In this document: in pieces, positions 1-64,000 of the stretch
Layout of the letters: every line of letters starts with the position of its first letter
Position numbering within the stretch: the stretch's first letter is position 1
Assembly: GCA_007753675.1 (NCBI GenBank)
Contig: CP036432.1
Coordinates: 10,201,381 to 10,265,380 of the forward strand
DNA: 64,000 nt
Direction: 5' to 3'
Origin: Stieleria magnilauensis
GTDB lineage: Bacteria > Planctomycetota > Planctomycetia > Pirellulales > Pirellulaceae
Notes under the pieces: generated by a model
Told to the model about the DNA's origin: nothing
What the model saw: the letters and a program-made list of their open reading frames with translations, nothing else
The model's database searches: none
Translations under genes and position numbers: made by a program

Positions 1-704
1 CCGGCAAGACGGCGATCGATTCCCCCAGCCGAAGGAGTGCGGGAGGATTAAATTTTGGTTCACTTTCTAAGTTCATGAAATCAGGGCTTGCAACCCCCTA
101 CCGCGACGCATATGCTCCGAATCTCCAGGTTGCGAGCGAATTATCACCGCGACGATGGCACGGATTCGTGCCGCGGTTTCTCAATCTGGCGTATTTGGCT
201 TGCGATTGCTCGCCAGTTTAACAGTTATTTTTGGAAACGCAGGTGTTCATTCCCACCTGCGTTTTCTTTTTGCCGGTTGCCAATCTCGTCGCAAACAACT
301 CAGGGTGCGTCAACCCGATGGAATGGGCAAGCGCGTTGGTGTGCAGGCTTTAGCCGCCCAGTGTCGCCGCGACTGGGAATCGCCGAAAGGCTAACACCAA
401 CGGTTGCGGAACCTCTTGTTACTGCCCCCCTTTTCCGCCCCGCCCACACTCCGATAGCGGCGTTTCGCAGTTCGACGTATTCTAACCGCTGCGCGACTGT
501 CACGGAGCGAAGCAATGTCCCCTCCCGTCGCGGATTGATGATTCGGTTCTCGACCGTCAACGACCTCCTCGAGCATTCCCCGTCGGTGCATCCCAACGCC
601 GGCCGCTCGGTCTTTCGGCGGCACGAGAAAGGCGGCCGAACCCACCGATCCGACGACCGCTGCTGCCTTGCGTTTCAGTCACCCGACAAGTCCTTTTCTC
701 AACG
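1..704. other. Gene-free left edge and amt leader
   Basis: About 700 bases without a convincing gene. The only clear signal is an intrinsic terminator near base 250, implying a plus-strand transcript that enters from the left. The open frames on both strands here have no recognisable domains and overlap each other. Confidence 0.5.
238..271 (+). terminator. Rho-independent terminator
   Basis: A perfect 8-bp stem CGCAGGTG/CACCTGCG (238-245 and 254-261) with an 8-nt loop is followed by a T-rich tail (262-271). It would end a plus-strand transcript whose gene lies left of the window. Confidence 0.8.
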
Positions 705-710
705 AGGTGA
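705..710 (+). promoter_or_regulatory. RBS setting the amt start
   Basis: GAGGTG lies 5 nt before the GTG at 716 and supports that codon as the start. The upstream in-frame TTG at 668 would place extra residues before the signal peptide. Confidence 0.6.
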
Positions 711-715
711 TAGCT

Positions 716-2137
716 GTGAGTAGGTGGAGACTTTGTTTTGCGATCTCGATCCTGGGATCGCTTTTCCTGCTGGGCCCGATGGGTGCCGCGCTGGCCCAGG
801 AGGCGACCGAGACAACCACGTCGCCGGCGGGCATGACCGATGAACAAATCGGAGACGGGCCGCTGGCGGCCCACAACGCGTGGATGCTGATCTGCTGCGC
901 ATTGGTTCTGTTCATGACCGCGCCGGGGCTGGCCATGTTTTATGGCGGCTTGGTGCGACGCAAGAACGTGTTGAGCGTGATGATGCAGTGCATCTTCCTG
1001 ATGGGACTGATGACGGTGATCTGGGCGATCTATGGCTACTCGCTCGCCTTCGGCGGATCCGGCGGCTGGATCGGCAACACCGACTACCTGTTCATGAACG
1101 GGGTGCAACGCGAATGGAGCGAAACGCTCGGCAAGCCGGTCACACCGATGGAAGGCAGCATTCCGCGGCTGACCCACATGTTGTTCCAAGGCATGTTCTT
1201 CATCATCACCCCCGCCCTGATCTGCGGCGCGTTCGCCGAGCGGATCAAATTCGGCGCGATGGTGATCTACTCGATCCTGTGGGGCACGCTGATCTATTGC
1301 CCCCTTTGCCATTGGGTCTGGGACGGCGGACCGCTGGCCTACAGCGAAGGCAGCATCATGGGCGGCGCGCTCGACTTTGCCGGCGGCACCGTCGTTCATA
1401 TCTCCAGCGGTGTGTCGGCGCTGGTCGCCGCGATCCTGATCGGACCTCGCATGGGATTCCCCAATGAACCCTTCCAGCCACACAACCTGACCTACACCGC
1501 GCTCGGTGCGGCGATGCTGTGGGTCGGCTGGTTCGGATTCAATGCCGGCAGCGAATTACTGAGCGACGGCCTCACCAGCAGCGCGTTCGCGGTCACACAC
1601 TTTTCCGCCGCCGCCGGCGCGTTCGCCTGGGCCATGACCGAGTGGATCGTGCTGGGCAAGCCCACGGTCCTGGGCGCGAGCAGTGGTGCCGTTGCGGGGC
1701 TGGTGTGCATCACACCGGCCGCGGGATTCGTCCAACCCATGCCGGCACTGGTCATGGGCCTGGTCGCAGGGATTCTCTGCTATCTGGCGTGCAGCAAGCT
1801 GAAGCACACGCTGAAGTACGACGATGCACTGGATGCGTTTGGCGTCCACGGCGTCGGCGGAACTGTCGGCGCCGTCTTGACGGGCGTGTTCGCCAGTCGC
1901 GCGTGCTGGGACGTCAGCGGAAATGGCACCAAGATCGGGCTGCTCGAATCCGGCAACCCCTCGCTGCTAATCGGGCAAATTGTTGCGGTCCTGATCACGT
2001 TCGCCTTCGCAGGGATCGGAAGTCTGATCTTGCTCAAGCTGATCGACATCGTCATCGGGCTTCGCGTTCCGGCCGAGAGCGAGCAACGCGGGCTGGACAT
2101 CACCGATCACGGTGAAGAGGGCTATATGTTCGCGTAG
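716..2137 (+). CDS. amt: Ammonium transporter (Amt family)
   Basis: Inner-membrane ammonium channel for nitrogen uptake, about 473 residues. A cleavable signal peptide (basic start, hydrophobic stretch, ending near ALAQ) precedes the usual eleven-helix Amt core. Family hallmarks are visible: the GGLVRRKN segment after the first helix, GAFAERIKFGA, and the pore histidines in GGTVVHISSG and DAFGVHGVGG. The GTG start at 716 is chosen for its GAGGTG Shine-Dalgarno and the signal peptide. No glnB/glnK regulator is next to it, which is unusual for Amt genes. The 3' end overlaps the convergent MFS gene by 38 bp. Confidence 0.93.
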   Translation: MSRWRLCFAISILGSLFLLGPMGAALAQEATETTTSPAGMTDEQIGDGPLAAHNAWMLICCALVLFMTAPGLAMFYGGLVRRKNVLSVMMQCIFLMGLMTVIWAIYGYSLAFGGSGGWIGNTDYLFMNGVQREWSETLGKPVTPMEGSIPRLTHMLFQGMFFIITPALICGAFAERIKFGAMVIYSILWGTLIYCPLCHWVWDGGPLAYSEGSIMGGALDFAGGTVVHISSGVSALVAAILIGPRMGFPNEPFQPHNLTYTALGAAMLWVGWFGFNAGSELLSDGLTSSAFAVTHFSAAAGAFAWAMTEWIVLGKPTVLGASSGAVAGLVCITPAAGFVQPMPALVMGLVAGILCYLACSKLKHTLKYDDALDAFGVHGVGGTVGAVLTGVFASRACWDVSGNGTKIGLLESGNPSLLIGQIVAVLITFAFAGIGSLILLKLIDIVIGLRVPAESEQRGLDITDHGEEGYMFA

Positions 2138-3551
2138 GACCGACGACACGAAACAGCATGCCGATCGCGGCGGTGACCAACAGGGTTGCCGCCGCGATTT
2201 TTTGTGCCGTCCCCACACCTGTGCCAACCCCGGCAGCGACTCCTTCGTGCGTCCCAGCGACGCCGATCGACTCGGCGATGCTGCCCCACAAAAACGACCC
2301 GGTGGACATCGAGAGTGCCAGGGCGGTCAAGTAACAGCTCATTCCCCGCGCCCGCATGCGACTGGGCAACGTCGTTTGTGCGGCCGTGTTCAGCGTCGTC
2401 AGCGTGACCATCCAGCCGCAGCCCATCACCAGCGTCGCCACCACCACGACCCAGCGCTGCGTCGAAGACCCCATGACGGCCAGTCCGCCGGCAAACACCA
2501 GCATGGCCAAAGCGATGGTCGCGTCGCCGCCGAAACGCCGCTGCAACATCGGCAAGAAACGCGCCGCGAGTAACGCCCCGCCGCCGACGCAGGTGACCAA
2601 CACGCCGAATCCGTCGGCGCCCCAATCCAATCGCTGACGGGCCACCAATGGCAACAGCCCCCACAGCGCGCTGGCCGGCACGACAAACAACCCCAGACGC
2701 ACCAAGACGTGTCGCATCTGGTGATTGCGATAAACGTAGCGCAGCCCCTGGTACAACGATTTTCGATACGACAATCCGCGCGACGATTCGCGTCCCTGGC
2801 GACGCCACATCAACAACACCACGATCACGCCGGCAAACGAGATCGCATTGAAGGAGAACGCGATCCACGATCCCGCGATTGCCACCAACGCGCCCGCGAT
2901 CGCCGGACCGGCAGACCGCGCCAAATTAAAATTAATACTGCCCAACGCGATCGCCCGCGACAACTGGGGACGTGGCACCAACTCGGGAATCGACGCCTGC
3001 CACGTGGGGACGTGCAACGTCAGCCCCAACCCGATTAAGAAGGTCAGCCCCAGCAACAGCCAGCTGGTCATCACGCCGGCTGCGGTCAGCGCCGCCAGAC
3101 TCGCTGCGGTCAACAGCATCAGCACTTGGGTGGACAACAGCAATCGGCGTCGATCGACCCGATCGGCCAGCACGCCGGCGGGGATCGCCAGCAAGACGAT
3201 CGGCGTCGCCATCGCCGTTCGCACGGCGGAAACCATTTGCGGCGAGGCGTCCAAGTCAGTCATCAACCAACCCGCACCGATTTCATGCATCCACGTGCCG
3301 ACGTTGGAAACGAACGACGCGATCCAGAACGAGCGATAGATCGGGTTGCGCAGCGGCAACCAGGGCGAGCCGTTGTCGTCACCGGCCTCGCCATTGCTTT
3401 GTCGCCCCTGACCCTCTGTGGAGCCCGAGTGCCGGTCGCCCGCTCGGGCAGGCTCAACCGGCGGCGTCTGCGTCGAGAGACCCGTCGTCTGATTGACGAC
3501 CTGGGGATAGGGTTCGGTGAATTCGTTCGTTTCGTTTCGCACGTCTTCCAT
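2100..3551 (-). CDS. MFS transporter (enterobactin-exporter-like)
   Basis: Predicted twelve-helix major facilitator exporter, about 483 residues. A Gly/Pro/Gln-rich cytoplasmic N-terminus (~70 residues) precedes the first helix. The helix 2-3 loop has the family motif AGVLADRVDRRRLL. The order of segments resembles the MFS_3 group (EntS-like exporters), but no substrate can be deduced. The ATG at 3551 (MEDVRNE) is preferred to the one 8 codons upstream. The C-terminus overlaps the end of amt tail to tail, so transcripts of the two genes would be complementary at their 3' ends. Confidence 0.85.
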   Translation of the reverse strand: MEDVRNETNEFTEPYPQVVNQTTGLSTQTPPVEPARAGDRHSGSTEGQGRQSNGEAGDDNGSPWLPLRNPIYRSFWIASFVSNVGTWMHEIGAGWLMTDLDASPQMVSAVRTAMATPIVLLAIPAGVLADRVDRRRLLLSTQVLMLLTAASLAALTAAGVMTSWLLLGLTFLIGLGLTLHVPTWQASIPELVPRPQLSRAIALGSINFNLARSAGPAIAGALVAIAGSWIAFSFNAISFAGVIVVLLMWRRQGRESSRGLSYRKSLYQGLRYVYRNHQMRHVLVRLGLFVVPASALWGLLPLVARQRLDWGADGFGVLVTCVGGGALLAARFLPMLQRRFGGDATIALAMLVFAGGLAVMGSSTQRWVVVVATLVMGCGWMVTLTTLNTAAQTTLPSRMRARGMSCYLTALALSMSTGSFLWGSIAESIGVAGTHEGVAAGVGTGVGTAQKIAAATLLVTAAIGMLFRVVGPTRTYSPLHRDR

Positions 3552-3633
3552 CACTACACCATCGCACCAGATCAAATCTCCGAATAGGGGCCCAAACAGG
3601 GGAAGGGGTCAGCGGCGCGGTGACCGCGTGAAA

Positions 3634-3664
3634 GACCGGAGGGCTCGCGCCCTGCCGCTAACAA
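3634..3664 (+). repeat. Dispersed 31-bp repeat, copy 1
   Basis: The 31 bases starting GACCGGAGGGCTCGCGCCC and ending GCTAACAA recur in inverted orientation at 7369-7399 with one mismatch. A partial direct copy (GCTCGCGCCCTGCCGCTA) follows at once at 3677-3694. It lies between the MFS and tyrA genes. Confidence 0.7.
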
Positions 3665-3699
3665 ATCACTCCAGGTGCTCGCGCCCTGCCGCTAGCAAC

Positions 3700-4560
3700 T
3701 CACTCGCTCGCTTCCTTGCGTGCCTTGGCATCGTCCAGCCAAGTCTTCAGCGCCGCCATGTCGCCCCTGGCCAACATTTCTCGGAGCGACCCCAGCGCAT
3801 CGGAAAAATGATCCAGCTGCCCCAAGATGGCTTCGCGATTGTGCACACAGATGGCCGTCCACATCGTCGGGTCTCCGGCCGCCACGCGCGTCATGTCTCT
3901 CCATCCGCTGCCGACCAGCGGCAAGGATTCGTCATCGACCAGGCTGGCCAACAGCGATGAAACCAGATGCGGCACATGACTGACCGCCGCCAACCGTTGG
4001 TCATGTTGCTCAGGCGACATCGAAAGAATGTCACCGCCGGTCTGCAACCAAAACGCGGCGGCCCGATCCACCGCCGCCGCCGGCGTGTGGTCACCGGGCG
4101 TCATGATCACCAGCTTGCCTTCGAGCAACGTTGCAGTGGCGTTTTCGACACCGGTCTTTTCCGAGCCCGCGATCGGATGGGCGGCCACAAATTTCCGGGC
4201 CAGCGACGGTGACTGCGTCTCGATCTCCGCAACGATACGGGCCTTCGTGCTGCCGACGTCGGTGATCAACGCGTCGTCACCCAACACTTGATCGGCGGCG
4301 ATGGCCAGTTCAACGATCTTGTCGACCGGGGAGGCGACGACGACGACGTCGCTGCCACGACACGCCGCTGCGATCTCCGTGAACCCCTCATCGACCGCAC
4401 CGGCTTCGATCGCCGCGCGACAACTTGATTCGCGTCGACTGTAACCGACGACGTGAACCCCGCGCCGCCGCAACGCCATTGCGACGCTGCCGCCGAGCAG
4501 CCCGACACCGAGGATCGAAACGCGACGGAGCCACGCCGGTTTTTCAGGAAGCGTTTGCAT
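3700..4560 (-). CDS. tyrA: Prephenate dehydrogenase
   Basis: NAD(P)-dependent prephenate or arogenate dehydrogenase of tyrosine synthesis, 286 residues, a normal length for a single-domain TyrA without a chorismate mutase or ACT domain. The N-terminus has the Rossmann motif GVGLLGGSVA. Further in are VVVASPVDKIVELA, TDVGSTKARIV and FVAAHPIAGSEKTGVENA, the last containing the conserved catalytic histidine segment (HPIAGSE). The start lies 1-2 bp after the stop of ribBA, so the two are probably co-transcribed in the order ribBA-tyrA, although the pathways are unrelated. Confidence 0.9.
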   Translation of the reverse strand: MQTLPEKPAWLRRVSILGVGLLGGSVAMALRRRGVHVVGYSRRESSCRAAIEAGAVDEGFTEIAAACRGSDVVVVASPVDKIVELAIAADQVLGDDALITDVGSTKARIVAEIETQSPSLARKFVAAHPIAGSEKTGVENATATLLEGKLVIMTPGDHTPAAAVDRAAAFWLQTGGDILSMSPEQHDQRLAAVSHVPHLVSSLLASLVDDESLPLVGSGWRDMTRVAAGDPTMWTAICVHNREAILGQLDHFSDALGSLREMLARGDMAALKTWLDDAKARKEASE

Positions 4561-4561
4561 C

Positions 4562-5812
4562 TCAGCCCAAATCCGGCAATTGATGGCCCATCTTCTCTCG
4601 TTTCGTTTCCAGGTAATTCTTGTTGTGCTTGTTCACCGGCGTCACGATCGGGACTTGATCGACCAGCTTCAAATCGTAACCGCGCAAGTTAAACGCTTGC
4701 TGTTTCTTGGGGTTGTTGGTCAGCAAGCGAACTTCGCTGATGCCCAGATCCTTCAAGATCTGCAACCCGACTCCGTAATCGCGCATGTCGGCTTTGAAAC
4801 CCAGCGCGTGGTTGGCTTCGACGGTGTCCATCCCCTGGTCTTGCAGTGCGTAGGCGCGAATCTTCTGTGCCAGTCCGATGCCGCGTCCTTCCTGGGGCAG
4901 ATAAACGAGCGCGCCGCGACCTTCGGCGGCAATCATCTCCAGCGCCATTTCCAACTGGTCGCCACAATCACATCGCAGCGACGCGATCAGATCGCCGGTG
5001 AAGCAACTGCTGTGCATCCGAACCAGCGGCGGCTTTTGACCTTCGCCCTGTTGCGACAGTTCACCAAGTGTCAACGCGATCGGCTCTTGATCTTCGAAGT
5101 CGACTGAATAGACGATGATTTGAAAATCGCCGTACTTGGTCGGCAACGTCGCCTGGGCGGCACGGTTGACCAATTTTTCGCTCACGCGGCGATGCGCGAT
5201 CAGTTGCTCGATGCTGATGATCTTGAGCGAGTTCGCCTTGGCGATGGCGATCAATTCATCCCGTGTGGCGCGGTCACCGGACTGGTTCAGGATTTCGCAG
5301 AGCACCCCGGCGGGCTGCAAACCGGCCATCCGCGCCAAATCGACCGCCGCTTCGGTGTGCCCGGCGCGACGCAACACGCCTCCTTTTTTTGCGATCAGCG
5401 GATACACGTGCCCGGGGCGGACGAAATCCTCGACCTTGCAATCCGGTGACGCGATCCGCAAAATCGTCTCGCTGCGTTCGGCGGCTGTGATCCCGGTGCG
5501 AGCGGTCGCGATGTCGATCGGGGTGACGAAGGCCGTCCGCAGCGGCGCGTTGTTGTCCGAGACGACGGGAGTCAACTCCAATCGTTTGCCGACTTCGGGC
5601 AGGATCGAAACGCACAATTGGCCGCGACCGCCGAGCATGAAATTGATCGTCTCAGGAGTCGCTTTTTCGGCCGCACAAATGAAGTCGCCTTCATTTTCGC
5701 GATCCTCCGCATCGACGACGATCACGACCTCGCCTCGTCGCACTGCCTCGACCGCGGCAGGGATGGAATCCAGGGAAAGGTCTTCGCCGGAGAGCGAATC
5801 ATTGAAGGGCAT
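4562..5812 (-). CDS. ribBA: Bifunctional DHBP synthase / GTP cyclohydrolase II
   Basis: Riboflavin synthesis enzyme of about 416 residues, the usual length of a fused RibBA. The N-terminal half (RibB) shows VDAEDRENEGDFICAAE, with the acidic metal-binding motif, and converts ribulose 5-phosphate to the four-carbon precursor. The C-terminal half (RibA) opens GTP and has the zinc cysteines in SSCFTGD and LRCDCGDQ plus GRGIGLAQKIRAY. The ATG at 5812 (MPFNDSL) is chosen because the 25 codons upstream do not look like family sequence. It leads a two-gene unit with tyrA. Confidence 0.92.
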   Translation of the reverse strand: MPFNDSLSGEDLSLDSIPAAVEAVRRGEVVIVVDAEDRENEGDFICAAEKATPETINFMLGGRGQLCVSILPEVGKRLELTPVVSDNNAPLRTAFVTPIDIATARTGITAAERSETILRIASPDCKVEDFVRPGHVYPLIAKKGGVLRRAGHTEAAVDLARMAGLQPAGVLCEILNQSGDRATRDELIAIAKANSLKIISIEQLIAHRRVSEKLVNRAAQATLPTKYGDFQIIVYSVDFEDQEPIALTLGELSQQGEGQKPPLVRMHSSCFTGDLIASLRCDCGDQLEMALEMIAAEGRGALVYLPQEGRGIGLAQKIRAYALQDQGMDTVEANHALGFKADMRDYGVGLQILKDLGISEVRLLTNNPKKQQAFNLRGYDLKLVDQVPIVTPVNKHNKNYLETKREKMGHQLPDLG

Positions 5813-5910
5813 CGTGTGGCTTTGGGTGTTCAGTGGGTCGGATGGTGGAGGGCCTGGTCGGTCCATTATTATACGGATGATGGCCAATTGCCCAATGAGC
5901 GGACCGATTG

Positions 5911-6933
5911 ATGAGACGACAGCGGATCAAGAAGCGACCCATTTGCGTTTTGGTGGGTACTTGCACTGTGTTTGCGGGCATTTGCAGCAGCGAAATCGCG
6001 GCGATTGCCGTAGACCCGGCGGGCGGGCCGACACCTCCGGTCGCGGCAGATTCGGCCCCGGAACGCCCGAAAGCGACCGCGTTTGGTGTCAAAAAGGTCG
6101 CTGATTTGCGTTTTTGCGGCACAGACGACGACGATCTGGGCAGCGCGGGCCGCTGCGACGTCTATCTGCCGCAACCCAAGACGCCATCCCAGCAGGCGTC
6201 CGGGGCGGCCCCCGATCGCCGCTGGCCGGTGGTGCTGGTCGTCCACGGAGGCGGCTGGGCGACCGGCGACAAATGGACGATGGAGCGTCATGCCCGGGAT
6301 TTGGCGGGCAACGGTTTTGCCGCCGTGGCGATCAATTATCGGCACGCCCCGAATTCAAAATTTCCCGATCAAGTCGATGACGTACGGTCGGCTCTGGTCT
6401 GGATCACCGAGAACGCACCCACCTACCACTGGGACACCGAGCGCGTCGGTCTGTATGGCTATTCCGCCGGCGGTCACCTGGTGTCGCTGGTCGCCACCCT
6501 CGCCGATGAACCCTGGCAATCGGTCCGCCAGACGACGTCCTGGCCGCAGCAAGACGAACGCTGGAACAAGCTCCCGTCGATCGGTGCCGTTTGCATCGGC
6601 GGCCCGCCGACGGACTTTCGCCAGTTGCCACCGGACAACACGTCGCTCGCGTTCTTCCTGGGCGGATCGCGACGCGAGCTGCCGAACGTTTACACCGCCG
6701 CGTCGCCGATCTGTTTTACGTCTCCCAAAGACCCGCCGTTTCAAATCATCCACGGCGAAGCGGATTGGATCGTCCCGATCAACAACGCCAAAAATTTCCA
6801 CCAGGCGTTGGTCGATGCCGACGTCGAATCATCGTTACACACGCTGCCGGGCAACGGCCACCTGTTCGCGTTCCTCAGCCCCAAGCTGACCGATTGGATG
6901 CTGAAGTTCTTTGACGAGCAATTGACGAAGTAG
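5911..6933 (+). CDS. Secreted alpha/beta hydrolase (esterase/lipase)
   Basis: Predicted exported carboxylesterase of the alpha/beta hydrolase fold, about 340 residues. A basic N-terminus and hydrophobic stretch (ICVLVGTCTVFAG) act as the signal or anchor. The oxyanion motif VVHGGGWATGD and nucleophile elbow GYSAGGH (Ser) are clear. A late aspartate (HGEADWIVP) and histidine (GNGHLFAF) complete the triad. This is the BD-FAE/hormone-sensitive-lipase-like type common in planctomycetes, often acting on acetylated polysaccharides; the actual substrate is unknown. It is divergent from ribBA, with about 100 bp between the starts. Confidence 0.85.
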   Translation: MRRQRIKKRPICVLVGTCTVFAGICSSEIAAIAVDPAGGPTPPVAADSAPERPKATAFGVKKVADLRFCGTDDDDLGSAGRCDVYLPQPKTPSQQASGAAPDRRWPVVLVVHGGGWATGDKWTMERHARDLAGNGFAAVAINYRHAPNSKFPDQVDDVRSALVWITENAPTYHWDTERVGLYGYSAGGHLVSLVATLADEPWQSVRQTTSWPQQDERWNKLPSIGAVCIGGPPTDFRQLPPDNTSLAFFLGGSRRELPNVYTAASPICFTSPKDPPFQIIHGEADWIVPINNAKNFHQALVDADVESSLHTLPGNGHLFAFLSPKLTDWMLKFFDEQLTK

Positions 6934-7080
6934 CCGCTGTCATGCACGCGCCGGTCGCTCACCGGGGCTATCGATTTAATCAGCCGTTTGGCGCGGGGCC
7001 TACTGGCCCATCGAACCCTGCAGTCAACGCTGTGTAGCATTTATCCCCTGTGTTTGATGAGGTGTTAGCGGTATGGGGCG

Positions 7081-7338
7081 CGCGGCATGACCCCGACGGG
7101 GTCCAAGCCAGTAGCCGGAGGTGAGCGAAGCGACACCTCCGGATATCCGGTCCCCCGCCAGACGCGACCCCGAAGGGTGTCGAAGCAAATGACGTCGGCG
7201 CCCTCGGACCCGGCCAGCAACTTGACTCGCTGCGACCCCGACGGGGTCGAGGGAATTTAGGGCGTGCTTTCCGGAGGTGCCGCTGCGCTGACCTCCGGCT
7301 ACACGCTGGCATCCCTCCGGGATGCTGGAACCGCTGTC
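7081..7338 (+). repeat. Dispersed long repeat, copy A
   Basis: Contains short palindromes such as GACCCCGACGGGGTC and CCGGAGGTGAGCGAAGCG, then CGACACCTCCGG, a GGTCCCCCGCCAGACGCGACC segment, and CATCCCTCCGGGATG near the end. Copy B (7411-7671) follows with only scattered differences, and the first ~140 bp recur at 51938-52076. Confidence 0.75.
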
Positions 7339-7368
7339 GCTCTCCTGGGACAACAAACCGTGCATCTA

Positions 7369-7399
7369 TTGTTAGCGGCGGGGCGCGAGCCCTCCGGTC
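7369..7399 (-). repeat. Dispersed 31-bp repeat, copy 2
   Basis: Reverse complement of the 31-bp element at 3634-3664 with a single mismatch. It sits between the two long repeat copies. Confidence 0.7.
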
Positions 7400-7410
7400 C
7401 GTCTGGCTTC

Positions 7411-7671
7411 GCGGCGTGACCCCGGCGGGGTCAAAGCCAGTAGCCGGAGGTGAGCGCAGCGACACCTCCGGATATCCGGTCCCCCGCCAGACGCGACCCC
7501 GGAGGGTGTCGAAGCAAATCGCGCCAGCGCCCTCGGACCCGGCCAGCAACTTGACTCACTGCGACCCCGTCCGGGGTCGAGGGGATTGTGGGACGTGCTT
7601 CCCGGAGGTGCGCTGCGCTGACCTCCGGCTACTCGCTGCCATCCCTCCGGGATACTCGGTTCGCTGCCGCT
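7411..7671 (+). repeat. Dispersed long repeat, copy B
   Basis: Second copy of the long repeat, about 70 bp after copy A. Some palindromes carry compensating changes: GACCCCGACGGGGTC in copy A becomes GACCCCGGCGGGGTC here. That would be expected if the folded form of DNA or RNA is under selection. Confidence 0.75.
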
Positions 7672-7813
7672 CTCCTTTGACACCAAACGGAGTGACGCTT
7701 GTTAGCGTCACGGCTCGCGCCCAATAAAGCTAAATCGAGATTTAGCGCCGCCGCTCGCGCTGGCGCGAACCGGCTGATGGCAAACGACGATCAGCCAGTG
7801 GCGCGTGCCGGAT

Positions 7814-8998
7814 TCATGCCGCGTCGATCGCCCGGGCCAGATCATCGCGCAAGTCTTCAAACGACTCCAACCCCACCGACAAGCGGATCAATCCGTCGGT
7901 GATGCCGAACCGGGCGCGATCGGCGGCGTCATAACTGGCGTGGGACATCGTCGCCGGTTGCTCGATCAACGATTCGACCGCCCCCAGGCTGACCGCCAAG
8001 TGAAACAGCTTGGTCGACTCGCACACCGCCGCGGTTTCCTTGATGCCCGCATCCAACTCGAACGTCACCATCGCTCCGAATCCGCCGACCAGTGTCTTGG
8101 CCGCCAGCTCGTGTTGCGGATGACTTTCCAGCCCCGGATACAACACCATGCGAACCTTCGGATGTTGCTCCAGCCAGCGTGCCAAGGCGAGCGCGGTGTT
8201 GGACTGTTCCCGGATCCGCAGATCCAACGTCTTCAGTCCACGGCTGACCAGGAAACAGCTCAAGGGATCCAGCACCGCGCCGGTCGCATTTTGGATGTAG
8301 TAGAGCCGGTCCAACAGTTCTTGATCGGCCACCGCCAGCGTCCCGCCCAAACAGTCGCTGTGACCGCCCAGGTACTTGGTCGCCGAGTGCATGACGATGT
8401 CGATGCCGTGTTCCAGCGGTCGCACCAGCGCCGGTGTTCCGAAGGTGTTGTCGACACCGATGATCACACCACGTTCTTTCGCGATGCCGGCCAACGCCGA
8501 CAGATCGGGGATCGTCAGTCGCGGGTTGCCGATCGTTTCCGCCCAAATCAATTTCGTCCGATCGTTGACCGCCGCGGCGACGGCGGCGGGGTCGGTCATG
8601 TCGACCAACGTGACATCAATCCCGCTGCGATTGCAGATCTTGTGCAGCAATCGATACGCACCGCCGTACAGGTCGCATCCGGAGACGACGTGGTCGCCGT
8701 TTTCCAACAGCATCGTGACGCAGTGGATGGCGGCCATGCCACTGGAAAACGCCAACGCACCGACGCCCGACTCCAGCGACGCCAGTGTGGTTTGCAGATT
8801 GCTTCGCGTCGGGTTGCCGCTTCGCGAATAGTCGAACTGGCCCCACTCGCCCGCGCCGGGTTGGCGAAACGTGCTGGCCAAATGGATCGGCGGGACGACC
8901 GCACCGGTCGCCGGATCGATCTCATTGCCGACGTGAATCGCGCGGGTGCGGAAAGAGTTCTCGCCCGCCGACACCTTGTGTCCGTCCTGATCGCTCAT
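7814..8998 (-). CDS. Cys/Met-metabolism PLP enzyme (cystathionine gamma-synthase-like)
   Basis: PLP-dependent trans-sulfuration enzyme, 394 residues, typical for the family. Visible are YSRSGNPTR near residue 58, FSSGMAAI, DNTFGTPAL, the PLP lysine in HSATKYLGGH, and the C-terminal IRLSVGLESFEDL. The family covers cystathionine gamma-synthase, gamma-lyase, beta-lyase and O-acylhomoserine sulfhydrylase, and sequence alone does not separate them here. Its start overlaps the stop of the upstream paralogue by 4 bp, so the pair is a translationally coupled operon that likely performs successive steps between homoserine esters, cysteine and homocysteine. Confidence 0.85.
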   Translation of the reverse strand: MSDQDGHKVSAGENSFRTRAIHVGNEIDPATGAVVPPIHLASTFRQPGAGEWGQFDYSRSGNPTRSNLQTTLASLESGVGALAFSSGMAAIHCVTMLLENGDHVVSGCDLYGGAYRLLHKICNRSGIDVTLVDMTDPAAVAAAVNDRTKLIWAETIGNPRLTIPDLSALAGIAKERGVIIGVDNTFGTPALVRPLEHGIDIVMHSATKYLGGHSDCLGGTLAVADQELLDRLYYIQNATGAVLDPLSCFLVSRGLKTLDLRIREQSNTALALARWLEQHPKVRMVLYPGLESHPQHELAAKTLVGGFGAMVTFELDAGIKETAAVCESTKLFHLAVSLGAVESLIEQPATMSHASYDAADRARFGITDGLIRLSVGLESFEDLRDDLARAIDAA

Positions 8999-10314
8999 AC
9001 CGACAGAGCCTGCTCCAAGTCGGCGATCAAGTCATCACCGTTTTCGATCCCGCAGGACATGCGGATCATGTTGTCATCGATCCCGAACCGCACGCGGTCT
9101 TCGGGCGTGCAATGGAAGTAGCTCATCACCAACGGTTGTTCGATCAGCGATTCCACGCCGCCCAGACTCGGGGCGATCCGCGGGATACGAGCCGCATCGA
9201 CGATGTTGGCCGTTTGCTTCCAGTCGGCGTCGCGAATCGTGAACGTGATCAATCCGCCAAAGCCACGCATTTGCGCCGCGGCGATCGCGTGCGTCGGATG
9301 GCTTTTCAGCCCCGGGTAATAGACGCGTTCGACACGGGGATGCGACTCCAGGAACTCGGCGATGCGGAGCCCGTTTTCGTTTTGACGCTGCATCCGCAAT
9401 TCAAACGTCTTCAACCCGCGTTCGAGCAGGTACAGATTGTGGGGCGAGCTGATGTTGCCCAAGATGCCGCGCATGCTGCGAACGGCTTCCAGTTGCTCGC
9501 TGCGTCCGCAAAGCACACCGGCCAGCAGATCGTTGTGTCCGCCCAGATACTTCGTTGCCGAGTGCAGCACGTAATCGACGCCGTACTCGGTGGGATTCAT
9601 GTTGTAAGGTGTCGCCAACGTCGCATCGATCAACGTCTCGACTTCATTGGCTTTGCCGACGGCAGCAAATTTTTCCAGATCGATGACCGACAGGTGTGGA
9701 TTGGTCGGCGACTCGCTGACCAGCATTTTGGTGTTGCGGTTGATCGCCGCTTCCATCGCGTCGTAATCACCGGTCGTCACCTGGCGGGTGACCACTCCGA
9801 AACGCGACAGGTGCTTGGCACAGAACTCACGACTGCGGTGATAACACTGGTCGAAGAAAACAATTTCGTCGCCGGCGGACAGTTTGGTCATCAGCAATCC
9901 GACGAGCGCCGACATGCCGCTGCCATAGACGATCGCTTCCTCGCACTTTTCCAATGCGGCGATCTTGGCTTCGACGCTGCGCTCGTTGGGATTTCCGTAG
10001 CGCCCGTATTCTTCCCGCTGGTCTTCGCCGTTGACGAACCGAAGCAGATCATCGGTCGATTCAAACGTGAACGTCGCGGCGGTGTAGATCGGGGTGGCAA
10101 TGCTGCCGGAGTCTTTCTGACGAGCCTCCCCGGCGTGGACGCATTGCGTGGACAGTCCGGCACGTCGTGTGGGCATCGTCCCTGGGCTCCCGGTAACACG
10201 CTCCACCCTCGAATTCGCGGCGGGATCGTTCGCCGGTAGGGAAACGTTGCCTTGGTCAGAAGGCGTGATCGACGAAGGTGACGTGGCGTCACCGGTGGTT
10301 TGCTTTGTTTGCAT
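8995..10314 (-). CDS. Cys/Met-metabolism PLP enzyme, first of the pair
   Basis: Second trans-sulfuration family enzyme, 439 residues. A ~40-residue low-complexity N-terminal extension (MQTKQTTGDATSP...) precedes the family start at GLSTQCVHAGE. It shows YGRYGNPNER, YGSGMSALVGL, the PLP lysine in HSATKYLGGHND and VRFGIDDNMIRMSCGIE. The core resembles its downstream neighbour, but the two are clearly diverged, so this is not a recent duplication. The true start may be one of the later codons, since the extension has no family counterpart. Upstream are 169 bp shared with the divergent gene at 10484. Confidence 0.83.
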   Translation of the reverse strand: MQTKQTTGDATSPSSITPSDQGNVSLPANDPAANSRVERVTGSPGTMPTRRAGLSTQCVHAGEARQKDSGSIATPIYTAATFTFESTDDLLRFVNGEDQREEYGRYGNPNERSVEAKIAALEKCEEAIVYGSGMSALVGLLMTKLSAGDEIVFFDQCYHRSREFCAKHLSRFGVVTRQVTTGDYDAMEAAINRNTKMLVSESPTNPHLSVIDLEKFAAVGKANEVETLIDATLATPYNMNPTEYGVDYVLHSATKYLGGHNDLLAGVLCGRSEQLEAVRSMRGILGNISSPHNLYLLERGLKTFELRMQRQNENGLRIAEFLESHPRVERVYYPGLKSHPTHAIAAAQMRGFGGLITFTIRDADWKQTANIVDAARIPRIAPSLGGVESLIEQPLVMSYFHCTPEDRVRFGIDDNMIRMSCGIENGDDLIADLEQALSV

Positions 10315-10483
10315 GGCTCTTTAGCAGTAAGGCTGCAAGTGGCCGTAAATCCCATGAATTACGATTCGGGCGGAAGTTCGACCGAAATGTCACTCCCCAC
10401 AGACTAGCTGCACGGGATAGAATCGACAAGCGAAAACGTGTTGACGCGACGGCAGCTCGCCTCCTTGGGACCCACTTAGCGGC

Positions 10484-12016
10484 ATGATCGGTTCATTTTC
10501 TCAGCCCTGGCCAAATCGCCACCGTAGCCCGGCCTACGGCTCCCTGGCGTACCGAACACGGGTGTGGTGCGTGCTTGCCGCCGCGGCTCACCTTTGGGGG
10601 GGCGGCGGTCTGGGGACCGTTGGCCTGCAGACCGTTGCGATCGGCCAAGAACCGGTTGCTGCCCCGGAAATCCGCACCACCGCCCAGACTCCGGCGGCCC
10701 AGACGCCAGCCGCACAGGCTCCAGCCGCCCAGACGCCACCCGCCGGCACTCCGGTCGCCGACGAGGTGGCCGAACAGGCCCGCCGACTCGTCGATGGGCT
10801 GCGCAGCGACCAATTCGCCGTCCGCGAACTCGCCTCCGAACAACTGTTTCGCCTCGGTCCGGCCTGCTTGCCGATCCTGCGAGCGGTCCGCCGCCAAAGC
10901 AGCGACACCGAACAATCCGACCGCTTGGACCGCATCATCGATTCGCTGGCCAAGCAGAACCTGGAATCCCGAATCCGCTCGTTCTTGCAAGGCGGACCGT
11001 CGGAGCTTGAGAACTGGCCCGAGCTGGAAAAGTGGTTTGGCGATTCGCCGCGAATCCGCGAGCTGTTCGTCGACCTGTATCGCGAGCACCCCTACTTGGT
11101 CGATGCGCTCGGTGGCACCCCCCAACAACTTTCGATGGGACTCTCGCGGGTGCGCCGCCGGCTGATCGAACGCGGCGTCGGCCCCCGCGAAACCCCTCAG
11201 CGCGTCGACTTGATCGCGCTGCTGTTGCCGATGACGGATCCCAATTTTCAAGCCGGCCCCCAATACGATCTGATCGTCGCGTCGCTGTTACAGCTTTACC
11301 CCGCCAACGACTTTCGAAAGGATGCCGTCTTCGGCGAACCCTTCACGCGAATGGTCGCCAAGTGGATGTCTCGCAGCGACATGAGTATCCGCGAACAGGT
11401 GCTGCGTCTGGCGTTGCAGTGGAAGATGGATATCGGTCTGACGCTCGCCGTGGAAACCCTGAAACAAAACCCGGATCCCATTTTGCTGTGCCGCTGCATG
11501 CAAACGATCTCGCGACAGGGGACGCGTGAGCATGCGGTCTTGCTGGCCGCGTACATCAACGACCCGACCGTCGTTTTCCAAAAACGCTACCTGGGCGTCC
11601 GCGGCGGTGAAGTCCAGGTGGGCGACGTCGCCGCCGCCTCGATCGCCCTGCTCAACTCCGTCCCGGTCACCGAAATCGGCTTCGCCGAACCCGCCGAACA
11701 CCCGATTTTTGGCATCATCTACGAAGAGCTGGTGGTGCCGTTGAAGGTGCCGAAGAAATCCGCCAACGGTGACGCCGACAGTGACGCCGACGACGGCAGC
11801 AACGACGACAATGACGGGGACACGGCGGAAGCTGCTGACGACGAATTCCTGGACGAAGACGACCTGACGCCGCTGCAACCGGGCGACCTGTCGCCCAAGG
11901 AAATCGCACGCCTGATCGAACACGCCAAGCGGCGGGAAGCCGCCCGAGTGGAAATCCGCCTCAGGGCGCTCGAGCTTGTCCCCTCCGCACCGGCGGAAGC
12001 TCCCCAAAAAAGCTGA
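10484..12016 (+). CDS. Secreted helical-repeat protein of unknown function
   Basis: 510 residues, not matched to a named family. A basic start and hydrophobic segment (VWCVLAAAAHLWGGGG) suggest export. Next is a Pro/Ala/Gln/Thr linker made of near-repeats of AAQTP (residues ~66-88), then an alpha-helical region with HEAT-like character (DGLRSDQFAVRELASEQLFRLG). Near residue 430-460 is a very acidic Asp/Asn/Gly stretch (DGSNDDNDGD). The C-terminus is helical and charged. Such proteins, with HEAT-like repeats behind a signal peptide, are frequent in planctomycetes. It is probably co-directional with the gene at 12169. Confidence 0.7.
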   Translation: MIGSFSQPWPNRHRSPAYGSLAYRTRVWCVLAAAAHLWGGGGLGTVGLQTVAIGQEPVAAPEIRTTAQTPAAQTPAAQAPAAQTPPAGTPVADEVAEQARRLVDGLRSDQFAVRELASEQLFRLGPACLPILRAVRRQSSDTEQSDRLDRIIDSLAKQNLESRIRSFLQGGPSELENWPELEKWFGDSPRIRELFVDLYREHPYLVDALGGTPQQLSMGLSRVRRRLIERGVGPRETPQRVDLIALLLPMTDPNFQAGPQYDLIVASLLQLYPANDFRKDAVFGEPFTRMVAKWMSRSDMSIREQVLRLALQWKMDIGLTLAVETLKQNPDPILLCRCMQTISRQGTREHAVLLAAYINDPTVVFQKRYLGVRGGEVQVGDVAAASIALLNSVPVTEIGFAEPAEHPIFGIIYEELVVPLKVPKKSANGDADSDADDGSNDDNDGDTAEAADDEFLDEDDLTPLQPGDLSPKEIARLIEHAKRREAARVEIRLRALELVPSAPAEAPQKS

Positions 12017-12168
12017 CAGCGGAACAGACGGCGGACCGAACGACGGAACAGACAGCAGAGCGGGCGGCAGAACCGGCAGTGGCGGGGGACGCACCTTGAT
12101 CGACCGCTGCCTTCCGGTTATCACTCCGAAGCTGGAAGCTTACGCCACTTTCCCGGACCTTTTTTGTC

Positions 12169-13707
12169 GTGTCGATCCAGCAGACCACCACTTCGCTCCT
12201 CGGCCGCGACACCGACCCGGTCGCCGCCGGCTACCATCTCCGCGACCTGGCAACCGGCGATGCCGCCTCCGCCGTCGCCATCCTGTCCCGTCTGGCCGGT
12301 AACCGGGACCGCTTGGCCGAGTCGGACCCCGCCATCATCGGCGCCCTACTGCGGGTCGTGCACACGCTGCTGGTTCAAGACCGCTCCGAGTCGTCGCTGG
12401 AAATCATCGGCTCGCTGACGCCGGAGGTGATGGAGCAGATCGACGACTCGCTGCCACCGGAAACCTCCAATCGCCATCTGCTGTTGCACCTGTTGACGAT
12501 GGCCCGTTCGCGCGAGTCGCTGCAGGTGTTCGTCGAGATCTTAAAGCAGCGGCCGCCGACGGATTGGATGGACGCCGCACAGATGCTCAGCCCGCTGATG
12601 CAACACGACGATTGGCCGGTCGACGCCGTGTTCCCTGCCGCGCTGGAGTGCCTTTCCGAACCCGCGCTCGCCGCCTCGCTGCTGGACCTGGCCAACTACC
12701 TGGTCCGTCACGGTCGTGTCGCCGAGCACCCGGCTGCGGGCATGCTCGACACGCTGACCGCACTGCTCGGACAAGTTTCCAGCCGCCTCGGATTCTTTGA
12801 AGACAACCCGCGTGCCTTCGGTGACGACGTGCCGACGGTCCAGAAGCGGCTGGCCGAAGCGGTCGCGCTGGCGGTCGCGTTGTGCGATTCGCTGGCGTTG
12901 ATCGGTGACGAGTCGGCGATCGGAAAACTGAACCAAACCGTCTTGCTGCGACACCGGCGGGTGCAGTGCGAAGCCGCCGGGGCGCTGGCGAAACTTGGCG
13001 ACGAAGAAGGCCGCAAGCGATTGATCGAACTCGCCGGCGATCCCGCCGCCCGGCTGCGCGCGATCGCCTACGCCGACGAACTGGACTTCGGCAACGAGAT
13101 CGACGAAACCTACCGCACCCCCGACGCGACGGCGGAAGCGGAGATGGCGTTGTGGCTCAGCCAGCCCCATCAAATGGGCGTGCCGCCGACCAACGTCGAA
13201 GTCGCCGCGTCGCGGCGGTTGCTTTGGCCCAGCTTCGACGATCCGGTCGACGTGACGTTGGTGCGGTTCGAATACAACATGGGCGAGCGGGGCTACAGCA
13301 ACATCGGCATGACCGGGCCGGCGGTCTTCACCATGGCCTGCGACTTGGCGGACATGCCGATCGACGACATCTTTGCGATCTACGCCGGCTGGCACGCCGA
13401 CCACCAAGACATCTTCTCGGTCCCGACCGAAGCGATGAACGAAGCCCAACAGCGCGCGATGGAGACGTTCCAACAACACCTGCAACACCTCGGCTACGAA
13501 GAACTCAAACCCGTGCTGCTGGGCCTGTTCCTGGACGAGCGGGCCGGCGTGTTCACCGCGACCCGCGAAGGCACCGCGTGTGTCGTCATCACCGACGGCT
13601 TAGAAACGATCGACCAGGCGACCGCCGGACGCAGCCGCCCGTTGAGCGGCGAAGACCTGTTCAATCTGTACAAGGGACGCAAGATGCTGCGGACGTTCAA
13701 TCCCTAA
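12169..13707 (+). CDS. HEAT-repeat-like cytosolic protein of unknown function
   Basis: 512 residues beginning at a GTG (MSIQQTTTSLLG), without signal peptide or membrane segment. The first ~320 residues are repeated leucine-rich helical pairs, for example RRVQCEAAGALAKLGDEEGRKRLIELAG, a typical HEAT or armadillo pattern. The last ~190 residues form a separate mixed domain (VRFEYNMGERGYSNIGMTGP onward). No catalytic motif was recognised. It ends 12 bp before the left attachment repeat of the integrative element and is not disrupted by it. Confidence 0.75.
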   Translation: MSIQQTTTSLLGRDTDPVAAGYHLRDLATGDAASAVAILSRLAGNRDRLAESDPAIIGALLRVVHTLLVQDRSESSLEIIGSLTPEVMEQIDDSLPPETSNRHLLLHLLTMARSRESLQVFVEILKQRPPTDWMDAAQMLSPLMQHDDWPVDAVFPAALECLSEPALAASLLDLANYLVRHGRVAEHPAAGMLDTLTALLGQVSSRLGFFEDNPRAFGDDVPTVQKRLAEAVALAVALCDSLALIGDESAIGKLNQTVLLRHRRVQCEAAGALAKLGDEEGRKRLIELAGDPAARLRAIAYADELDFGNEIDETYRTPDATAEAEMALWLSQPHQMGVPPTNVEVAASRRLLWPSFDDPVDVTLVRFEYNMGERGYSNIGMTGPAVFTMACDLADMPIDDIFAIYAGWHADHQDIFSVPTEAMNEAQQRAMETFQQHLQHLGYEELKPVLLGLFLDERAGVFTATREGTACVVITDGLETIDQATAGRSRPLSGEDLFNLYKGRKMLRTFNP

Positions 13708-13718
13708 GACCCGTCCAA

Positions 13719-13735
13719 ATAGGGGTGGCAGGACT
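13719..13735 (+). repeat. Left attachment site (attL core)
   Basis: ATAGGGGTGGCAGGACT, identical to 20198-20214. The flanking bases differ on both sides, so the core identity is exactly 17 bp. It lies 12 bp after the stop of the gene at 12169. Confidence 0.88.
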
Positions 13736-13933
13736 ACGCGGATGCTGGGAAAAACCGGGTCCAAACCCGATTCAACGGATCGCGGCACACAAATAGGCAC
13801 ACTTTCGCCCGAAAATGCCCTTCAAATCATCCGCTCGGATGAGCGTTTAGCGTCCCTGGTCGAGCGCTGGCCGGACCTTCCGGAAGACGCGAAGCAAGCA
13901 ATAATCAACGCGGAAAATCTCTCAAGCCGGTAG
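13736..13933 (+). CDS. Detached integrase C-terminal segment
   Basis: An open stretch of 65 codons starting immediately after attL, ending at TAG 13931-13933 and finishing with LVERWPDLPEDAKQAIINAE. If the element is excised and circular, the integrase frame crosses the 17-bp core and continues in this frame without a stop. The frame arithmetic is exact: codon ACT at 20212-20214 corresponds to 13733-13735. The WPDLPE..AI segment resembles C-terminal tails of planctomycete tyrosine integrases as I recall them. In the integrated state an internal ATG at 13742 could give a 63-residue peptide, but it has no good ribosome site. Confidence 0.75.
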   Translation, partial: TRMLGKTGSKPDSTDRGTQIGTLSPENALQIIRSDERLASLVERWPDLPEDAKQAIINAENLSSR

Positions 13934-13947
13934 TGGGTAGCTCCCAC

Positions 13948-13998
13948 GTCCGCCCAGTGCGTCACGCGTATTGCTCCGCGCGAGGTATCTGGGCGGAC
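13948..13998. repeat. Inverted repeat at left end of element
   Basis: GTCCGCCCAG (13948-13957) and CTGGGCGGAC (13989-13998) are perfect complements around a 31-nt spacer. A small hairpin GTGGG-TAGCT-CCCAC (13933-13947) sits directly before. Together they fill the spacer between the integrase tail and the next gene; in the circular form they would follow the restored integrase stop. Function unknown. Confidence 0.5.
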
Positions 13999-14021
13999 CG
14001 GCTACTTTCTGGAGCAATGTC

Positions 14022-14600
14022 ATGGCAAGACGAAAAGCCACACCGGCGGAAGACGCATGGAAAGAACGCTACGCGAAATATGAAGCCCAATGTCACGAAG
14101 CCGCCAAGATCGAAGACGAAGCGGAGAAGGCCGCGGCATTCGAGAACTGCAATCGCGTCTATCGCGAATTGATGGCGAAACCCGAGGCACCGAAGCCGCG
14201 TACCGAGCCGACCATTGAAGAATCCGCGTTCATGGACATTGAGGTGTTCCTATTTCTACACGGTCAAAATCTACCCAAGACCGAACAGTACGCATGGCGG
14301 CAATGGCTCAACGCGGGCGGAACGCAAAAGCCACCACCAACGCGTGACGACGAATTGACGCGACTTGTGGAGCTATGGAAATGGACAGCACCAAGCACAC
14401 CGCGCGCACGGCCTAGTTCCAGAGGCCGCAAGCGCGAGTATGACCCCGACAACGACGCGGAGATTGCTGATCAATGGCAGAAATCGAAAGAGGCGGGAAT
14501 CACAAAACGTGACTTTTGCGATGACCGAGAGTTGAGGGTAGAGGCGTTTGACAACTTGCTGGATCGAGTGCGGAAAAGGCCAAAAAGCGATTCGGAATAA
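14022..14600 (+). CDS. Element protein of unknown function
   Basis: 192 residues from ATG 14022, chosen for the GGAG at 14011-14014. The N-terminal third is charged and helical, probably coiled coil (ERYAKYEAQCHEAAKIEDEA), and the C-terminal third is basic (RARPSSRGRKREYDP and RVRKRPKSDSE), as in nucleic-acid-binding proteins. No known family recognised. Its stop codon lies inside the stem of an intrinsic terminator, so it forms its own transcription unit, separate from the helix-turn-helix/helicase operon downstream. Confidence 0.7.
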   Translation: MARRKATPAEDAWKERYAKYEAQCHEAAKIEDEAEKAAAFENCNRVYRELMAKPEAPKPRTEPTIEESAFMDIEVFLFLHGQNLPKTEQYAWRQWLNAGGTQKPPPTRDDELTRLVELWKWTAPSTPRARPSSRGRKREYDPDNDAEIADQWQKSKEAGITKRDFCDDRELRVEAFDNLLDRVRKRPKSDSE

Positions 14601-14638
14601 ATGCAGCGAATTATTCCGAATCGGAGTTTTGTTTTCTT
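14588..14638 (+). terminator. Terminator overlapping a stop codon
   Basis: Perfect 13-bp stem CGATTCGGAATAA/TTATTCCGAATCG (14588-14600 and 14611-14623), 10-nt loop, then a T-rich tail GTTTTGTTTTCTT. The left arm ends with the TAA of the preceding gene. Confidence 0.8.
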
Positions 14639-14739
14639 GATGCCGTAATTCGCAGGGCGAAAATGGATTCGGATTCGGATTAAATCAATTCCGTTCCGAA
14701 TCGCCCTTTCAATGTTGCCTCCTTCGAAAAGGCAACGCA

Positions 14740-14940
14740 ATGAAAGAACCAAATCTCTGGCCTGAGTGGATGCAGGTCGAAACCGCCGCCCGATACGCTG
14801 ACGTCCCGCCCGGAACAATTCGGCGATGGATCAAGCGTGGTTTGGATCACGTGAAGATTGGAGACTGCACGCCGTCCATCAAGCGGACAACGCTCGATAA
14901 GTGGATGGCCGAAAAAGCATCGGAGCCAGTTTCATGCTGA
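14740..14940 (+). CDS. Helix-turn-helix protein (excisionase-like)
   Basis: 66 residues with one MerR/excisionase-type winged helix: VETAARYADVPPGTIRRWIKRG, followed by KRTTLDKWMAEKA, the usual end of the HTH_17 fold. It probably binds element DNA as a directionality factor or repressor. Its last codons overlap the ATG of the next, similar gene (ATGCTGA, 14934-14940), so two related DNA-binding proteins are translationally coupled. Upstream, 14655-14715 carries several ATTCGGA/TCCGAAT motifs that could be operators. Confidence 0.75.
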   Translation: MKEPNLWPEWMQVETAARYADVPPGTIRRWIKRGLDHVKIGDCTPSIKRTTLDKWMAEKASEPVSC

Positions 14941-15179
14941 AAGCGGCCGATCTTGCCGAGCCAAACATCGTGGTCGCTGTCGAGCCGGTCTCGGTTTCAG
15001 TTTCCGACGCCGGCGCGATACTCGGCGTCTCAAGCCGCACGATCGAAACACTGGTCGCCCGCGGAACGCTTGAAAGTTTCCGAATCGGCAACCGTCGATT
15101 GATCGCGGTTGAAGACATCCGCGATTATGTCGCCCGCCAACGAACGCTCACGCGGAAGGGGTCACCCGATGAAAATTGA
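14934..15179 (+). CDS. Helix-turn-helix protein (excisionase-like), second copy
   Basis: 81 residues from ATG 14934, which overlaps the previous stop. The middle has a clear HTH_17 signature: VSDAGAILGVSSRTIETLV, then RGTLESFRIGNRRLIAVED, as in excisionases and related small DNA-binding proteins. It is followed by an 11-bp overlap with the helicase start, placing it in the replication/excision operon. Likely an excisionase or copy-control protein; which of the two genes plays which part cannot be told. Confidence 0.78.
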   Translation: MLKAADLAEPNIVVAVEPVSVSVSDAGAILGVSSRTIETLVARGTLESFRIGNRRLIAVEDIRDYVARQRTLTRKGSPDEN

Positions 15180-16845
15180 GCCTCTCCGTGTGCCGAATCG
15201 ATCGACAACCGGCGCGATCACCGAAAACACGGGCGAATATCGCAACGGTTCGCGTCCCACGGGGACTAATCAACCTTTCGATGGCGAAGCGGAACGTGCG
15301 GTTCTTGGTTCGCTGCTGATCGACGGTCGAATCGAAACGGCACAACGCGTTTTCGGTCGCTTGTCGCCGCGTGATTTTCATGATGACGGCAACCGATTGA
15401 TTTTCACGGCAATGTGCGATCTTGCGGTCGATGGCAAGCCGGTTGACGTGGTGTTACTGGCCTTAAGATTGAAGTCGCAAAATCGATTCGATCGCGTTGG
15501 CGGGGCGAGCTACATCGCGCGATTGTCAAATGCCGTACCGTCGGCTGCGATGGTCGATCACTACGCGGACACCGTTTCGAAACACGCCCAAAGCCGCCGA
15601 CTAATCGAATCGCTGCAACGGGCCATTCAAGACGCTCAGGCTTCACCCGATGACCTCACGGGCATTGCGGCATCGCTTAGGGCAAATCTCGATCAAGTTG
15701 TCGCAGCGAATCCCGACGGCGAATGGGAAAGACTGTTGAGCGCCTACGGCATCGATCCGCCTTGGACGTCTGCCGAGCTTGCGACCGCCGACATCGTGAC
15801 GACGTATCTGGTCGAAAACGTCCTGGTTGCGAATCAGTCTTGCGTCATTGCCGGCGGCTCGAAGGGCATGAAGACGACATCGGGCATCGACCTTGCGTTG
15901 TCACTCGCGACCGCTCGCAAGTTTCTTGGTCGCTTTTGGATCCCGGATCCGAAACGCGTTTTGTTTCTGTCTGCCGAATCAGGGGCGGGCACCATTCAAG
16001 AAACAGCATTGCGAATCGCAAAGTGGAAAGAACTTGATCTTGCGACCGAGGCGAATATGCGTTGGGGGTTTTGGGTGCCGAAGGCACGCAACGCCGAAAT
16101 GCTCAAGATTCTCGGCAAGCAACTTGATGAAAGCCGCGCCGAAGTGTGCATCATCGATCCGCTCTATCAGGTTCTCGCGGGCGAAGACCAAAATAATCTA
16201 AGTCTGAACGGGCAGCAAATCACAATTGTCACCGACCTTTGTCTTTCGCGCGGATGCACGCCCGTCTTGATCGACCACGTTAAGAAATCAAGCGAAAATG
16301 CTCGCAGCTATCAGCCGCTCGAACTGAACGACGTCACCGGCGCAGGGAAAGCCGAGAATTTTCGTCAATGGCTGTTGTTGTCGCGCCGTGAGCGCTTCGA
16401 GCCGGATCACCCGATACATCGCTTGTGGATGACCGTCGGCGGCTCGGCGGGTCATTGCGGGGCTTATGCAATCGACATCGACGAAAGCCGCGACGAAGAC
16501 GGCAGCCGGACGTTCGCGGTCGAAGTGTCAAGCGCCAGCCAAGCACGCGAGCACGATCGCGCCGAGCAGGAACGACAAAGGGCTAACGCTCAGGCAAAAA
16601 AGGATGCCGAGCGGATTCGGCTCAGCGTCAGCAAAATCCGCAAAGCGCTGCCCGTAGATGAGCATTGGAGCAAAAACCAAATCAAGAACGCGACCGGATT
16701 GAATACCGGGCAGGTCAGTTCCGCTATCGCTCACCTGCTGGACCAAGGGGAGATCCAAACCGGGCGTTACAAAAACGAGACCGGACCCTGGTTTGAGGGC
16801 GTGAAATGGACCGAGAACGCCACCCATTTAAGGAGCACCAAATGA
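15169..16845 (+). CDS. Fused DnaB-N / RepA-like AAA replication helicase
   Basis: 558 residues from ATG 15169. Residues ~35-170 match the DnaB N-terminal domain (EAERAVLGSLLIDGR, DFHDDGNRLIFTAM, VGGASYIARLSNAVPSA), which in DnaB binds primase. The ATPase part is not DnaB-like but of the RepA/AAA_25 type: modified P-loop GGSKGMKTTSGIDLA, VLFLSAESG and a Walker B-like CIIDPLYQVLAGE. The C-terminal ~90 residues contain a winged-helix-like part (IKNATGLNTGQVSSAIAHLL). It likely loads or drives replication of the excised element. The stop overlaps the next ATG (AATGA). Confidence 0.82.
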   Translation: MKIEPLRVPNRSTTGAITENTGEYRNGSRPTGTNQPFDGEAERAVLGSLLIDGRIETAQRVFGRLSPRDFHDDGNRLIFTAMCDLAVDGKPVDVVLLALRLKSQNRFDRVGGASYIARLSNAVPSAAMVDHYADTVSKHAQSRRLIESLQRAIQDAQASPDDLTGIAASLRANLDQVVAANPDGEWERLLSAYGIDPPWTSAELATADIVTTYLVENVLVANQSCVIAGGSKGMKTTSGIDLALSLATARKFLGRFWIPDPKRVLFLSAESGAGTIQETALRIAKWKELDLATEANMRWGFWVPKARNAEMLKILGKQLDESRAEVCIIDPLYQVLAGEDQNNLSLNGQQITIVTDLCLSRGCTPVLIDHVKKSSENARSYQPLELNDVTGAGKAENFRQWLLLSRRERFEPDHPIHRLWMTVGGSAGHCGAYAIDIDESRDEDGSRTFAVEVSSASQAREHDRAEQERQRANAQAKKDAERIRLSVSKIRKALPVDEHWSKNQIKNATGLNTGQVSSAIAHLLDQGEIQTGRYKNETGPWFEGVKWTENATHLRSTK

Positions 16846-17009
16846 AACCCGGACGAACCCGGACAGAACCCGGACACGAACCCGAATCCGGGTTTGGAAC
16901 AATAACCCGGACGGACCCCTTTATTAAGAAGGGTCCGGGTCCGGGTTGTTGTTGTTACCCGAGCGAATCCGGACGGTCTGGATTCTTGGTCCGGGTTCGA
17001 CGGAGTTGA
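16842..17009 (+). CDS. Small ORF spanning iteron cluster
   Basis: 55 residues coupled to the helicase stop by ATGA. The peptide is dominated by Arg, Thr, Pro, Gly and Glu because it reads through CCCGGAC repeats. A gene is possible given the coupling, but the repeats may be the functional part, so coding is uncertain. Confidence 0.35.
   Translation: MKPGRTRTEPGHEPESGFGTITRTDPFIKKGPGPGCCCYPSESGRSGFLVRVRRS
16846..16997. repeat. Iteron-like AACCCGGAC cluster
   Basis: Four direct copies of AACCCGGAC at 16846, 16856, 16867 and 16904. Inverted copies GTCCGGGTT lie at 16939-16947 and 16989-16997, with near-copies at 16933 and 16989-flanking sequence, plus the palindrome AACCCG-AATC-CGGGTT at 16879-16894. 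An A/T-rich patch (TTTATTAAGAA, 16919-16930) sits in the middle. Placement directly after the helicase gene suggests a replication origin or autoregulatory operator. Confidence 0.6.
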
Positions 17010-17013
17010 AGCG

Positions 17014-17223
17014 ATGACCAAAACGACTTACCGAATCGAGGACGCAACGGCGCGGCCGGTCTTCGTCATCCGCTGTCGCGCCGATCATCAAGTCATCGAT
17101 GAATTGAGAACGCTTCGGGGCCTCAGGTGGCTCCTAAAGCGTTTGGGCCGAAATTACGGCTTGCGGGTGGTCAGCATTCAAACCGAGCGCCACGAACCGA
17201 CCAGCCCCATGGAGGACAACTGA
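17014..17223 (+). CDS. Small element protein of unknown function
   Basis: 69 residues starting at ATG 17014, after a CGGAG eight bases upstream. The sequence reads as a compact alpha/beta fold with a basic middle (LRTLRGLRWLLKRLGRNYGLRVV). No family recognised. It ends two bases before the next start codon, so it is co-transcribed with the helix-turn-helix gene that follows. Confidence 0.6.
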   Translation: MTKTTYRIEDATARPVFVIRCRADHQVIDELRTLRGLRWLLKRLGRNYGLRVVSIQTERHEPTSPMEDN

Positions 17224-17224
17224 A

Positions 17225-17644
17225 ATGCCACAGTACACCGACCAGGAAATCATCGATGCGATTCGACGAAGCGACGGCACCGCCCGAGCAGCCGCCCGCG
17301 TTCTCGGATGCCATCGCGAGACGATTGCACGCCGCGTAAAGGATTCCTCCGCGATCGCGGAAGCACTCCGCGAGGCGAACGACTGCACGACTGACGAAGC
17401 CGTTGGGCAACTCAAGCGGGCCATCAAACGCGGCAAGGCTTGGGCGATCAAGTTTTGGCTTGCAACCCAGGGGCGGCACGCAGGTTTCACCACATCGATG
17501 ACCGCCAACGCGGCAGACCGATCGGCCTCGGTCATCATCGTGCGCGACCAATCGCAAATTCCCGAGCCGACGGGCGACGGGATGCAAATCATCTTACCGG
17601 ACAACGGGCGCGGCGGCTTACGCACTGACCAAGCGGAGACATGA
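17225..17644 (+). CDS. Phage-like helix-turn-helix protein (terminase-small-like)
   Basis: 139 residues. The N-terminus has a Fis/resolvase-like helix-turn-helix (TARAAARVLGCHRETIARRV). The middle segment GQLKRAIKRGKAWAIKFWLATQG resembles a helix typical of phage proteins that carry terminase-small-subunit-type DNA-binding domains. The C-terminal third is proline/glycine rich and probably disordered. No large terminase is encoded here, so it may be a transcription factor or a satellite function that redirects a helper phage; the second idea is speculative. Confidence 0.6.
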   Translation: MPQYTDQEIIDAIRRSDGTARAAARVLGCHRETIARRVKDSSAIAEALREANDCTTDEAVGQLKRAIKRGKAWAIKFWLATQGRHAGFTTSMTANAADRSASVIIVRDQSQIPEPTGDGMQIILPDNGRGGLRTDQAET

Positions 17645-17752
17645 TTAACGACACTGAGGTTGATTAACGTCACGGGCGACAGGGGTCTTTATGATAAGCC
17701 AAGTGCCAGTGGAAGCGGACAAAATCACTCGCGTTACAGGAGCGGCAATTAG

Positions 17753-18148
17753 ATGCAATTGAGTGTGCACAAAATCAAGCCCGGCGAACCACTGCCTGAG
17801 CCGAAGGATTCAGAGCAACACATCGTTTTCACGCAGGACGATCTCGACGAGCTTCGACACGTCGTTGGCGATGAGCTCTGGGATAGCTACTACGAAACCC
17901 TTCCCGCATTGCTCAAAAGGCTTGGCGATCAACTGCGGACGAAGCTGAGAAACGCCGAGCGGGAAAAACGCTGGCCGATCTCAGATGAGATGCTTCAGAC
18001 CGCCCGCGAATGCTTACCCGCAACAATGAACCTTTGTGACCATGATGAGGATATCATTGACCCGAGAACCGCGACGGTCACTGAGCAACCTTTCCCGGGG
18101 CGTCGCGACAGCAAGATTTCACCTCCAAACCCACAGGCAAGATCATGA
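17753..18148 (+). CDS. Element protein of unknown function
   Basis: 131 residues, acidic and mostly helical in the first 100 positions (FTQDDLDELRHVVGDELWDSYY), with a proline-rich tail (RRDSKISPPNPQ). No signal peptide, no membrane segment and no recognised domain. Its stop overlaps the next gene by ATGA, so it is translated together with the membrane-anchored protein at 18145. A 108-bp spacer separates it from the gene at 17225. Confidence 0.6.
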   Translation: MQLSVHKIKPGEPLPEPKDSEQHIVFTQDDLDELRHVVGDELWDSYYETLPALLKRLGDQLRTKLRNAEREKRWPISDEMLQTARECLPATMNLCDHDEDIIDPRTATVTEQPFPGRRDSKISPPNPQARS

Positions 18149-18459
18149 ACAAAGAGAATCTATTATTTGGCGTCCTGATGCTGTTCATCGGCCTATCGAT
18201 CGGGGCAACTAGCACGCCGAACGAATACGATCGGGCGTGTCAGAATTTCATGGCTGAAACGCGAGCAGCACAGGTGGTGATGAAAGACGACAAACGCTGG
18301 GAGGCCGCAAGAAAACGCGGTGAACACTGGCTATCCATTATGGAGCAGTTCCGGCCAACTGCGGCAGCACCGCAGCAGCAGCCACTCCAACGTGGCGGCG
18401 AAGTCACCGATCCCACCCTCGATAAAATCCGGCAGGAGTTCCCCAACTTTGGCCGATAG
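18145..18459 (+). CDS. Small membrane-anchored or exported protein
   Basis: 104 residues. The first ~21 form a single hydrophobic segment (LLFGVLMLFIGLSIGA) consistent with an anchor or signal peptide. The rest is soluble and polar with a Gln/Pro stretch (AAAPQQQPLQ) and ends LDKIRQEFPNFGR. Translationally coupled to the previous gene. Function unknown; superinfection exclusion or lysis accessory roles are possible but not shown by sequence. Confidence 0.6.
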   Translation: MNKENLLFGVLMLFIGLSIGATSTPNEYDRACQNFMAETRAAQVVMKDDKRWEAARKRGEHWLSIMEQFRPTAAAPQQQPLQRGGEVTDPTLDKIRQEFPNFGR

Positions 18460-18713
18460 TGTGCCGCATGAAGTATCGGCGAAAGCCTCGTACCGAAAAC
18501 ACTTGTGAATTGGCTTTTGGTTCGCGTCCATGATGGGCTGAGCAACGCTGGTAGGAGCCAAAAACATAGGTCGAACTTGACACAGCGATGCCGAAAGATA
18601 ATCTTGGAATCGCCGTCGTCTTGGACTTCAAACCGAAACGACTTGGCCATCGCTTGTAAATGCGATCGGCGACGAAGCAACAATCTCACAATTCTTCAAT
18701 CATTGAGAAACGT
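18460..18713. other. Spacer without genes
   Basis: About 250 bp between the membrane-anchored protein and the structured region upstream of the integrase. No convincing gene or terminator seen; overlapping short frames on both strands have no domain signature. Confidence 0.5.
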
Positions 18714-18825
18714 CAACGGCGAATAATTTGTGGGAGCAATCCCGAGCTTTGATCTGGCATAGGCCAGCTAGCGACGGACCCGACCGGGCGTGAGATCCCG
18801 GTTTGAAGCAGGTTATTCGCCGTTG
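18714..18825 (+). ncRNA. Candidate structured RNA upstream of integrase
   Basis: A perfect 13-bp closing helix CAACGGCGAATAA/TTATTCGCCGTTG encloses 86 nt with three hairpins: GGGA-GCAA-TCCC (18732-18743, a GNRA tetraloop), CTGGC-ATAG-GCCAG (18754-18767) and CCGGG-8nt-CCCGG (18784-18801). This gives a four-way-junction-like fold ending 36 nt before the integrase ATG. It could be a leader that controls integrase expression, a ribozyme-like RNA, or a folded DNA site. I cannot assign it to a known RNA family. Confidence 0.6.
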
Positions 18826-18861
18826 GCGTGCGCGGTCCACTCAAGCCGCAAAGGAGCAACC

Positions 18862-20253
18862 ATGGCATCGATTCGAACTGAAGCAAACGGGCGGTCGAGT
18901 GTGCTTGTGATCCAGCGTGACCGCAAGACCGGAAAGAAACGCCGCCGGACAATCCGCCTACCTGAAATGAAATCCCGAGCGGTTGAAGACGCGGCGGAGC
19001 GGATCCAAGAACTGGTCGATCGGTATCACGATGGCGAGACACCCAGCAAAGCGGCGCGGCATTGGCTTGACGGGCAACCGGACGTTTTGCGCGATCGCCT
19101 GGAACGATTCGGAATCGTCGAAATGAGCGCGGAGAAGCGGGATGCCATTGAAGCCGCCGAGCAGGGCCAGCGTGAGGAAACGAATAACATCACGATTCAA
19201 CAACTCGCCAAGCGTTTCCTAGACTTGAAAAGCAATCAGAAGAAGTCGACGATTCTGACATTTGAGAACGTCATCGCGAATCTAAAAACTCACTTCGGAA
19301 GCAATCGGTTGATTCACACGATCACCCCTTTCGATGCGGAGAAATTTGCGACTTGGTTGGCGACGAAAAGCAACCGCCGCGATACCGCCCAGAAACGCAA
19401 GTCACTTTCGAAGGCAACCGTCGGGAAGCGTATCGGAATCGCTCGGCAAATTTTCAAGACCGCGATCAAGATGAAAGTCTTAACCGAAAACCCATTCGCT
19501 GAAGTGAAGGCGGCTAACGCGATCAACCGAGACCGCCAAGTGTATGTCTCGGTTGAAGACATCAACCTTTGTTTGGAACAAGCCCCAGGCCAACAGTGGC
19601 GGACAATCATCGCCCTTTGCCGATTCGGCGGACTCCGCAATCCATCGGAAGTTTTGCGACTGCGTTGGATCGATGTTGATACGGTCAACTATGAATGGAT
19701 GATCGTTCACAGTCCGAAGACCGAGCACCATGAAGGCAAAGAATCCCGCCGCGTTCCGATCTTCGGTCAACTGCAGAAGGAGCTTGAAGCATCTTGGGAC
19801 GCTGCCGAGGAAGGGGCCGAATGGGTTGTCAGCGAATACCGTTGCCCGTCGCAAAACATGCGTACCACGTTTCAGCGAATCATCAAGAATGCTGGTCTGG
19901 CCCCTTGGCCAAAACTGTTCCAGAACTTGCGGGCGTCAGCGGAAACCGACTTCATCCGGGCAACCGGCGGAATGACCAAATTGGTTGCCGAGTGGATGGG
20001 CCACAGCCCAAGAATTTCGCTGGTCCATTACGACATGACCCACAAGGCCGCGCAGGAGGGTGCCATTGCCAGCGTCAAGGCGTTTTTCGCGGCACACGAT
20101 ACAGGCACAGCAATGGACCGAAACAGCCCGCAAGCGACCGAAACCGAAAGTGCAACATGCGAAAAACCCCGTAAACACGGCGTTTCAGGGCAAAACCATA
20201 GGGGTGGCAGGACTCGAACCCGCGACCAAGGAATTATGAGTTCCCTGCTCTAA
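18862..20253 (+). CDS. int: Tyrosine integrase crossing its own att site
   Basis: Tyrosine recombinase of 463 residues as read in the integrated state, starting at ATG 18862 after AAGGAG. The SAM-like core-binding domain is around residues 110-210. Catalytic motifs are GGLRNPSEVLRLRW (first Arg), QNLRASAETDF (second Arg region), WMGHSP (His) and VHYDM (Tyr, near residue 390). The final ~14 codons after the att core lie in the antisense strand of the tRNA gene (ending DQGIMSSLL). In the excised circle the frame would instead enter the segment at 13736-13933, giving 516 residues. It should catalyse integration and excision at the tRNA 3' end. Confidence 0.9.
   Translation: MASIRTEANGRSSVLVIQRDRKTGKKRRRTIRLPEMKSRAVEDAAERIQELVDRYHDGETPSKAARHWLDGQPDVLRDRLERFGIVEMSAEKRDAIEAAEQGQREETNNITIQQLAKRFLDLKSNQKKSTILTFENVIANLKTHFGSNRLIHTITPFDAEKFATWLATKSNRRDTAQKRKSLSKATVGKRIGIARQIFKTAIKMKVLTENPFAEVKAANAINRDRQVYVSVEDINLCLEQAPGQQWRTIIALCRFGGLRNPSEVLRLRWIDVDTVNYEWMIVHSPKTEHHEGKESRRVPIFGQLQKELEASWDAAEEGAEWVVSEYRCPSQNMRTTFQRIIKNAGLAPWPKLFQNLRASAETDFIRATGGMTKLVAEWMGHSPRISLVHYDMTHKAAQEGAIASVKAFFAAHDTGTAMDRNSPQATETESATCEKPRKHGVSGQNHRGGRTRTRDQGIMSSLL
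20198..20214 (+). repeat. Right attachment site (attR core)
   Basis: Second copy of ATAGGGGTGGCAGGACT. It covers the last 16 positions of the tRNA, including the discriminator base, so integration leaves the tRNA sequence intact. Confidence 0.88.
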
Positions 20254-20272
20254 CCGACTGAGCTACACCCCC
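20199..20272 (-). tRNA. tRNA with CAU anticodon (probably elongator Met)
   Basis: 74 nt. Acceptor GGGGGTG pairs with CACCCCT, discriminator A. The D arm has AGCTCAGTCGGTTAGAGC, the anticodon loop is CTCATAA (anticodon CAT) on the stem GGGAA/TTCCT, and the T arm is GCGGGTTCGAGTCCTGC. The 3' CCA is not encoded. A CAU anticodon can be elongator Met, initiator Met or Ile2. The acceptor has a closed first pair (G-U), which argues against initiator; elongator Met is most likely. Confidence 0.9.
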
Positions 20273-20529
20273 GGTGTCGAGGGCAGATTCTAGCCCAAAT
20301 CCGAGTCCGTTCGAAGCCGTACAGGGCCGTAATGCGCGCGGAATCCCTGACCAACCAAATTTTGACCAGCATCTCCTCCGCGACAAACCCGTCGGGAACA
20401 GAGCACGCGTGCGACCACTGAATCGTGTTCCGAAAGTGTGGAGCGGACGAGGTAACCCACCGATGGCAGCGCGAACCCACGGATCACCTTCCCGGCGGTC
20501 GTTGGCACCGACATCCCGGCTCTTCCCAA

Positions 20530-21504
20530 TCATTCTGCCATCCATCGACCGGCATCCGCAAAACAGTCGGCAGTGCTAATTCGTTGAGAGCTGACGCTGA
20601 CAGAGACCCTCTGCGGGCCTTCAGCCTTGGCTGCATTCGGACCAGCCTTCTCCTGACGTTCGACTGCAAGTTCGGACCCGATGAACTCTTCCATCGGTTC
20701 ATAGTATTCCTCGACCGACCGGATGTAGGTCTCCAGTCGTATTTGTGCAGGGCGTGCGGTGACGTAGTTCGCCGGCTCGATCCAGACCCAGACGTTCAAC
20801 CAGAACAGCGTCAATACGCTCACGGCGATCAGCAATTGACCGACACTCTGTGCGAAATTGAAGCTCCAAACCAACCGGATTGCAATCAATACCAGGAAAA
20901 CTGCGACACTCCAGGATGGGCCTTCATGCATCACCCACTGCAAGATCAACGGGCTTACCCAAGAGGGACCAGGTAGCCAGTGGTCCGATGAGTTTGGCTG
21001 GTGCTGTTCGATCATCCCAATCAACCGATCGCTTGACGCATGGACGTGGATTGGAAGCCCAAAAGCGTCCCAACCAAGCTGGAAATGGACCACCATCTGC
21101 AGCAACAGTGCCACCACGCCCGTTCCGATCAACAAACTTCGAATCGAAAACTGAACGCGAATCGCCAAACGCGCCGCAATGCCACCCATCAATAGCCACA
21201 GAAGAACAAATGACACGCCGGTTAGAATCCAGTGCTGAACCGATTCTGAAACGAGTCCAGCCGGCCCTGCTCCTAAAAACAAAACGCTAAGGCCGACTCC
21301 CAGGAAGTACAATGCGAACAGCCAAAGAACGCCCCTGGTGTTCGGGCTTGGGCGTCCAAAGAGAATCCAGAGTACGGTCAGAACAATCGTTGTCCCAAGC
21401 GCGCTTGCAAACAGCGAAAGCGCGATCATGCTCGCCGCACGGACCACGGCACCAGCCGGCGTCGGTTGGCTTTGATTTACGCTGGCGGCAGCTCTCTTTA
21501 CCAC
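20530..21504 (-). CDS. Multi-pass membrane protein of unknown function
   Basis: Up to 324 residues with about seven hydrophobic segments (MIALSLFASALGTTIVLTVLW, GVLWLFALYFLGVGLSVLFLG, ILTGVSFVLLWLLMG, LLIGTGVVALLLQ and others), then a soluble acidic C-terminal tail. No family recognised. The assigned start (GTG 21504) lies inside the reading frame of the upstream gene, and the codons before it (DATRWEAVVKRAAAS) also read as plausible protein. It may therefore be the C-terminal part of one larger gene broken by a frameshift rather than a separate gene. Confidence 0.55.
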   Translation of the reverse strand: MVKRAAASVNQSQPTPAGAVVRAASMIALSLFASALGTTIVLTVLWILFGRPSPNTRGVLWLFALYFLGVGLSVLFLGAGPAGLVSESVQHWILTGVSFVLLWLLMGGIAARLAIRVQFSIRSLLIGTGVVALLLQMVVHFQLGWDAFGLPIHVHASSDRLIGMIEQHQPNSSDHWLPGPSWVSPLILQWVMHEGPSWSVAVFLVLIAIRLVWSFNFAQSVGQLLIAVSVLTLFWLNVWVWIEPANYVTARPAQIRLETYIRSVEEYYEPMEEFIGSELAVERQEKAGPNAAKAEGPQRVSVSVSSQRISTADCFADAGRWMAE

Positions 21505-22069
21505 CGCCTCCCACCGAGTCGCGTCCTTGACGCTCCGATGCTGTCAGCTTGCTAACTTGACCGCGTTCTCGTTCAAGATCTGATCTGACCTCCAAGAGAA
21601 TGCGTCGCATTTGGTAGGTGATCGTTTGGTATCGTGTCAGCTTGTCTGATCGTTGATTGACTTCCCTGGGAAACAGAACCGCGCGGACATCCTCGTCCGC
21701 TACGTCTTTAGCAACGTCCGATGTATACAACAAACAAGGTTCATGAAAGATCAGAGCCGCCGCTGCGTACAGCCCGGCATCATCAGGGTGTGCCTTGAGG
21801 ATGCGATCCACCGCTTCTTGCCAGAATTCATACTGGCGATCAGGGTATGATTCCGCCGGCGTACGCATGTCGACGCCGACCCCGATCGTTGCGAGTGAGA
21901 GCGTGTGCAGCGAAGACGCAAACTCTTCGGATCCAGGACGAGCCCTCCAATACAGATTCACAAACCCGAACAGCAAAAGTATTGACAGCAAGCCGATCCA
22001 TACGGTTGCAGCGCCGACGCAAGGTCGGACGCGATGCAACGGACGTCGAATTTGCTCGCGGATTCCCAT
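21287..22069 (-). pseudogene. Probable N-terminal part of a frameshifted membrane gene
   Basis: From ATG 22069 (MGIREQIRR) the frame gives one transmembrane helix (ATVWIGLLSILLLFGFVNLYW), then a helical soluble region (EFWQEAVDRILKAHPDDAGLYAAAALIF) that looks TPR-like. From about 21540 the sequence turns into Gly/Arg/Cys-rich text (GRDSVGGGGKESCRQRK) that is the out-of-frame reading of the next gene. A 218-bp same-strand overlap is not natural, so a frameshift near 21510-21590 is likely, joining this to the membrane protein at 20530. A single ancestral protein of about 510 residues would result. A sequencing error is an alternative. Confidence 0.5.
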
Positions 22070-22396
22070 CGTCGCAATCGTACCAGTTCCGCGGCAATTG
22101 CCCAAAGGGAATCAACAACATCGCCTGGGGATATCGATCGTAGACCGGCAGCTTTTGGCAACCCATTTCGTTTCTCTCCCTCTGGGAGAGACGGCGTTTG
22201 CGCAGCAAGCACACGCCAGAGAGGGCCCACGTCGCAAGAGACGCCGCAAAAGACTCGGCGCCTTGCGCTACGATCAAAACCATCACTGATACAATGAACG
22301 TCCCTTGGCGAACCGAGCCGAGTGATCCTTTTTTCCGACCCATCGTTTCTGCCAGACGACAACAACCGCTTCGTCGTAACCGTACACCAGAACCAG

Positions 22397-24220
22397 TTAG
22401 CGACGTCTGGTTGACTTGTTGAGGAGGCGGCGGCGGGCTCGGCGGGTGCGTTTGCGGTCGGCGGCTTGGCGGCGTTCGTCCTGCCTGTACTCGCGAATCG
22501 ATTCAGGGTGCTCCGCTTTCCATGCGTGGGGAGTCAGTACGGACCAGTCTGTCTCGCCGGCGAGCGCCCTCCGTAAGACATCGTCCAAGTACGCTCGCAC
22601 GTCCAAGTCGTTGCGGATCGCGCTGCCGATGATCGTTAGCAGGTTTGCTGCTCGCTCTCCTGAAGCCACCGAGCCCTTAAAGAGCCAGTTCTTCCTTCCC
22701 GTGGCGACGCGTTTCATCAACTGCTCGCAATCGTTATTGTCCAGCGGAATCGTCGCGTCCTCGGTGAAGCGGCACAGTGCTTCCCAGTGACGTCGCACAT
22801 AGCCAGCCGCCACACCGAGATTGCTCTTGGGAAGAACCGACGGTGACTGCATCGCTTCGCTGTCGAGGTACTCCGCGATCTGGTCGAGAACATGACGCGA
22901 TAAGCTTTGACGTCGCGCAAGACGCGCTGCATCGTCAAGCTCCTTGATCTGGTCTTCTACGTCGTAAAGCATCCGAATCAGCGACTCCAACTTCGCCACT
23001 TGCAGAGGGAACGCACCGCGACACTCATCGATCTTGCGACGCGCATGCGCCCAGCATGCCGCGAACGTGATTCGCGAGTCACTTCGTAGATCGATCTTTT
23101 GAAAACCCGACCAGCAGTCTCCTAGGACGTTGCCTTTAAAATCACTCAGTACATCATCCGGTCCATCGCGGTGACGACTCACCGTAAAATCGAACACCAC
23201 CACCGGAAGACGTGAGGCGTAGTAGCCCCACATGTTTGCGTTGATGCTTGGCTTGCCGGACTCGATCGCATTTCCAAGCACTTCGCCGATCCGCTTGCCG
23301 CGGGGATGTTCCGATAGGTCAGGCATGGCCTTCGGTGTGATCAACAACACACCGGTGTCGTCGCAGCCGACCGTGCGATCGTGCTTCAAAACGCTTCGCA
23401 AGTAATCAGCAAGCGGACGAAGCGCGAACTCGACGGCCGTTTCGATGTTCCCCAATGTGCTGCGACTGGGCGTCCAGCCACTGCCGGCGAACAGATCTTG
23501 CTGACGATAAAACGGCAGGTGATAGAAGTATTTCCAGGCCACAACTTCGACTCCAATCGAGGCGTCAAAGCGATCGCCTTCGACCAGACCGGTGGGACGC
23601 TCGGGAGTGACGATTCCTTGTGATTTGTCGGTCGGGTGAGCGTACTTGGCATACTTGGTCACCCGGACTTTCAGTTCACCGGCGGTGCTTTCGAGCGTCT
23701 CGACTTCGTCATAGCCGATCAGGATGAGGCCTTTGCGTTGGGCTTCGGGCAGGTCGACGATCTTTTCGTATCGCGGCAAGTGTTCGGGGAACTTGCGGTC
23801 GCTTGGTTCCGGACGTTTCTTTCTGCGTTTCTTGTTTGCCTCTTCGGCGTCATCGACAATCTGTTCGGCCTCGCGAATGGCTTCTTCCAGCGCGCTGACC
23901 ACCTCGGGCGTGGGCTCTTCTCCGAGATCCAAAAACAACTGGCCTTCGCCATCGACGCGTCGTTCACTCTTGCGCCCGTAGAGTTGTTTGAGCAGTTTTT
24001 CGATCTTCAGGTTTAGCTCGATGACCTTCTCGTCGAGCTTGTCGTGATCGGCTTTGAGTTCCAGGACGCTATGAGCTTGCTCCTCGATCAGCTTGTCTTT
24101 GAGCGATAGCTCGGTGGCCTGCTTGCCAATGATCTGTTGATGTTCGCCGACCTGCGATTGCAGCTCTGCAATCAGTTGATGGCAAGCGTCGATGTCGTTT
24201 GGAAGAGGCTTCGAATTCAT
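22397..24220 (-). CDS. tnpC: IS66-family transposase TnpC
   Basis: DDE transposase of about 607 residues from ATG 24220. A long N-terminal coiled coil (EQAHSVLELKADHDKLDEKV) is followed by the zinc/HTH region, the catalytic core (VGCDDTGVLLITPKAM, WAHARRKIDECR) and the IS66 C-terminal motif PLDNNDCEQLMKRVATGRKNW, with TIIGSAIRNDLDVRAYL after it. The C-terminus is Arg-rich. It works with TnpA and TnpB. An intrinsic terminator lies between it and tnpB, so read-through or a separate promoter is needed for expression. Confidence 0.95.
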   Translation of the reverse strand: MNSKPLPNDIDACHQLIAELQSQVGEHQQIIGKQATELSLKDKLIEEQAHSVLELKADHDKLDEKVIELNLKIEKLLKQLYGRKSERRVDGEGQLFLDLGEEPTPEVVSALEEAIREAEQIVDDAEEANKKRRKKRPEPSDRKFPEHLPRYEKIVDLPEAQRKGLILIGYDEVETLESTAGELKVRVTKYAKYAHPTDKSQGIVTPERPTGLVEGDRFDASIGVEVVAWKYFYHLPFYRQQDLFAGSGWTPSRSTLGNIETAVEFALRPLADYLRSVLKHDRTVGCDDTGVLLITPKAMPDLSEHPRGKRIGEVLGNAIESGKPSINANMWGYYASRLPVVVFDFTVSRHRDGPDDVLSDFKGNVLGDCWSGFQKIDLRSDSRITFAACWAHARRKIDECRGAFPLQVAKLESLIRMLYDVEDQIKELDDAARLARRQSLSRHVLDQIAEYLDSEAMQSPSVLPKSNLGVAAGYVRRHWEALCRFTEDATIPLDNNDCEQLMKRVATGRKNWLFKGSVASGERAANLLTIIGSAIRNDLDVRAYLDDVLRRALAGETDWSVLTPHAWKAEHPESIREYRQDERRQAADRKRTRRARRRLLNKSTRRR

Positions 24221-24267
24221 GATGGCGACATTATAAATTTCACTCCAAATCGCGCAAAGCAAGGCGC

Positions 24268-24308
24268 AAAAAAACCGACTCCGCGAAACAAATTTCGTGG
24301 AGCCGGTT
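24268..24308 (-). terminator. Terminator/attenuator between tnpB and tnpC
   Basis: On the minus strand, a 16-bp hairpin with two mismatches (arms 24273-24288 and 24293-24308) is followed by seven T. It would stop transcription from tnpAB before tnpC, limiting transposase production. Confidence 0.75.
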
Positions 24309-24332
24309 CGTTTCGAGTCGATTGGCGATGGG

Positions 24333-24683
24333 CTAAGCTGCCATTCGTTTGCGTCGGGTCTTGGCCGCTTTCAGTGACACTCCTGCGATCCACATGGCCA
24401 GTTCGACGTTATCGATCACGATGTGCGAGCTGCCGTCCTCTGCCTTTGGTATTTCGACGGTGCCTTGTTCGAGCCTTCGATACCAGAGCGTCAGTCCGCC
24501 GGTTTCCCACCACAGGGCTTTGATGCGATCGCGTCTGCGATTGACGAACAGGAACAACGAACCATCGGTCACGCTGTGATTCATCGCAGTGGTGACGATG
24601 CCGGTCAGTCCGTCGAAGCCTTTGCGAAAATCGACCGGTTCGGTGCAAAGATAAATCGGCACACCGGAGGGCAACCCGATCAT
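24333..24683 (-). CDS. tnpB: IS66 accessory protein TnpB
   Basis: 116 residues, full length for IS66 Orf2 (the TnpB of IS66, unrelated to the RNA-guided TnpB of IS200/IS605). Family signature YLCTEPVDFRKGFDGLTGIV near the start and LFLFVNRRRDRIKALWWETGG in the middle. It starts in the stop of tnpA (ATGA, 4-bp overlap). It is required with TnpA for transposition in characterised IS66 elements. Confidence 0.95.
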   Translation of the reverse strand: MIGLPSGVPIYLCTEPVDFRKGFDGLTGIVTTAMNHSVTDGSLFLFVNRRRDRIKALWWETGGLTLWYRRLEQGTVEIPKAEDGSSHIVIDNVELAMWIAGVSLKAAKTRRKRMAA

Positions 24684-25036
24684 GGCCGGGCCTCCGGCTG
24701 TTGGCTTGGTTGCCGATCCGTCGGGACCTCCACGCGGATTCGAATGCCGCCGGGAAGTTCGATGGTGGTGCAGGCAGTCGCCGGGCCGACGACCCGATCA
24801 GGCTCGCCAGCCTGATCGCCGGGCAGGCCAGGTAGGCGAAGCGGCACGAACTGGACGTTCGGCTCGCCTGGCTCTGGCTCGAGGAGTGCTGGCGACTGGC
24901 GCAGCTTTTTCTTCCATTGATAGAAGGACGGCTGCGAGACGCCTTCATTTCGACAGAACTGGGCGACGGTCATTCGCGAGCGATCAAATCGACGCAACCG
25001 TTCCTGCCAAACCTTGGCAGTTTTGGATCGGGGCAT
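24680..25036 (-). CDS. tnpA: IS66 accessory protein TnpA
   Basis: 118 residues from ATG 25036, after a GGAG. The N-terminal half has the helix-turn-helix of IS66 Orf1 (KVWQERLRRFDRSRMTVAQF, RNEGVSQPSFYQWKKKLR). The C-terminal half is Pro/Glu rich and ends with the strand TIELPGGIRIRVEVP, typical of the family. First gene of the IS, close to the right inverted end. Confidence 0.93.
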   Translation of the reverse strand: MPRSKTAKVWQERLRRFDRSRMTVAQFCRNEGVSQPSFYQWKKKLRQSPALLEPEPGEPNVQFVPLRLPGLPGDQAGEPDRVVGPATACTTIELPGGIRIRVEVPTDRQPSQQPEARP

Positions 25037-25124
25037 GAGTTTTCTCCGTTTGGTGAAACGAAACAAAACCCACCACGGTAAACCCCGCGCCTACAACGGT
25101 TCTGGTGTACGGTTACGCTTCGTC

Positions 25125-25503
25125 CGCGAAGTGAAAAACCTCGAGCTGTAACGTGGCAGAGGCATCCTACCTCTCAAAAAACAAGCTGAAAGCTTGCCCG
25201 ACGTTCCGAAACACCCGCGGCGGAGCAAACCATCGCGGGTGATTTCATTAGACTTCATCGAAGAACGCCCAACCGGCCTGTCACCTATCACCACTGGGAC
25301 CGCAGCGATGGCGTATCCTTCTAACTTCTGTGACAACGCACTTGAAAGAGCAGCGAAGAACGTGAGACAGGGTGCACGGAGGGTGTTCCGGCGTCGGCCG
25401 CCGGAGCAGTGAAGCAGACATTCTAAAGCCGCACCGTTTAAACGGACTGGCTGAATACCGAAAACAAGACCTGACCTAGCCGAAGCATTGCCGATCAAAG
25501 CAA
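25125..25503. other. Gene-free spacer between IS66 and hamB
   Basis: 379 bp following the target duplication. No gene, repeat or terminator with clear signal. It probably represents the original flank into which the IS66 inserted. Confidence 0.5.
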
Positions 25504-28092
25504 CTACATGACTCGGCCTATTCGCTTCAATGCAGATCGGGCTTCGCGGCGTACCACATTTGGTACGTCAATCGCATCCAAGTCCTGCGCCTTCAACCAT
25601 CCAACGACTTCTGTCTCGCCGAGATCCGTTTCGACGATAATTTCACAAAGAAAGGTTGAGGACGTGCGGGTCATTCCAAGGCTCATTAGCACGAGTTGTG
25701 TCTTCGACGACGCTCCGAACTCCAGCCAGAGCTTGACCTCCTCCATCTCCTTCAGATCTGTCTCGCTATCCATTTGCTTCGCTACGAATGAAAGTACGTC
25801 GACGTAGCACGAGATATACTTCGGAGCGAGAAACCTCGCTACGGACTCAACCTGTTCCATGACAGAGCGAATCAGACCCGGCAGAGGCGTCTCTCGACCG
25901 GCACGAATCTCCCATGCAATACGCTCACTGATTATTCGCGCAAGCGAATGGCCTCGCATCCAGCTCACCACAAGTAACGCTTGGCCAAACGTGTTCCTCC
26001 GAAATGCGGCTGCCAGTGTCTTATTGATGCGCCCCAAAATCTCAGCGTACTCTGAAACAGCGTCCTCACTCTCTGGCAGTACCGGAGTCAGGTCGTCAAC
26101 CGCCACCCCATCTTGAAGCTTGGTTTCAAAGTACTCGATAAGCCGGAAGAGGCTTGCCGGGGAAATGCCCACGTTTCGCGTCGCTAGGGCAACATCAACC
26201 TTGTCCCATGCCTCAGACTCCTCAATCGCACTGCGCAGCGACATCGTCGAATCTTCGTCAAGAATGTCGAGTAGATCAGTTTCCGCCCACCCCACTTCAC
26301 GCTTGCTAATAATTGACAGGTACGAGAGTAGATGTTCCCATTCTAGGCTTTCTTTCGATCCGTCTGGGAGTGAGGGGTTCGCTGCGAAAATGAGAAATTC
26401 TTTTTTTGAAAGAGTTGCCTTCGTTGCGCGGCTCGCAGTCGATCGCTGGCGCGATGTCGGAGCAGGGACCTTCCACACATTGTCGTCACCCGGATCGACA
26501 CAAATGATATTGCCTTGAAATTCTTTGCCTAGTCGCCCTGCTCGGCCAGCTAAATTCCAGAAGTCTTCTGGCGACATGGGGCTGTTGCCGCCTCGCTTAG
26601 GCCCCCGAACGAAGACGTTGCGACAGGCAAGATTGACACCCTCGACGAGTGTGGAGGTGCATACAAGAAATCGAATGACACCTTCTTTGAAGAGCCGCTC
26701 GATCTCCGAGCGAATTAGTAGCGGCATATTGCCATAATGACATGCGATTCCGTGTGGCAGAACGTCAACCAGGACGTATCGCGGATGAATCGCCTTCTTC
26801 ACCAAGTCCACAAGATCAGTCAGCTCTCTATTAGGCTCGCCCATGCCCTCGCGGGCTTTGATGAGTTCCGCCAGCTGCCGAGCCATCTTCTCAGCGTCCG
26901 CTGCACCATTCGCGTAAACGATGTTGCCACCGCCATCTTTCCCAAGCGCGTAAGCCACAAACGGAAGACGCTTTGATGCCTGACTTGGCCGCTCGGCAAG
27001 CTCAAACGCACCGAGTACTCGCTCTCTTTCTTGATGCCAGACACTCAAGATCCAGTGTTGCGGTTTTCGAAGTCTCTGCCTTGCCCAGAGAAGGTTCTGG
27101 CTGACTGTGACCGTCTCAGAATCCAGATCCACTCGTTCCAAGTAGCCAGAAGCCAACGGAAGTAAGACATCCGGGTTTGAGATAAGGGGGCTAAGAAAGA
27201 GTGCAGTCGAAGGACGATGCTGCAAGACAATCTGCCGAGTCACATGCTCCAGTAAAATACCCCGTACACCATCTCCAACTTTGTGCGCCTCATCGACTAT
27301 CAAGCAGTCGAGCTTCTCAGTTTCTCCAAACGTCGGCAAAAGCAAAGCGGCTCGTTCTTGCGTCAATACATAAACAACGTTCCGCGTACCGCGATCTTCA
27401 ACCGGAGAGGGTATTGAAGAAACAAATGTGTCACCCTGCTCCTGGGAGATACTGGCACGGACGCCTTCCTCAACCTGTCGAATCAACGCACGTGTCGGTA
27501 CGAGATAGACAACAGTGCTACCAGTCCTCTCATTTAGACGCGTTTTGAGCCATTCCAAAACGACAAACGATTTCCCCGCAGAGGTTGGCGCCGAAAGACT
27601 CACGCATTGCGAGGAGTCGATCGCTTTCCAGAAATCTTGCTGAAAACGGTTGAGACGCAGGAAGTCTGCAGACTGAGAGGACACTGACTGGCTAAAGTCA
27701 CGCCCTACATACTGAGCTAATAGGTGAAACGGAAGTCGATCTACGAACCGAGGATCTGCGAGTTCCCGCGATACCGCAAGATTGATGGCTGCTCGATTTG
27801 AGAGCATATCGAGAACCACGCATGCTGCATCGCATTCCACAGATTCAGTTGACCTATGACTTAATACCGCTTGACTAATTCGAAGAGCGGCGGCTTCGAA
27901 TTCAGGCCGCTTTCCTTTTGCGAGAATGCTCGAGCATGTCAACAGGTTTGCCCAGTCATGATCGCTAGATACTCCCTCATCTTGGGAAATAATTGCGAAT
28001 TGAGATGCCGTGTCGAATACGACAAGCTTTTCGTAGGCATGAGCGAAGCCGTCACGAGCGTAAAGTCGGGTCGCCAGGCTACTGGTACTCAT
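25504..28092 (-). CDS. hamB: Hachiman helicase HamB
   Basis: Superfamily 2 helicase, 862 residues. The ~150-residue N-terminus is not conserved motor. RecA domain 1 has the Q-like LNRFQQDFWKAID, Walker A SAPTSAGKSF (168-176) and the DEAH box IVDEAHKVGDG (265-275). RecA domain 2 has LVCTSTLVEGVNLACRN and NLAGRAGRLGKEFQG (motifs V and VI, Ski2-like). A ~300-residue helical C-terminus follows. In Hachiman, HamB senses DNA ends or damage and releases the HamA nuclease. The ATG overlaps the hamA stop by 4 bp, so the two are translationally coupled in the usual hamA-hamB order. Confidence 0.87.
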   Translation of the reverse strand: MSTSSLATRLYARDGFAHAYEKLVVFDTASQFAIISQDEGVSSDHDWANLLTCSSILAKGKRPEFEAAALRISQAVLSHRSTESVECDAACVVLDMLSNRAAINLAVSRELADPRFVDRLPFHLLAQYVGRDFSQSVSSQSADFLRLNRFQQDFWKAIDSSQCVSLSAPTSAGKSFVVLEWLKTRLNERTGSTVVYLVPTRALIRQVEEGVRASISQEQGDTFVSSIPSPVEDRGTRNVVYVLTQERAALLLPTFGETEKLDCLIVDEAHKVGDGVRGILLEHVTRQIVLQHRPSTALFLSPLISNPDVLLPLASGYLERVDLDSETVTVSQNLLWARQRLRKPQHWILSVWHQERERVLGAFELAERPSQASKRLPFVAYALGKDGGGNIVYANGAADAEKMARQLAELIKAREGMGEPNRELTDLVDLVKKAIHPRYVLVDVLPHGIACHYGNMPLLIRSEIERLFKEGVIRFLVCTSTLVEGVNLACRNVFVRGPKRGGNSPMSPEDFWNLAGRAGRLGKEFQGNIICVDPGDDNVWKVPAPTSRQRSTASRATKATLSKKEFLIFAANPSLPDGSKESLEWEHLLSYLSIISKREVGWAETDLLDILDEDSTMSLRSAIEESEAWDKVDVALATRNVGISPASLFRLIEYFETKLQDGVAVDDLTPVLPESEDAVSEYAEILGRINKTLAAAFRRNTFGQALLVVSWMRGHSLARIISERIAWEIRAGRETPLPGLIRSVMEQVESVARFLAPKYISCYVDVLSFVAKQMDSETDLKEMEEVKLWLEFGASSKTQLVLMSLGMTRTSSTFLCEIIVETDLGETEVVGWLKAQDLDAIDVPNVVRREARSALKRIGRVM

Positions 28093-29048
28093 TGATGCAT
28101 TAGCTCATGAAGAAATGCGTTCCGAAACGAGGCGACGCTCGGAAATGGCAAACAGAATAAGTCGATCACGAACGGACTAAGCTCCCGAGAAGTCGCACAA
28201 CGCTGAACCGACTTGGTCCACTGAGGAGCTTGCGTTGCTAACAACGCCCGCACCTCTTCAGACGTCCGCTCTTTTGCACCGCTCGGGTAAGCATCTGCAT
28301 CGAATCCTACGAAACACGCGCCTCTGTATTCGAGCTGGCGAAATTTGGGATGAGAGGGATCGAGGTAGTCCACTAGTGCAGACTCAAGTACCTCGTCATC
28401 CAGGTCCAAGTGGTCAGAGAGGAGGTCGATATCCCGCTCTTGGACGCTCCCACTTCCGCCATCTCCGAGCAAGAAACCTTTCAAACTATCGAGACAGCTG
28501 GATATCGCGGAGGAGTAGTCCGCATACATCTTCGCTTCACCCCAATACACGCAGAGGTTGCTAGTTGTTGGATCGACTGTCATATGCAACCCATCACACC
28601 CGTGATAATGGACCCCGCCGCTGGTCTTGAGGCGCATTTTACAAAGCACCTGCGGAATACGGAGTAGCGACTCGGTAAGCAGAAACAACAACAGCTCCCC
28701 ACCTTCTCCCGTTTTGTCGAGCTTGACGAATAGGTCGCGTGCTTTACGAAAAAGCTTTGCCGTCTCACGCGTCATTCCGGTATCAGCGTCGGTAGCTTTG
28801 GCAGCGGCTATCACTGAACGCGGAAAAGCATAGTCGATTATCGAGTAGACTAGCATCGCGGCGAGATCCTTCACCCTCGGGCGGTCCATCGCGTCACTCA
28901 GCAAATACCGTGTCCTAACTGTAAGTAGACCATCGACGGTATCTTCGACGAGTTGTCCGTGATAAGCATCGAGGTCCTCGACGTTGCCACGCACGATATC
29001 CAGAAAGGCTTCCTCAGTTAGCGCCGGTGCTGTGTCGGCAGATGTCAT
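28089..29048 (-). CDS. hamA: Hachiman nuclease HamA (DUF1837)
   Basis: 319 residues from ATG 29048 (MTSADTAPAL), a usual length for HamA. The DUF1837 core has the PD-(D/E)xK nuclease features: GEGGELLLFLL (Glu118), HYHGCDGLHM (Asp152) and VYWGEAKMYADYS (Glu171, Lys173). In Hachiman, HamA is a non-specific nuclease held by HamB and activated upon phage attack, causing DNA loss in the host cell. Identification relies on these motifs plus the coupled helicase. All catalytic residues are present, so the system should be active. The upstream spacer ends at an IS insertion 238 bp away. Confidence 0.87.
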   Translation of the reverse strand: MTSADTAPALTEEAFLDIVRGNVEDLDAYHGQLVEDTVDGLLTVRTRYLLSDAMDRPRVKDLAAMLVYSIIDYAFPRSVIAAAKATDADTGMTRETAKLFRKARDLFVKLDKTGEGGELLLFLLTESLLRIPQVLCKMRLKTSGGVHYHGCDGLHMTVDPTTSNLCVYWGEAKMYADYSSAISSCLDSLKGFLLGDGGSGSVQERDIDLLSDHLDLDDEVLESALVDYLDPSHPKFRQLEYRGACFVGFDADAYPSGAKERTSEEVRALLATQAPQWTKSVQRCATSRELSPFVIDLFCLPFPSVASFRNAFLHELMHQ

Positions 29049-29293
29049 CTGGCACCTACCGCAGATAGCGATTCTATTCTTATTTCTGTAATTCTGTCGC
29101 ACATGTTGGACAATAAAGGTTATCACACACCAAACGCTGGAGGCGATCAAAATACGACAATCGATCAAACTCAAAAGCTCAACCGGCGACTCCCAACTGC
29201 AATAGGGTCGATATTATGACGACCAAGATCATCGTGGATGCGGGAGACGCTGTAAAGTTCGTGTACGAAGTTTTTTCTCCGTCGGGCTCATAA

Positions 29294-30901
29294 CTGCACT
29301 TTAGGCGAAAAGTTATCGCAGACCGATTGATATTGCCACGAAAAAGGCCCTCAGAGAAAATGGAGGTTACCACACCAATCCACATCTCAAAGGGCCAAGG
29401 ATGGCTAAGCGTAAACGCTCCGGCAGACCACCGCAAGCTCAACATTCTCGCAAATCCACGCCTTCCCAGCACGACAAGCGGCGAAGGCTTGACACACCGA
29501 ATCCGAGTCGCAGACGAACCAAAACGGCAAGCATTCCGCTCAGCGGGACGATCGCAACTTTGGTCGCTTCGATGAGTGACTTGCTTGACAAACGAATCGG
29601 CTTTCGGTTGCCGATCGTTATCGCCGGGGCGATGCTCGCCGGTGGTCGCCGCACTGCCGCCAGTTGGTTTCGCTGCGGCGGCGTTAACGATGATTGGGAC
29701 CGGTTCTACGAGATGCTTCAATCGATCGGGAGAAACACTGTCTCGTTGATGCTGCCGTTGGTTATGTTCATCTTCAAGAAGTTCGATCCCGGCGAGAACG
29801 GTCACTGGACGTTTGCCATCGATGATTCGCCCACCAAGCGATTTGGGCCGTACGTTGAAGCGGCTAACATTCACCACAATCCGACACCCGGCCCTGGCGA
29901 CGGAGATTGGCTTTATGGTCATAACTGGGTTTGCTTGGCAATGGTCCTGAGCCATCCGCTGTTCGGAGTCATGGCGTTGCCGTTGCTCTCGCGACTGTAC
30001 GTTCGGCAGGTTGACATCAACAAGCTGAAACAACGATATGACTGGGACTTTCGTACCAAACACCAACTCGCCATGGAGTTGCTTCGGCAAGTCTTTGGCA
30101 CGCTTCGTGCGCTCGGCAGCAAAGCGAGATTCATTGTTGTGTTCGATGGCGCGTATGCGGCCAGGGACCTTGTGCGCCCGTTGATCGCTGAAGGTGCCAC
30201 AGTAGTCACACGGCTTCGTCGCGATGCGAAGCTGTTCGATCTGCCGGCGAACAAACCGGGGCAGCGCGGTAGGCCTCGCAAGTATGGCAAGAATCGAATC
30301 AGCTTGGCCAAGCGAGCTGGACGCCGAGATGGCTGGAAAGCGATTACCTACTGTTGTCGAGGCGTACAGACGGAGGGACGTTACAAAACGTTCGTCGCGA
30401 CCAGCAAGGTCGTGGGCGGTCAGGTTCGAGTCGTTTTGTTGGAGCATGCCAGTGGGAATTGGGCAGCGTACATCAGCACCGATCCGACGATGAGCGTGGA
30501 GGCAATCTTGCAAACGGTCTCTGACCGTTGGTCGATCGAAGAGCACTTTCACGACGTGAAGGAGATTTGGGGTGCCGGCGAGCAGCAGGTCCGAAACGTT
30601 TGGTCTAGCATTGCCTGCTGGAACTTGTGCGGGTGGATGTACAGCCTGGTTGAATTGGAGTGTTGGGACCTGTCGGCCGAACAGCTGGTTGATCGCAGTG
30701 ACCGACCGTGGGACAATCCATCGCGTCGTCCCTCACACACAGATCGCCGTCGCCGAATCACCCGTGAAATGCTGCGTTCTGAATTTTTGAACGATCTGCA
30801 TCTGGCTCCTGACGAAACAAAAATTCGCGACCGATTCGAACGCTTGCTCGCGTTTGCGGCGTGACGATCGACGACGCTACAGTCAATCACCTAAAGTGCA
30901 G
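29294..30901 (+). mobile_element. DDE-transposase insertion sequence with 8-bp target repeats
   Basis: 1608 bp with imperfect inverted ends CTGCACTTTAGGCG (29294-29307) and CACCTAAAGTGCAG (30888-30901), one mismatch in 14. It is flanked by the direct repeat GCTCATAA (29286-29293, 30902-30909). One intact transposase gene fills it. Family assignment is uncertain (IS4-superfamily type). Confidence 0.9.
29401..30864 (+). CDS. DDE superfamily transposase (IS4/IS701-like)
   Basis: 487 residues. The start is very basic (MAKRKRSGRPPQ) and binds the ends. The catalytic triad appears as FAIDDSPTKRFGPYVEA (first Asp), RFIVVFDGAYAARDL (second Asp) and DRWSIEEHFHDVKEIWGAGEQQ (Glu). There is a large insertion between the second Asp and the Glu. 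The motif IHHNPTPGP after the first Asp recurs in planctomycete transposases of this group. The gene is complete and sits in an element with perfect target duplications. Confidence 0.88.
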   Translation: MAKRKRSGRPPQAQHSRKSTPSQHDKRRRLDTPNPSRRRTKTASIPLSGTIATLVASMSDLLDKRIGFRLPIVIAGAMLAGGRRTAASWFRCGGVNDDWDRFYEMLQSIGRNTVSLMLPLVMFIFKKFDPGENGHWTFAIDDSPTKRFGPYVEAANIHHNPTPGPGDGDWLYGHNWVCLAMVLSHPLFGVMALPLLSRLYVRQVDINKLKQRYDWDFRTKHQLAMELLRQVFGTLRALGSKARFIVVFDGAYAARDLVRPLIAEGATVVTRLRRDAKLFDLPANKPGQRGRPRKYGKNRISLAKRAGRRDGWKAITYCCRGVQTEGRYKTFVATSKVVGGQVRVVLLEHASGNWAAYISTDPTMSVEAILQTVSDRWSIEEHFHDVKEIWGAGEQQVRNVWSSIACWNLCGWMYSLVELECWDLSAEQLVDRSDRPWDNPSRRPSHTDRRRRITREMLRSEFLNDLHLAPDETKIRDRFERLLAFAA

Positions 30902-30922
30902 GCTCATAACCAACAGACGCAA

Positions 30923-30958
30923 AAGAAGAAAAGGTTCCTGAAGAAGAAAAGGTTCCTG
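30923..30958 (+). repeat. 18-bp tandem duplication between two IS
   Basis: AAGAAGAAAAGGTTCCTG occurs twice in tandem (30923-30940, 30941-30958) in the 115-bp island between the DDE element and the IS1380-type element. No gene is visible there. Confidence 0.75.
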
Positions 30959-31028
30959 GACTCAAGAGTTGCCAGGCACCTGGTGGCCACTCTTATGCAA
31001 GGCACCGAAAGCCAGGTGAATTCACTAG

Positions 31029-32876
31029 TCCTCAATCAAGCGAACGCTAGCGTGGATTTTGCGTGACGCTTTCGGATTTTTGAGGCGCAGCAGCACGCTT
31101 GGGAGCACTGCTCCTTATTGGAAATTCGCATGGTATCGTGCTCATAAATTCGCTTCTCTCGGGTTAGGCGTTAGCGGCGGTACCGAAGCATCCGGACTTC
31201 GGCTTCGTTGGTTTCGACGTGTCACGTTCGAAGCGGCATCGCAATATGGTCACTGAGTGTGAACAAGTTTTCGACGCCGAGACGGTATGTCAAAATCCGC
31301 AGCTTCAGTTGACGCGATGAGCGGATGACTTGGGCCGGAATCTGGATCAACGAAGTCAAGAACGTCGAGAACTCCATTTTGATCACACGATCACGAAGGC
31401 GTTTTCGCGTCTTTCTCTGCCCGGGATTCCCTTTGACGCGGACCATCATTCCACTCCAAAGCTTCAGCGTCCAGGCAAGAGAAGCAATCAACATGTACGC
31501 CCAGTTGCTTTCCAGCGAATCCAGCGGCGCGGTCAATGCGTGACTCGCCTTGAGCTGGCTAATCGTGTTTTCCTGATCACAGCGATTGTTGCCGTCTCCG
31601 ATCAGTTCACGCGACTGTTTTTCTTCCTTTGGTTCGTTGCTGATGTAGAAGAAGTACTTTTCGGTGCTGAACAAGAATTGCTGCCCACTCGTGACGTCGA
31701 TGTCTTTGCGAACGGCAACCATCCGGTAGGGACGCTTGCAATTGCCAGGCTGATACGGGAACTCGGCATAGCTTTCAGCACGCAGCTTCTTGTTCTCGTA
31801 GCCGTTTTCTACGACGATTTCCTCTTTGTAGTTGGGTCGTTTTGCACGCGGATTCTCAGAAGTCTTTTTCTGCCGCCGAAGCGGTTTCCATGCTGATTCG
31901 TCGAGGGAGTCGGCAATTGCGGTCAGTGTTTTGTTGGCGTCATAGCCAAACACGAAACGGACATCCTGCGCGTCCCATCGATCGAGATGTTGGGTTGACG
32001 AAAAGTCCGTGTCGCCACGCAACAGGATCTTTCGAAACCCAGCATTGCGACATAGTTCGATCGCCCTGTCAAAGTAGAACGATGAGCCTTCACCGCTCGG
32101 GCGATTGCCGCTGCGGTTGGCCAGGTACAGTAACTCGTTGGTTTCCGCGAGCGTAACGACCAGTGGATGGTAGCCCCATTGTCCTTTGTAGTTGATTCCG
32201 ATGCCCTCTTTCTTTTCACCGCAAGTCTCGACCATCGTGCCATCGGCTTCAATGGTGGCCTGCTCGAAGAACGCATCGGATTGTTGTTTCCAAACCTTCT
32301 TGCGTGCCACGTTGATTCCCTGCATCAATAGCAGTAGCTTGAAGCCATCAAAACGACGGCAAAAGTCACCAGCAGTTGTCGGATCGGGAATCCGTTCAGC
32401 GCCCAGTGCGTCCAGATACGCCTCGTCGGTGCGGCGATGCTCCAAATGTTCGAGGCAGGTCCCACCGGCCAATAGATTCAGGGCAATGTTGAGCACGTGA
32501 TCGGCTTCGTCGTACGGCGCGTGAAGCTTGAACACCGGTGCGGACTGGTTGATGTGCTTTCGCAATCCGAGTTGCTCGACAAGCTGCATGACCATGCCGA
32601 TACCGCCACAGGAAACCGCCTCAACTTTCTCGGCCAGTTCGTACTTTGCCCGCAAGGGGCGAATCATGGGCGTATGTGTCTTACCCTTCTTCTTGTCGAT
32701 ACGTTGTAGAAGAACTCGCTTGCGGCGCAGCAACCGACGGCGTAAGTTGTCGTTCACTCGAAATCCTCCGTTGAGTGAGTGCGTTGAAGTTGTCGTTATC
32801 TCCAATACACCCGCAAAACGCCGAGGGTTTCGAGTTTTTTCAATTTTTCACCATCAAGCGTTCGCTTGATTGAGGA
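31029..32876 (-). mobile_element. IS1380-family insertion sequence
   Basis: 1848 bp with perfect 20-bp inverted ends beginning TCCTCAATCAAGCG (31029-31048 and 32857-32876), flanked by the 4-bp repeat CTAG (31025-31028 and 32877-32880). A short target duplication and this transposase type fit IS1380. One complete transposase gene on the minus strand. Confidence 0.92.
31222..32757 (-). CDS. IS1380-family transposase
   Basis: DDE transposase of about 511 residues. The GTG at 32757 is preferred, six bases after GGAGGA; a TTG 16 codons upstream is the alternative. It has GIGMVMQLVEQLGLRKHIN near the start and DFCRRFDGFKLLLLMQGIN. Catalytic motifs are TIEADGTMVETCG (first Asp), KILLRGDTDFSSTQHLDRWD (second Asp region) and GDGNNRCDQENTISQLKASH (Glu in the C-terminal catalytic segment). 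The late segment SNWAYMLIASLAWTLKLW is the conserved family helix. The frame is intact. Confidence 0.92.
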   Translation of the reverse strand: MNDNLRRRLLRRKRVLLQRIDKKKGKTHTPMIRPLRAKYELAEKVEAVSCGGIGMVMQLVEQLGLRKHINQSAPVFKLHAPYDEADHVLNIALNLLAGGTCLEHLEHRRTDEAYLDALGAERIPDPTTAGDFCRRFDGFKLLLLMQGINVARKKVWKQQSDAFFEQATIEADGTMVETCGEKKEGIGINYKGQWGYHPLVVTLAETNELLYLANRSGNRPSGEGSSFYFDRAIELCRNAGFRKILLRGDTDFSSTQHLDRWDAQDVRFVFGYDANKTLTAIADSLDESAWKPLRRQKKTSENPRAKRPNYKEEIVVENGYENKKLRAESYAEFPYQPGNCKRPYRMVAVRKDIDVTSGQQFLFSTEKYFFYISNEPKEEKQSRELIGDGNNRCDQENTISQLKASHALTAPLDSLESNWAYMLIASLAWTLKLWSGMMVRVKGNPGQRKTRKRLRDRVIKMEFSTFLTSLIQIPAQVIRSSRQLKLRILTYRLGVENLFTLSDHIAMPLRT

Positions 32877-32880
32877 CTAG

Positions 32881-33461
32881 TCTGGTATAAGTTGTAAACT
32901 CTCGTTTGCGTGCACCGACGGCCGACACCGGAGTGCCGATCGAGTTCACCTTATTGGCGTTGGTTTCAATCGGTTTAGCTTTTCAACTAATCAACGAAAG
33001 GCTGAGCCGCTGTTGACGCGCCCAATACAAGCATGATCACTGGAGCAATGACCGCCCACAACCCGCACTCTGGAGGACGCTTGCGAACCGAAGTGGGGAG
33101 GGCGAATGGCAATGGTGATCGTTCGTGGCGGCATCTCAGTTGCTCTATCATTCTGCCCCGAATGATTCTGCCTTCTTTCGACGGTCAGCGTGCTCGCTTG
33201 CAACTCTGCACGACCGTGTTGATAACTCTTACGTACCGCTCGGAATTCTCTGCCATCGATCGTGCGTTGATGGAGACACAATGAATCCATCATCGTGGTA
33301 AATCCGAGGGGGCCAATTTTCATTCGGCCAGCGGATTGGTATTGAGCGCTCTCTGAAACCGGACACGCAACCACTGGTCGGTCTAAGACGCTAGAATCTA
33401 CCATCGTATCATCGGGCAGCGTCATCCTGCCGGCAACAATCAACTGGGCAGTAGGCAGCGA
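32881..33461. other. Gene-free stretch between IS1380 and helicase
   Basis: 581 bp. Overlapping open frames on both strands, none with a recognisable domain or ribosome site. It may hold the promoter of the large helicase gene. Confidence 0.5.
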
Positions 33462-36400
33462 GTGGAACCGGGACTCTACGATCATCTTCTGACAACCGCG
33501 ATCGAAGACGAGATCGCTCGGCTGGGAGATCCCCGATTAACAATGCTCGCGCCGGTGGACCCGGAGGAGGCGCACTCGGCCCTCGCGCAGTTTCTTGAGC
33601 GGTTGATCGCGGGCAGTTTGGCTGCATTTCGTGGGGCCGAGGCCGCTGAGAAGCAACGACAGCTGACCGATAGAATTCTAAGCACGCTCGCAGAAGCGTT
33701 ACATGAGAGCGATGCTGAAGTTCTCAGCATTGCCAGTCCACTGCAACGGCTGATGGCGATTCACCGGTCAGTCGATGGCCTGCCAAACGACAGACCGGAC
33801 AGTCCTCTTTCACGTTGCTCGCTTCTAACGGGAACTCGACTCGACGCGAGCCTGGGAAGCCAGCTTCGCAAAGAAATTGCAACGTGTGATCAAGTGGACA
33901 TCCTCTGCTCGTTCATCAAGTGGAGCGGATTGCGTGTCATCGTTGACCATCTTCGCGAACTCACCGAACGAAATGACGAACTTGCGATTCGTGTGATCAC
34001 GACCAGCTACATGGGTGCAACGGATCCCAAAGCGGTCGCGGCACTGAGTGAATTGCCCCGGACGGAGGTGCGGGTCAGCTACGACACGAAACGAACCCGA
34101 CTGCACGCAAAAGCCTATCTATTCCATCGCAAGACCGGCTTCAGCAGCGCTTATGTTGGCTCTGCCAATTTGTCGAACGCGGCATTGTCCGAGGGACTTG
34201 AATGGACAACAAAAATCAGTCAGTACGAGTTGCCGTATTTGTGGGACAAGATCAGCGGCACCTTTGAAACGCATTGGCAGGATGACGAGTTCCATGCGTT
34301 CGATACCGAGTCACTTCCTCGACTGCGCCAAGCAATTCGCACCGAGCGGAAATCAGAATCCACCCCTGGACTGGCGATCAACTTCGACTTGCGTCCGTTC
34401 CCGTTTCAGGAAGAAATCCTCGACATCATCGCTGCGGAACGCGATGTCCAGAACAAGCATCAGCACCTCATCGTGGCCGCCACGGGAACCGGCAAGACAA
34501 TGATTGCTGCGTTTGATTACGCTCGCGTCGCGAGAGAATGGGGACGCAAACCGCGATTGCTGTTTATCGCTCACCGAAAAGAGATCCTCAGCCAGGCCAT
34601 GGTCGCGTTTCGTTGTGTGTTGCGAGATCAAAACTTTGGCGATCTCCTCGTCGATGGGAATCAACCGGAGCAGCACGAACATCTATTTTGCTCGATCCAG
34701 AGCTACAATTCCCGGAATCTGCGGATGGAGTCCGCGGAGCAATTTGAGTATATCGTCGTCGACGAATTCCACCACGCTGCGGCACCCAGCTACCAATCCT
34801 TGTTGGACCACGTCAAGCCTCGCGTTCTGCTTGGACTGACCGCGACGCCCGAGCGTTCTGATCAACTGGATGTGTTGAGTTGGTTTGGAGGACGAGCAAG
34901 TGCTGAAATTCGGTTGCCGGATGCCATTTCACGGCGACTGCTGTGCCCGTTTCAATACTTTGGGATTTCAGACGCAGTCGATCTTGATGGTCTGACATGG
35001 CAACGTGGCGGCTATCGAGTTGATGACTTGGATCGGCTGTACACCGGCAACGACGTCCGCGCCATGCTGGTATTCGAGAAGGTTGCCGAGACCGTACTGG
35101 ATTTGCAGGAGGTGCGTGGGCTGGGATTCTGCTGCAGTGTTGCTCATGCCGAATTCATGTCTCGCTTCTTCGATGAAAACGGCATTCCGTCGATTGCATT
35201 GTCAGCAAGTTCGACCAACGAGCAACGCAATTCTGCTCAGCAACGGTTGCGCGAGCGCTCGGTCAATTTCATCTTTGTAGTCGATCTCTACAACGAAGGC
35301 ATCGACATCCCCGAGGTCGATACGGTGCTGTTCCTCCGACCGACGGAAAGCTTGACAGTGTTTTTGCAGCAGCTCGGGCGCGGTTTGCGTTTGCATCCCG
35401 AAAAGGAGTGTTTAACCGTGCTGGACTTCATCGGGGCGCAACGCAAAGAGTTTCGGTTCGCCAGTCGGTTTCGTGCACTGAGTGATAAACCGACTGCCAA
35501 ACTTGACCGCGAAATCGAAAGCGGTTTCCCTCACCTACCCAGTGGTTGCGTGATCAAGCTGGAGCGAGTCGCTCAACAACGTGTGCTTGAAAACGTGCGT
35601 GAATCGATTCGCCTGGTGCGACCGCGAATGGTGGGTTCCCTGCGTGATCTGAAGCAGTACTTGGGGAGAGTCCCCACACTTGAAGACGCGCTCGAATATT
35701 TCGACACGACTCTCGATGAGCTGCTCAAGCGAGGGCTTTGGTCGCGTCTGTTGGCAGACGCTGGCTTGATTGATGTGGCGGACGCCCCAGACGAGAAACA
35801 ACTCGCCAAGGGGCTACGTCGCCTAAGTCACATTAACTGCCCGCTGCAAATTCGGGCGATACTGAATTACCTGGAGCGGGACGCCGGCCCGGTAACGGGC
35901 GTGGCTGAGATGCTGCACGTGTCATTGTGGGGGACGCAGCATTCCGAGATGACCCTCGCCGAGGCGGACAAACGCTTGCGAGACAATTTGGTCGTCGTCG
36001 ATGACCTGCGATGTGTACTGGACTATCGATTGAAACACTCGCCATTGATTGCTGGTCGGAATGCGACGGCATTTGAGCCCTTGGCCATCCACGCAGCCTA
36101 CACACGGGACGAAATCTTGGTGGCGCTCGGACATTGGAATTTCAATGATCGGCCAAGCCAGCGTGAGGGTGTGTTGCATCTAAAAGACCGCAAATTGGAT
36201 GCATTCTTTGTGACGCTGCAGAAAACCGAGGATGAGTACTCGCCAACGACGATGTATGAAGACTACCTGATCTCGCACAACCAATTCCATTGGCAATCAC
36301 AGAGCAACACGTCCGAGCAATCACCGACTGGCCAACGCTACATCCGTCACCGCGAGATAGGCTATACGCCGTTGCTGCTTGTGCGTGAGACAAAGAGCCT

Positions 36401-36551
36401 GCCTTCTGGACTCTCGGCTCCCTATCACTTCCTTGGGCCGTGTCACTACTTAAGTCATACAGGCAGCCGTCCTATCAGCATTGTTTGGGAGCTTGAGCAT
36501 CCCGTACCAACGCGCCTGCTACGCACGATGGCCCGGCAGATCGCCGTCTAG
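33462..36551 (+). CDS. PLD nuclease-helicase with DUF3427 domain
   Basis: 1029 residues. An N-terminal helical region (~1-110) is followed by a phospholipase D-like nuclease half with the HKD motif RLHAKAYLFHRKTG and GSANLSNAAL (~210-240). The SF2 helicase has Walker A VAATGTGKTMIA (~338-349), VVDEFHHAAAPS and LTATPERSD, then FFVVD-like motif V (VDLYNEGIDIPEVD) and motif VI LQQLGRGLRLHPEK. The C-terminal ~350 residues match the DUF3427 arrangement (GYTPLLLVRETK, PYHFLGPCHYLSHTG). Proteins with this layout are common in defence islands and are suspected restriction-like effectors. The start (GTG 33462) has only a weak ribosome site and could lie elsewhere. Confidence 0.82.
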   Translation: MEPGLYDHLLTTAIEDEIARLGDPRLTMLAPVDPEEAHSALAQFLERLIAGSLAAFRGAEAAEKQRQLTDRILSTLAEALHESDAEVLSIASPLQRLMAIHRSVDGLPNDRPDSPLSRCSLLTGTRLDASLGSQLRKEIATCDQVDILCSFIKWSGLRVIVDHLRELTERNDELAIRVITTSYMGATDPKAVAALSELPRTEVRVSYDTKRTRLHAKAYLFHRKTGFSSAYVGSANLSNAALSEGLEWTTKISQYELPYLWDKISGTFETHWQDDEFHAFDTESLPRLRQAIRTERKSESTPGLAINFDLRPFPFQEEILDIIAAERDVQNKHQHLIVAATGTGKTMIAAFDYARVAREWGRKPRLLFIAHRKEILSQAMVAFRCVLRDQNFGDLLVDGNQPEQHEHLFCSIQSYNSRNLRMESAEQFEYIVVDEFHHAAAPSYQSLLDHVKPRVLLGLTATPERSDQLDVLSWFGGRASAEIRLPDAISRRLLCPFQYFGISDAVDLDGLTWQRGGYRVDDLDRLYTGNDVRAMLVFEKVAETVLDLQEVRGLGFCCSVAHAEFMSRFFDENGIPSIALSASSTNEQRNSAQQRLRERSVNFIFVVDLYNEGIDIPEVDTVLFLRPTESLTVFLQQLGRGLRLHPEKECLTVLDFIGAQRKEFRFASRFRALSDKPTAKLDREIESGFPHLPSGCVIKLERVAQQRVLENVRESIRLVRPRMVGSLRDLKQYLGRVPTLEDALEYFDTTLDELLKRGLWSRLLADAGLIDVADAPDEKQLAKGLRRLSHINCPLQIRAILNYLERDAGPVTGVAEMLHVSLWGTQHSEMTLAEADKRLRDNLVVVDDLRCVLDYRLKHSPLIAGRNATAFEPLAIHAAYTRDEILVALGHWNFNDRPSQREGVLHLKDRKLDAFFVTLQKTEDEYSPTTMYEDYLISHNQFHWQSQSNTSEQSPTGQRYIRHREIGYTPLLLVRETKSLPSGLSAPYHFLGPCHYLSHTGSRPISIVWELEHPVPTRLLRTMARQIAV

Positions 36552-36615
36552 CAAAGTCACAGATACCGAATCGCCGCAAGTTGACAGTGATCCCCGACGT
36601 CACGGAGTTCTGACT

Positions 36616-36969
36616 TTGGCTCTTACCGAACCCGGAAAGCTTTGCCCGCTTTGCCGCAAGCCGATGGAGAATCCGCAAACTGAGTTTTGCACATGGGCGC
36701 ATCTCGAATTGCATTGCCACCCGGAGTTCTGTGTTTTGAACGACGCGGCCGTCCACCAAGCCTGTATCGACGAGTGGGCCCAACGCGATCGGTTCGTGGA
36801 ATTCTACAACGCCAACGTACGCGATGAACTTGTGGTCGATAGGACGGGGCGCGTTCGGCACCGCAGAACCGGGCTGTATGAGTTGTTTTGGCGCCTGCTT
36901 CACCGCCGGTGTTCCGCGACGAGTGGCCCGAGATCTGCTTTGGTTGGGGGTGGGGAGCTTCTTTGGTAG
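36616..36969 (+). CDS. Small zinc-binding-like protein
   Basis: 117 residues from TTG 36616, chosen because a CGGAG sits ten bases upstream and the sequence before it is not protein-like. Cys and His pairs are arranged as in a zinc ribbon: CPLCRKPM, then FCTWAHLELHCHPEFC and HQACIDEWAQRDRFVEFYN. Proteins of this layout, a zinc ribbon followed by an acidic/aromatic helix, recur in planctomycetes. It follows the helicase with a 64-bp gap and may be co-transcribed with it. Function unknown. The C-terminus (SATSGPRSALVGGG) is low complexity and may be degenerate. Confidence 0.55.
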   Translation: MALTEPGKLCPLCRKPMENPQTEFCTWAHLELHCHPEFCVLNDAAVHQACIDEWAQRDRFVEFYNANVRDELVVDRTGRVRHRRTGLYELFWRLLHRRCSATSGPRSALVGGGELLW

Positions 36970-36994
36970 TCTGAGCTGTTTCGGTTTGCCTATT

Positions 36995-37497
36995 CTATTT
37001 GAAATGCTCCTGACCCTTTTTCCTGACAGCGTACACCGGAACAATGTTGGGATGATCGAGTGTCGCCGCCGCGCGAGAATCGTGTTTGAAACGAGTGATC
37101 GCCTTCTGGTCGAGCATCGCGACGTGCGGCAAGACTATCAATGCCACCGAGCGTCCCGGGACAGCTGCTCGGCTTCATAGACCACTCCCATCCCGCCACG
37201 GCCGAGTTAAGGAATGATGCGAAAGTTGCCAATGGCCTCCGTCGTCGAAGTGCCGCTGGAATGATCGACGTTCCCATCGGCCACCGAGTGTGCGACCGCG
37301 GCGACCAAAGCGTAGGCTTGCAGGCAGTCATGCAACTCATCGCCCAGATCGGGATAATCTTTCACGTACAAGTCGATATCAACCTGCTCGCCAGTCTCAA
37401 TCCGCGCCACGTATCGTTCGACCGCCTTGACGAGCGGGGCATCGCCGTCCTGTTCCGGTATGGGTACACCAAGAGAGTGGTTCGTCGGTGAATTCAT
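36995..37497 (-). pseudogene. Decayed serine/threonine protein kinase
   Basis: N-terminal fragment of a planctomycete Hanks-type kinase. From ATG 37497 the frame gives the ~90-residue pre-kinase region (VERYVARIETGEQVDIDLYV) ending GNFRIIP. A TAA then stands where a Gln codon (CAA) is expected, and translation past it continues as LGRGGMGVVYEAEQLS, the glycine-rich loop. After another break, a different frame gives HPNIVPVY and LDQKAITRFKHDS, then stops at 36995. The activation and catalytic loops are missing. It starts in the stop of the ECF sigma gene, the normal sigma-kinase pairing. Confidence 0.85.
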
Positions 37498-38138
37498 GAT
37501 GATTCTTCGAAGGACTGCGTGGACTCGTTGTCACCGTCGATCGCTCGGCGCATGTTCGCCAGAGCCCGAACCCATAGGCTCTTCACTGCCGCGGTGCTAC
37601 GCCCCATGGCTTGGGCGACCTCAGGAAACGTCTGGTACTGAAAGTTATGTCGAATGATCACTTCGCGGTGATCATCACAAAGTTGCGAGAGCGCGTCGGC
37701 CACCATCACTTCCGACTCTCGCTTGGCCGCGATCGCGATAGGCGATGCACCCGGATCGACGACGCCTCGGGAAAGCCCGGCGGACGTCTGGTCGAGTTCT
37801 TCGCGCAAACGTTTTTCCCTCGCGATATCCCGCCGATCCCGCGTGTAATAGCGTGCCTGGCCGGCAATCTCAGTCGCCAGAATGCTCCGCAGCCAGGCCA
37901 TCAATTCGCGTTCACTCTGCCCGCGGAATTGCCCGAATGCTTTCTTCGCCGACAAAAACGTCTCTTGGACGACGTCCGAGGGGCTGACTTTTCCACGCAG
38001 TTGATGGTTGAGCCGAAGGCGGGCAAGCAACTTTAAATACGCTTGGAACGACTCCAACACATTGCCCAGTGCGGAATTGTCACCGGCTCGCGCTTGCGCG
38101 ATCAGACGCTCGATGGAATCGCTTGAGTGGGGGATCAT
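37494..38138 (-). CDS. ECF RNA polymerase sigma factor (planctomycete kinase-linked type)
   Basis: 214 residues. Sigma-2 region with LRLNHQLRGKVSPSDVVQETFLSAKKAF, a ~60-residue linker, then sigma-4 (LSQLCDDHREVIIRHNFQ, TFPEVAQAMGRSTAAVKSLWVRALANMR). It belongs to the ECF group that in planctomycetes is followed by a Ser/Thr kinase rather than an anti-sigma factor. The kinase gene overlaps by 4 bp but is broken, so this factor has probably lost its regulator. It starts at ATG 38138; upstream is a 342-bp shared spacer. Confidence 0.9.
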   Translation of the reverse strand: MIPHSSDSIERLIAQARAGDNSALGNVLESFQAYLKLLARLRLNHQLRGKVSPSDVVQETFLSAKKAFGQFRGQSERELMAWLRSILATEIAGQARYYTRDRRDIAREKRLREELDQTSAGLSRGVVDPGASPIAIAAKRESEVMVADALSQLCDDHREVIIRHNFQYQTFPEVAQAMGRSTAAVKSLWVRALANMRRAIDGDNESTQSFEESS

Positions 38139-38480
38139 CCCGGCAATTTTCCCGTGTTTAATTCACCAAGCCCCCAAAAGATCACGCCGCAGGCTGCGCC
38201 AGTTGCAAAGGCGGACACCGAGACGTACTCGACCATGCTCTAGGTGACTTGGTTGCTACCGGAAGTGCGATGGTATCGGGTCACTCGATGAAAACTCCGA
38301 AAATTTCTCTCTCGTGGTGTGATTCGGACCTGGAGTCCGTGTCTATCACAAAATAGCCGCTTTCGATCCCGGTGACCCGACACCATTGACTTCGCGGCGG
38401 CAACTTCTTTCCTAGAGTCCGCGCGACAGGCGTGACACGGGACCGATGAAGCCAATCTCGCATAACCCAGGACCGCTACA
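38139..38480. other. Divergent promoter spacer
   Basis: 342 bp between the ECF sigma gene and the secreted protein at 38481. It should hold both promoters. No gene and no hairpin of note were seen. Confidence 0.5.
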
Positions 38481-39629
38481 GTGAACATTCGCACCCCATC
38501 AATGCTACGTTGTCTCCTCGTTGTGACGTTAATCACGTTGCTCCCGAATCAATTGGCATTTGCCAAGAAAGGAGGCAAAGGTGGCGGCAGCGACGCACCG
38601 GTCGCGTACCGCGTGTACGAGATTCCTGCTATCGACGGTCTGCCGTTCTACGCGGGTGGCGTGAACGAATTCGCCGAGGTTTGTGGGGAGGTAGGTCAAC
38701 TACCAGGTCAGGCCGCTTGGTCCGACGGAATCACGACGTCGACACTCAATTCGCTCGTGGATCTTGTCGACCCCCAGGCGCGAGTCGATTCGACAACGGG
38801 AGAAAAATGGCACCTCAGAACGGCCAATGCGATTAACAACTGGGGCCTAATTGCCGGACAGACTAAGTTGACCGAGGACGGCCAACCAGTGATAAGCGGC
38901 GTCGCGAGCGCTGGATACCTGTTCGATCCAAACTCCGAAACGCCACTGAAGTTGCTTCAATCGCCAGATGGAAGCGATTCGTGGGCAACCGATATGAACA
39001 ACTCGGGGGACGTTCTCTTGATGGCATATCAGTCTGACATTGCCTACTTGTATCGATCTATCGATCAATCGTTCACCCCGGTCGCAAGCGATGCGTTCAA
39101 TGGATGGATCAGCAATCGCAACACGGACGGCGATCTTTTTATTGCGATCCAACACTCGGCCGGCTATGTCCGATACTGCCTAAAGGCCGACGGCGTCGTT
39201 GAGGAAACCATGCTTCCGTTGACGGTTCGCGACATCAACGACTCTGGCACGGTCGTTGGGTGGGTGGATAACCGAGGCAGCGTCGTTAGTTTCTTCGATG
39301 ATTCACTCACAGTCCTCAAGAATGGGCGAAAGAATTTGCCGGGACAAGGCTGGACCACCAATAACGACGGCGACATTGGGATCAACGTTTACACGGGACT
39401 GTACACCCCCGAACACGGTGCGATCGATTTGGATAGTCTCGTTCATGCGGACGATGCGTCTCTCTTCTTGGACGACTTTCACACGATCCATATCGCAGGG
39501 ATGACCGATCGTGATTCGGCAACAGGATTTCCATTGCTGACGACATCCAATTATGCATCGAGTGCTCCGAATAGCGATCGGACGGACACGTCGTTTCTCC
39601 TGATCCCGACGATTCCGACTGGAAACTGA
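38481..39629 (+). CDS. Secreted protein of unknown function
   Basis: 382 residues. The N-terminal signal peptide (LRCLLVVTLITLLPNQLAFA) is followed by a Lys/Gly segment (KKGGKGGGS). The rest is a beta-rich repeated pattern (VNEFAEVCGEVGQLPGQAAW; INDSGTVVGWVDNRGSVVSF; MNNSGDVLLMAY) of the HAF type, where each unit has a GxVxG... turn, usually predicting a beta-propeller or beta-helix. Likely exported or surface-bound. Not linked to a pathway. Confidence 0.7.
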   Translation: MNIRTPSMLRCLLVVTLITLLPNQLAFAKKGGKGGGSDAPVAYRVYEIPAIDGLPFYAGGVNEFAEVCGEVGQLPGQAAWSDGITTSTLNSLVDLVDPQARVDSTTGEKWHLRTANAINNWGLIAGQTKLTEDGQPVISGVASAGYLFDPNSETPLKLLQSPDGSDSWATDMNNSGDVLLMAYQSDIAYLYRSIDQSFTPVASDAFNGWISNRNTDGDLFIAIQHSAGYVRYCLKADGVVEETMLPLTVRDINDSGTVVGWVDNRGSVVSFFDDSLTVLKNGRKNLPGQGWTTNNDGDIGINVYTGLYTPEHGAIDLDSLVHADDASLFLDDFHTIHIAGMTDRDSATGFPLLTTSNYASSAPNSDRTDTSFLLIPTIPTGN

Positions 39630-40029
39630 TTCGCGCTCGCATACGTCAGAATGGTTTCTCAAAAACGCTGCATTCGTTGAAAAGCAGACCGGGGACACAG
39701 CGTCTTCGTATTGATTACGCCCGGCCAGGCTGGCGATTGCGACAAGTGCTGGAAAGCTCAGGATCGTGTTCGGCGGCAGGAACGAGCGTGGCATTTCGAT
39801 CGTTTGCTTTGCGTGACGTGGGAATCCGGTCGCTCCAGTGCCGTGACGGAGCCGGCTGCATTGGCGCTATCACGCGACAAGGGTCGTCGTTTTAGCCGGC
39901 GATCGCTGGATTGATCTGGATCTGGCGATTGCTGCGACCCTACCATCGCGGCGACGTCTGACGCGCGAATCCCCGATGATTTTGCGGGTCCACTGGAAGC
40001 CCTGTTTCACGCCATCACCGCAATGTTTC
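39630..40029. other. Gene-poor spacer before the patatin gene
   Basis: 400 bp with two short overlapping plus-strand frames (39711-39914 is the longer alternative). None has a recognisable domain or a good ribosome site. Coding is doubtful. Confidence 0.45.
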
Positions 40030-41157
40030 ATGAAGATCTCGCTGGCATTCTCTGGCGGTGGCGTCCGTGCGACGGTGTTTCATCTCGGTGTTCTGGCTCG
40101 GCTGGCGCGGCAAGACTTGCTCGGCAACGTGGAAATCGTCTCCAGCGTTTCCGGCGGCAGCTTGGCTGCCGGGCTGGTCATCGCATCGGCCGGATACCGA
40201 TGGCCCGGCAGCGAAGAATACTTGCATGATGTCGTGCCCCGTTGCCTGTCCGTGTTGACGACGCGAAATGTGCAGCGGACGTATGTCCTGAACTCGCTGC
40301 TGTTTCCGTGGCGTCTGGCGACCGGCCGGGCATCGGTGCTGGGCGACGCATTGGAACGCAACTGGGGCATCGGGGGATCGCTCGCCGATTTGCCCGTCAC
40401 GCCACGCTGGATCATCAATGCGACCTGTTACCAGACCGGCAAAAACTGGCGTTTCCAACGCGACTTGATGGGCGACTATCAAACCAAGTACGTCACCGAC
40501 CCTCGTTTTCGTTTGTCGCACGCGATGGCCGCGTCGGCCGCCGTTCCGGGTTTGATCGGGCCGTTGCGTCTTCAATCTCGCAAGCACCGGTGGAGCGAGT
40601 ATCGCGATGGCGATTGGTGCAACATCACACCGAAGTACAACCACCTTCACCTCTGGGACGGCGGCGTCTACGACAACTTGGGCGTCGAGTCGCTGTTCAA
40701 GCCCGGCGAAGGCCTTTGCGGTGACACGGATTTCTTGATCGTCTGTGATGCGTCACGCCCGCTGTCGAGCGAGACTCGACAATCACGGTGGCGTCCGGGG
40801 TACCTGAAGGCATCGATGCGACTGGTCGATATCGCAACCGACCAGGTCCGCAGCCTGCGGACGAGGATGTTGATGGAGTTCTTTAAACAGAACCCGGGAA
40901 CGGGCGCCTATTTGCGTCTGGGGTTGGCGACCAAAAAGGTTTACTTGCGCAATCCCGGCACGGGCAAACCCGCGCTGACGGACGACGAAGTCAGCCGGGT
41001 CGCGCAGATCGAAACCACACTCCGTCGGCTCACCCACAGCGAGTTCAGCCTGCTGTTCCGCCACGGCTTCGAAGTCGCCGATGCAACGCTCTCCACCTAC
41101 GGCAACGAAGCCCTCGGCCGCGTCCCCAGCAATCAAGTGCTGTTCAAAGCCGCGTGA
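40030..41157 (+). CDS. Patatin-like phospholipase
   Basis: 375 residues from ATG 40030 (MKISLAFSGGG). The catalytic dyad and oxyanion hole of patatins are present: oxyanion loop SGGGVRATVFHLGVL, nucleophile elbow VSSVSGGSLAAG (Ser) and LWDGGVYDNLGV (Asp). Residues ~190-215 form a flexible linker with basic residues. No signal peptide, so probably cytosolic or peripheral to the membrane. It may hydrolyse acyl lipids. Some bacterial patatins are defence effectors, but no sensor gene is next to it. Confidence 0.85.
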   Translation: MKISLAFSGGGVRATVFHLGVLARLARQDLLGNVEIVSSVSGGSLAAGLVIASAGYRWPGSEEYLHDVVPRCLSVLTTRNVQRTYVLNSLLFPWRLATGRASVLGDALERNWGIGGSLADLPVTPRWIINATCYQTGKNWRFQRDLMGDYQTKYVTDPRFRLSHAMAASAAVPGLIGPLRLQSRKHRWSEYRDGDWCNITPKYNHLHLWDGGVYDNLGVESLFKPGEGLCGDTDFLIVCDASRPLSSETRQSRWRPGYLKASMRLVDIATDQVRSLRTRMLMEFFKQNPGTGAYLRLGLATKKVYLRNPGTGKPALTDDEVSRVAQIETTLRRLTHSEFSLLFRHGFEVADATLSTYGNEALGRVPSNQVLFKAA

Positions 41158-41476
41158 AGCGTGATCGGCCGCCGAAAACGGTTCTGCACTCATCTCAAAA
41201 CGGCGCCCCTGTCTCTGGAATGCACCCCAAACATTTGCACGCGATTGGGTGAACACTGCTCTGAAACTTTATCCTTCAAAAAAACTGGTTTTTCATTGAC
41301 AGACGCAGACCGCACCGCTTCCAATGGCTCCGGTTGCTTAACAACACCATTGAGAGGCGGCTATTTAACTGGGGCACTCTAAGCATGCTGCGCAACAAGC
41401 ACTCTTGATACTTCAATGTGCGCAGCAGCGGGATTTGCGTCGTGAGTGGCTGGCTCGTTAATCATGGAGCCAAACA
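41158..41476. other. Promoter spacer of the secreted cluster
   Basis: 319 bp. A TTGACA at about 41296 could be a -35 box, but the matching -10 box is poor. No gene seen. Confidence 0.35.
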
Positions 41477-42523
41477 ATGCTCGTACGGATGTCGTTTTGG
41501 GGCGTCGCGATCACCAGCCTGCTGACAATCATTGCAGTTGCTGAAGAAGCGAAACCGACACAAGAAATCTTGCTTAGCAAGACGGAAGTGAGCCAGCTAC
41601 CGTTGTTCGGAACAATCATGGTCTCCGATGGACCGACCGAGAGCACTGTTGACCTTGGAAAGAGCTTTTCTGGAACAATCCACCAGGGTCGTGTCATCGT
41701 AAACAACGATGCCACGCAGCCAGTACGCGTGGGCAACATGATAACCTCGTGCGGATGCACGCTCGCAACGCCAGAAGACGGCTCGATTGCTCCCGGAGAC
41801 CAAAAACACGTCTTGCTACAAGTTGCGAAAAGAGGAGTCGGCAACTTTTCCGAGAAGGTGAGTCTTGAGCTCGCTGGCCGATTCCATACGATCAATCTCA
41901 AAGGAAGACTGGCTCCCCGTGTCACGTGCGCGGACGAGCTCGTTTTCCCCGATGGTGGCACAGGATCAATCGAGATCGTCATGCATGACGAAAACTACAG
42001 AAATTCCGCCTTAGAATTTGAAGTGTCTGGCGGTTATGCATCCATCGTTGACAGCCGAACGATCGGCGAGAACACCAAACTGACCTTCCAATGGACCGAC
42101 GACACAAGGTTTATAGACAATCTTCAATTGAGGACGTTTGTCCTGCGTCCAAACAGAGAACGACTTGAGCTCACACCGCTCCTCATACCACTCAAGCATC
42201 CCGGCAGGATTAGAAGTGTTCCGAGCACGGTGTTCATCCACCCCGACAAGGATTTCCGACTGTTTCTCTTCGGTGACATCGAAAGCATTGCATCGAAGGC
42301 GAAAGAAGGCGATGGGACGTTGAAAATCGGGCTGAAGTCGGTGTCGGAAAACTCAATGCCCATCCGGATCCTCACGGCATCTGCCGTTTCAAACACGAAG
42401 TCGGTCATCTTGACATTCAGCGGGAAAGATGTAATTGACCTGAAGGATGGCGAGACTCTCCTCGCATCGTGCGAAGACATCGAATTTCGGTTTAAAGTTC
42501 GTTCGTTAGAAAAGGGGTTATGA
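41477..42523 (+). CDS. Secreted DUF1573-like protein
   Basis: 348 residues with a signal peptide (VRMSFWGVAITSLLTIIAVA). Residues ~65-130 carry the DUF1573 pattern: GRVIVNNDATQPVRV, the signature SCGCTLATPEDGSIAPGDQ and then VSLELAGRFHTINLKG. The rest is beta-sandwich-like with no catalytic motif. DUF1573 proteins are common planctomycete exported proteins. It is first of three co-directional secreted genes; only one base separates its stop from the next start, so the cluster is likely one operon. Confidence 0.75.
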   Translation: MLVRMSFWGVAITSLLTIIAVAEEAKPTQEILLSKTEVSQLPLFGTIMVSDGPTESTVDLGKSFSGTIHQGRVIVNNDATQPVRVGNMITSCGCTLATPEDGSIAPGDQKHVLLQVAKRGVGNFSEKVSLELAGRFHTINLKGRLAPRVTCADELVFPDGGTGSIEIVMHDENYRNSALEFEVSGGYASIVDSRTIGENTKLTFQWTDDTRFIDNLQLRTFVLRPNRERLELTPLLIPLKHPGRIRSVPSTVFIHPDKDFRLFLFGDIESIASKAKEGDGTLKIGLKSVSENSMPIRILTASAVSNTKSVILTFSGKDVIDLKDGETLLASCEDIEFRFKVRSLEKGL

Positions 42524-42524
42524 A

Positions 42525-42977
42525 ATGCGTCTGTTACTTACCATCATCTTGGCTGCAGCTATCGGCCCTGCTGCGAATGCACAGTTTGACTGTGTCAGGT
42601 ACATCGTTCCTCACAATATGATCCGCGTGTGCTCAACATTTTACACTGAAACATGCTGGACCAATCAATCCGGAGGAGTAAAGACGTACCAGTGTGGAAA
42701 TCCAACGACGGCAGCTGCTTGCGCAGGGAAGAGCTGGCACTACCATGGAGACGATTACAATCAAGAGGTAAAGGAGCAGCGAGACGCAAACACCAATGAA
42801 GAAGGACGCGAGCCTGACGAGGCAAATCCAGATACTTATCAGTGCGGCTTGGAAGGAGACTGTGAGTGCAACGAACATGAAACATACTTCAAATGCGAAG
42901 GCGACATCCTCAATCCTTCATTTGAAGATGCCGTCGACTGGGTCGAGTTAAGCGGAACTCAATGCTTCGGGTGGTAA
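42525..42977 (+). CDS. Cysteine-rich secreted protein of unknown function
   Basis: 150 residues. The signal peptide (LLLTIILAAAIGPAANA) is followed by ten cysteines, including the CECN cluster and a closing TQCFGW. An even number of cysteines in an exported protein suggests disulfide bonds. A Glu/Asp-rich middle (DANTNEEGREPDEANP) links two cysteine groups. No family recognised. It starts one base after the DUF1573 gene and is followed by a perfect hairpin. Confidence 0.65.
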   Translation: MRLLLTIILAAAIGPAANAQFDCVRYIVPHNMIRVCSTFYTETCWTNQSGGVKTYQCGNPTTAAACAGKSWHYHGDDYNQEVKEQRDANTNEEGREPDEANPDTYQCGLEGDCECNEHETYFKCEGDILNPSFEDAVDWVELSGTQCFGW

Positions 42978-42998
42978 CGCCACTTTCTTTCAACCGTT

Positions 42999-43030
42999 CT
43001 GCTCACGGTGGATACCTTCACCGTGAGCAG
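42999..43030 (+). terminator. Perfect 12-bp hairpin between secreted genes
   Basis: CTGCTCACGGTG/CACCGTGAGCAG around an 8-nt loop (GATACCTT). There is no T-run behind it, so it may be a partial terminator, an mRNA stability element or an attenuator that lowers expression of the third gene. Confidence 0.55.
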
Positions 43031-43050
43031 AGTCAAAAACGAGGGCTCGC

Positions 43051-44076
43051 ATGCATCACCGTTCAATCACGCTGTGCTTTTTATCCTTCCTGGCCTCGAC
43101 ACCAAGCCTCGCCGAAAATCGCAAGGCGCCGAGCACTGCGGAGGAAATCGCATTTCAGGGAATCGCCGATTTAACCCTGTTACGCGACAGCACACTGAAA
43201 AGGTACTCCTTGATGATCCAAGGAGAAAGCCAAGTAATCTATGATGCGTCGGTTGCAAGGCCGCCTCTCCAGATCAACCGAATCTACAAGTTCTTTGCCG
43301 CCGACAGCAATCGGGGACTCGAATACCTTTCCCATTGCAAGGTGATGGGGCCAGAATCCACCAGCCGAACGTATGAACATCAGTACTGGGTGGAGTTCTA
43401 CAAGTGCAAGGACAAGGCGATGGGACGTTACGGCTCCGCTTCGCGACGACCCTACAAGGTGCGTGAGGCAAACCAGTCCATCAATGAATTCATGGAGAAA
43501 CAGCGTCTCACCGGCGTCCGGCTTTCCGTTTTCGACACGCTGATCGTTCACCCGATGTTTGTCGGGAATGGAGATGACCAATACGGCTGGATCGAAAGAA
43601 CTTACCTGCAGAAATCAGAACTGCTTGAGGCAGCGAAGGTGACCCAGGGAGATGTGAGGAGCAAATGGCGGTGGAAATCCGGAGTTCATGATTTTGAAAT
43701 TGAATTAGTACAGGGCAAAGCATACGACTACCTCCCGGTAAAAGTCACGTTCAAAAGCAAAGACACGAACAGGCCTGACCATTTTGGCGAAACCGAGATC
43801 AAGTGGAAAAAGCATCCGTCAGGAAAATTCCTTCCCTACGTGTTGAAGATGGCCTCGGGAAGCCCATTCGGCCAGAAGCAAGAACACCATCACTGGGTCC
43901 TTGACTGGCGTCTTGGAGATGAACTGCCAAGCGACTTCTTCCAGTGTGGCCTTTCAGACTTCCGTACTCAGTTTACGCCAATCTACGACTTCAAGGCTGA
44001 CATCTACGCGCGTCCGGGCGGACTCATCCTCGGCACTCCATGGAAGACTCCCGAGGCACTTGTCGAAGAAGAGTAA
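43051..44076 (+). CDS. Secreted protein of unknown function
   Basis: 341 residues with a signal peptide (CFLSFLASTPSLA). The remainder is mixed alpha/beta with many aromatic residues and charged turns (NRGLEYLSHCKVMGP, HQYWVEFYKCKDKAMG, VRSKWRWKSGVHDFEIELV). No catalytic motif or repeat recognised. Third and last gene of the secreted cluster, separated from the second by a hairpin. Its G+C content looks lower than in the neighbouring core genes, as for the whole cluster, hinting at transfer. Confidence 0.65.
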   Translation: MHHRSITLCFLSFLASTPSLAENRKAPSTAEEIAFQGIADLTLLRDSTLKRYSLMIQGESQVIYDASVARPPLQINRIYKFFAADSNRGLEYLSHCKVMGPESTSRTYEHQYWVEFYKCKDKAMGRYGSASRRPYKVREANQSINEFMEKQRLTGVRLSVFDTLIVHPMFVGNGDDQYGWIERTYLQKSELLEAAKVTQGDVRSKWRWKSGVHDFEIELVQGKAYDYLPVKVTFKSKDTNRPDHFGETEIKWKKHPSGKFLPYVLKMASGSPFGQKQEHHHWVLDWRLGDELPSDFFQCGLSDFRTQFTPIYDFKADIYARPGGLILGTPWKTPEALVEEE

Positions 44077-44384
44077 CGCTGCGGCTGAATCCCATGCTGC
44101 GTCCACCGAAGTAAAGGTTCCAGAATTCCGATTGTTTCTAAGTCGTGCCGATTCTTGCTTGCCATTGTCTCGGCCGATAGGCTGTTGATTCCAGACGGTT
44201 GGCCACCGCGCGTCGGTGTCTGATTTCGGGGCGGGCGAACGAGATTCTCTTTGGCGAGGAGCTTCGACTCCGCGTTGATTCGGCGCCAACTTGGTCCGCA
44301 GATCGGGTACTGACCGAACCTAAGTTGAGCTGCTGGGTCTGGTAGAAGGGCCGGTCCGCGACACGATAAGCGATACAAAACTTT
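44077..44384. other. Gene-free spacer
   Basis: 308 bp between the secreted cluster and the AAA ATPase. No convincing gene, hairpin or repeat. Confidence 0.45.
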
Positions 44385-45635
44385 ATGCTTCCTTCAACAT
44401 TTATCTCTGAGGCGTTAGGTGACAATCCATCGGCGCTGGCCGTCAAGGCTGAGTCGATTCTGCTGGGCCATGTAGGCGACCAGGCGGTGGTGCCCTGTCG
44501 AAATCTCGAGGTGGAGGAGTTCGCGCGGCTGGGGCACTGCGAACTCGAGCCGCTTGCAGAGCCGCGGCCGAGCCTGTTTCGGTATTGGGGCGGTGAAGAC
44601 TACGACCGCCTGTTTTCCAGCTATGAACAGGTTGTTTGGCAGGTGACATGGAATGACCACTCCATCCACGTCGTGCATCTGCAATGGGAAGCCGGATGCG
44701 GCGGCGAAAGCCGTGACTGGGTCGTCGCCGAGTCGGCCGAGATCGCCGACGCTTTCATTCTCGATGTCGAGCGAAAGACGCACGCGCCGGGGAACGCGAT
44801 CCTGGTCTTCTCCAACGGCCGATGGAACCGCAGCCACAGCCTGTACGAGGCGACTCGATCGGCATCCTTTGACGATCTGATCCTGGCCGACGGCATGAAG
44901 GATGCGATACGCAACGACTTTCAACAGTTCCTGGAAGCCGAAGATCGCTACACCCGGCTCGGCATTGCTTGGCGGCGTGGCGCATTGATGATCGGCCCGC
45001 CGGGCAACGGAAAGACGCACTGTGCCCGCGCGCTCGTGAAAGAACTGGACATCTCGAGCCTCTACGTGCAGAGCCTGAGCCATCAGTACTACACGCCCGA
45101 GCAGATGTGGAAACAAGTCTTTGACCGCGCCCGCGGACTTCGCCCTTGCGTCCTGGTCCTCGAAGACTTGGACTCGCTGGTCAATGACGAAAACCGATCT
45201 TTCTTTCTCAATCAGCTGGACGGTTTCGAGCAGAACCACGGGATGATCGTCCTCGCCACGACGAATCACGCCGAGCGGATCGATTCGGCAATCATCGACC
45301 GCCCCAGCCGTTTTGATCGCAAGTACCACTTCAATCTTCCTGCGCTCGAAGAACGGAGCCAGTATCTCGCCGACTGGCAACAACGACTTTCCGGCGAGTG
45401 TGGCTGGACGGCGGAACAAGTCGATCCGATCGCCGCAATCACCGAAGCGTTTTCGTTCGCCTACCTGAAAGAGCTGGTCGTCAGTTCGTTGATGAAGTGG
45501 ATGCACGAGTCATCCACCGATTTCGCAGCCGTGATGACCGAGCAAGCGGGAATCTTGCAACGGCAGATGAAGACCGAGTTGTCGGAACCTGCCTCGCACA
45601 ATGGACGGCGTCGCCGGCGCGGCGAGCGTGTGTAA
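44385..45635 (+). CDS. AAA+ ATPase (SpoVK/FtsH-like core)
   Basis: 416 residues. An N-terminal ~150-residue domain without recognised family precedes a classic AAA module: Walker A IGPPGNGKTHCARAL (~204-212), Walker B VLVLEDLDSL (~255-264), sensor 1 IVLATTNHAERID and the arginine finger in DRPSRFDRKYHFN. The C-terminus is Arg-rich (NGRRRRRGERV). Such stand-alone AAA proteins in bacteria often serve as protein unfoldases or remodelling factors; the partner is not evident. The spacer to the convergent gene at 45680 is 44 bp. Confidence 0.83.
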   Translation: MLPSTFISEALGDNPSALAVKAESILLGHVGDQAVVPCRNLEVEEFARLGHCELEPLAEPRPSLFRYWGGEDYDRLFSSYEQVVWQVTWNDHSIHVVHLQWEAGCGGESRDWVVAESAEIADAFILDVERKTHAPGNAILVFSNGRWNRSHSLYEATRSASFDDLILADGMKDAIRNDFQQFLEAEDRYTRLGIAWRRGALMIGPPGNGKTHCARALVKELDISSLYVQSLSHQYYTPEQMWKQVFDRARGLRPCVLVLEDLDSLVNDENRSFFLNQLDGFEQNHGMIVLATTNHAERIDSAIIDRPSRFDRKYHFNLPALEERSQYLADWQQRLSGECGWTAEQVDPIAAITEAFSFAYLKELVVSSLMKWMHESSTDFAAVMTEQAGILQRQMKTELSEPASHNGRRRRRGERV

Positions 45636-45679
45636 CGCTGCCGTTAGCCGTTTCCGATGTCGGTCCATCGGCCAACCAA

Positions 45680-46087
45680 CTAGCCTCGACGCGATGCGCT
45701 TCGCTTCTGGGCATCGATCAGTCGGTCTGCAATTTCAGCAATGATGAAATCACGCCTCTTTGAAGACAACGATTTCTCGGAGTACTCCACTTCGTCAACC
45801 GGTTTATTTTTGCGATGGTTGAACCAGCGAATGAGATCCAGTTTTGTTCGAGGTTTTTCGACAGTGAACGGCGAGAGAACCGCCGTACGTTCCATCACAA
45901 CAAAAATCCAAGGATCACCGGTCCGGTCAATTGAGCTGTAGTTCTTCTTTTCGACAAGCTCGAGCGGTGAAAGTTTTTCGTAGAGCGTCTTTGCTGACTT
46001 TGCCGCGACCAACACTCCATCAACATCAACAATCACGGGATAGGCGGGTGCGCGGAGAAAGTACGAGAGTTTATCAAAGCTTGCCAT
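45680..46087 (-). CDS. Small cytosolic protein of unknown function
   Basis: 135 residues from ATG 46087, which follows a GGGGGAC that can serve as ribosome site. It has VIVDVDGVLVAAKSAKTLYEK, which recalls HAD-like starts, but the downstream HAD motifs are absent. The C-terminal half is basic and helical (LIRWFNHRKNKPVDEVEYS). Convergent with the AAA gene. Function unknown. Confidence 0.55.
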   Translation of the reverse strand: MASFDKLSYFLRAPAYPVIVDVDGVLVAAKSAKTLYEKLSPLELVEKKNYSSIDRTGDPWIFVVMERTAVLSPFTVEKPRTKLDLIRWFNHRKNKPVDEVEYSEKSLSSKRRDFIIAEIADRLIDAQKRSASRRG

Positions 46088-46323
46088 TTTGTCCCCCTTG
46101 AATGCTCTGCATTTTAGCCGTTTCAAACAGCACAAAAAGCAGGGCCGAGCTCACAATGGGACAAAAGGGAGCAATCGGTCAGATGTTCCGCGCAGGTCCT
46201 CCAAGCCGATGGTCACTCGACTGATGCCCGGAAACAACGCCACCGGTCGATCGAAAACGGAGGGTAAGAAAATTTCGGAGGTAAGAAAATTGCCGACGAC
46301 CGGGGATCGCTGCGGGGATTCAT

Positions 46324-46470
46324 CTTCTTACCTCCCGAATCTTCTTACCTCCCGAATCTTCTTACCTCCCGAATCTTCTTACCTCCCGAATCTTCTTACC
46401 TCCCGAATCTTCTTACCTCCCGAATCTTCTTACCTCCCAAATCTTCTTACCTCCCAAATCTTCTTACCTC
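46324..46470 (+). repeat. 17-bp minisatellite array
   Basis: CTTCTTACCTCCCGAAT repeated eight times (46324-46459), units 7 and 8 with CCCAAAT, then a partial ninth. Upstream at 46263-46287 two inverted part-copies (GGTAAGAA; CGGAGGTAAGAA) could pair with it. The whole stretch 46088-46513 lacks a convincing gene. Confidence 0.9.
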
Positions 46471-46513
46471 TTTTCCCCGGCCGGCTCTGAAGTGTCACGG
46501 GAACTGGTCGCAC

Positions 46514-47365
46514 CTACTGATCCTGCCCGCGGTTGGACTCGATGATCACGGGGCGTTCGACGTTGATTCCCCAGGCCTTGAGCGTTTGGTAGGCTTGGTC
46601 GCGGACGCCGTAGTACTTGGTGCGGGTTCGATCGTCGGCCGTCTGTTCGCTGTACCCCGTGTCCTGCAGCAGCCCGCGCAGTCGGTCGATGTTGGCTTCG
46701 GACTTGAAGTACCGTAGCACCTCGGCGGCTTTCGATCGGCTGGAGTAGTTTTCGGAGTTCAGCCATCCGATCGCCAGCGTCTCCAGTGGCTCGTCCACGG
46801 GCACGATCAGTTGCCCGTGTGGTCCCCGTTTGGAATCGAACGGCACGTCCGGTGGAATCGTCAAACAAACGGTATGCAGTTGCCGCACGTTGGGTGGCAC
46901 GCGGCCGATGATCTCCCTGGCCGCCTGGAGGACCGCCTCAGGTGTGCGCAGGATCGTGAAATCAGCCCGAAGGACTTCGATCTTGCCCGGCGTCAACTCA
47001 ATCAATTTCGGCGAGAACTGGTGATGATCGCTGTGCGCGATCAGCAGACGACTGGAACGCTCCTCAACGTCTTTGAACCGCGCCGTCGGGTGTTCGACGA
47101 ACAGCCCCATTTTCTCATGATGTTGCTCGAAGATCGGGTACTTGAGCGTTTCCTCCACTGCGATCGTGATGCCAGGCTTCTCCGAGCCGCCGGGGATCGG
47201 CTCGTCGCGGACCCTGACGACCCTGGCAATCCAAACACGGTCCGCGTTGATGATCCAGCTTTCCAGACTCTCTGCGGTGTAGACCAAGGGTTGAGCCGTG
47301 GCATGGTCGCCCGCGAAGAGCGCGAACGCCAAGACGACAATTGAAATTCGGCAAATGCGACGCAT
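46514..47365 (-). CDS. Secreted protein of unknown function
   Basis: 283 residues from ATG 47365, after an AGGAG. The signal peptide (ISIVVLAFALFAGDHATAQ) precedes an alpha/beta domain (TAESLESWIINADRVWIARVV; ITIAVEETLKYP). The C-terminal part has HEAT-like helices (RSKAAEVLRYFKSEANIDRLRGLL) and a final ERPVIIE. Enzymatic residues are not evident. It is transcribed away from the PanB-like gene. Confidence 0.65.
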   Translation of the reverse strand: MRRICRISIVVLAFALFAGDHATAQPLVYTAESLESWIINADRVWIARVVRVRDEPIPGGSEKPGITIAVEETLKYPIFEQHHEKMGLFVEHPTARFKDVEERSSRLLIAHSDHHQFSPKLIELTPGKIEVLRADFTILRTPEAVLQAAREIIGRVPPNVRQLHTVCLTIPPDVPFDSKRGPHGQLIVPVDEPLETLAIGWLNSENYSSRSKAAEVLRYFKSEANIDRLRGLLQDTGYSEQTADDRTRTKYYGVRDQAYQTLKAWGINVERPVIIESNRGQDQ

Positions 47366-47545
47366 GCGTACCGGTCTCCTGAAAGGGACGAACCACTCGG
47401 GATTCCCTGTTGGAGTATAGCCGACTTGGTACCGCCGTCTGGCGACGGCAGCGACGCTCGCTTTGATTCCTTTCGAGCGGTGCGATATGTTTTGCGACAT
47501 CCCACACCAATTGCCGTTTCTTCTCTGGAACAGAAAATCAAATCG

Positions 47546-48454
47546 ATGAACTCCGACGCAAACCCACCCAACGCACTGCCTCCCAGAGACGCGCACAAAC
47601 GAGGATTACACCGGACGATGACACTCGGTGGGGCCTACGCAACCCGCAACCATACGATCAAGCATCTTCAAGATTTGAAAGGAAAAGCGGTCCTCACCGA
47701 GACCATGCCGTTTACGACGCGCGAGGCAGCGGCGGCGGAAGAGGCAGGAATCGACACGCTGAAAGTCAAATTTGATCCAGCGGATCCGGCCAGTGCACTT
47801 GCGATCCGAAACGCAGCGCCGCACACCTTCATGACGTTCTGTATCGGATTGACAAAGATTGCGACCGCGGCCGAAGCGGTGCGTGCCGGCTACGACGCCA
47901 TGGAACTCGGCGCCGATGGAATCATGTGCCAATGGGGACCCGAATTCATTCGAGCCGTTTCGGACGCTGGAATTCCGGTGGAAGCGCACGCCGGCCTGGT
48001 GCCCCGCTTGAGCACCTGGACGGGAGGCCTGAGGGCGGTCGGCAAAACGATCGAAGAAGCGATGTGGGTCTACGAGCAGATTCAATCGTTTGAAGAAGCA
48101 GGAGCCTGGGCGGTGGAAGTGGAAGTCGTACCGGCCGAGCTGCTTGCACAGATCTCCAAACGCACCCGCCTGGTGACGTCGTCCATCGGTGCAGGCAGTG
48201 GCGGTGACATTCAATTCATGTTCGCCGAAGACATTTTGGGCAACCACGCTCCTCCCTATCCACGACACACCAAACAGTATCGGAACCTGTTCAAGATGGA
48301 ACAGGCGATGCAGGCGGAGCGCGTCGGGGGCTTTCGAGACTATATCGACGATGTCAAAAGCGGACAGTTTCCTGGCCCCGAACATGTGGTCAAAGCACCG
48401 GAAGGATTGATCGACCAGTTCCTTGCCGCTGTTGACGGCGGCGGGGACAAGTAG
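47546..48454 (+). CDS. PanB-family hydroxymethyltransferase-like protein
   Basis: 302 residues from ATG 47546. TIM-barrel pattern resembling ketopantoate hydroxymethyltransferase (PanB): VLTETMPFTTREAAAAEEAG at the first strand, VEAHAGLVPRLSTWTGG where PanB has HLGLTPQ, and a near C-terminal VPAELLAQISKRTRL with SSIGAGSGGDIQF, parallel to PanB's IGIGAG. The canonical metal residues of PanB are not clearly aligned, so this may be a divergent family member with another substrate. It probably acts in the cytosol. Confidence 0.65.
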   Translation: MNSDANPPNALPPRDAHKRGLHRTMTLGGAYATRNHTIKHLQDLKGKAVLTETMPFTTREAAAAEEAGIDTLKVKFDPADPASALAIRNAAPHTFMTFCIGLTKIATAAEAVRAGYDAMELGADGIMCQWGPEFIRAVSDAGIPVEAHAGLVPRLSTWTGGLRAVGKTIEEAMWVYEQIQSFEEAGAWAVEVEVVPAELLAQISKRTRLVTSSIGAGSGGDIQFMFAEDILGNHAPPYPRHTKQYRNLFKMEQAMQAERVGGFRDYIDDVKSGQFPGPEHVVKAPEGLIDQFLAAVDGGGDK

Positions 48455-48580
48455 CTTCCACCGGCATCGGTGAGTGCCTGCGTTCTCACCCGCCGGATGC
48501 TTCATTTTTTGACCACTCAGTTTTTTGACCCGATCTCCTTTGAGATGCACGACGACCTGACCGACGGCAACTTCCCGCCT

Positions 48581-49744
48581 TCACGGCCGCCGGGTCTTCT
48601 GGATGAACCGTGCCAGTTCCTTCATATCGATCGCAGCATCGCCGTCTTGGTCGATCAGACTGAGTTTTTCAGGGAAGAGTGGACTGTCACGGTTGGCCCC
48701 ACTGGCCTTCAGCTCCGCCTTGGACAGTTTGCGATCGCCGTTGGAATCATTTCTCGCGATCAAGATCGATGCCCGGTTGGCGGATTCGTCGTCGAACCCC
48801 AGCAGCTTTCGCTGCTTCGCCAAATACGTTTCGATTTCCAACAGCGACAGGAGTCCGTCACCGTTTTCGTCGGGGCTACCGAGGTCTGGGTCTGGGTCTG
48901 GGTCGGCTTGGCGAAACAGGTTCGCCGGCACTAAACCGTCGCCGTCTGGGTCGCTGCGTCGGATCACATTTCTGGCGAGCAATTGATCCGAGGGCGTCAT
49001 CCCCATCCGCATGCGGCGGTCGGCCAAGTATTCGGCCAGCTCCGAGACCGATAACGATTCGTTGTCGTTTCGATCGAACTTCATCGTTGCCGAATCCAAG
49101 TCGACGGCGCCGAGTTCATCGCCGCCCAACTGACGATCTCCATTGAGATCACCTTGATTGATCAGCGCCATCGCACCGCCTTGGTCACAACCCTTGACAC
49201 CCAACTCATCACGAAACTTGCGTTCAAACGCCAATCCACGAATCAATTCATCGGCAGAGAGTTCGTCATCGGAATTTCGATCGTAGCTTTCGATCTGATC
49301 TGAAAACGTATTGTTCTCCAGTTCCCTCAACTGCAACTTTCCGTCTCGGTTGCTGTCATATCGCTTGGTGTAACGGTCGGCCAAAATCGAATCCATCTGC
49401 ACGATGCCCGCACGTTCACGTTCGGCCGCGAGTTTGAGCGTGACTTCGACTTGCTGCAGGTCACCGCTGCGATTGAGATCAAACGGGCGGATGTCTTCGC
49501 TGGTCCACTTCAGCCGCTCGTACTCGGATTTGCTCAGCGCCCCATCGTCATCCAAGTCATGCCGGGCAAACAGTTTGGCGGTCGCCGTCAAATCCATTTC
49601 CAGTAGCTTGATCGAGAGTGGCTCGGCTGGCGCGCTGTCGTCCTGTGCAATGAGCGTTGGCGTGGTGTGCAACCCGGTAAAACAGACGGCAAGCAAGAGT
49701 AGGCATGCCGCAGAACGATTGGATCGGCAGCCGTGGAAGAGCAT
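48581..49744 (-). CDS. Secreted EF-hand protein
   Basis: About 387 residues from ATG 49744 (alternative 49789), with a signal peptide (AACLLLLAVCFTGLH). The mature part has about ten EF-hand-like calcium loops, for example DLDDDGALSKSEY, DSNRDGKLQLRE, DENGDGLLSLLE and DQDGDAAIDMKE, some degenerate (DRNSDDELSADE). Repeated single EF-hand units are typical of planctomycete exported proteins, which may bind calcium at the cell surface. No enzyme domain is visible. Confidence 0.8.
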   Translation of the reverse strand: MLFHGCRSNRSAACLLLLAVCFTGLHTTPTLIAQDDSAPAEPLSIKLLEMDLTATAKLFARHDLDDDGALSKSEYERLKWTSEDIRPFDLNRSGDLQQVEVTLKLAAERERAGIVQMDSILADRYTKRYDSNRDGKLQLRELENNTFSDQIESYDRNSDDELSADELIRGLAFERKFRDELGVKGCDQGGAMALINQGDLNGDRQLGGDELGAVDLDSATMKFDRNDNESLSVSELAEYLADRRMRMGMTPSDQLLARNVIRRSDPDGDGLVPANLFRQADPDPDPDLGSPDENGDGLLSLLEIETYLAKQRKLLGFDDESANRASILIARNDSNGDRKLSKAELKASGANRDSPLFPEKLSLIDQDGDAAIDMKELARFIQKTRRP

Positions 49745-50026
49745 GAGAGTCGGCACGTCAGAACGCCCCCGCGTGATGGACTGAATCATTTTGCAACCGA
49801 CGCAGTATAACTGCCCCGGCCGATCCCATTGGGGCCTCGCCCATTCCGCCGGCGCGTGGCAAACACAGCAGCCCCACCCTCTGGCGGAGGCAACCCAATT
49901 TGCCTGCCACACACCTTCATTTGACGCTTCTTCGATGGTCCATTAGTGTGAATTTGGAGCAGCTGCTTGCAACCGACCGCCACGCCGGTGCAGCTGCCCT
50001 GTCTGATACAAAATGGAACTCAACTT

Positions 50027-50743
50027 ATGAACACGCGTTTAACATTTGTCGCTGCCCTGTTGCTCTTTCCGTTGGGGATCGGTGCTCAGGAGCCGAACTC
50101 TGAAACCAGCACCGCCAACCGGGTGATCATCGTCAGCGGCACGGGAGAGGTGAACGGAGTGCCCGATGTGGCCGAGATCAATGTCGGTGTTGTGGTCGAG
50201 GCAGACAGCGCCAAAGCGGCGCTGGTCGCAAACAACGATCAAATGAAGCGACTGCTGGAGAAACTGAAACAGCTTGGCATCGCCGAAAAAGACATCCAGA
50301 CCACCAGTTTCAACGTCGCGCCGCGCTACCAACGCATGCGCAATCCCGACGGCGAGCCGCCCAAGATCGATGGCTACCGGGTGTCCAACCAGGTCCATGT
50401 CCGGGTGCGTAAAATCGAATCGCTTGGCGTCGTGCTCGATCAAGTCGTCACGGCCGGCGCGAACCAAATCAACGGCATCAGCTTTTCGATCGCCGATTCA
50501 GAAACGTTGATGGACGAAGCCCGCAACAAAGCCATCCGTGACGGCAAGCGCAAAGCCGGCTTGATGGCCAAGGAAGCCGGCGTCAAGCTCGGCCAACTGG
50601 TGGAAATCCGCGACCACTCCGGCGGCAACCAGCCCGGACCGATGCGTTTCATGGCGATGGCCGAATCCCGTTCGTCGGTTCCCATTCAAACCGGCGAACA
50701 AACGCTTTCGGCACAGGTTCAACTGACGTTCAAGTTCGAATGA
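50027..50743 (+). CDS. SIMPL-domain protein (DUF541)
   Basis: 238 residues from ATG 50027. Signal peptide (RLTFVAALLLFPLGIGA) followed by the SIMPL/DUF541 domain: VIIVSGTGEVNGVPDVAEIN, the long helix ending KLKQLGIAEKDIQTTSFNV, and GYRVSNQVHVRVRKIESLG. The last helix and strand end QVQLTFKFE. Probably exported, role unknown; relatives are linked to periplasmic stress. Coupled to the next gene by a 4-bp ATGA overlap. Confidence 0.85.
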   Translation: MNTRLTFVAALLLFPLGIGAQEPNSETSTANRVIIVSGTGEVNGVPDVAEINVGVVVEADSAKAALVANNDQMKRLLEKLKQLGIAEKDIQTTSFNVAPRYQRMRNPDGEPPKIDGYRVSNQVHVRVRKIESLGVVLDQVVTAGANQINGISFSIADSETLMDEARNKAIRDGKRKAGLMAKEAGVKLGQLVEIRDHSGGNQPGPMRFMAMAESRSSVPIQTGEQTLSAQVQLTFKFE

Positions 50744-50997
50744 ACGGGCCCAATCCCTACCGGCCGACGCAAGTCGTCAACCCTGATGACTTGCGTGACT
50801 TGCAATCGCCGTATCGAAAACGCCCGGCCAAGCCGGTGTCGGCGCGAACCAGAGTGGTGGCCTCCCTCGGGCTCTTTGCCGGCGGGTTGATGGTTCAGGC
50901 TGCCACGGGTTCCTTCGGGTTTTTGTTGTGGTGGTGCTGCTATCTCGCGAGCATGATCTGCTTGATTTGGGCCATGTTCGCGACTGTTGCCGACTGA
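50740..50997 (+). CDS. Small membrane protein
   Basis: 85 residues, start inside the stop of the SIMPL gene. The first ~38 residues are polar (PYRPTQVVNPDDLRDL), then come two hydrophobic helices (VVASLGLFAGGLMVQ and FGFLLWWCCYLASMICLIWAM). Unknown function; likely a partner or just a co-translated membrane protein. Confidence 0.6.
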   Translation: MNGPNPYRPTQVVNPDDLRDLQSPYRKRPAKPVSARTRVVASLGLFAGGLMVQAATGSFGFLLWWCCYLASMICLIWAMFATVAD

Positions 50998-51065
50998 GTC
51001 GTCTGCTTTGCCACACGTGCTAAATCTCAAGGTGTTGTCGACGTGCCACAATGGAGACGAGCAAG

Positions 51066-51800
51066 ATGACTGAAAAGGTCGCGATCGTGACCGGGGCGAG
51101 TCGCGGGATCGGCGCCGCGACGGCGAGGCTTCTCGGCCGCAACGGCTATCGCGTTGCGGTCAATTTCCGCCAACGATCGAATGCGGCCCAGGCGGTCGTG
51201 GAGCAAATCGTTGCCGACGGAGGCGACGCGTTCGCCGTTCAGGCTGACGTTTCGGATGAGAACGAGATCCGACGGCTGTTTGCGGCGGTCGACGATCGCT
51301 GGGGACGTCTCGATGCGCTCGTCAACAATGCGGGAATTCTGGAACCGCAGGCGACGGTGCAAGCGATCACGGCCGATCGTTTGAATCGAATTTTCTCCGT
51401 CAATGTGATCGGTCCGTTTCTTTGCTGCCGCGAAGCGATCCAACGCATGAACGACGGCGGCAACATCGTCAATGTGTCCTCGATCGCCTCGCGCACCGGG
51501 TCACCCGACGAATACGTCGACTATGCGGCATCCAAGGGAGCGATCGATTCGTTGACGATCGGTTTGGCCAAGGAGGTTGCCGGCCGAGGGATCCGGGTCA
51601 ACGCGGTCCGACCGGGGGTCATCGAGACGGAAATCCACGCCGACGGCGGAGAACCGGGACGGGCTCAACGAATCGGCGCCACGCTTCCGCTGGGGCGGCC
51701 CGGCATATCGGAGGAGGTCGCCGAAGCGATCCTGTGGTTGGTGTCGGATCGATCCAGTTTCACCACGGGCCAGTTCATCGACGTTGCCGGGGGAATCTGA
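51066..51800 (+). CDS. Short-chain dehydrogenase/reductase
   Basis: 244 residues from ATG 51066. Classical SDR: cofactor motif TGASRGIGAAT, NNAG in VNNAGILEPQAT, catalytic Ser in VNVSSIASRTG, and YxxxK in YVDYAASKGAIDSL. The end is GQFIDVAGG, typical of FabG-like or glucose dehydrogenase-like oxidoreductases. The Asn-Ser-Tyr-Lys set is complete. The substrate cannot be inferred. Downstream is the long repeat copy C. Confidence 0.85.
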   Translation: MTEKVAIVTGASRGIGAATARLLGRNGYRVAVNFRQRSNAAQAVVEQIVADGGDAFAVQADVSDENEIRRLFAAVDDRWGRLDALVNNAGILEPQATVQAITADRLNRIFSVNVIGPFLCCREAIQRMNDGGNIVNVSSIASRTGSPDEYVDYAASKGAIDSLTIGLAKEVAGRGIRVNAVRPGVIETEIHADGGEPGRAQRIGATLPLGRPGISEEVAEAILWLVSDRSSFTTGQFIDVAGGI

Positions 51801-51937
51801 CGCCGATTCAGACCGCCAACGCGAAGGGACGTTGATGCAACACTTGAGCCGCCGGCCGTCAGGCCACGGGCCCCACCGGACGCGTGCTGATTAGCGCCGC
51901 CCGGACGCTGGCGAGAACCGGCTGACGCCAAAGTGCG

Positions 51938-52076
51938 CGGCACGACCCCGACGGGGTCCAAGCCAGTAGCCGGAGGTGAGCGAAGCGACACCTCCGGAAA
52001 TCCGGTCCCCCGTCAAACGCGACCCCGAAGGGTGTCGAAGCAAATGACGTCGGCGCCCTCGGACCCGGCCAGCCCG
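51938..52076 (+). repeat. Dispersed long repeat, copy C (partial)
   Basis: The first ~140 bp of the repeat seen at 7081 and 7411 are present with few changes. The sequence then diverges at CAGCCCGCACG. The rest of the spacer 51801-52245 has no gene; the TTAGCGCCGCC...GAACCGGCTGA segment before it matches 7745-7780. Confidence 0.75.
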
Positions 52077-52245
52077 CACGCTCAAGCTCACCAATCACCT
52101 CCTTTACGAGCGCAGACTGCCGCACCGCCGGCGGATGCATTCGACGCGACCCCGGCGGGCGTCTTGCTAGCAGCCAGGCGGGCTTTCTGGAGGCGTTTCG
52201 GTTTCGCCGGTTGGTCTGTTGGGCTTGGAGGGGTAAATTGCGGGC

Positions 52246-54267
52246 ATGGAAGCCACAGCTAAAACATTGCCGACGATTCGCCAATTGCCCCCCAATCTGA
52301 TCAACCAGATCGCCGCCGGGGAGGTGATCGAGCGGCCCGCGTCGGTGGTCAAGGAATTGTTGGAAAACAGCGTCGACGCCGGGGCGACTCGGATCGAGGT
52401 TTCGATCGTCGGCGGCGGCACCGAGATGATCCGCATCAGCGACAACGGTTGCGGGATGACGGCCGAGCAATTGCCGCTGGCGTTGGCCAGTCACGCGACG
52501 AGCAAGCTGCCGACCGACGAGGACTTGTTTCACGTGTCCACGCTCGGGTTCCGCGGTGAAGCGTTGGCGTCGATCGGCAGCGTGTCTCAATTGACCATCC
52601 GCAGCCGCACCGACGGCGAGACTGCGGGCAACGAAATTCGAGTCCGCGGCGGCGTGATCGATCCACCACAGCCTTGTGGTTGCCCGGTCGGAACGGTGAT
52701 GGAAGTCCGCAATCTGTTCTTCAACACGCCGGTTCGGCATCGGTTTTTGAAAACCGCGCAAACCGAAAAAGGGCACATCGTGGAGGCCTTCACGCGGATC
52801 GCGCTGGCCAATTCGCACATCCACTTTGTGCTCAACAACAATGACAAACCGCTGTATGACCTGCCGGTGACCGAGCGGTGGAGCGAGCGGATTGCGGCGT
52901 TCTTCGGCGGCGAAATCGCCGACGCGTTGATCCCGATCAACAGTGACGACTCGCAAATCCATGTCCAGGGTTACGTCTGTGACCCGTCGGTCAGCCGCGG
53001 CAATTCGCGGATGCAGTATCTGTTCCTCAACAGCCGACACATCCGCGACCGTTCGCTGCAGCACGCCTTGGGCGAGGCCTATCGTGGGCTGTTGATGGTC
53101 GGCCGGCACCCGGTTTGTTTCTTGCGGATGTCGATGCCGCCGGAGTTGATCGACGTCAACGTGCACCCGACCAAGTTGGAAGTTCGTTTCACCGACGGCG
53201 GCCGAGTTTACAGCCGGTTGTTGCAGACGCTGCGACACCACTTCTTGACCACCGACATGACGCAGCGGGTCGGCCCCGCGCCGGTTGCCGACGACGCGGA
53301 CCTGACGCCGGCGCCCCGCAGTGAACTGGGGATGCCGGTTCGAGCCGAGCAGGCGCATCGGCAATCGGTGATCGAATGGGCGCGAACTGGAAACAACCCA
53401 TCCGACGTGTTCGTCTCGCCCGCCCGCGGTGACGATTCCAGCGGCGGATCGGCGATGGGATCCGCTCCAGACGTCGCGGCTCGTTCGATTCCCTCGTTCG
53501 GTTCGGTCCCCAGCTTTCAACCGTTCCCCGGTGGCGGCTCACCCTCGATGCCTCACCAGGGGTCTCCGACGGCGACGACCGACTCGGCGAGCGACGAAAA
53601 CGTGGCGCCCTGGGATGGCCCACAAGCCGCATCGCCGGAAGATTCCGGAGTCGACCACCCCGCCGTTTGCCATCTCGGGTTTCAAGTCCACAACCGCTAC
53701 CTGGTCACCCAAGACGAAAAAGGCATGGTCGTGATCGACCAGCACGCGCTGCACGAACGCGTCTTGTACGAGCGGGTCAAAACCAAAGTCTTGGAGAGCG
53801 GTCAATCACTCGAATCGCAAGGGCTGCTGGTCCCCGAGCCGGTCTCGATGACGCCGGCCGAACGAACGGCGGTGTTGGACCACCAGGAAACCTTGGCGCA
53901 GATCGGGATGGAAATCGCAGAGTTCGGCGGGGATACGATTGTGATTCGATCGTACCCGGCGATGCTCAAGAACAAGCCGCCGGCGGACATGCTGCGGACG
54001 CTGATGGAATCGGTGCTCGGGGGCGGCGAAAAACCCGAACCGATCGAATTGCTCAATCATTTGCTTTCGACGATCGCGTGCAAGGCGGCCGTGAAAGCCG
54101 GCGACCCGCTGCGGCCTGAAGAAATCCGCGCCCTGTTGGAACAGCGTGACCTGTACAACGACACCCATCACTGCCCGCACGGCCGGCCGACGGCGTTGTT
54201 TTTCAGCCGTGACGAGCTGGACCGCATGTTCGGGCGACTGGGACCGCGCGCCCGGACGACGAAATGA
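52246..54267 (+). CDS. mutL: DNA mismatch repair protein MutL (endonuclease type)
   Basis: 673 residues. N-terminal GHKL ATPase: LINQIAAGEVIERPASVVKE, DNGCGM, ATSKL and LGFRGEALASI. A ~150-residue variable linker (residues ~345-455) is Pro/Ser/Gly rich. The C-terminal dimerisation domain has the endonuclease metal motif DQHALHERVLYE (DQHA-x2-E-x4-E), then ACKAAVKAG and the zinc-ligand CPHGRP. It is therefore predicted to nick DNA itself, as in species without MutH. It acts with MutS in mismatch repair. Confidence 0.95.
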   Translation: MEATAKTLPTIRQLPPNLINQIAAGEVIERPASVVKELLENSVDAGATRIEVSIVGGGTEMIRISDNGCGMTAEQLPLALASHATSKLPTDEDLFHVSTLGFRGEALASIGSVSQLTIRSRTDGETAGNEIRVRGGVIDPPQPCGCPVGTVMEVRNLFFNTPVRHRFLKTAQTEKGHIVEAFTRIALANSHIHFVLNNNDKPLYDLPVTERWSERIAAFFGGEIADALIPINSDDSQIHVQGYVCDPSVSRGNSRMQYLFLNSRHIRDRSLQHALGEAYRGLLMVGRHPVCFLRMSMPPELIDVNVHPTKLEVRFTDGGRVYSRLLQTLRHHFLTTDMTQRVGPAPVADDADLTPAPRSELGMPVRAEQAHRQSVIEWARTGNNPSDVFVSPARGDDSSGGSAMGSAPDVAARSIPSFGSVPSFQPFPGGGSPSMPHQGSPTATTDSASDENVAPWDGPQAASPEDSGVDHPAVCHLGFQVHNRYLVTQDEKGMVVIDQHALHERVLYERVKTKVLESGQSLESQGLLVPEPVSMTPAERTAVLDHQETLAQIGMEIAEFGGDTIVIRSYPAMLKNKPPADMLRTLMESVLGGGEKPEPIELLNHLLSTIACKAAVKAGDPLRPEEIRALLEQRDLYNDTHHCPHGRPTALFFSRDELDRMFGRLGPRARTTK

Positions 54268-54402
54268 CGGCGGTTTCGACGGACCGAATGGCCATCCGGG
54301 GGCGGCCCATCTGGGGCAAACCGGTCACGTTTCTGCTGGGCTAACCGAGTCCCTGCGGGTGCGCTAGAATGGTGGCGTCCATTATCTTCATTGGCGAGCG
54401 TG

Positions 54403-55389
54403 ATGCAGAACGAACCGACCATCATCCTGTCTGGAACCGACCCCGACCTTCCACGCAAATTGCCGTCCGGAATACGCCGCTACTCGGGGCTCCGTGAAAT
54501 CGCCCGGGGCGGCAACGGCGTCCTCAGTGCAGCTTTCGACCCCGTCACCGGCCGGACCGTGGCGATCAAAATGTTGCACAGCGACAACCGGAATGTCCCC
54601 AACGAAAAACGCCGGCTGCTTCGCGAGGCCCGTGTCACCGCCCAGCTGCAACACCCCAACACGATCCCGGTTTACGAAATCGGAAACGACTTGGTGCATG
54701 GCATCTACTTCACGATGAAGCTGATTTCGGGGGTCAACCTGTTCGAGATTCTCAAGCAGATTGCCCGCGGGGATGAAGAAATCGCCAAACGCTACCCCCA
54801 AGTTCGCCGGATCTCGGCACTCGCGGACGCCTGTTTGGCCTTGGCTTATGCCCACGCACGTGGCGTGATCCACCGTGACGTCAAACCCGAGAATATCTGG
54901 CTGGGCAATTTCGGCGAAGTCTATCTGCTCGATTGGGGCACGGCGAAGGTTTGGGGATCGATGGATGACCAAACCGTGACGCGATACGACGCGTCCCAGC
55001 TTCAGAAAGAAGAAGACGAACAGCAATTGTTGACGCTGACCGGCGGCGGCCAGCGCCCCGGCACCCCGTTGTACATGTCGCCGGAACAAATCCAAGGCAC
55101 ACGGACCATCGACGAACGCAGCGACATCTTTAACGTGGGCGTCTGCATGTACGAATTGTTGGCGATCCGTGAACCGTTCCGGGGCGCCAACATCGACCAG
55201 ACGTTTCGCAACATCATCTCCGGCGAAGTGCCTCCGCCGAGCGAAAAGTCACCGGAACGCAAGATCCCCAAGGCGGCCGACGAAATCGTCATGCGGGCGA
55301 TTCAAAAGAAGCCGCAACAACGATTTCAAACCATGCGTGAGATGGTCGATGCCATCGAAGCGGTGCTTCCCCAGTTGGACCAAGGCTGA
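54403..55389 (+). CDS. Serine/threonine protein kinase
   Basis: 328 residues from ATG 54403. Hanks-type kinase with a glycine-rich loop variant IARGGNGVLSAAF, Lys in TVAIKML, the catalytic loop VIHRDVKPENIWL, DWG instead of the usual DFG in LLDWGTAKV, and the activation segment GTPLYMSPEQI. No membrane segment, so cytosolic. The stop is 9 bp before the asparagine synthetase start, so the two are probably co-transcribed. Confidence 0.9.
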   Translation: MQNEPTIILSGTDPDLPRKLPSGIRRYSGLREIARGGNGVLSAAFDPVTGRTVAIKMLHSDNRNVPNEKRRLLREARVTAQLQHPNTIPVYEIGNDLVHGIYFTMKLISGVNLFEILKQIARGDEEIAKRYPQVRRISALADACLALAYAHARGVIHRDVKPENIWLGNFGEVYLLDWGTAKVWGSMDDQTVTRYDASQLQKEEDEQQLLTLTGGGQRPGTPLYMSPEQIQGTRTIDERSDIFNVGVCMYELLAIREPFRGANIDQTFRNIISGEVPPPSEKSPERKIPKAADEIVMRAIQKKPQQRFQTMREMVDAIEAVLPQLDQG

Positions 55390-55398
55390 TCTGACTCA

Positions 55399-57312
55399 AT
55401 GTGCGGAATCACCGGAGCGGTATGGCAAAGCGAGTCTCTTCGTGTCGATCGGTCACTGCTGAAGCAGATGACCGACGCGATCGCGCATCGCGGTCCGGAC
55501 GACGACCGCGTTTGGATTGACAACGATCAACGCGACGGCCAAGGACGTCGCTACGGCGTCGCACTCGGATTTCGCCGCCTGTCCATCATCGATGTCGAAG
55601 GTGCCCCACAGCCGATGTCCAACGAGGACGGTGGCGTGCGAATGGTTTTCAACGGCGAGATCTATAACTTCAAAGACCTCCGCCATCGGCTCGAAGGCAG
55701 CGGCCATCAATTTGCCACCCATGGCGACGGTGAATCGGTGCTGCACCTGTATGAAGACATCGGCACGGATTGCTTTGCCGAACTCAATGGCATGTTCGCG
55801 ATCGCGATCTGGGACACGCGCCGCAGCCGACTGGTGCTGGCGCGGGATCGGATCGGACAAAAACCCCTCTACTACGCGTTGGTCGGCGATCGACTGGTGT
55901 TCGGCAGCGAACTGAAAAGCCTGGCGGCCGTCCCCGGTGTCTGCAATGAAATCGATCCCGCGGCGATCGATGAATTCTTGACCTATCAGTATATCCCGCA
56001 CCCGGGAACGATTTGGAAGGGCGTTCGAAAACTGCCGCCGGGCCATGTCGCGATCTTCGAAAAAGGCAAACTGGTCGTCCAGCCGTATTGGGATTTCGAC
56101 CCGACCGTCGAAGTGCCCCGCAGCAAGGGCGAAGCGGTCGAACGGCTGCGCGAATTGCTGTCCGATTCGGTCCGTCTGCGTCTGCAGAGCGATGTGCCGT
56201 TGGGATCGTTCTTGTCCGGCGGCATCGATTCGTCCTTGATCACCGCGATCGCCCAGCGCCAAGAAGGCGACACGCCGATCCGCACCTTTAGCATCGGATT
56301 CCCGATCGCCGACTTCGACGAAACCGGCTACGCGGCCCAAGTCGCCGAGCACCTGGGGACCAACCACCAACGCTTCGAAGTCCAGCCCAACGGCGTGGAC
56401 ATCATCGACAAACTGGTTTGGCATTACGACGAACCGTTCGGCGATTCATCCGCCGTGCCGACCTGGTACCTGTCCGAACTGACGCGCCGCGAAGTCACGG
56501 TGGCGCTGTCCGGCGACGGCGGTGACGAACTGTTTGCCGGATACGATCGCTACCGCGCGTTGTGGTTAAGCGTGCGTCTGCGGAGGATGTTTCCGATTCA
56601 CAAACTACCGGGCATCGGGCTGATCCAGCGATTGCCCGACAACAACAAACAGTATTCGATCACGCGACGTGCCAAACGTTTTTTGGAAGCGATCGATCAA
56701 CCGGAAGCACGGCGCTATTTGAATTGGCTGCAGATCTTTCCCGAACGGATGCGGGCGGAATTGTACACCGACGAGTTTGTCCAGCGATTGCCGGGCGAAG
56801 ACCCGTTCGAGTTCCTCGGCGCGATCTGGGATCGCAGCGAGGGCCGCGACGTCGTCACCCGGGCATCGATCACCGACATGTTGTCCTATCTGCCGTGCGA
56901 CCTGTGCACGAAAGTCGACATCGCGTCGATGGCCCATTCACTGGAGGTGCGACAACCGATGCTGGACCATCGTGTCGTCGAGTTCGCCGCCTCGCTGCCG
57001 GTGCATTTAAAATTCCGCGGCCGGCGCGGCAAGCTGCTGCTTCAGGACGCATTCGGATCGATGATTCCCAAGTCGATCTTCACGCGAAAGAAGATGGGAT
57101 TCGGCATTCCGATCGGCGCCTGGTTCCGAAAGGAGCTCAAGCCGATGGTGCATGACACGCTGTTGGCCGACGACGCGCGGATCGCACCGTACTTCCGCCG
57201 CGAAGTCGTCGAACGACTGGTCGGCCAACACGAGCGGATGGAAAACAACCACGGCTACCGCTTGTGGAACCTGCTGATCCTGGAGAAATGGCTCAGGCAG
57301 TGGGCGGGGTGA
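55399..57312 (+). CDS. asnB: Asparagine synthase (glutamine-hydrolysing)
   Basis: 637 residues. Class II glutaminase domain begins at MCGITGAVW (N-terminal Cys after Met removal), with HRGPDDDRVW and VFNGEIYNFKDLR. The synthase domain has the PP-loop ATP motif LSGGIDSSLITAIAQR and SGDGGDELFAGYDRYRAL. This is the AsnB-like type that includes amidotransferases of extracellular polymer synthesis. A direct biosynthetic partner is not next to it. Confidence 0.92.
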   Translation: MCGITGAVWQSESLRVDRSLLKQMTDAIAHRGPDDDRVWIDNDQRDGQGRRYGVALGFRRLSIIDVEGAPQPMSNEDGGVRMVFNGEIYNFKDLRHRLEGSGHQFATHGDGESVLHLYEDIGTDCFAELNGMFAIAIWDTRRSRLVLARDRIGQKPLYYALVGDRLVFGSELKSLAAVPGVCNEIDPAAIDEFLTYQYIPHPGTIWKGVRKLPPGHVAIFEKGKLVVQPYWDFDPTVEVPRSKGEAVERLRELLSDSVRLRLQSDVPLGSFLSGGIDSSLITAIAQRQEGDTPIRTFSIGFPIADFDETGYAAQVAEHLGTNHQRFEVQPNGVDIIDKLVWHYDEPFGDSSAVPTWYLSELTRREVTVALSGDGGDELFAGYDRYRALWLSVRLRRMFPIHKLPGIGLIQRLPDNNKQYSITRRAKRFLEAIDQPEARRYLNWLQIFPERMRAELYTDEFVQRLPGEDPFEFLGAIWDRSEGRDVVTRASITDMLSYLPCDLCTKVDIASMAHSLEVRQPMLDHRVVEFAASLPVHLKFRGRRGKLLLQDAFGSMIPKSIFTRKKMGFGIPIGAWFRKELKPMVHDTLLADDARIAPYFRREVVERLVGQHERMENNHGYRLWNLLILEKWLRQWAG

Positions 57313-57452
57313 CCGGCAGGGGGCGTGGCGCTCCATCAGTCGCACCGGACGGGAATGTCACCTGTGTCCCATTGGTCCCATCGGAGAATCGCACGCAGCG
57401 AACTGACAGGACGCAGGGGACGATCGTTACCCCAGCTCGGCAACGCTAAAAA

Positions 57453-57488
57453 AAAACGCCGATGGCGGGGGGAGGCCATCGGCGTTTT
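57453..57488. terminator. Bidirectional terminator between asnB and clpX
   Basis: 14-bp perfect stem AAAACGCCGATGGC/GCCATCGGCGTTTT around an 8-nt G-rich loop. Plus-strand reading ends in four T; minus-strand reading is followed by nine T, fitting the end of clpX. Confidence 0.88.
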
Positions 57489-57535
57489 GGTGGAGAAGTG
57501 ATTCGCGATCAGGACGTCGCTATTGAGGGTCGCTG

Positions 57536-58816
57536 TTAGGCGCTCTTGGTGGTCGGCATCTGGAACAGCTTTTGCTTTCCGGCGACCACTTCCTCGTCGA
57601 TCGTGTACACCTTGCCTTCTTCTTGCTCGGGCAATTCGTACATGATGTCCAACATCACTTCCTCCAGAATCCCTCTCAGTCCTCGGGCTCCGACGCCTTT
57701 ATTGAGGGCTTTGCGGGCGATCTGGTGCAACGCTCCATCGGTGAAGTGGAGTTCGCAGTTCTCCATTTTGAACAGCGCTTCGAACTGTTTGGTCAACGCG
57801 TTCTTGGGTTCCCGCAGCACCTGAACCAAGCCTTCTTCATCCAGCTCTTGCAGGTAGCTAACGACGGGCAACCGGCCGACCAATTCGGGGATCAATCCGA
57901 ACTGCATCACGTCTTCGACTTGAATCTCGGCGACCAGTTCGCTGTGCGTCTGTTCGTTCAGTCGTCCGGCGCCTTCGCCGAAGCCGAGGGTTTTGTGACC
58001 CAGTCGGTCTCGAATGATGTCTTCGATGCCGACGAAGGTCCCGCCGACGATGAACAGGATGTTGCTGGTGTCCAGCTGGATGTACTGCTGCTCGGGGTGC
58101 TTGCGTCCGCCTTGGGGCGGCACGTTGGCAACGGTGCCTTCAAGCATCTTGAGCAGGCTTTGCTGGACGCCTTCGCCGGACACGTCGCGGGTGATCGAGA
58201 CATTGCCGCCGGTCTTGCCGATCTTGTCGACTTCGTCGATGTACAAGATGCCTCGCTGGGCGGCTTCGACGTCGAAGTCGGCCGCGTGCAGCAGTTTCAG
58301 CAACAGGTTTTCGACGTCTTCACCGACATAACCGGCTTCGGTCAACGTCGTCGCGTCACCGATGGCGAAGGGCACATCCAACATGCGGGCGAGCGAGCGG
58401 GCCAACAGTGTTTTACCGCTGCCGGTCGGTCCGACCAACAAGATGTTGCTCTTTTCGATTTCGACATCGCTGCTGCCTTCCCAATCACTGGTCAAGCGTT
58501 TGTAGTGATTGTGAACGGCGACAGCCAAGACACGCTTGGCGGACGATTGTCCGATGACGTATTCGTCCAGGTGCTCGACGATCTTACGGGGCGATGGGAT
58601 ATCGCTGAACAATTGCTTGCTGGGACCGCGACGACGCTCTTCCTGTTCCAGAATCGACTGGCACAGGTCAATGCATTCGGCGCAGATGTACACGTCGCCT
58701 GGCCCTTCGACCAATGGACCGACGTCACGATAGCTCTTTCGACAGAACGAACAGAAGGCGTTCTTTTTGTTCGACGAGCTACTGCGCGTGGTACTGTTGT
58801 TATCCTTGACGGGCAT
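57536..58816 (-). CDS. clpX: ATP-dependent Clp protease ATP-binding subunit ClpX
   Basis: 426 residues. The N-terminal zinc finger ([22 protein letters not shown]) binds substrates and adaptors. The AAA+ core has Walker [15 protein letters not shown], Walker [14 protein letters not shown], the pore loop region and [19 protein letters not shown] near the end. It unfolds proteins for ClpP. No clpP adjoins it. The gene is alone on the minus strand and ends at the bidirectional terminator. Confidence 0.97.
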
Positions 58817-59239
58817 AAACGACTCCTTATGTGCTTTAACAGACTCGTCCGAAGATCGACCACGCAGGGAGTGTTGCGATTGGCGGCCGAAGCCGGGTCA
58901 CCGCAACGCTACGTATCCAGTCGATCCATCGGGACGCGCCGATTGAAAGCTTCAAACGGTTCGGCCCACAGCCCAAGCATCTCTTTTGCGTCATTGCTGG
59001 GAAGGAGATGAGTGATCAAGTTGATCGGTCATCGACTTCCGAGCGGGAGGTGATTTAAAAGAGTCGTCCGTAACGGATGCCTGAGCCCTGGTTGGTAAAC
59101 TTAGTGGGTAAATGGTTTCCGAAGCCGATTGCCCAGGGAAAGATGGGAGGGCCAACTGCGGAAAAGGTGGCATCCTGCACGTCAGAACAAATTGATTCGT
59201 CATTGAATCAATGGAAGGTTCACTCCGACGAAGCTGATC
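58817..59239. other. Gene-free spacer upstream of clpX
   Basis: 423 bp with short open frames on both strands, none with a recognisable domain. It should hold the clpX promoter. Confidence 0.5.
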
Positions 59240-59530
59240 TCAATCGTTACGACCGGGCGCCGTCTCGGCGTCGGGTCGATTCTCAGGAGCGTCCCCTTCG
59301 TCGGTTCCGTGGGATGCTGCCTGTATTGTTCGGAATTCCTCCTCGCTGATGTCACCTTTCAAACGCATTTCTTCGAAGTTTAAAAGGCCACTGGAGGTCG
59401 AATCCCAGTCTCCATTGGTGTAGTCGCGCAACCTTGCCACGAGGAAAAATGCGGCGGCAGACACGATGATCAAAATCAGTAGTGCAAGACCAGCCTTCAC
59501 GGCCGGATCACTCAGTACGTCCATCATCAT
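59240..59530 (-). CDS. Small membrane protein with SHOCT-like tail
   Basis: 96 residues. One hydrophobic helix (AGLALLILIIVSAAAFFLVA) is followed by a short acidic region with FEEMRLKGDISEEEFRTIQ, matching the SHOCT pattern (short C-terminal helix pair found behind membrane domains). The tail is acidic and disordered. A phospho-signalling or assembly role is possible; nothing specific can be said. Confidence 0.65.
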   Translation of the reverse strand: MMMDVLSDPAVKAGLALLILIIVSAAAFFLVARLRDYTNGDWDSTSSGLLNFEEMRLKGDISEEEFRTIQAASHGTDEGDAPENRPDAETAPGRND

Positions 59531-59645
59531 CGTCTTGTCTCTACCTGACCGCCCGCTCGCCCCGGCGTCGCCAGCTGACGTCGCCTCTCAGGGGGCAAAT
59601 TCATGATACGACTGTCCAACCAACGTGGTCCAGCAGATTCGCCCT

Positions 59646-59672
59646 CGTGAAACACTTTTTTCGTGTTTCACG
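59646..59672. repeat. Perfect hairpin between two minus-strand genes
   Basis: CGTGAAACAC-7nt-GTGTTTCACG, 10 bp, in the spacer between the sugar isomerase (ends 59692) and the small membrane protein. On the plus strand the loop is T-rich. It could be a terminator without U-tract, or an operator palindrome. Confidence 0.55.
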
Positions 59673-59691
59673 GGGTTTAAGTCAACATCGA

Positions 59692-60543
59692 TTACGAAAG
59701 ATCCAGCAACGCCAACGCCTCGCGCGCCGCGACCAACCCCAACCGTCCGTGCCCACAACAGCGAAAAACCGCCGGGCCGCCGTAGCCGCTTTCGGTCATC
59801 ACCTCCCAGACCCGTCCCAAATCGATATCGCCGTGGCCGAACCGTTGATCGCAGCCGCGTTCCAGGTCCGGTTCACACAAGTACACACAGCTGAGCCGGT
59901 GCTGCAGCCGTGCCAAGCGAGCCCCGATCGGAAACTCTCCCCCTAACAACATCTCTCCCACATCGGCCGCCAAGCCCAACGGCGCGTCGGTTCCGATCCA
60001 TTGCCCGAACCGTTCGAAATGGGCCACCGTCGCGATCGCGTGTTCAGACACCGGTCGCAATGCCAGGTTCACTCCCAGCGGCGAAGCCAGTTGGACCAAG
60101 GGGGCGATCGCACCGGCCAATCGCTCCAGGATCTGTTCGCCGTGATCCTCGGGGACGGAGGGACGGCTGCCGCGCGGGCACACGCGGCCTGTGGAAAACG
60201 TGATCGCGACGGCCCCCATCTCCGACGTCGCTTCGATCCAGCGGCGGATGTTGGCGGCGGCCGAATCTCGGATCGCCGCATCCTGGCTGGCCAACGAAAA
60301 CGCATCCAGGCATTCCGGGTCATCGTAAAACGGCGCATCGAGATCAATCACAATCGAAACGCCGTGCTCCTTGGCCGTCGCGGCAATCTCGGCCGACACC
60401 GAGTCAAACCACGGCGTGTCCAGATCCCAGCCGCCACGACACGGCCGGATCGCGACGGCACCGAACCCCAGTTCCGCCAGCTTTGGAATCAACGTCACCG
60501 GATGGTGAAACTTCAAACTGCTGCAATGGAACCCCGGCGTCAT
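59692..60543 (-). CDS. TIM-barrel sugar isomerase/epimerase-like protein
   Basis: 283 residues without signal peptide. Xylose-isomerase-like TIM barrel, AP endonuclease family 2: PGFHCSSLKFHHPVTLIPKLAELG, VSIVIDLDAPFYDDPECLDAF and later LRPVSEHAIATVAHFERFG. Metal-binding Glu/Asp/His residues are plausible (LCEPDLERGCDQRFGHGDIDLGR). Substrate unknown. Located directly after a UbiA-family gene and within a co-directional set with the TlpA-like gene. Confidence 0.75.
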   Translation of the reverse strand: MTPGFHCSSLKFHHPVTLIPKLAELGFGAVAIRPCRGGWDLDTPWFDSVSAEIAATAKEHGVSIVIDLDAPFYDDPECLDAFSLASQDAAIRDSAAANIRRWIEATSEMGAVAITFSTGRVCPRGSRPSVPEDHGEQILERLAGAIAPLVQLASPLGVNLALRPVSEHAIATVAHFERFGQWIGTDAPLGLAADVGEMLLGGEFPIGARLARLQHRLSCVYLCEPDLERGCDQRFGHGDIDLGRVWEVMTESGYGGPAVFRCCGHGRLGLVAAREALALLDLS

Positions 60544-60544
60544 C

Positions 60545-61510
60545 TCAGGTCACCCGCAAACGTGTCGCAAGCAACAGCGCCGGCACCACAAGTGCAAACA
60601 CGGCCACACCCCACGCGGGCCCGGCACCCAAAAACGCGAACGCCGCCGACAGCGGAATGATCGTCAGGATACTGATGCGGATCAGATTTCCGATCACCGC
60701 CGGTTCGGGATGCAACTGAGCACGGAGACCGCGCAGCGCGATCGGTAGGAAGATCAGCCCGATCAGCATCGCGAATTGGCTGGTCGAAGCAATCGCCCAG
60801 CCGACCCGTGTTTCCGCCAGGGAAAAACTCGGCGCCAGGGCCAACGTCACTCCGCCGACCATCATCACTACAAACCCGGTCCTGAGGTTGATCCGGTGGC
60901 CACCGATCGCTTCGTCACGGGCCACCGTGGTGATGCCCATCACATAGACACCGAATCCCATCGCGATGACCAGCACGTAGCGTGGCACCACGGGCAAACC
61001 CTCATCCATCGCCAACAGCGGAGACGCACCGAGAAGAAAACTGAGCACGCGGCAGCCGCCCATCGCCGCCGGTGCAATCGGCGTGGGTTTCAAGGGACCG
61101 TCATAAGCGACGATCAATCCGGCCAGGGCCAGCGCGATCGCGGCCGGCAACCAAGTCGTGGCATGATCGGCCGACGGCACATATCCCGACGCCGCGGCCA
61201 ACAGCACGCCCAGGATCAAACAGGCCCAGCCGGCTGACTTGGCCGCCTGAACCGAAATCGCGCCGCTGGCGATCGGACGCGTCTTTCGCTCCGCCTCATC
61301 TTTCTCCAAATCAAACACATCGTTGAGGATCATGCCGGCCCAATACAGCGCGACGCCGGCGGCCAGCACCAGGGCGAATCGTGCGACCGGCAGCGGACCG
61401 CCACCGACGAGCAGAAACGCAGCCCCGACGTCGGCCAACACCGTGAACACGTTGGGCAGACGAACGAGCTGCATCCAGGCAACGAGCGGACGAGAGGGTT
61501 CAGCAGTCAA
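60545..61510 (-). CDS. UbiA-family prenyltransferase-like membrane protein
   Basis: About 321 residues from TTG 61510 (5 bp after the previous stop). The ATG at 61579 would overlap the upstream gene by 65 bp through repeated GGGCATCATCC triplets. Eight or nine hydrophobic segments are visible and the first catalytic Asp-rich motif is NDVFDLEKDEAERKTRP; the second is YDGPLKP. UbiA enzymes attach prenyl chains to aromatic rings; EboC-type homologues have other roles. Which applies here is unclear. Confidence 0.75.
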   Translation of the reverse strand: MTAEPSRPLVAWMQLVRLPNVFTVLADVGAAFLLVGGGPLPVARFALVLAAGVALYWAGMILNDVFDLEKDEAERKTRPIASGAISVQAAKSAGWACLILGVLLAAASGYVPSADHATTWLPAAIALALAGLIVAYDGPLKPTPIAPAAMGGCRVLSFLLGASPLLAMDEGLPVVPRYVLVIAMGFGVYVMGITTVARDEAIGGHRINLRTGFVVMMVGGVTLALAPSFSLAETRVGWAIASTSQFAMLIGLIFLPIALRGLRAQLHPEPAVIGNLIRISILTIIPLSAAFAFLGAGPAWGVAVFALVVPALLLATRLRVT

Positions 61511-61514
61511 CGAT

Positions 61515-62702
61515 TCACTCGTCCGTTGCCGGTGGCTCCGAATCGCCCTGGGCATCATCCTGGGCATCATCCTTGGCATCGCCTGCGGACTTCTGATCGG
61601 CGTTCGACTTCAAGTCGTCCAGCAACAGGCTCATGCGTTGCTTCTGGCTTCGGGAAACGCCATCGGCAAGCTCGACGCCCTGCTCGGCAGCCTTGATCGC
61701 TTCGTCCCAACGCTGATCGGCGGCATGCAGGCGCGCGATCAATTCCAGAATCGCGACCTTGCCGTCATCTTCGACGTTTTCCATCTCCACGGTCAACGCT
61801 TCGATCACCTCGGCACCCAAGGGTCCGATTTTGCCACCGTTCTGGACGATGTTGTAGAGCGTCATCGCGTGGCGGAACAACGCTTGCGGGTTGCCCTGAG
61901 TCGCCTTTCGCTCTTCGCGATAGAATGCAAAGTCGGCTTCGGTCGCTTTGCCGGCCATGAAGTTGAACTGCGGCTGCACGACGCGTTGCACCGTGGTCAA
62001 ACGTTCTTTCAGTTCCGCGTCGCTGGTCTGGGCGATTTGATCGGCGAGCATGGTGCTGGCGTCTTCAAAGCGTCCGCGTCCGGCAAGCTGGTCCAAGCCT
62101 TGCAGGATTTCCTGGAACTTCTGCTCGCGCTCCATGTCGGCTTTGAACGCCTCGCGATCCCAGCTGTCATCCAAGACGGCAGCCAACGGTTCATCGAGCT
62201 CTCCCGGGTGACCGATCCACTCGATGACGCCCGTCTTGCCGACGATGAAGGAGGTCGGAATGCCGTTCTGGCCGGCCGCTTCCATGTAGTCGCGTTGGGT
62301 CGAACCGTCGGGATCCGTCGTCAGCGTGTAAGCCGCGGTGACCTCGGCGAAGGAGGCCTTTTGTCCAGGATACGGTTTTGCCAGCAGGGCCTCGACTTCA
62401 TCGACCGTTTCATCCGAGACGCTGATGATCTGGACGCCGTCGTTGCGATGTTTGGTTTGCAACTCGGCCAAGTGCGGCATGCTGGCGATACAGGGTCCAC
62501 ACCAGGTCGCCCAGAACTCGACCACGTAGACCTTGCCGTCTTTGAATTCGGTGACACGCGTGTCGTCTTCGTGAAAATAATGCTCGATATCCAACGCGGG
62601 GGCATCCGACCCGATCCCGAGCGAGGGCTCGGCTTCGGCAGGTCGCAGCGTCAAAGCAGCGACGACTGCACAACAAACGGCAAACAGGGCGATGCGTTTC
62701 AT
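61515..62702 (-). CDS. TlpA-like thioredoxin protein with helical C-terminus
   Basis: About 395 residues from ATG 62702 (MKRIALF), giving a signal peptide (IALFAVCCAVVAALTLRPAEA). Thioredoxin fold of the TlpA/ResA type with FWATWCGPCIASMPHLAEL (CxxC) and a cis-Pro region GIPTSFIVGKTG. The C-terminal ~200 residues are helical and end in an Asp/Glu-rich tail (AKDDAQDDAQGD). Probably exported, keeping periplasmic thiols reduced, for example in cytochrome maturation. First gene of the unit with the UbiA-like and isomerase genes. Confidence 0.82.
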   Translation of the reverse strand: MKRIALFAVCCAVVAALTLRPAEAEPSLGIGSDAPALDIEHYFHEDDTRVTEFKDGKVYVVEFWATWCGPCIASMPHLAELQTKHRNDGVQIISVSDETVDEVEALLAKPYPGQKASFAEVTAAYTLTTDPDGSTQRDYMEAAGQNGIPTSFIVGKTGVIEWIGHPGELDEPLAAVLDDSWDREAFKADMEREQKFQEILQGLDQLAGRGRFEDASTMLADQIAQTSDAELKERLTTVQRVVQPQFNFMAGKATEADFAFYREERKATQGNPQALFRHAMTLYNIVQNGGKIGPLGAEVIEALTVEMENVEDDGKVAILELIARLHAADQRWDEAIKAAEQGVELADGVSRSQKQRMSLLLDDLKSNADQKSAGDAKDDAQDDAQGDSEPPATDE

Positions 62703-63000
62703 AAGTGATTTCTTGATGGAAGTGGGGGGAGTTGGGGTGGGGGACGACGCTTTGATTTCGCCGCTGGTAGGTTCCGTTGTCAGTTTCATTACGCAAACAT
62801 TCTACGAACGGAGCAACCCGCGGCAGAGGGCAATTCGCCCTCATTGAAATGGATTTTGATCACCAATCCCCGACGCATCGCTCCGTCGACATGATAATCG
62901 AGCCACATCGCTGCTTCCGACTCGCAATCGGCCAGTCCCATCGGGGTCCGGCCAGTCCCATCGGGGTCTGTCCCTAAAGGCCCCCGGGGTCTGTCCCCGG

Positions 63001-63036
63001 ACGCATGGGACGCATGGGACGCATGGGACGCATGAG
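63001..63036. repeat. 9-bp tandem repeat
   Basis: Four units of ACGCATGGG, the last ACGCATGAG. Confidence 0.9.
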
Positions 63037-63044
63037 GGAGAAAA

Positions 63045-63117
63045 CCCACGGATAGCAGGGCGAACCCACGGATTTGCTACTGCTCCCCATCCGTGGGTTC
63101 GCGCTGCTATCCGTGGG
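63045..63117. repeat. Long palindrome, copy 1
   Basis: Two 29-nt arms (63045-63073, 63089-63117) with one mismatch around a 15-nt spacer. Each arm contains CCCACGGAT twice. A strong potential cruciform. Confidence 0.88.
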
Positions 63118-63278
63118 CTTATTTAGATAGCATTTCCCTCGGGGTCTGTCCCTAAACGCCCTCGGGGTCTGTCCCTAAACGCCCTCGGGGTCTGTCCCCA
63201 AACGCCCCCGGGGTCTGTCCCCGGGCGCCCTGAGCAATTCTCCGGGGGTCTGTCCCCGGGCGCACGAAAGAGAGAAAA

Positions 63279-63351
63279 CCCACGGATGGCAGGGTGAACC
63301 CACGGATTTGTTACTGCTCCCCATCCGTGGGTTCGCGCTGCTATCGGTGGG
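63279..63351. repeat. Long palindrome, copy 2
   Basis: Second copy of the same arrangement (arms 63279-63307 and 63323-63351), slightly degenerate, followed by the same GCCTATTTAGATAGCATTTCC-like trailer that follows copy 1 (from 63118). Confidence 0.85.
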
Positions 63352-63590
63352 CCTATTTAGATAGCATTTCCATCGGGGTCTGTCCCCGGGCGGGAGGGAC
63401 AGAACTGATTCATTGGGTTGTGGCTCGACTGAGATCCGTCGGAAGCCGTGAGCGTTGGGGGCTCTCCTCTGATCTGCAACAGACGCGACCGATCCTTCGA
63501 AACTTCGCCGCCTCGCTGGGGTTTAGATGCGTTGACCGCGTGCGGCGACTTCGCTTTTCCGTTCTTTTCCTTCTTTGGAGCTTTTCTAAC

Positions 63591-64000
63591 ATGACCGACC
63601 GATCCTGCCACCGACGTGCGTGGACATTGCGGCAGCGTTTCCTTTCGGCCGCCGCTTTGACGGGAAGCCTGGTTGCCGCTGCCTCGGCCACAACCGCTGC
63701 GGATTGGACCCGATTCTTGGGGCCAGGGGGCAATTCCATCAGTTCCGATTCGGCGCAGCTCCCCGAAACCTGGAACGACACCGAAAACGTCAAATGGAAA
63801 GCCAGCCTCCCCGGCCAAGGGGTATCGAGCCCGGTCGTCGTCGCCGGCAAGGTCTTTGTGACCAGTTACTCGGGATACGGAACCGGTGGCGAGAACGAGC
63901 AGATCGAGGACTTGAAACGACACGTGTCGTGCTACGACGCGGTGACCGGCGAGGAGCTGTGGAGCAAGACGATCGACGCGGTCCAGCCGGAAGATCCGTA
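63591..64000 (+). CDS. PQQ-type beta-propeller protein (N-terminal part)
   Basis: At least 136 residues, open to the window end. Starts at ATG 63591, 10 nt after GGAG. The signal peptide region (RQRFLSAAALTGSLVAAASA) ends before the mature start ADWTRFLGPGGN. The repeats TENVKWKASLPGQGVSSPVVV and YDAVTGEELWSKTI are the PQQ/BamB-like propeller blades of a large planctomycete secreted family. The remaining part lies beyond the window. Confidence 0.85.
   Translation, partial: MTDRSCHRRAWTLRQRFLSAAALTGSLVAAASATTAADWTRFLGPGGNSISSDSAQLPETWNDTENVKWKASLPGQGVSSPVVVAGKVFVTSYSGYGTGGENEQIEDLKRHVSCYDAVTGEELWSKTIDAVQPEDP

Follow-up and report, generated by a model that had tools for sequence, protein, structure and literature searches.

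An integrase gene that contains its own attachment site in Stieleria magnilauensis, and a C-terminal module apparently stranded by integration in related planctomycete elements

The form of the integrase encoded by a small integrative element of Stieleria magnilauensis is very probably set by whether the element is integrated or free. Since the attachment site lies inside the element's own integrase gene, joining the chromosome would exchange the end of the enzyme. The stretch of DNA analysed (64,000 nucleotides, hereafter the window) contains the integrated state, and the idea that integration state selects the integrase form, put forward in a sequence-only reading of this DNA, is supported by relatives found in both states: most of those on cellular contigs end in antisense tRNA, several of those on viral contigs have the long form, and one close pair represents the two states side by side.

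The element and the two frames of its integrase

Judged from its sequence, the window carries a 6.5-kb integrative element inserted at the 3' end of a tRNA-Met gene. The 17-bp core ATAGGGGTGGCAGGACT is present in two identical copies on the plus strand, attL at 13719-13735 and attR at 20198-20214, and represents the 3' end of the intact target gene on the opposite strand, tRNA-Met(cat), which was identified by ARAGORN (20199-20272, minus strand). The plus strand of the element encodes two small excisionase-like HTH proteins, at 14740-14940 (HTH_17, 1.1e-5, slightly below its cut-off; phrog_66, 7.6e-7) and at 14901-15179 (HTH_17, 1.9e-10; phrog_66, 2.7e-6), and a replication-type protein with DnaB-N and AAA_25 domains (15109-16845, start codon uncertain; PF00772, 2.1e-25; PF13481, 3.6e-17; phrog_19, 9e-28). 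A PHROGs scan of the seven element ORFs revealed no convincing structural protein, the matches to terminase small subunits being weak and confined to the HTH proteins. Near the element, on the minus strand, lies a 621-aa ORF (22397-24262) that we take to be an IS66-type transposase. The same genome contains four further relatives of the integrase (L002, L003, L004 and L005), three of which terminate within antisense tRNA genes (Gln, Lys and Arg) and the fourth in a tRNA-like peptide at a place without an ARAGORN tRNA.

The integrated form of the integrase (18862-20253, plus strand) consists of 463 aa and belongs to the tyrosine recombinases of the phage integrase family (PF00589, 2e-8, and PF13102, both over cut-off). 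The attR core lies within its frame, starting in codon 446, and is followed in translation by a tail of 12 antisense-tRNA residues and a stop codon (20215-20253, plus strand); the coordinates, phase and lengths originally given for this passage through the core into the antisense tRNA were all confirmed. Residues R259, K286, R357 and Y390, which we take to be the catalytic candidates, precede the core and occupy invariant columns in 24 aligned rows. The codon of the presumed catalytic tyrosine, Y390, is located at 20029-20031 on the plus strand, in agreement with the earlier claim that it lies upstream of the junction.

Joining the element ends at the core produces a 516-aa frame, the length that the sequence-only reading had predicted for the circle, which extends 65 codons past the core to position 13933 and terminates in ...VERWPDLPEDAKQAIINAENLSSR. 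This tail (65 codons and a stop, 13736-13933, plus strand) is in the phase of the integrase only in the joined arrangement, and includes a C-terminal module containing a Trp residue, located with a leave-window-out profile at approximately 13832-13930 on the plus strand (the range is our own estimate). The two remaining phases past attL reach stop codons after 19 and 34 codons. The existence and phase of the 65-codon frame, as first described, stood up to translation of the joined sequence, but its length is not rare, as 27% of positions on the plus strand of the element are open for such a run. Frame length was discarded as evidence for the layout, long open frames being frequent in this DNA, and the test therefore had to rest on relatives; what goes beyond chance, according to the comparisons below, is how often the layout and the tail module return among them.

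Tails beyond attL in related elements

A search of 241 genomes belonging to the same family gave matches to the joined protein in 187. A first set of relatives comprised 40 places, hand-picked largely on the length of their contigs, in stretches of at most 20 kb, which together with the window make 41 loci, and 33 of the 41 integrase ORFs terminate within antisense tRNA. Considering the five longest repeats per locus, attL was located in 24 loci, in which 12 bp or more at the 3' end of the tRNA are repeated exactly. In all 24 a tail of 43-107 aa follows attL in the phase of the integrase, and in 23 it outlasts both other phases, for which the median is 13 and a length of 40 is attained by 4 of 48. 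Locus L049 was set aside because its integrase ORF stops short of the site, leaving 23 tails.

Alignment A1 was built from 13 of these 23 tails and three tails from loci without an ARAGORN tRNA at the site, and its members have in common a module built around one invariant Trp. The ten other first-set tails were excluded by eye (L039, L042, L043, L050, L052, L054, L055, L063, L067 and L072). With leave-one-out profiles, 15 of the 16 loci have the true tail as their top-scoring six-frame piece, and 13 of the 16 reach E<=0.01; the tail of L071 ranks second (E 1.4). Scored by the profile made without it, the window tail comes first among 1413 six-frame pieces, at E 0.046 compared with 0.11 for the runner-up. 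The segment 13736-13933 thus resembles the tails of other integrases, a comparison that the sequence-only reading had proposed along with its converse, membership in an unrelated gene family; no Pfam family matched the segment. For the 16 module members a Pfam scan gave no convincing family, with one match at E 0.027, and an NCBIfam scan of the tail gave nothing over cut-offs. Elsewhere in the phylum, a search of 119 genomes at E<=1e-5 detected the module in 11, the genome of the window counted in.

Two other tail types lack the Trp motif. One belongs to tRNA-Val and tRNA-Met elements (L039, L042, L043, L052 and L067), several of whose tails read like VVPPVVPLAPIPDALGRVL, and the other, found in two tRNA-Gln elements (L055 and L063), is like HLDDAxLxxLL.

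A scan of genome contigs yielded 519 relatives, and the best 80 of the 519, nearly all labelled Planctomycetota, were analysed; this set overlaps the first in places (for example, L151 is the place of L043). Among these best 80, 76 integrase ORFs are closed; 62 of the 76 terminate within antisense tRNA, with 11 isotypes represented, and the tail module is absent from all 76 (E<1e-4). Homologues sharing the C-terminus encoded at 20215-20253 had been named as a finding that would count against the exchange of tails; instead, the relatives end in the antisense tRNA of their own targets, as the model predicts. An attL within 10 kb was found in 15 of the best 80 loci, none of whose tails belongs to A1. 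The frame past attL in the phase of the integrase matches the module (E<=0.01) in 13 of the 15 loci, compared with none of 75 control frames, and 12 of the 15 tails match at E<0.001 when ended at the first stop. The integrase phase is the longest in 11 of the 15, the longest being another phase in L155, L167, L177 and L217. At L169 the integrase-phase tail stops after 20 codons, yet the frame beyond the stop matches the module, and this tail has perhaps decayed.

The reverse test, which started from module matches outside A1, covered 20 loci. In nine of them an integrase was matched on the strand of the module, and the module is in phase in all seven of the nine that have a repeat. For L110 and L116 it is the linker, not the tRNA, that holds the longest repeat; L121 has an integrase without a repeat, and L123 only an integrase fragment ahead of the module. 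For 11 of the 20 module matches no integrase was found within about 20 kb. Locus L109, with no integrase in 20 kb, has two same-strand copies of the module approximately 850 bp apart, which are perhaps remnants of stacked elements. Element sizes, where determined, are mostly 5.6-19 kb; the element of the cultured relative Lacipirellula limnantheis I41 (L217), at tRNA-Met, measures 7.7 kb.

Long frames, predicted structure and alternative readings

A scan of viral contigs using the window protein alone confirmed nothing, while one using an alignment identified 33 relatives. Eight of the 33 (L230, L233, L235, L236, L239, L240, L244 and L260) encode integrase and module in one frame, and judged by their tails they represent about five distinct long frames. 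Ahead of the module, L230, L233 and L239/L240 have a T-arm-like core in antisense. The genes of L233 include one for a terminase (phrog_9, 4e-174), those of L240 one for a Mu-F-like head protein. The viral contigs carrying the long form, some of them phage-like, are not proven closed circles; the circularity tests revealed no contig-end overlap in L127-L130 and L139 and no circular permutation in L239/L240.

The close relatives L240 (long form) and L243 (frame through tRNA-Ser) align at the DNA level up to GGGATTCGAACC and then diverge: past the shared tRNA-Ser core, L240 enters the module and L243 enters the tRNA gene. A quick tree was made of 136 rows, omitting the near-copies L231, L232, L236, L240, L260 and L261, five loci of the first set and all rows that are short or open-ended; the five long forms in it require five changes. 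The long forms are therefore scattered over the tree as expected for states rather than lineages.

Contiguous modules were also found in five (L127-L130 and L132) of 14 stretches chosen for contiguous frames or as further integrases of the window's genome. The contiguous frames of L127 and L132 look like tandem-insertion junctions: the core embedded in L127/L141 has 16 bases in common with a tRNA-Glu 10 kb further on, and L132 has an apparent tandem junction at tRNA-Gln. L128-L130 carry the contiguous module on short contigs. Tandem insertion into one tRNA gene would appear to fuse the upstream integrase to the tail of its neighbour, so that the chromosome would hold a single chimeric frame running across the junction.

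Among annotated phages, only weak partial matches to the integrase (nine records) and none to the tail were found, and annotated plasmids likewise gave only weak partial integrase matches (seven records), the best identities in phages and plasmids being 23-27%. In a DNA search of phages, matches were confined to tRNA-type stretches.

An AlphaFold model of the L240 integrase was built with 33 alignment rows. It has a confident body with an N-terminal domain rich in strands, a region with pLDDT below 50 at residues 375-459 and, after this linker, helices at 461-474 and 477-489 in blocks with pLDDT of 69-89. In a fold search its best PDB match is lambda integrase (E 5.5e-11), the match covering the integrase body; the lambda enzyme, however, is without such an added module, and lambda attP lies outside int. 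In this model the core falls in a disordered linker ahead of a two-helix module. In our reading, because the antisense-tRNA stretch would encode linker, reading it antisense would cost little and the layout could persist.

A core in a disordered linker is also what would be seen if the exchange of ends were real but functionally silent, the core occupying a dispensable linker, both forms recombining alike and the module doing little or something unrelated. Such silence is a possibility to which we give the lesser weight. The catalytic residues are present in both forms, and the module is divergent, the ten first-set tails excluded from A1 lying outside its alignment; on the other hand, it recurs in phase across several locus sets, and the changed integrase of Mx8 is described as less active (PMC4701971) or altered in specificity (PMC6070905). 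On this analysis we lean slightly towards a form swap that also acts as an activity switch.

It is improbable that the segment past attL is conserved as DNA, namely as an integrase-binding attP arm of which the open frame is a by-product. Lambda integrase binds arm sites, and the strand-rich N-terminal domain of the modelled relative and its resemblance to the lambda enzyme would lead one to expect such sites beside the core. The likeness to the protein profile, however, occurs in one phase and in none of the control frames, its final part forms two helices in the structural model, and second codon positions vary less than third ones: the ungapped pair L052/L067 has 15, 9 and 22 differences at the three codon positions (p 0.06), and pooling it with L046/L117 gives 34, 21 and 44 (p 0.018), which is modest evidence of selection acting on the tails as protein. 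That the tail forms a small gene of its own, or is open merely by chance, can hardly be entertained, despite an ATG six bases past the core and the abundance of open runs of this length in the element, as 18 of the 23 tails of relatives have no ATG leaving 28 codons and three have no ATG, GTG or TTG there at all, by which a stand-alone gene was ruled out, and the viral contigs have integrase and module in a single frame.

Proposed mechanism and known systems

The exchange of integrase ends on integration, our preferred reading, very probably operates as follows. The attachment site lies within the integrase gene of the element itself, in what is probably a linker-coding stretch behind the catalytic domain. 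While the element is a free circle, this gene would be whole, encoding 516 aa that comprise the catalytic domain, the antisense-tRNA linker, a second linker and the two-helix C-terminal module. On integration the core would be the point at which the gene is severed; what encodes the catalytic part, kept at attR, would acquire a host-derived tail of 12 antisense-tRNA residues (463 aa), and the module would be stranded beyond attL without its gene. Excision would restore the long form. The long form may be the integration-competent enzyme, while loss of the module may lower or redirect activity, and the integrated copy would be slow to reverse the reaction without an excisionase-like HTH protein.

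The principle of an attachment site inside the integrase gene is already known from Mx8, SSV and the rumA ICEs (PMC4383910, PMC4701971, PMC6070905 and PMC8371274). In Mx8, attP is described as lying within int, and integration as replacing 112 C-terminal residues by 13, with a changed enzyme that is less active (PMC4701971), or not inactivated and altered in specificity (PMC6070905). The window integrase is comparable in both features of this kind, having the core within its frame and a longer joined frame with a different C-terminus, and the Mx8 int gene contains an antisense T-arm-like stretch. BLASTP of Mx8 Int against the window integrase gave no match (best E 2.5) and in this comparison indicates no descent from the Mx8 enzyme; the module profile likewise gave no meaningful match to Mx8 Int and no module-like tail. 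Mx8 is a single 49.5-kb phage, whereas the planctomycete family consists of many elements.

The archaeal SSV-type 'suicidal' integrases also have the attachment site in the integrase gene, which is split by integration, and a review calls self-disrupting recombinases exclusively archaeal (PMC8371274). In the SSV type, so described, the catalytic part is separated from the N-terminal part, whereas the window integrase, whose core starts past Y390, retains a whole catalytic part and exchanges the tail alone. In streptococcal rumA ICEs an att site is described within the integrase gene, the excised form differing in length and C-terminus (PMC4701971); these are serine integrases with rumA as target, unlike the planctomycete elements, which use tRNA genes. 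A literature search of open-licence PMC papers yielded no recognised description of this planctomycete integrase family, and what appears to be new is the breadth of the layout, the recurring module and its stranded copies.

Throughout the phylum, Planctomycetota may harbour a class of phages and small elements with a dedicated integrase C-terminal module that belongs to the gene in the free state alone and is lost through the very reaction whose catalysis it assists, a one-step control of direction by gene layout, in which tandem arrays make chimeric long integrases and tails are exchangeable between elements; we hold this wider reading to be evenly balanced between true and false. The product of integration would encode a different enzyme from its substrate, whereas the usual guard against reversal is a separate directionality factor. 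The layout, described as rare (Mx8, SSV and the rumA ICEs), is yet common among the planctomycete relatives sampled, and direction control by gene layout would become testable across many natural variants. It would also explain integrase ORFs that terminate in antisense-tRNA peptides, and the stranded module would serve as a marker for the left ends of these elements.
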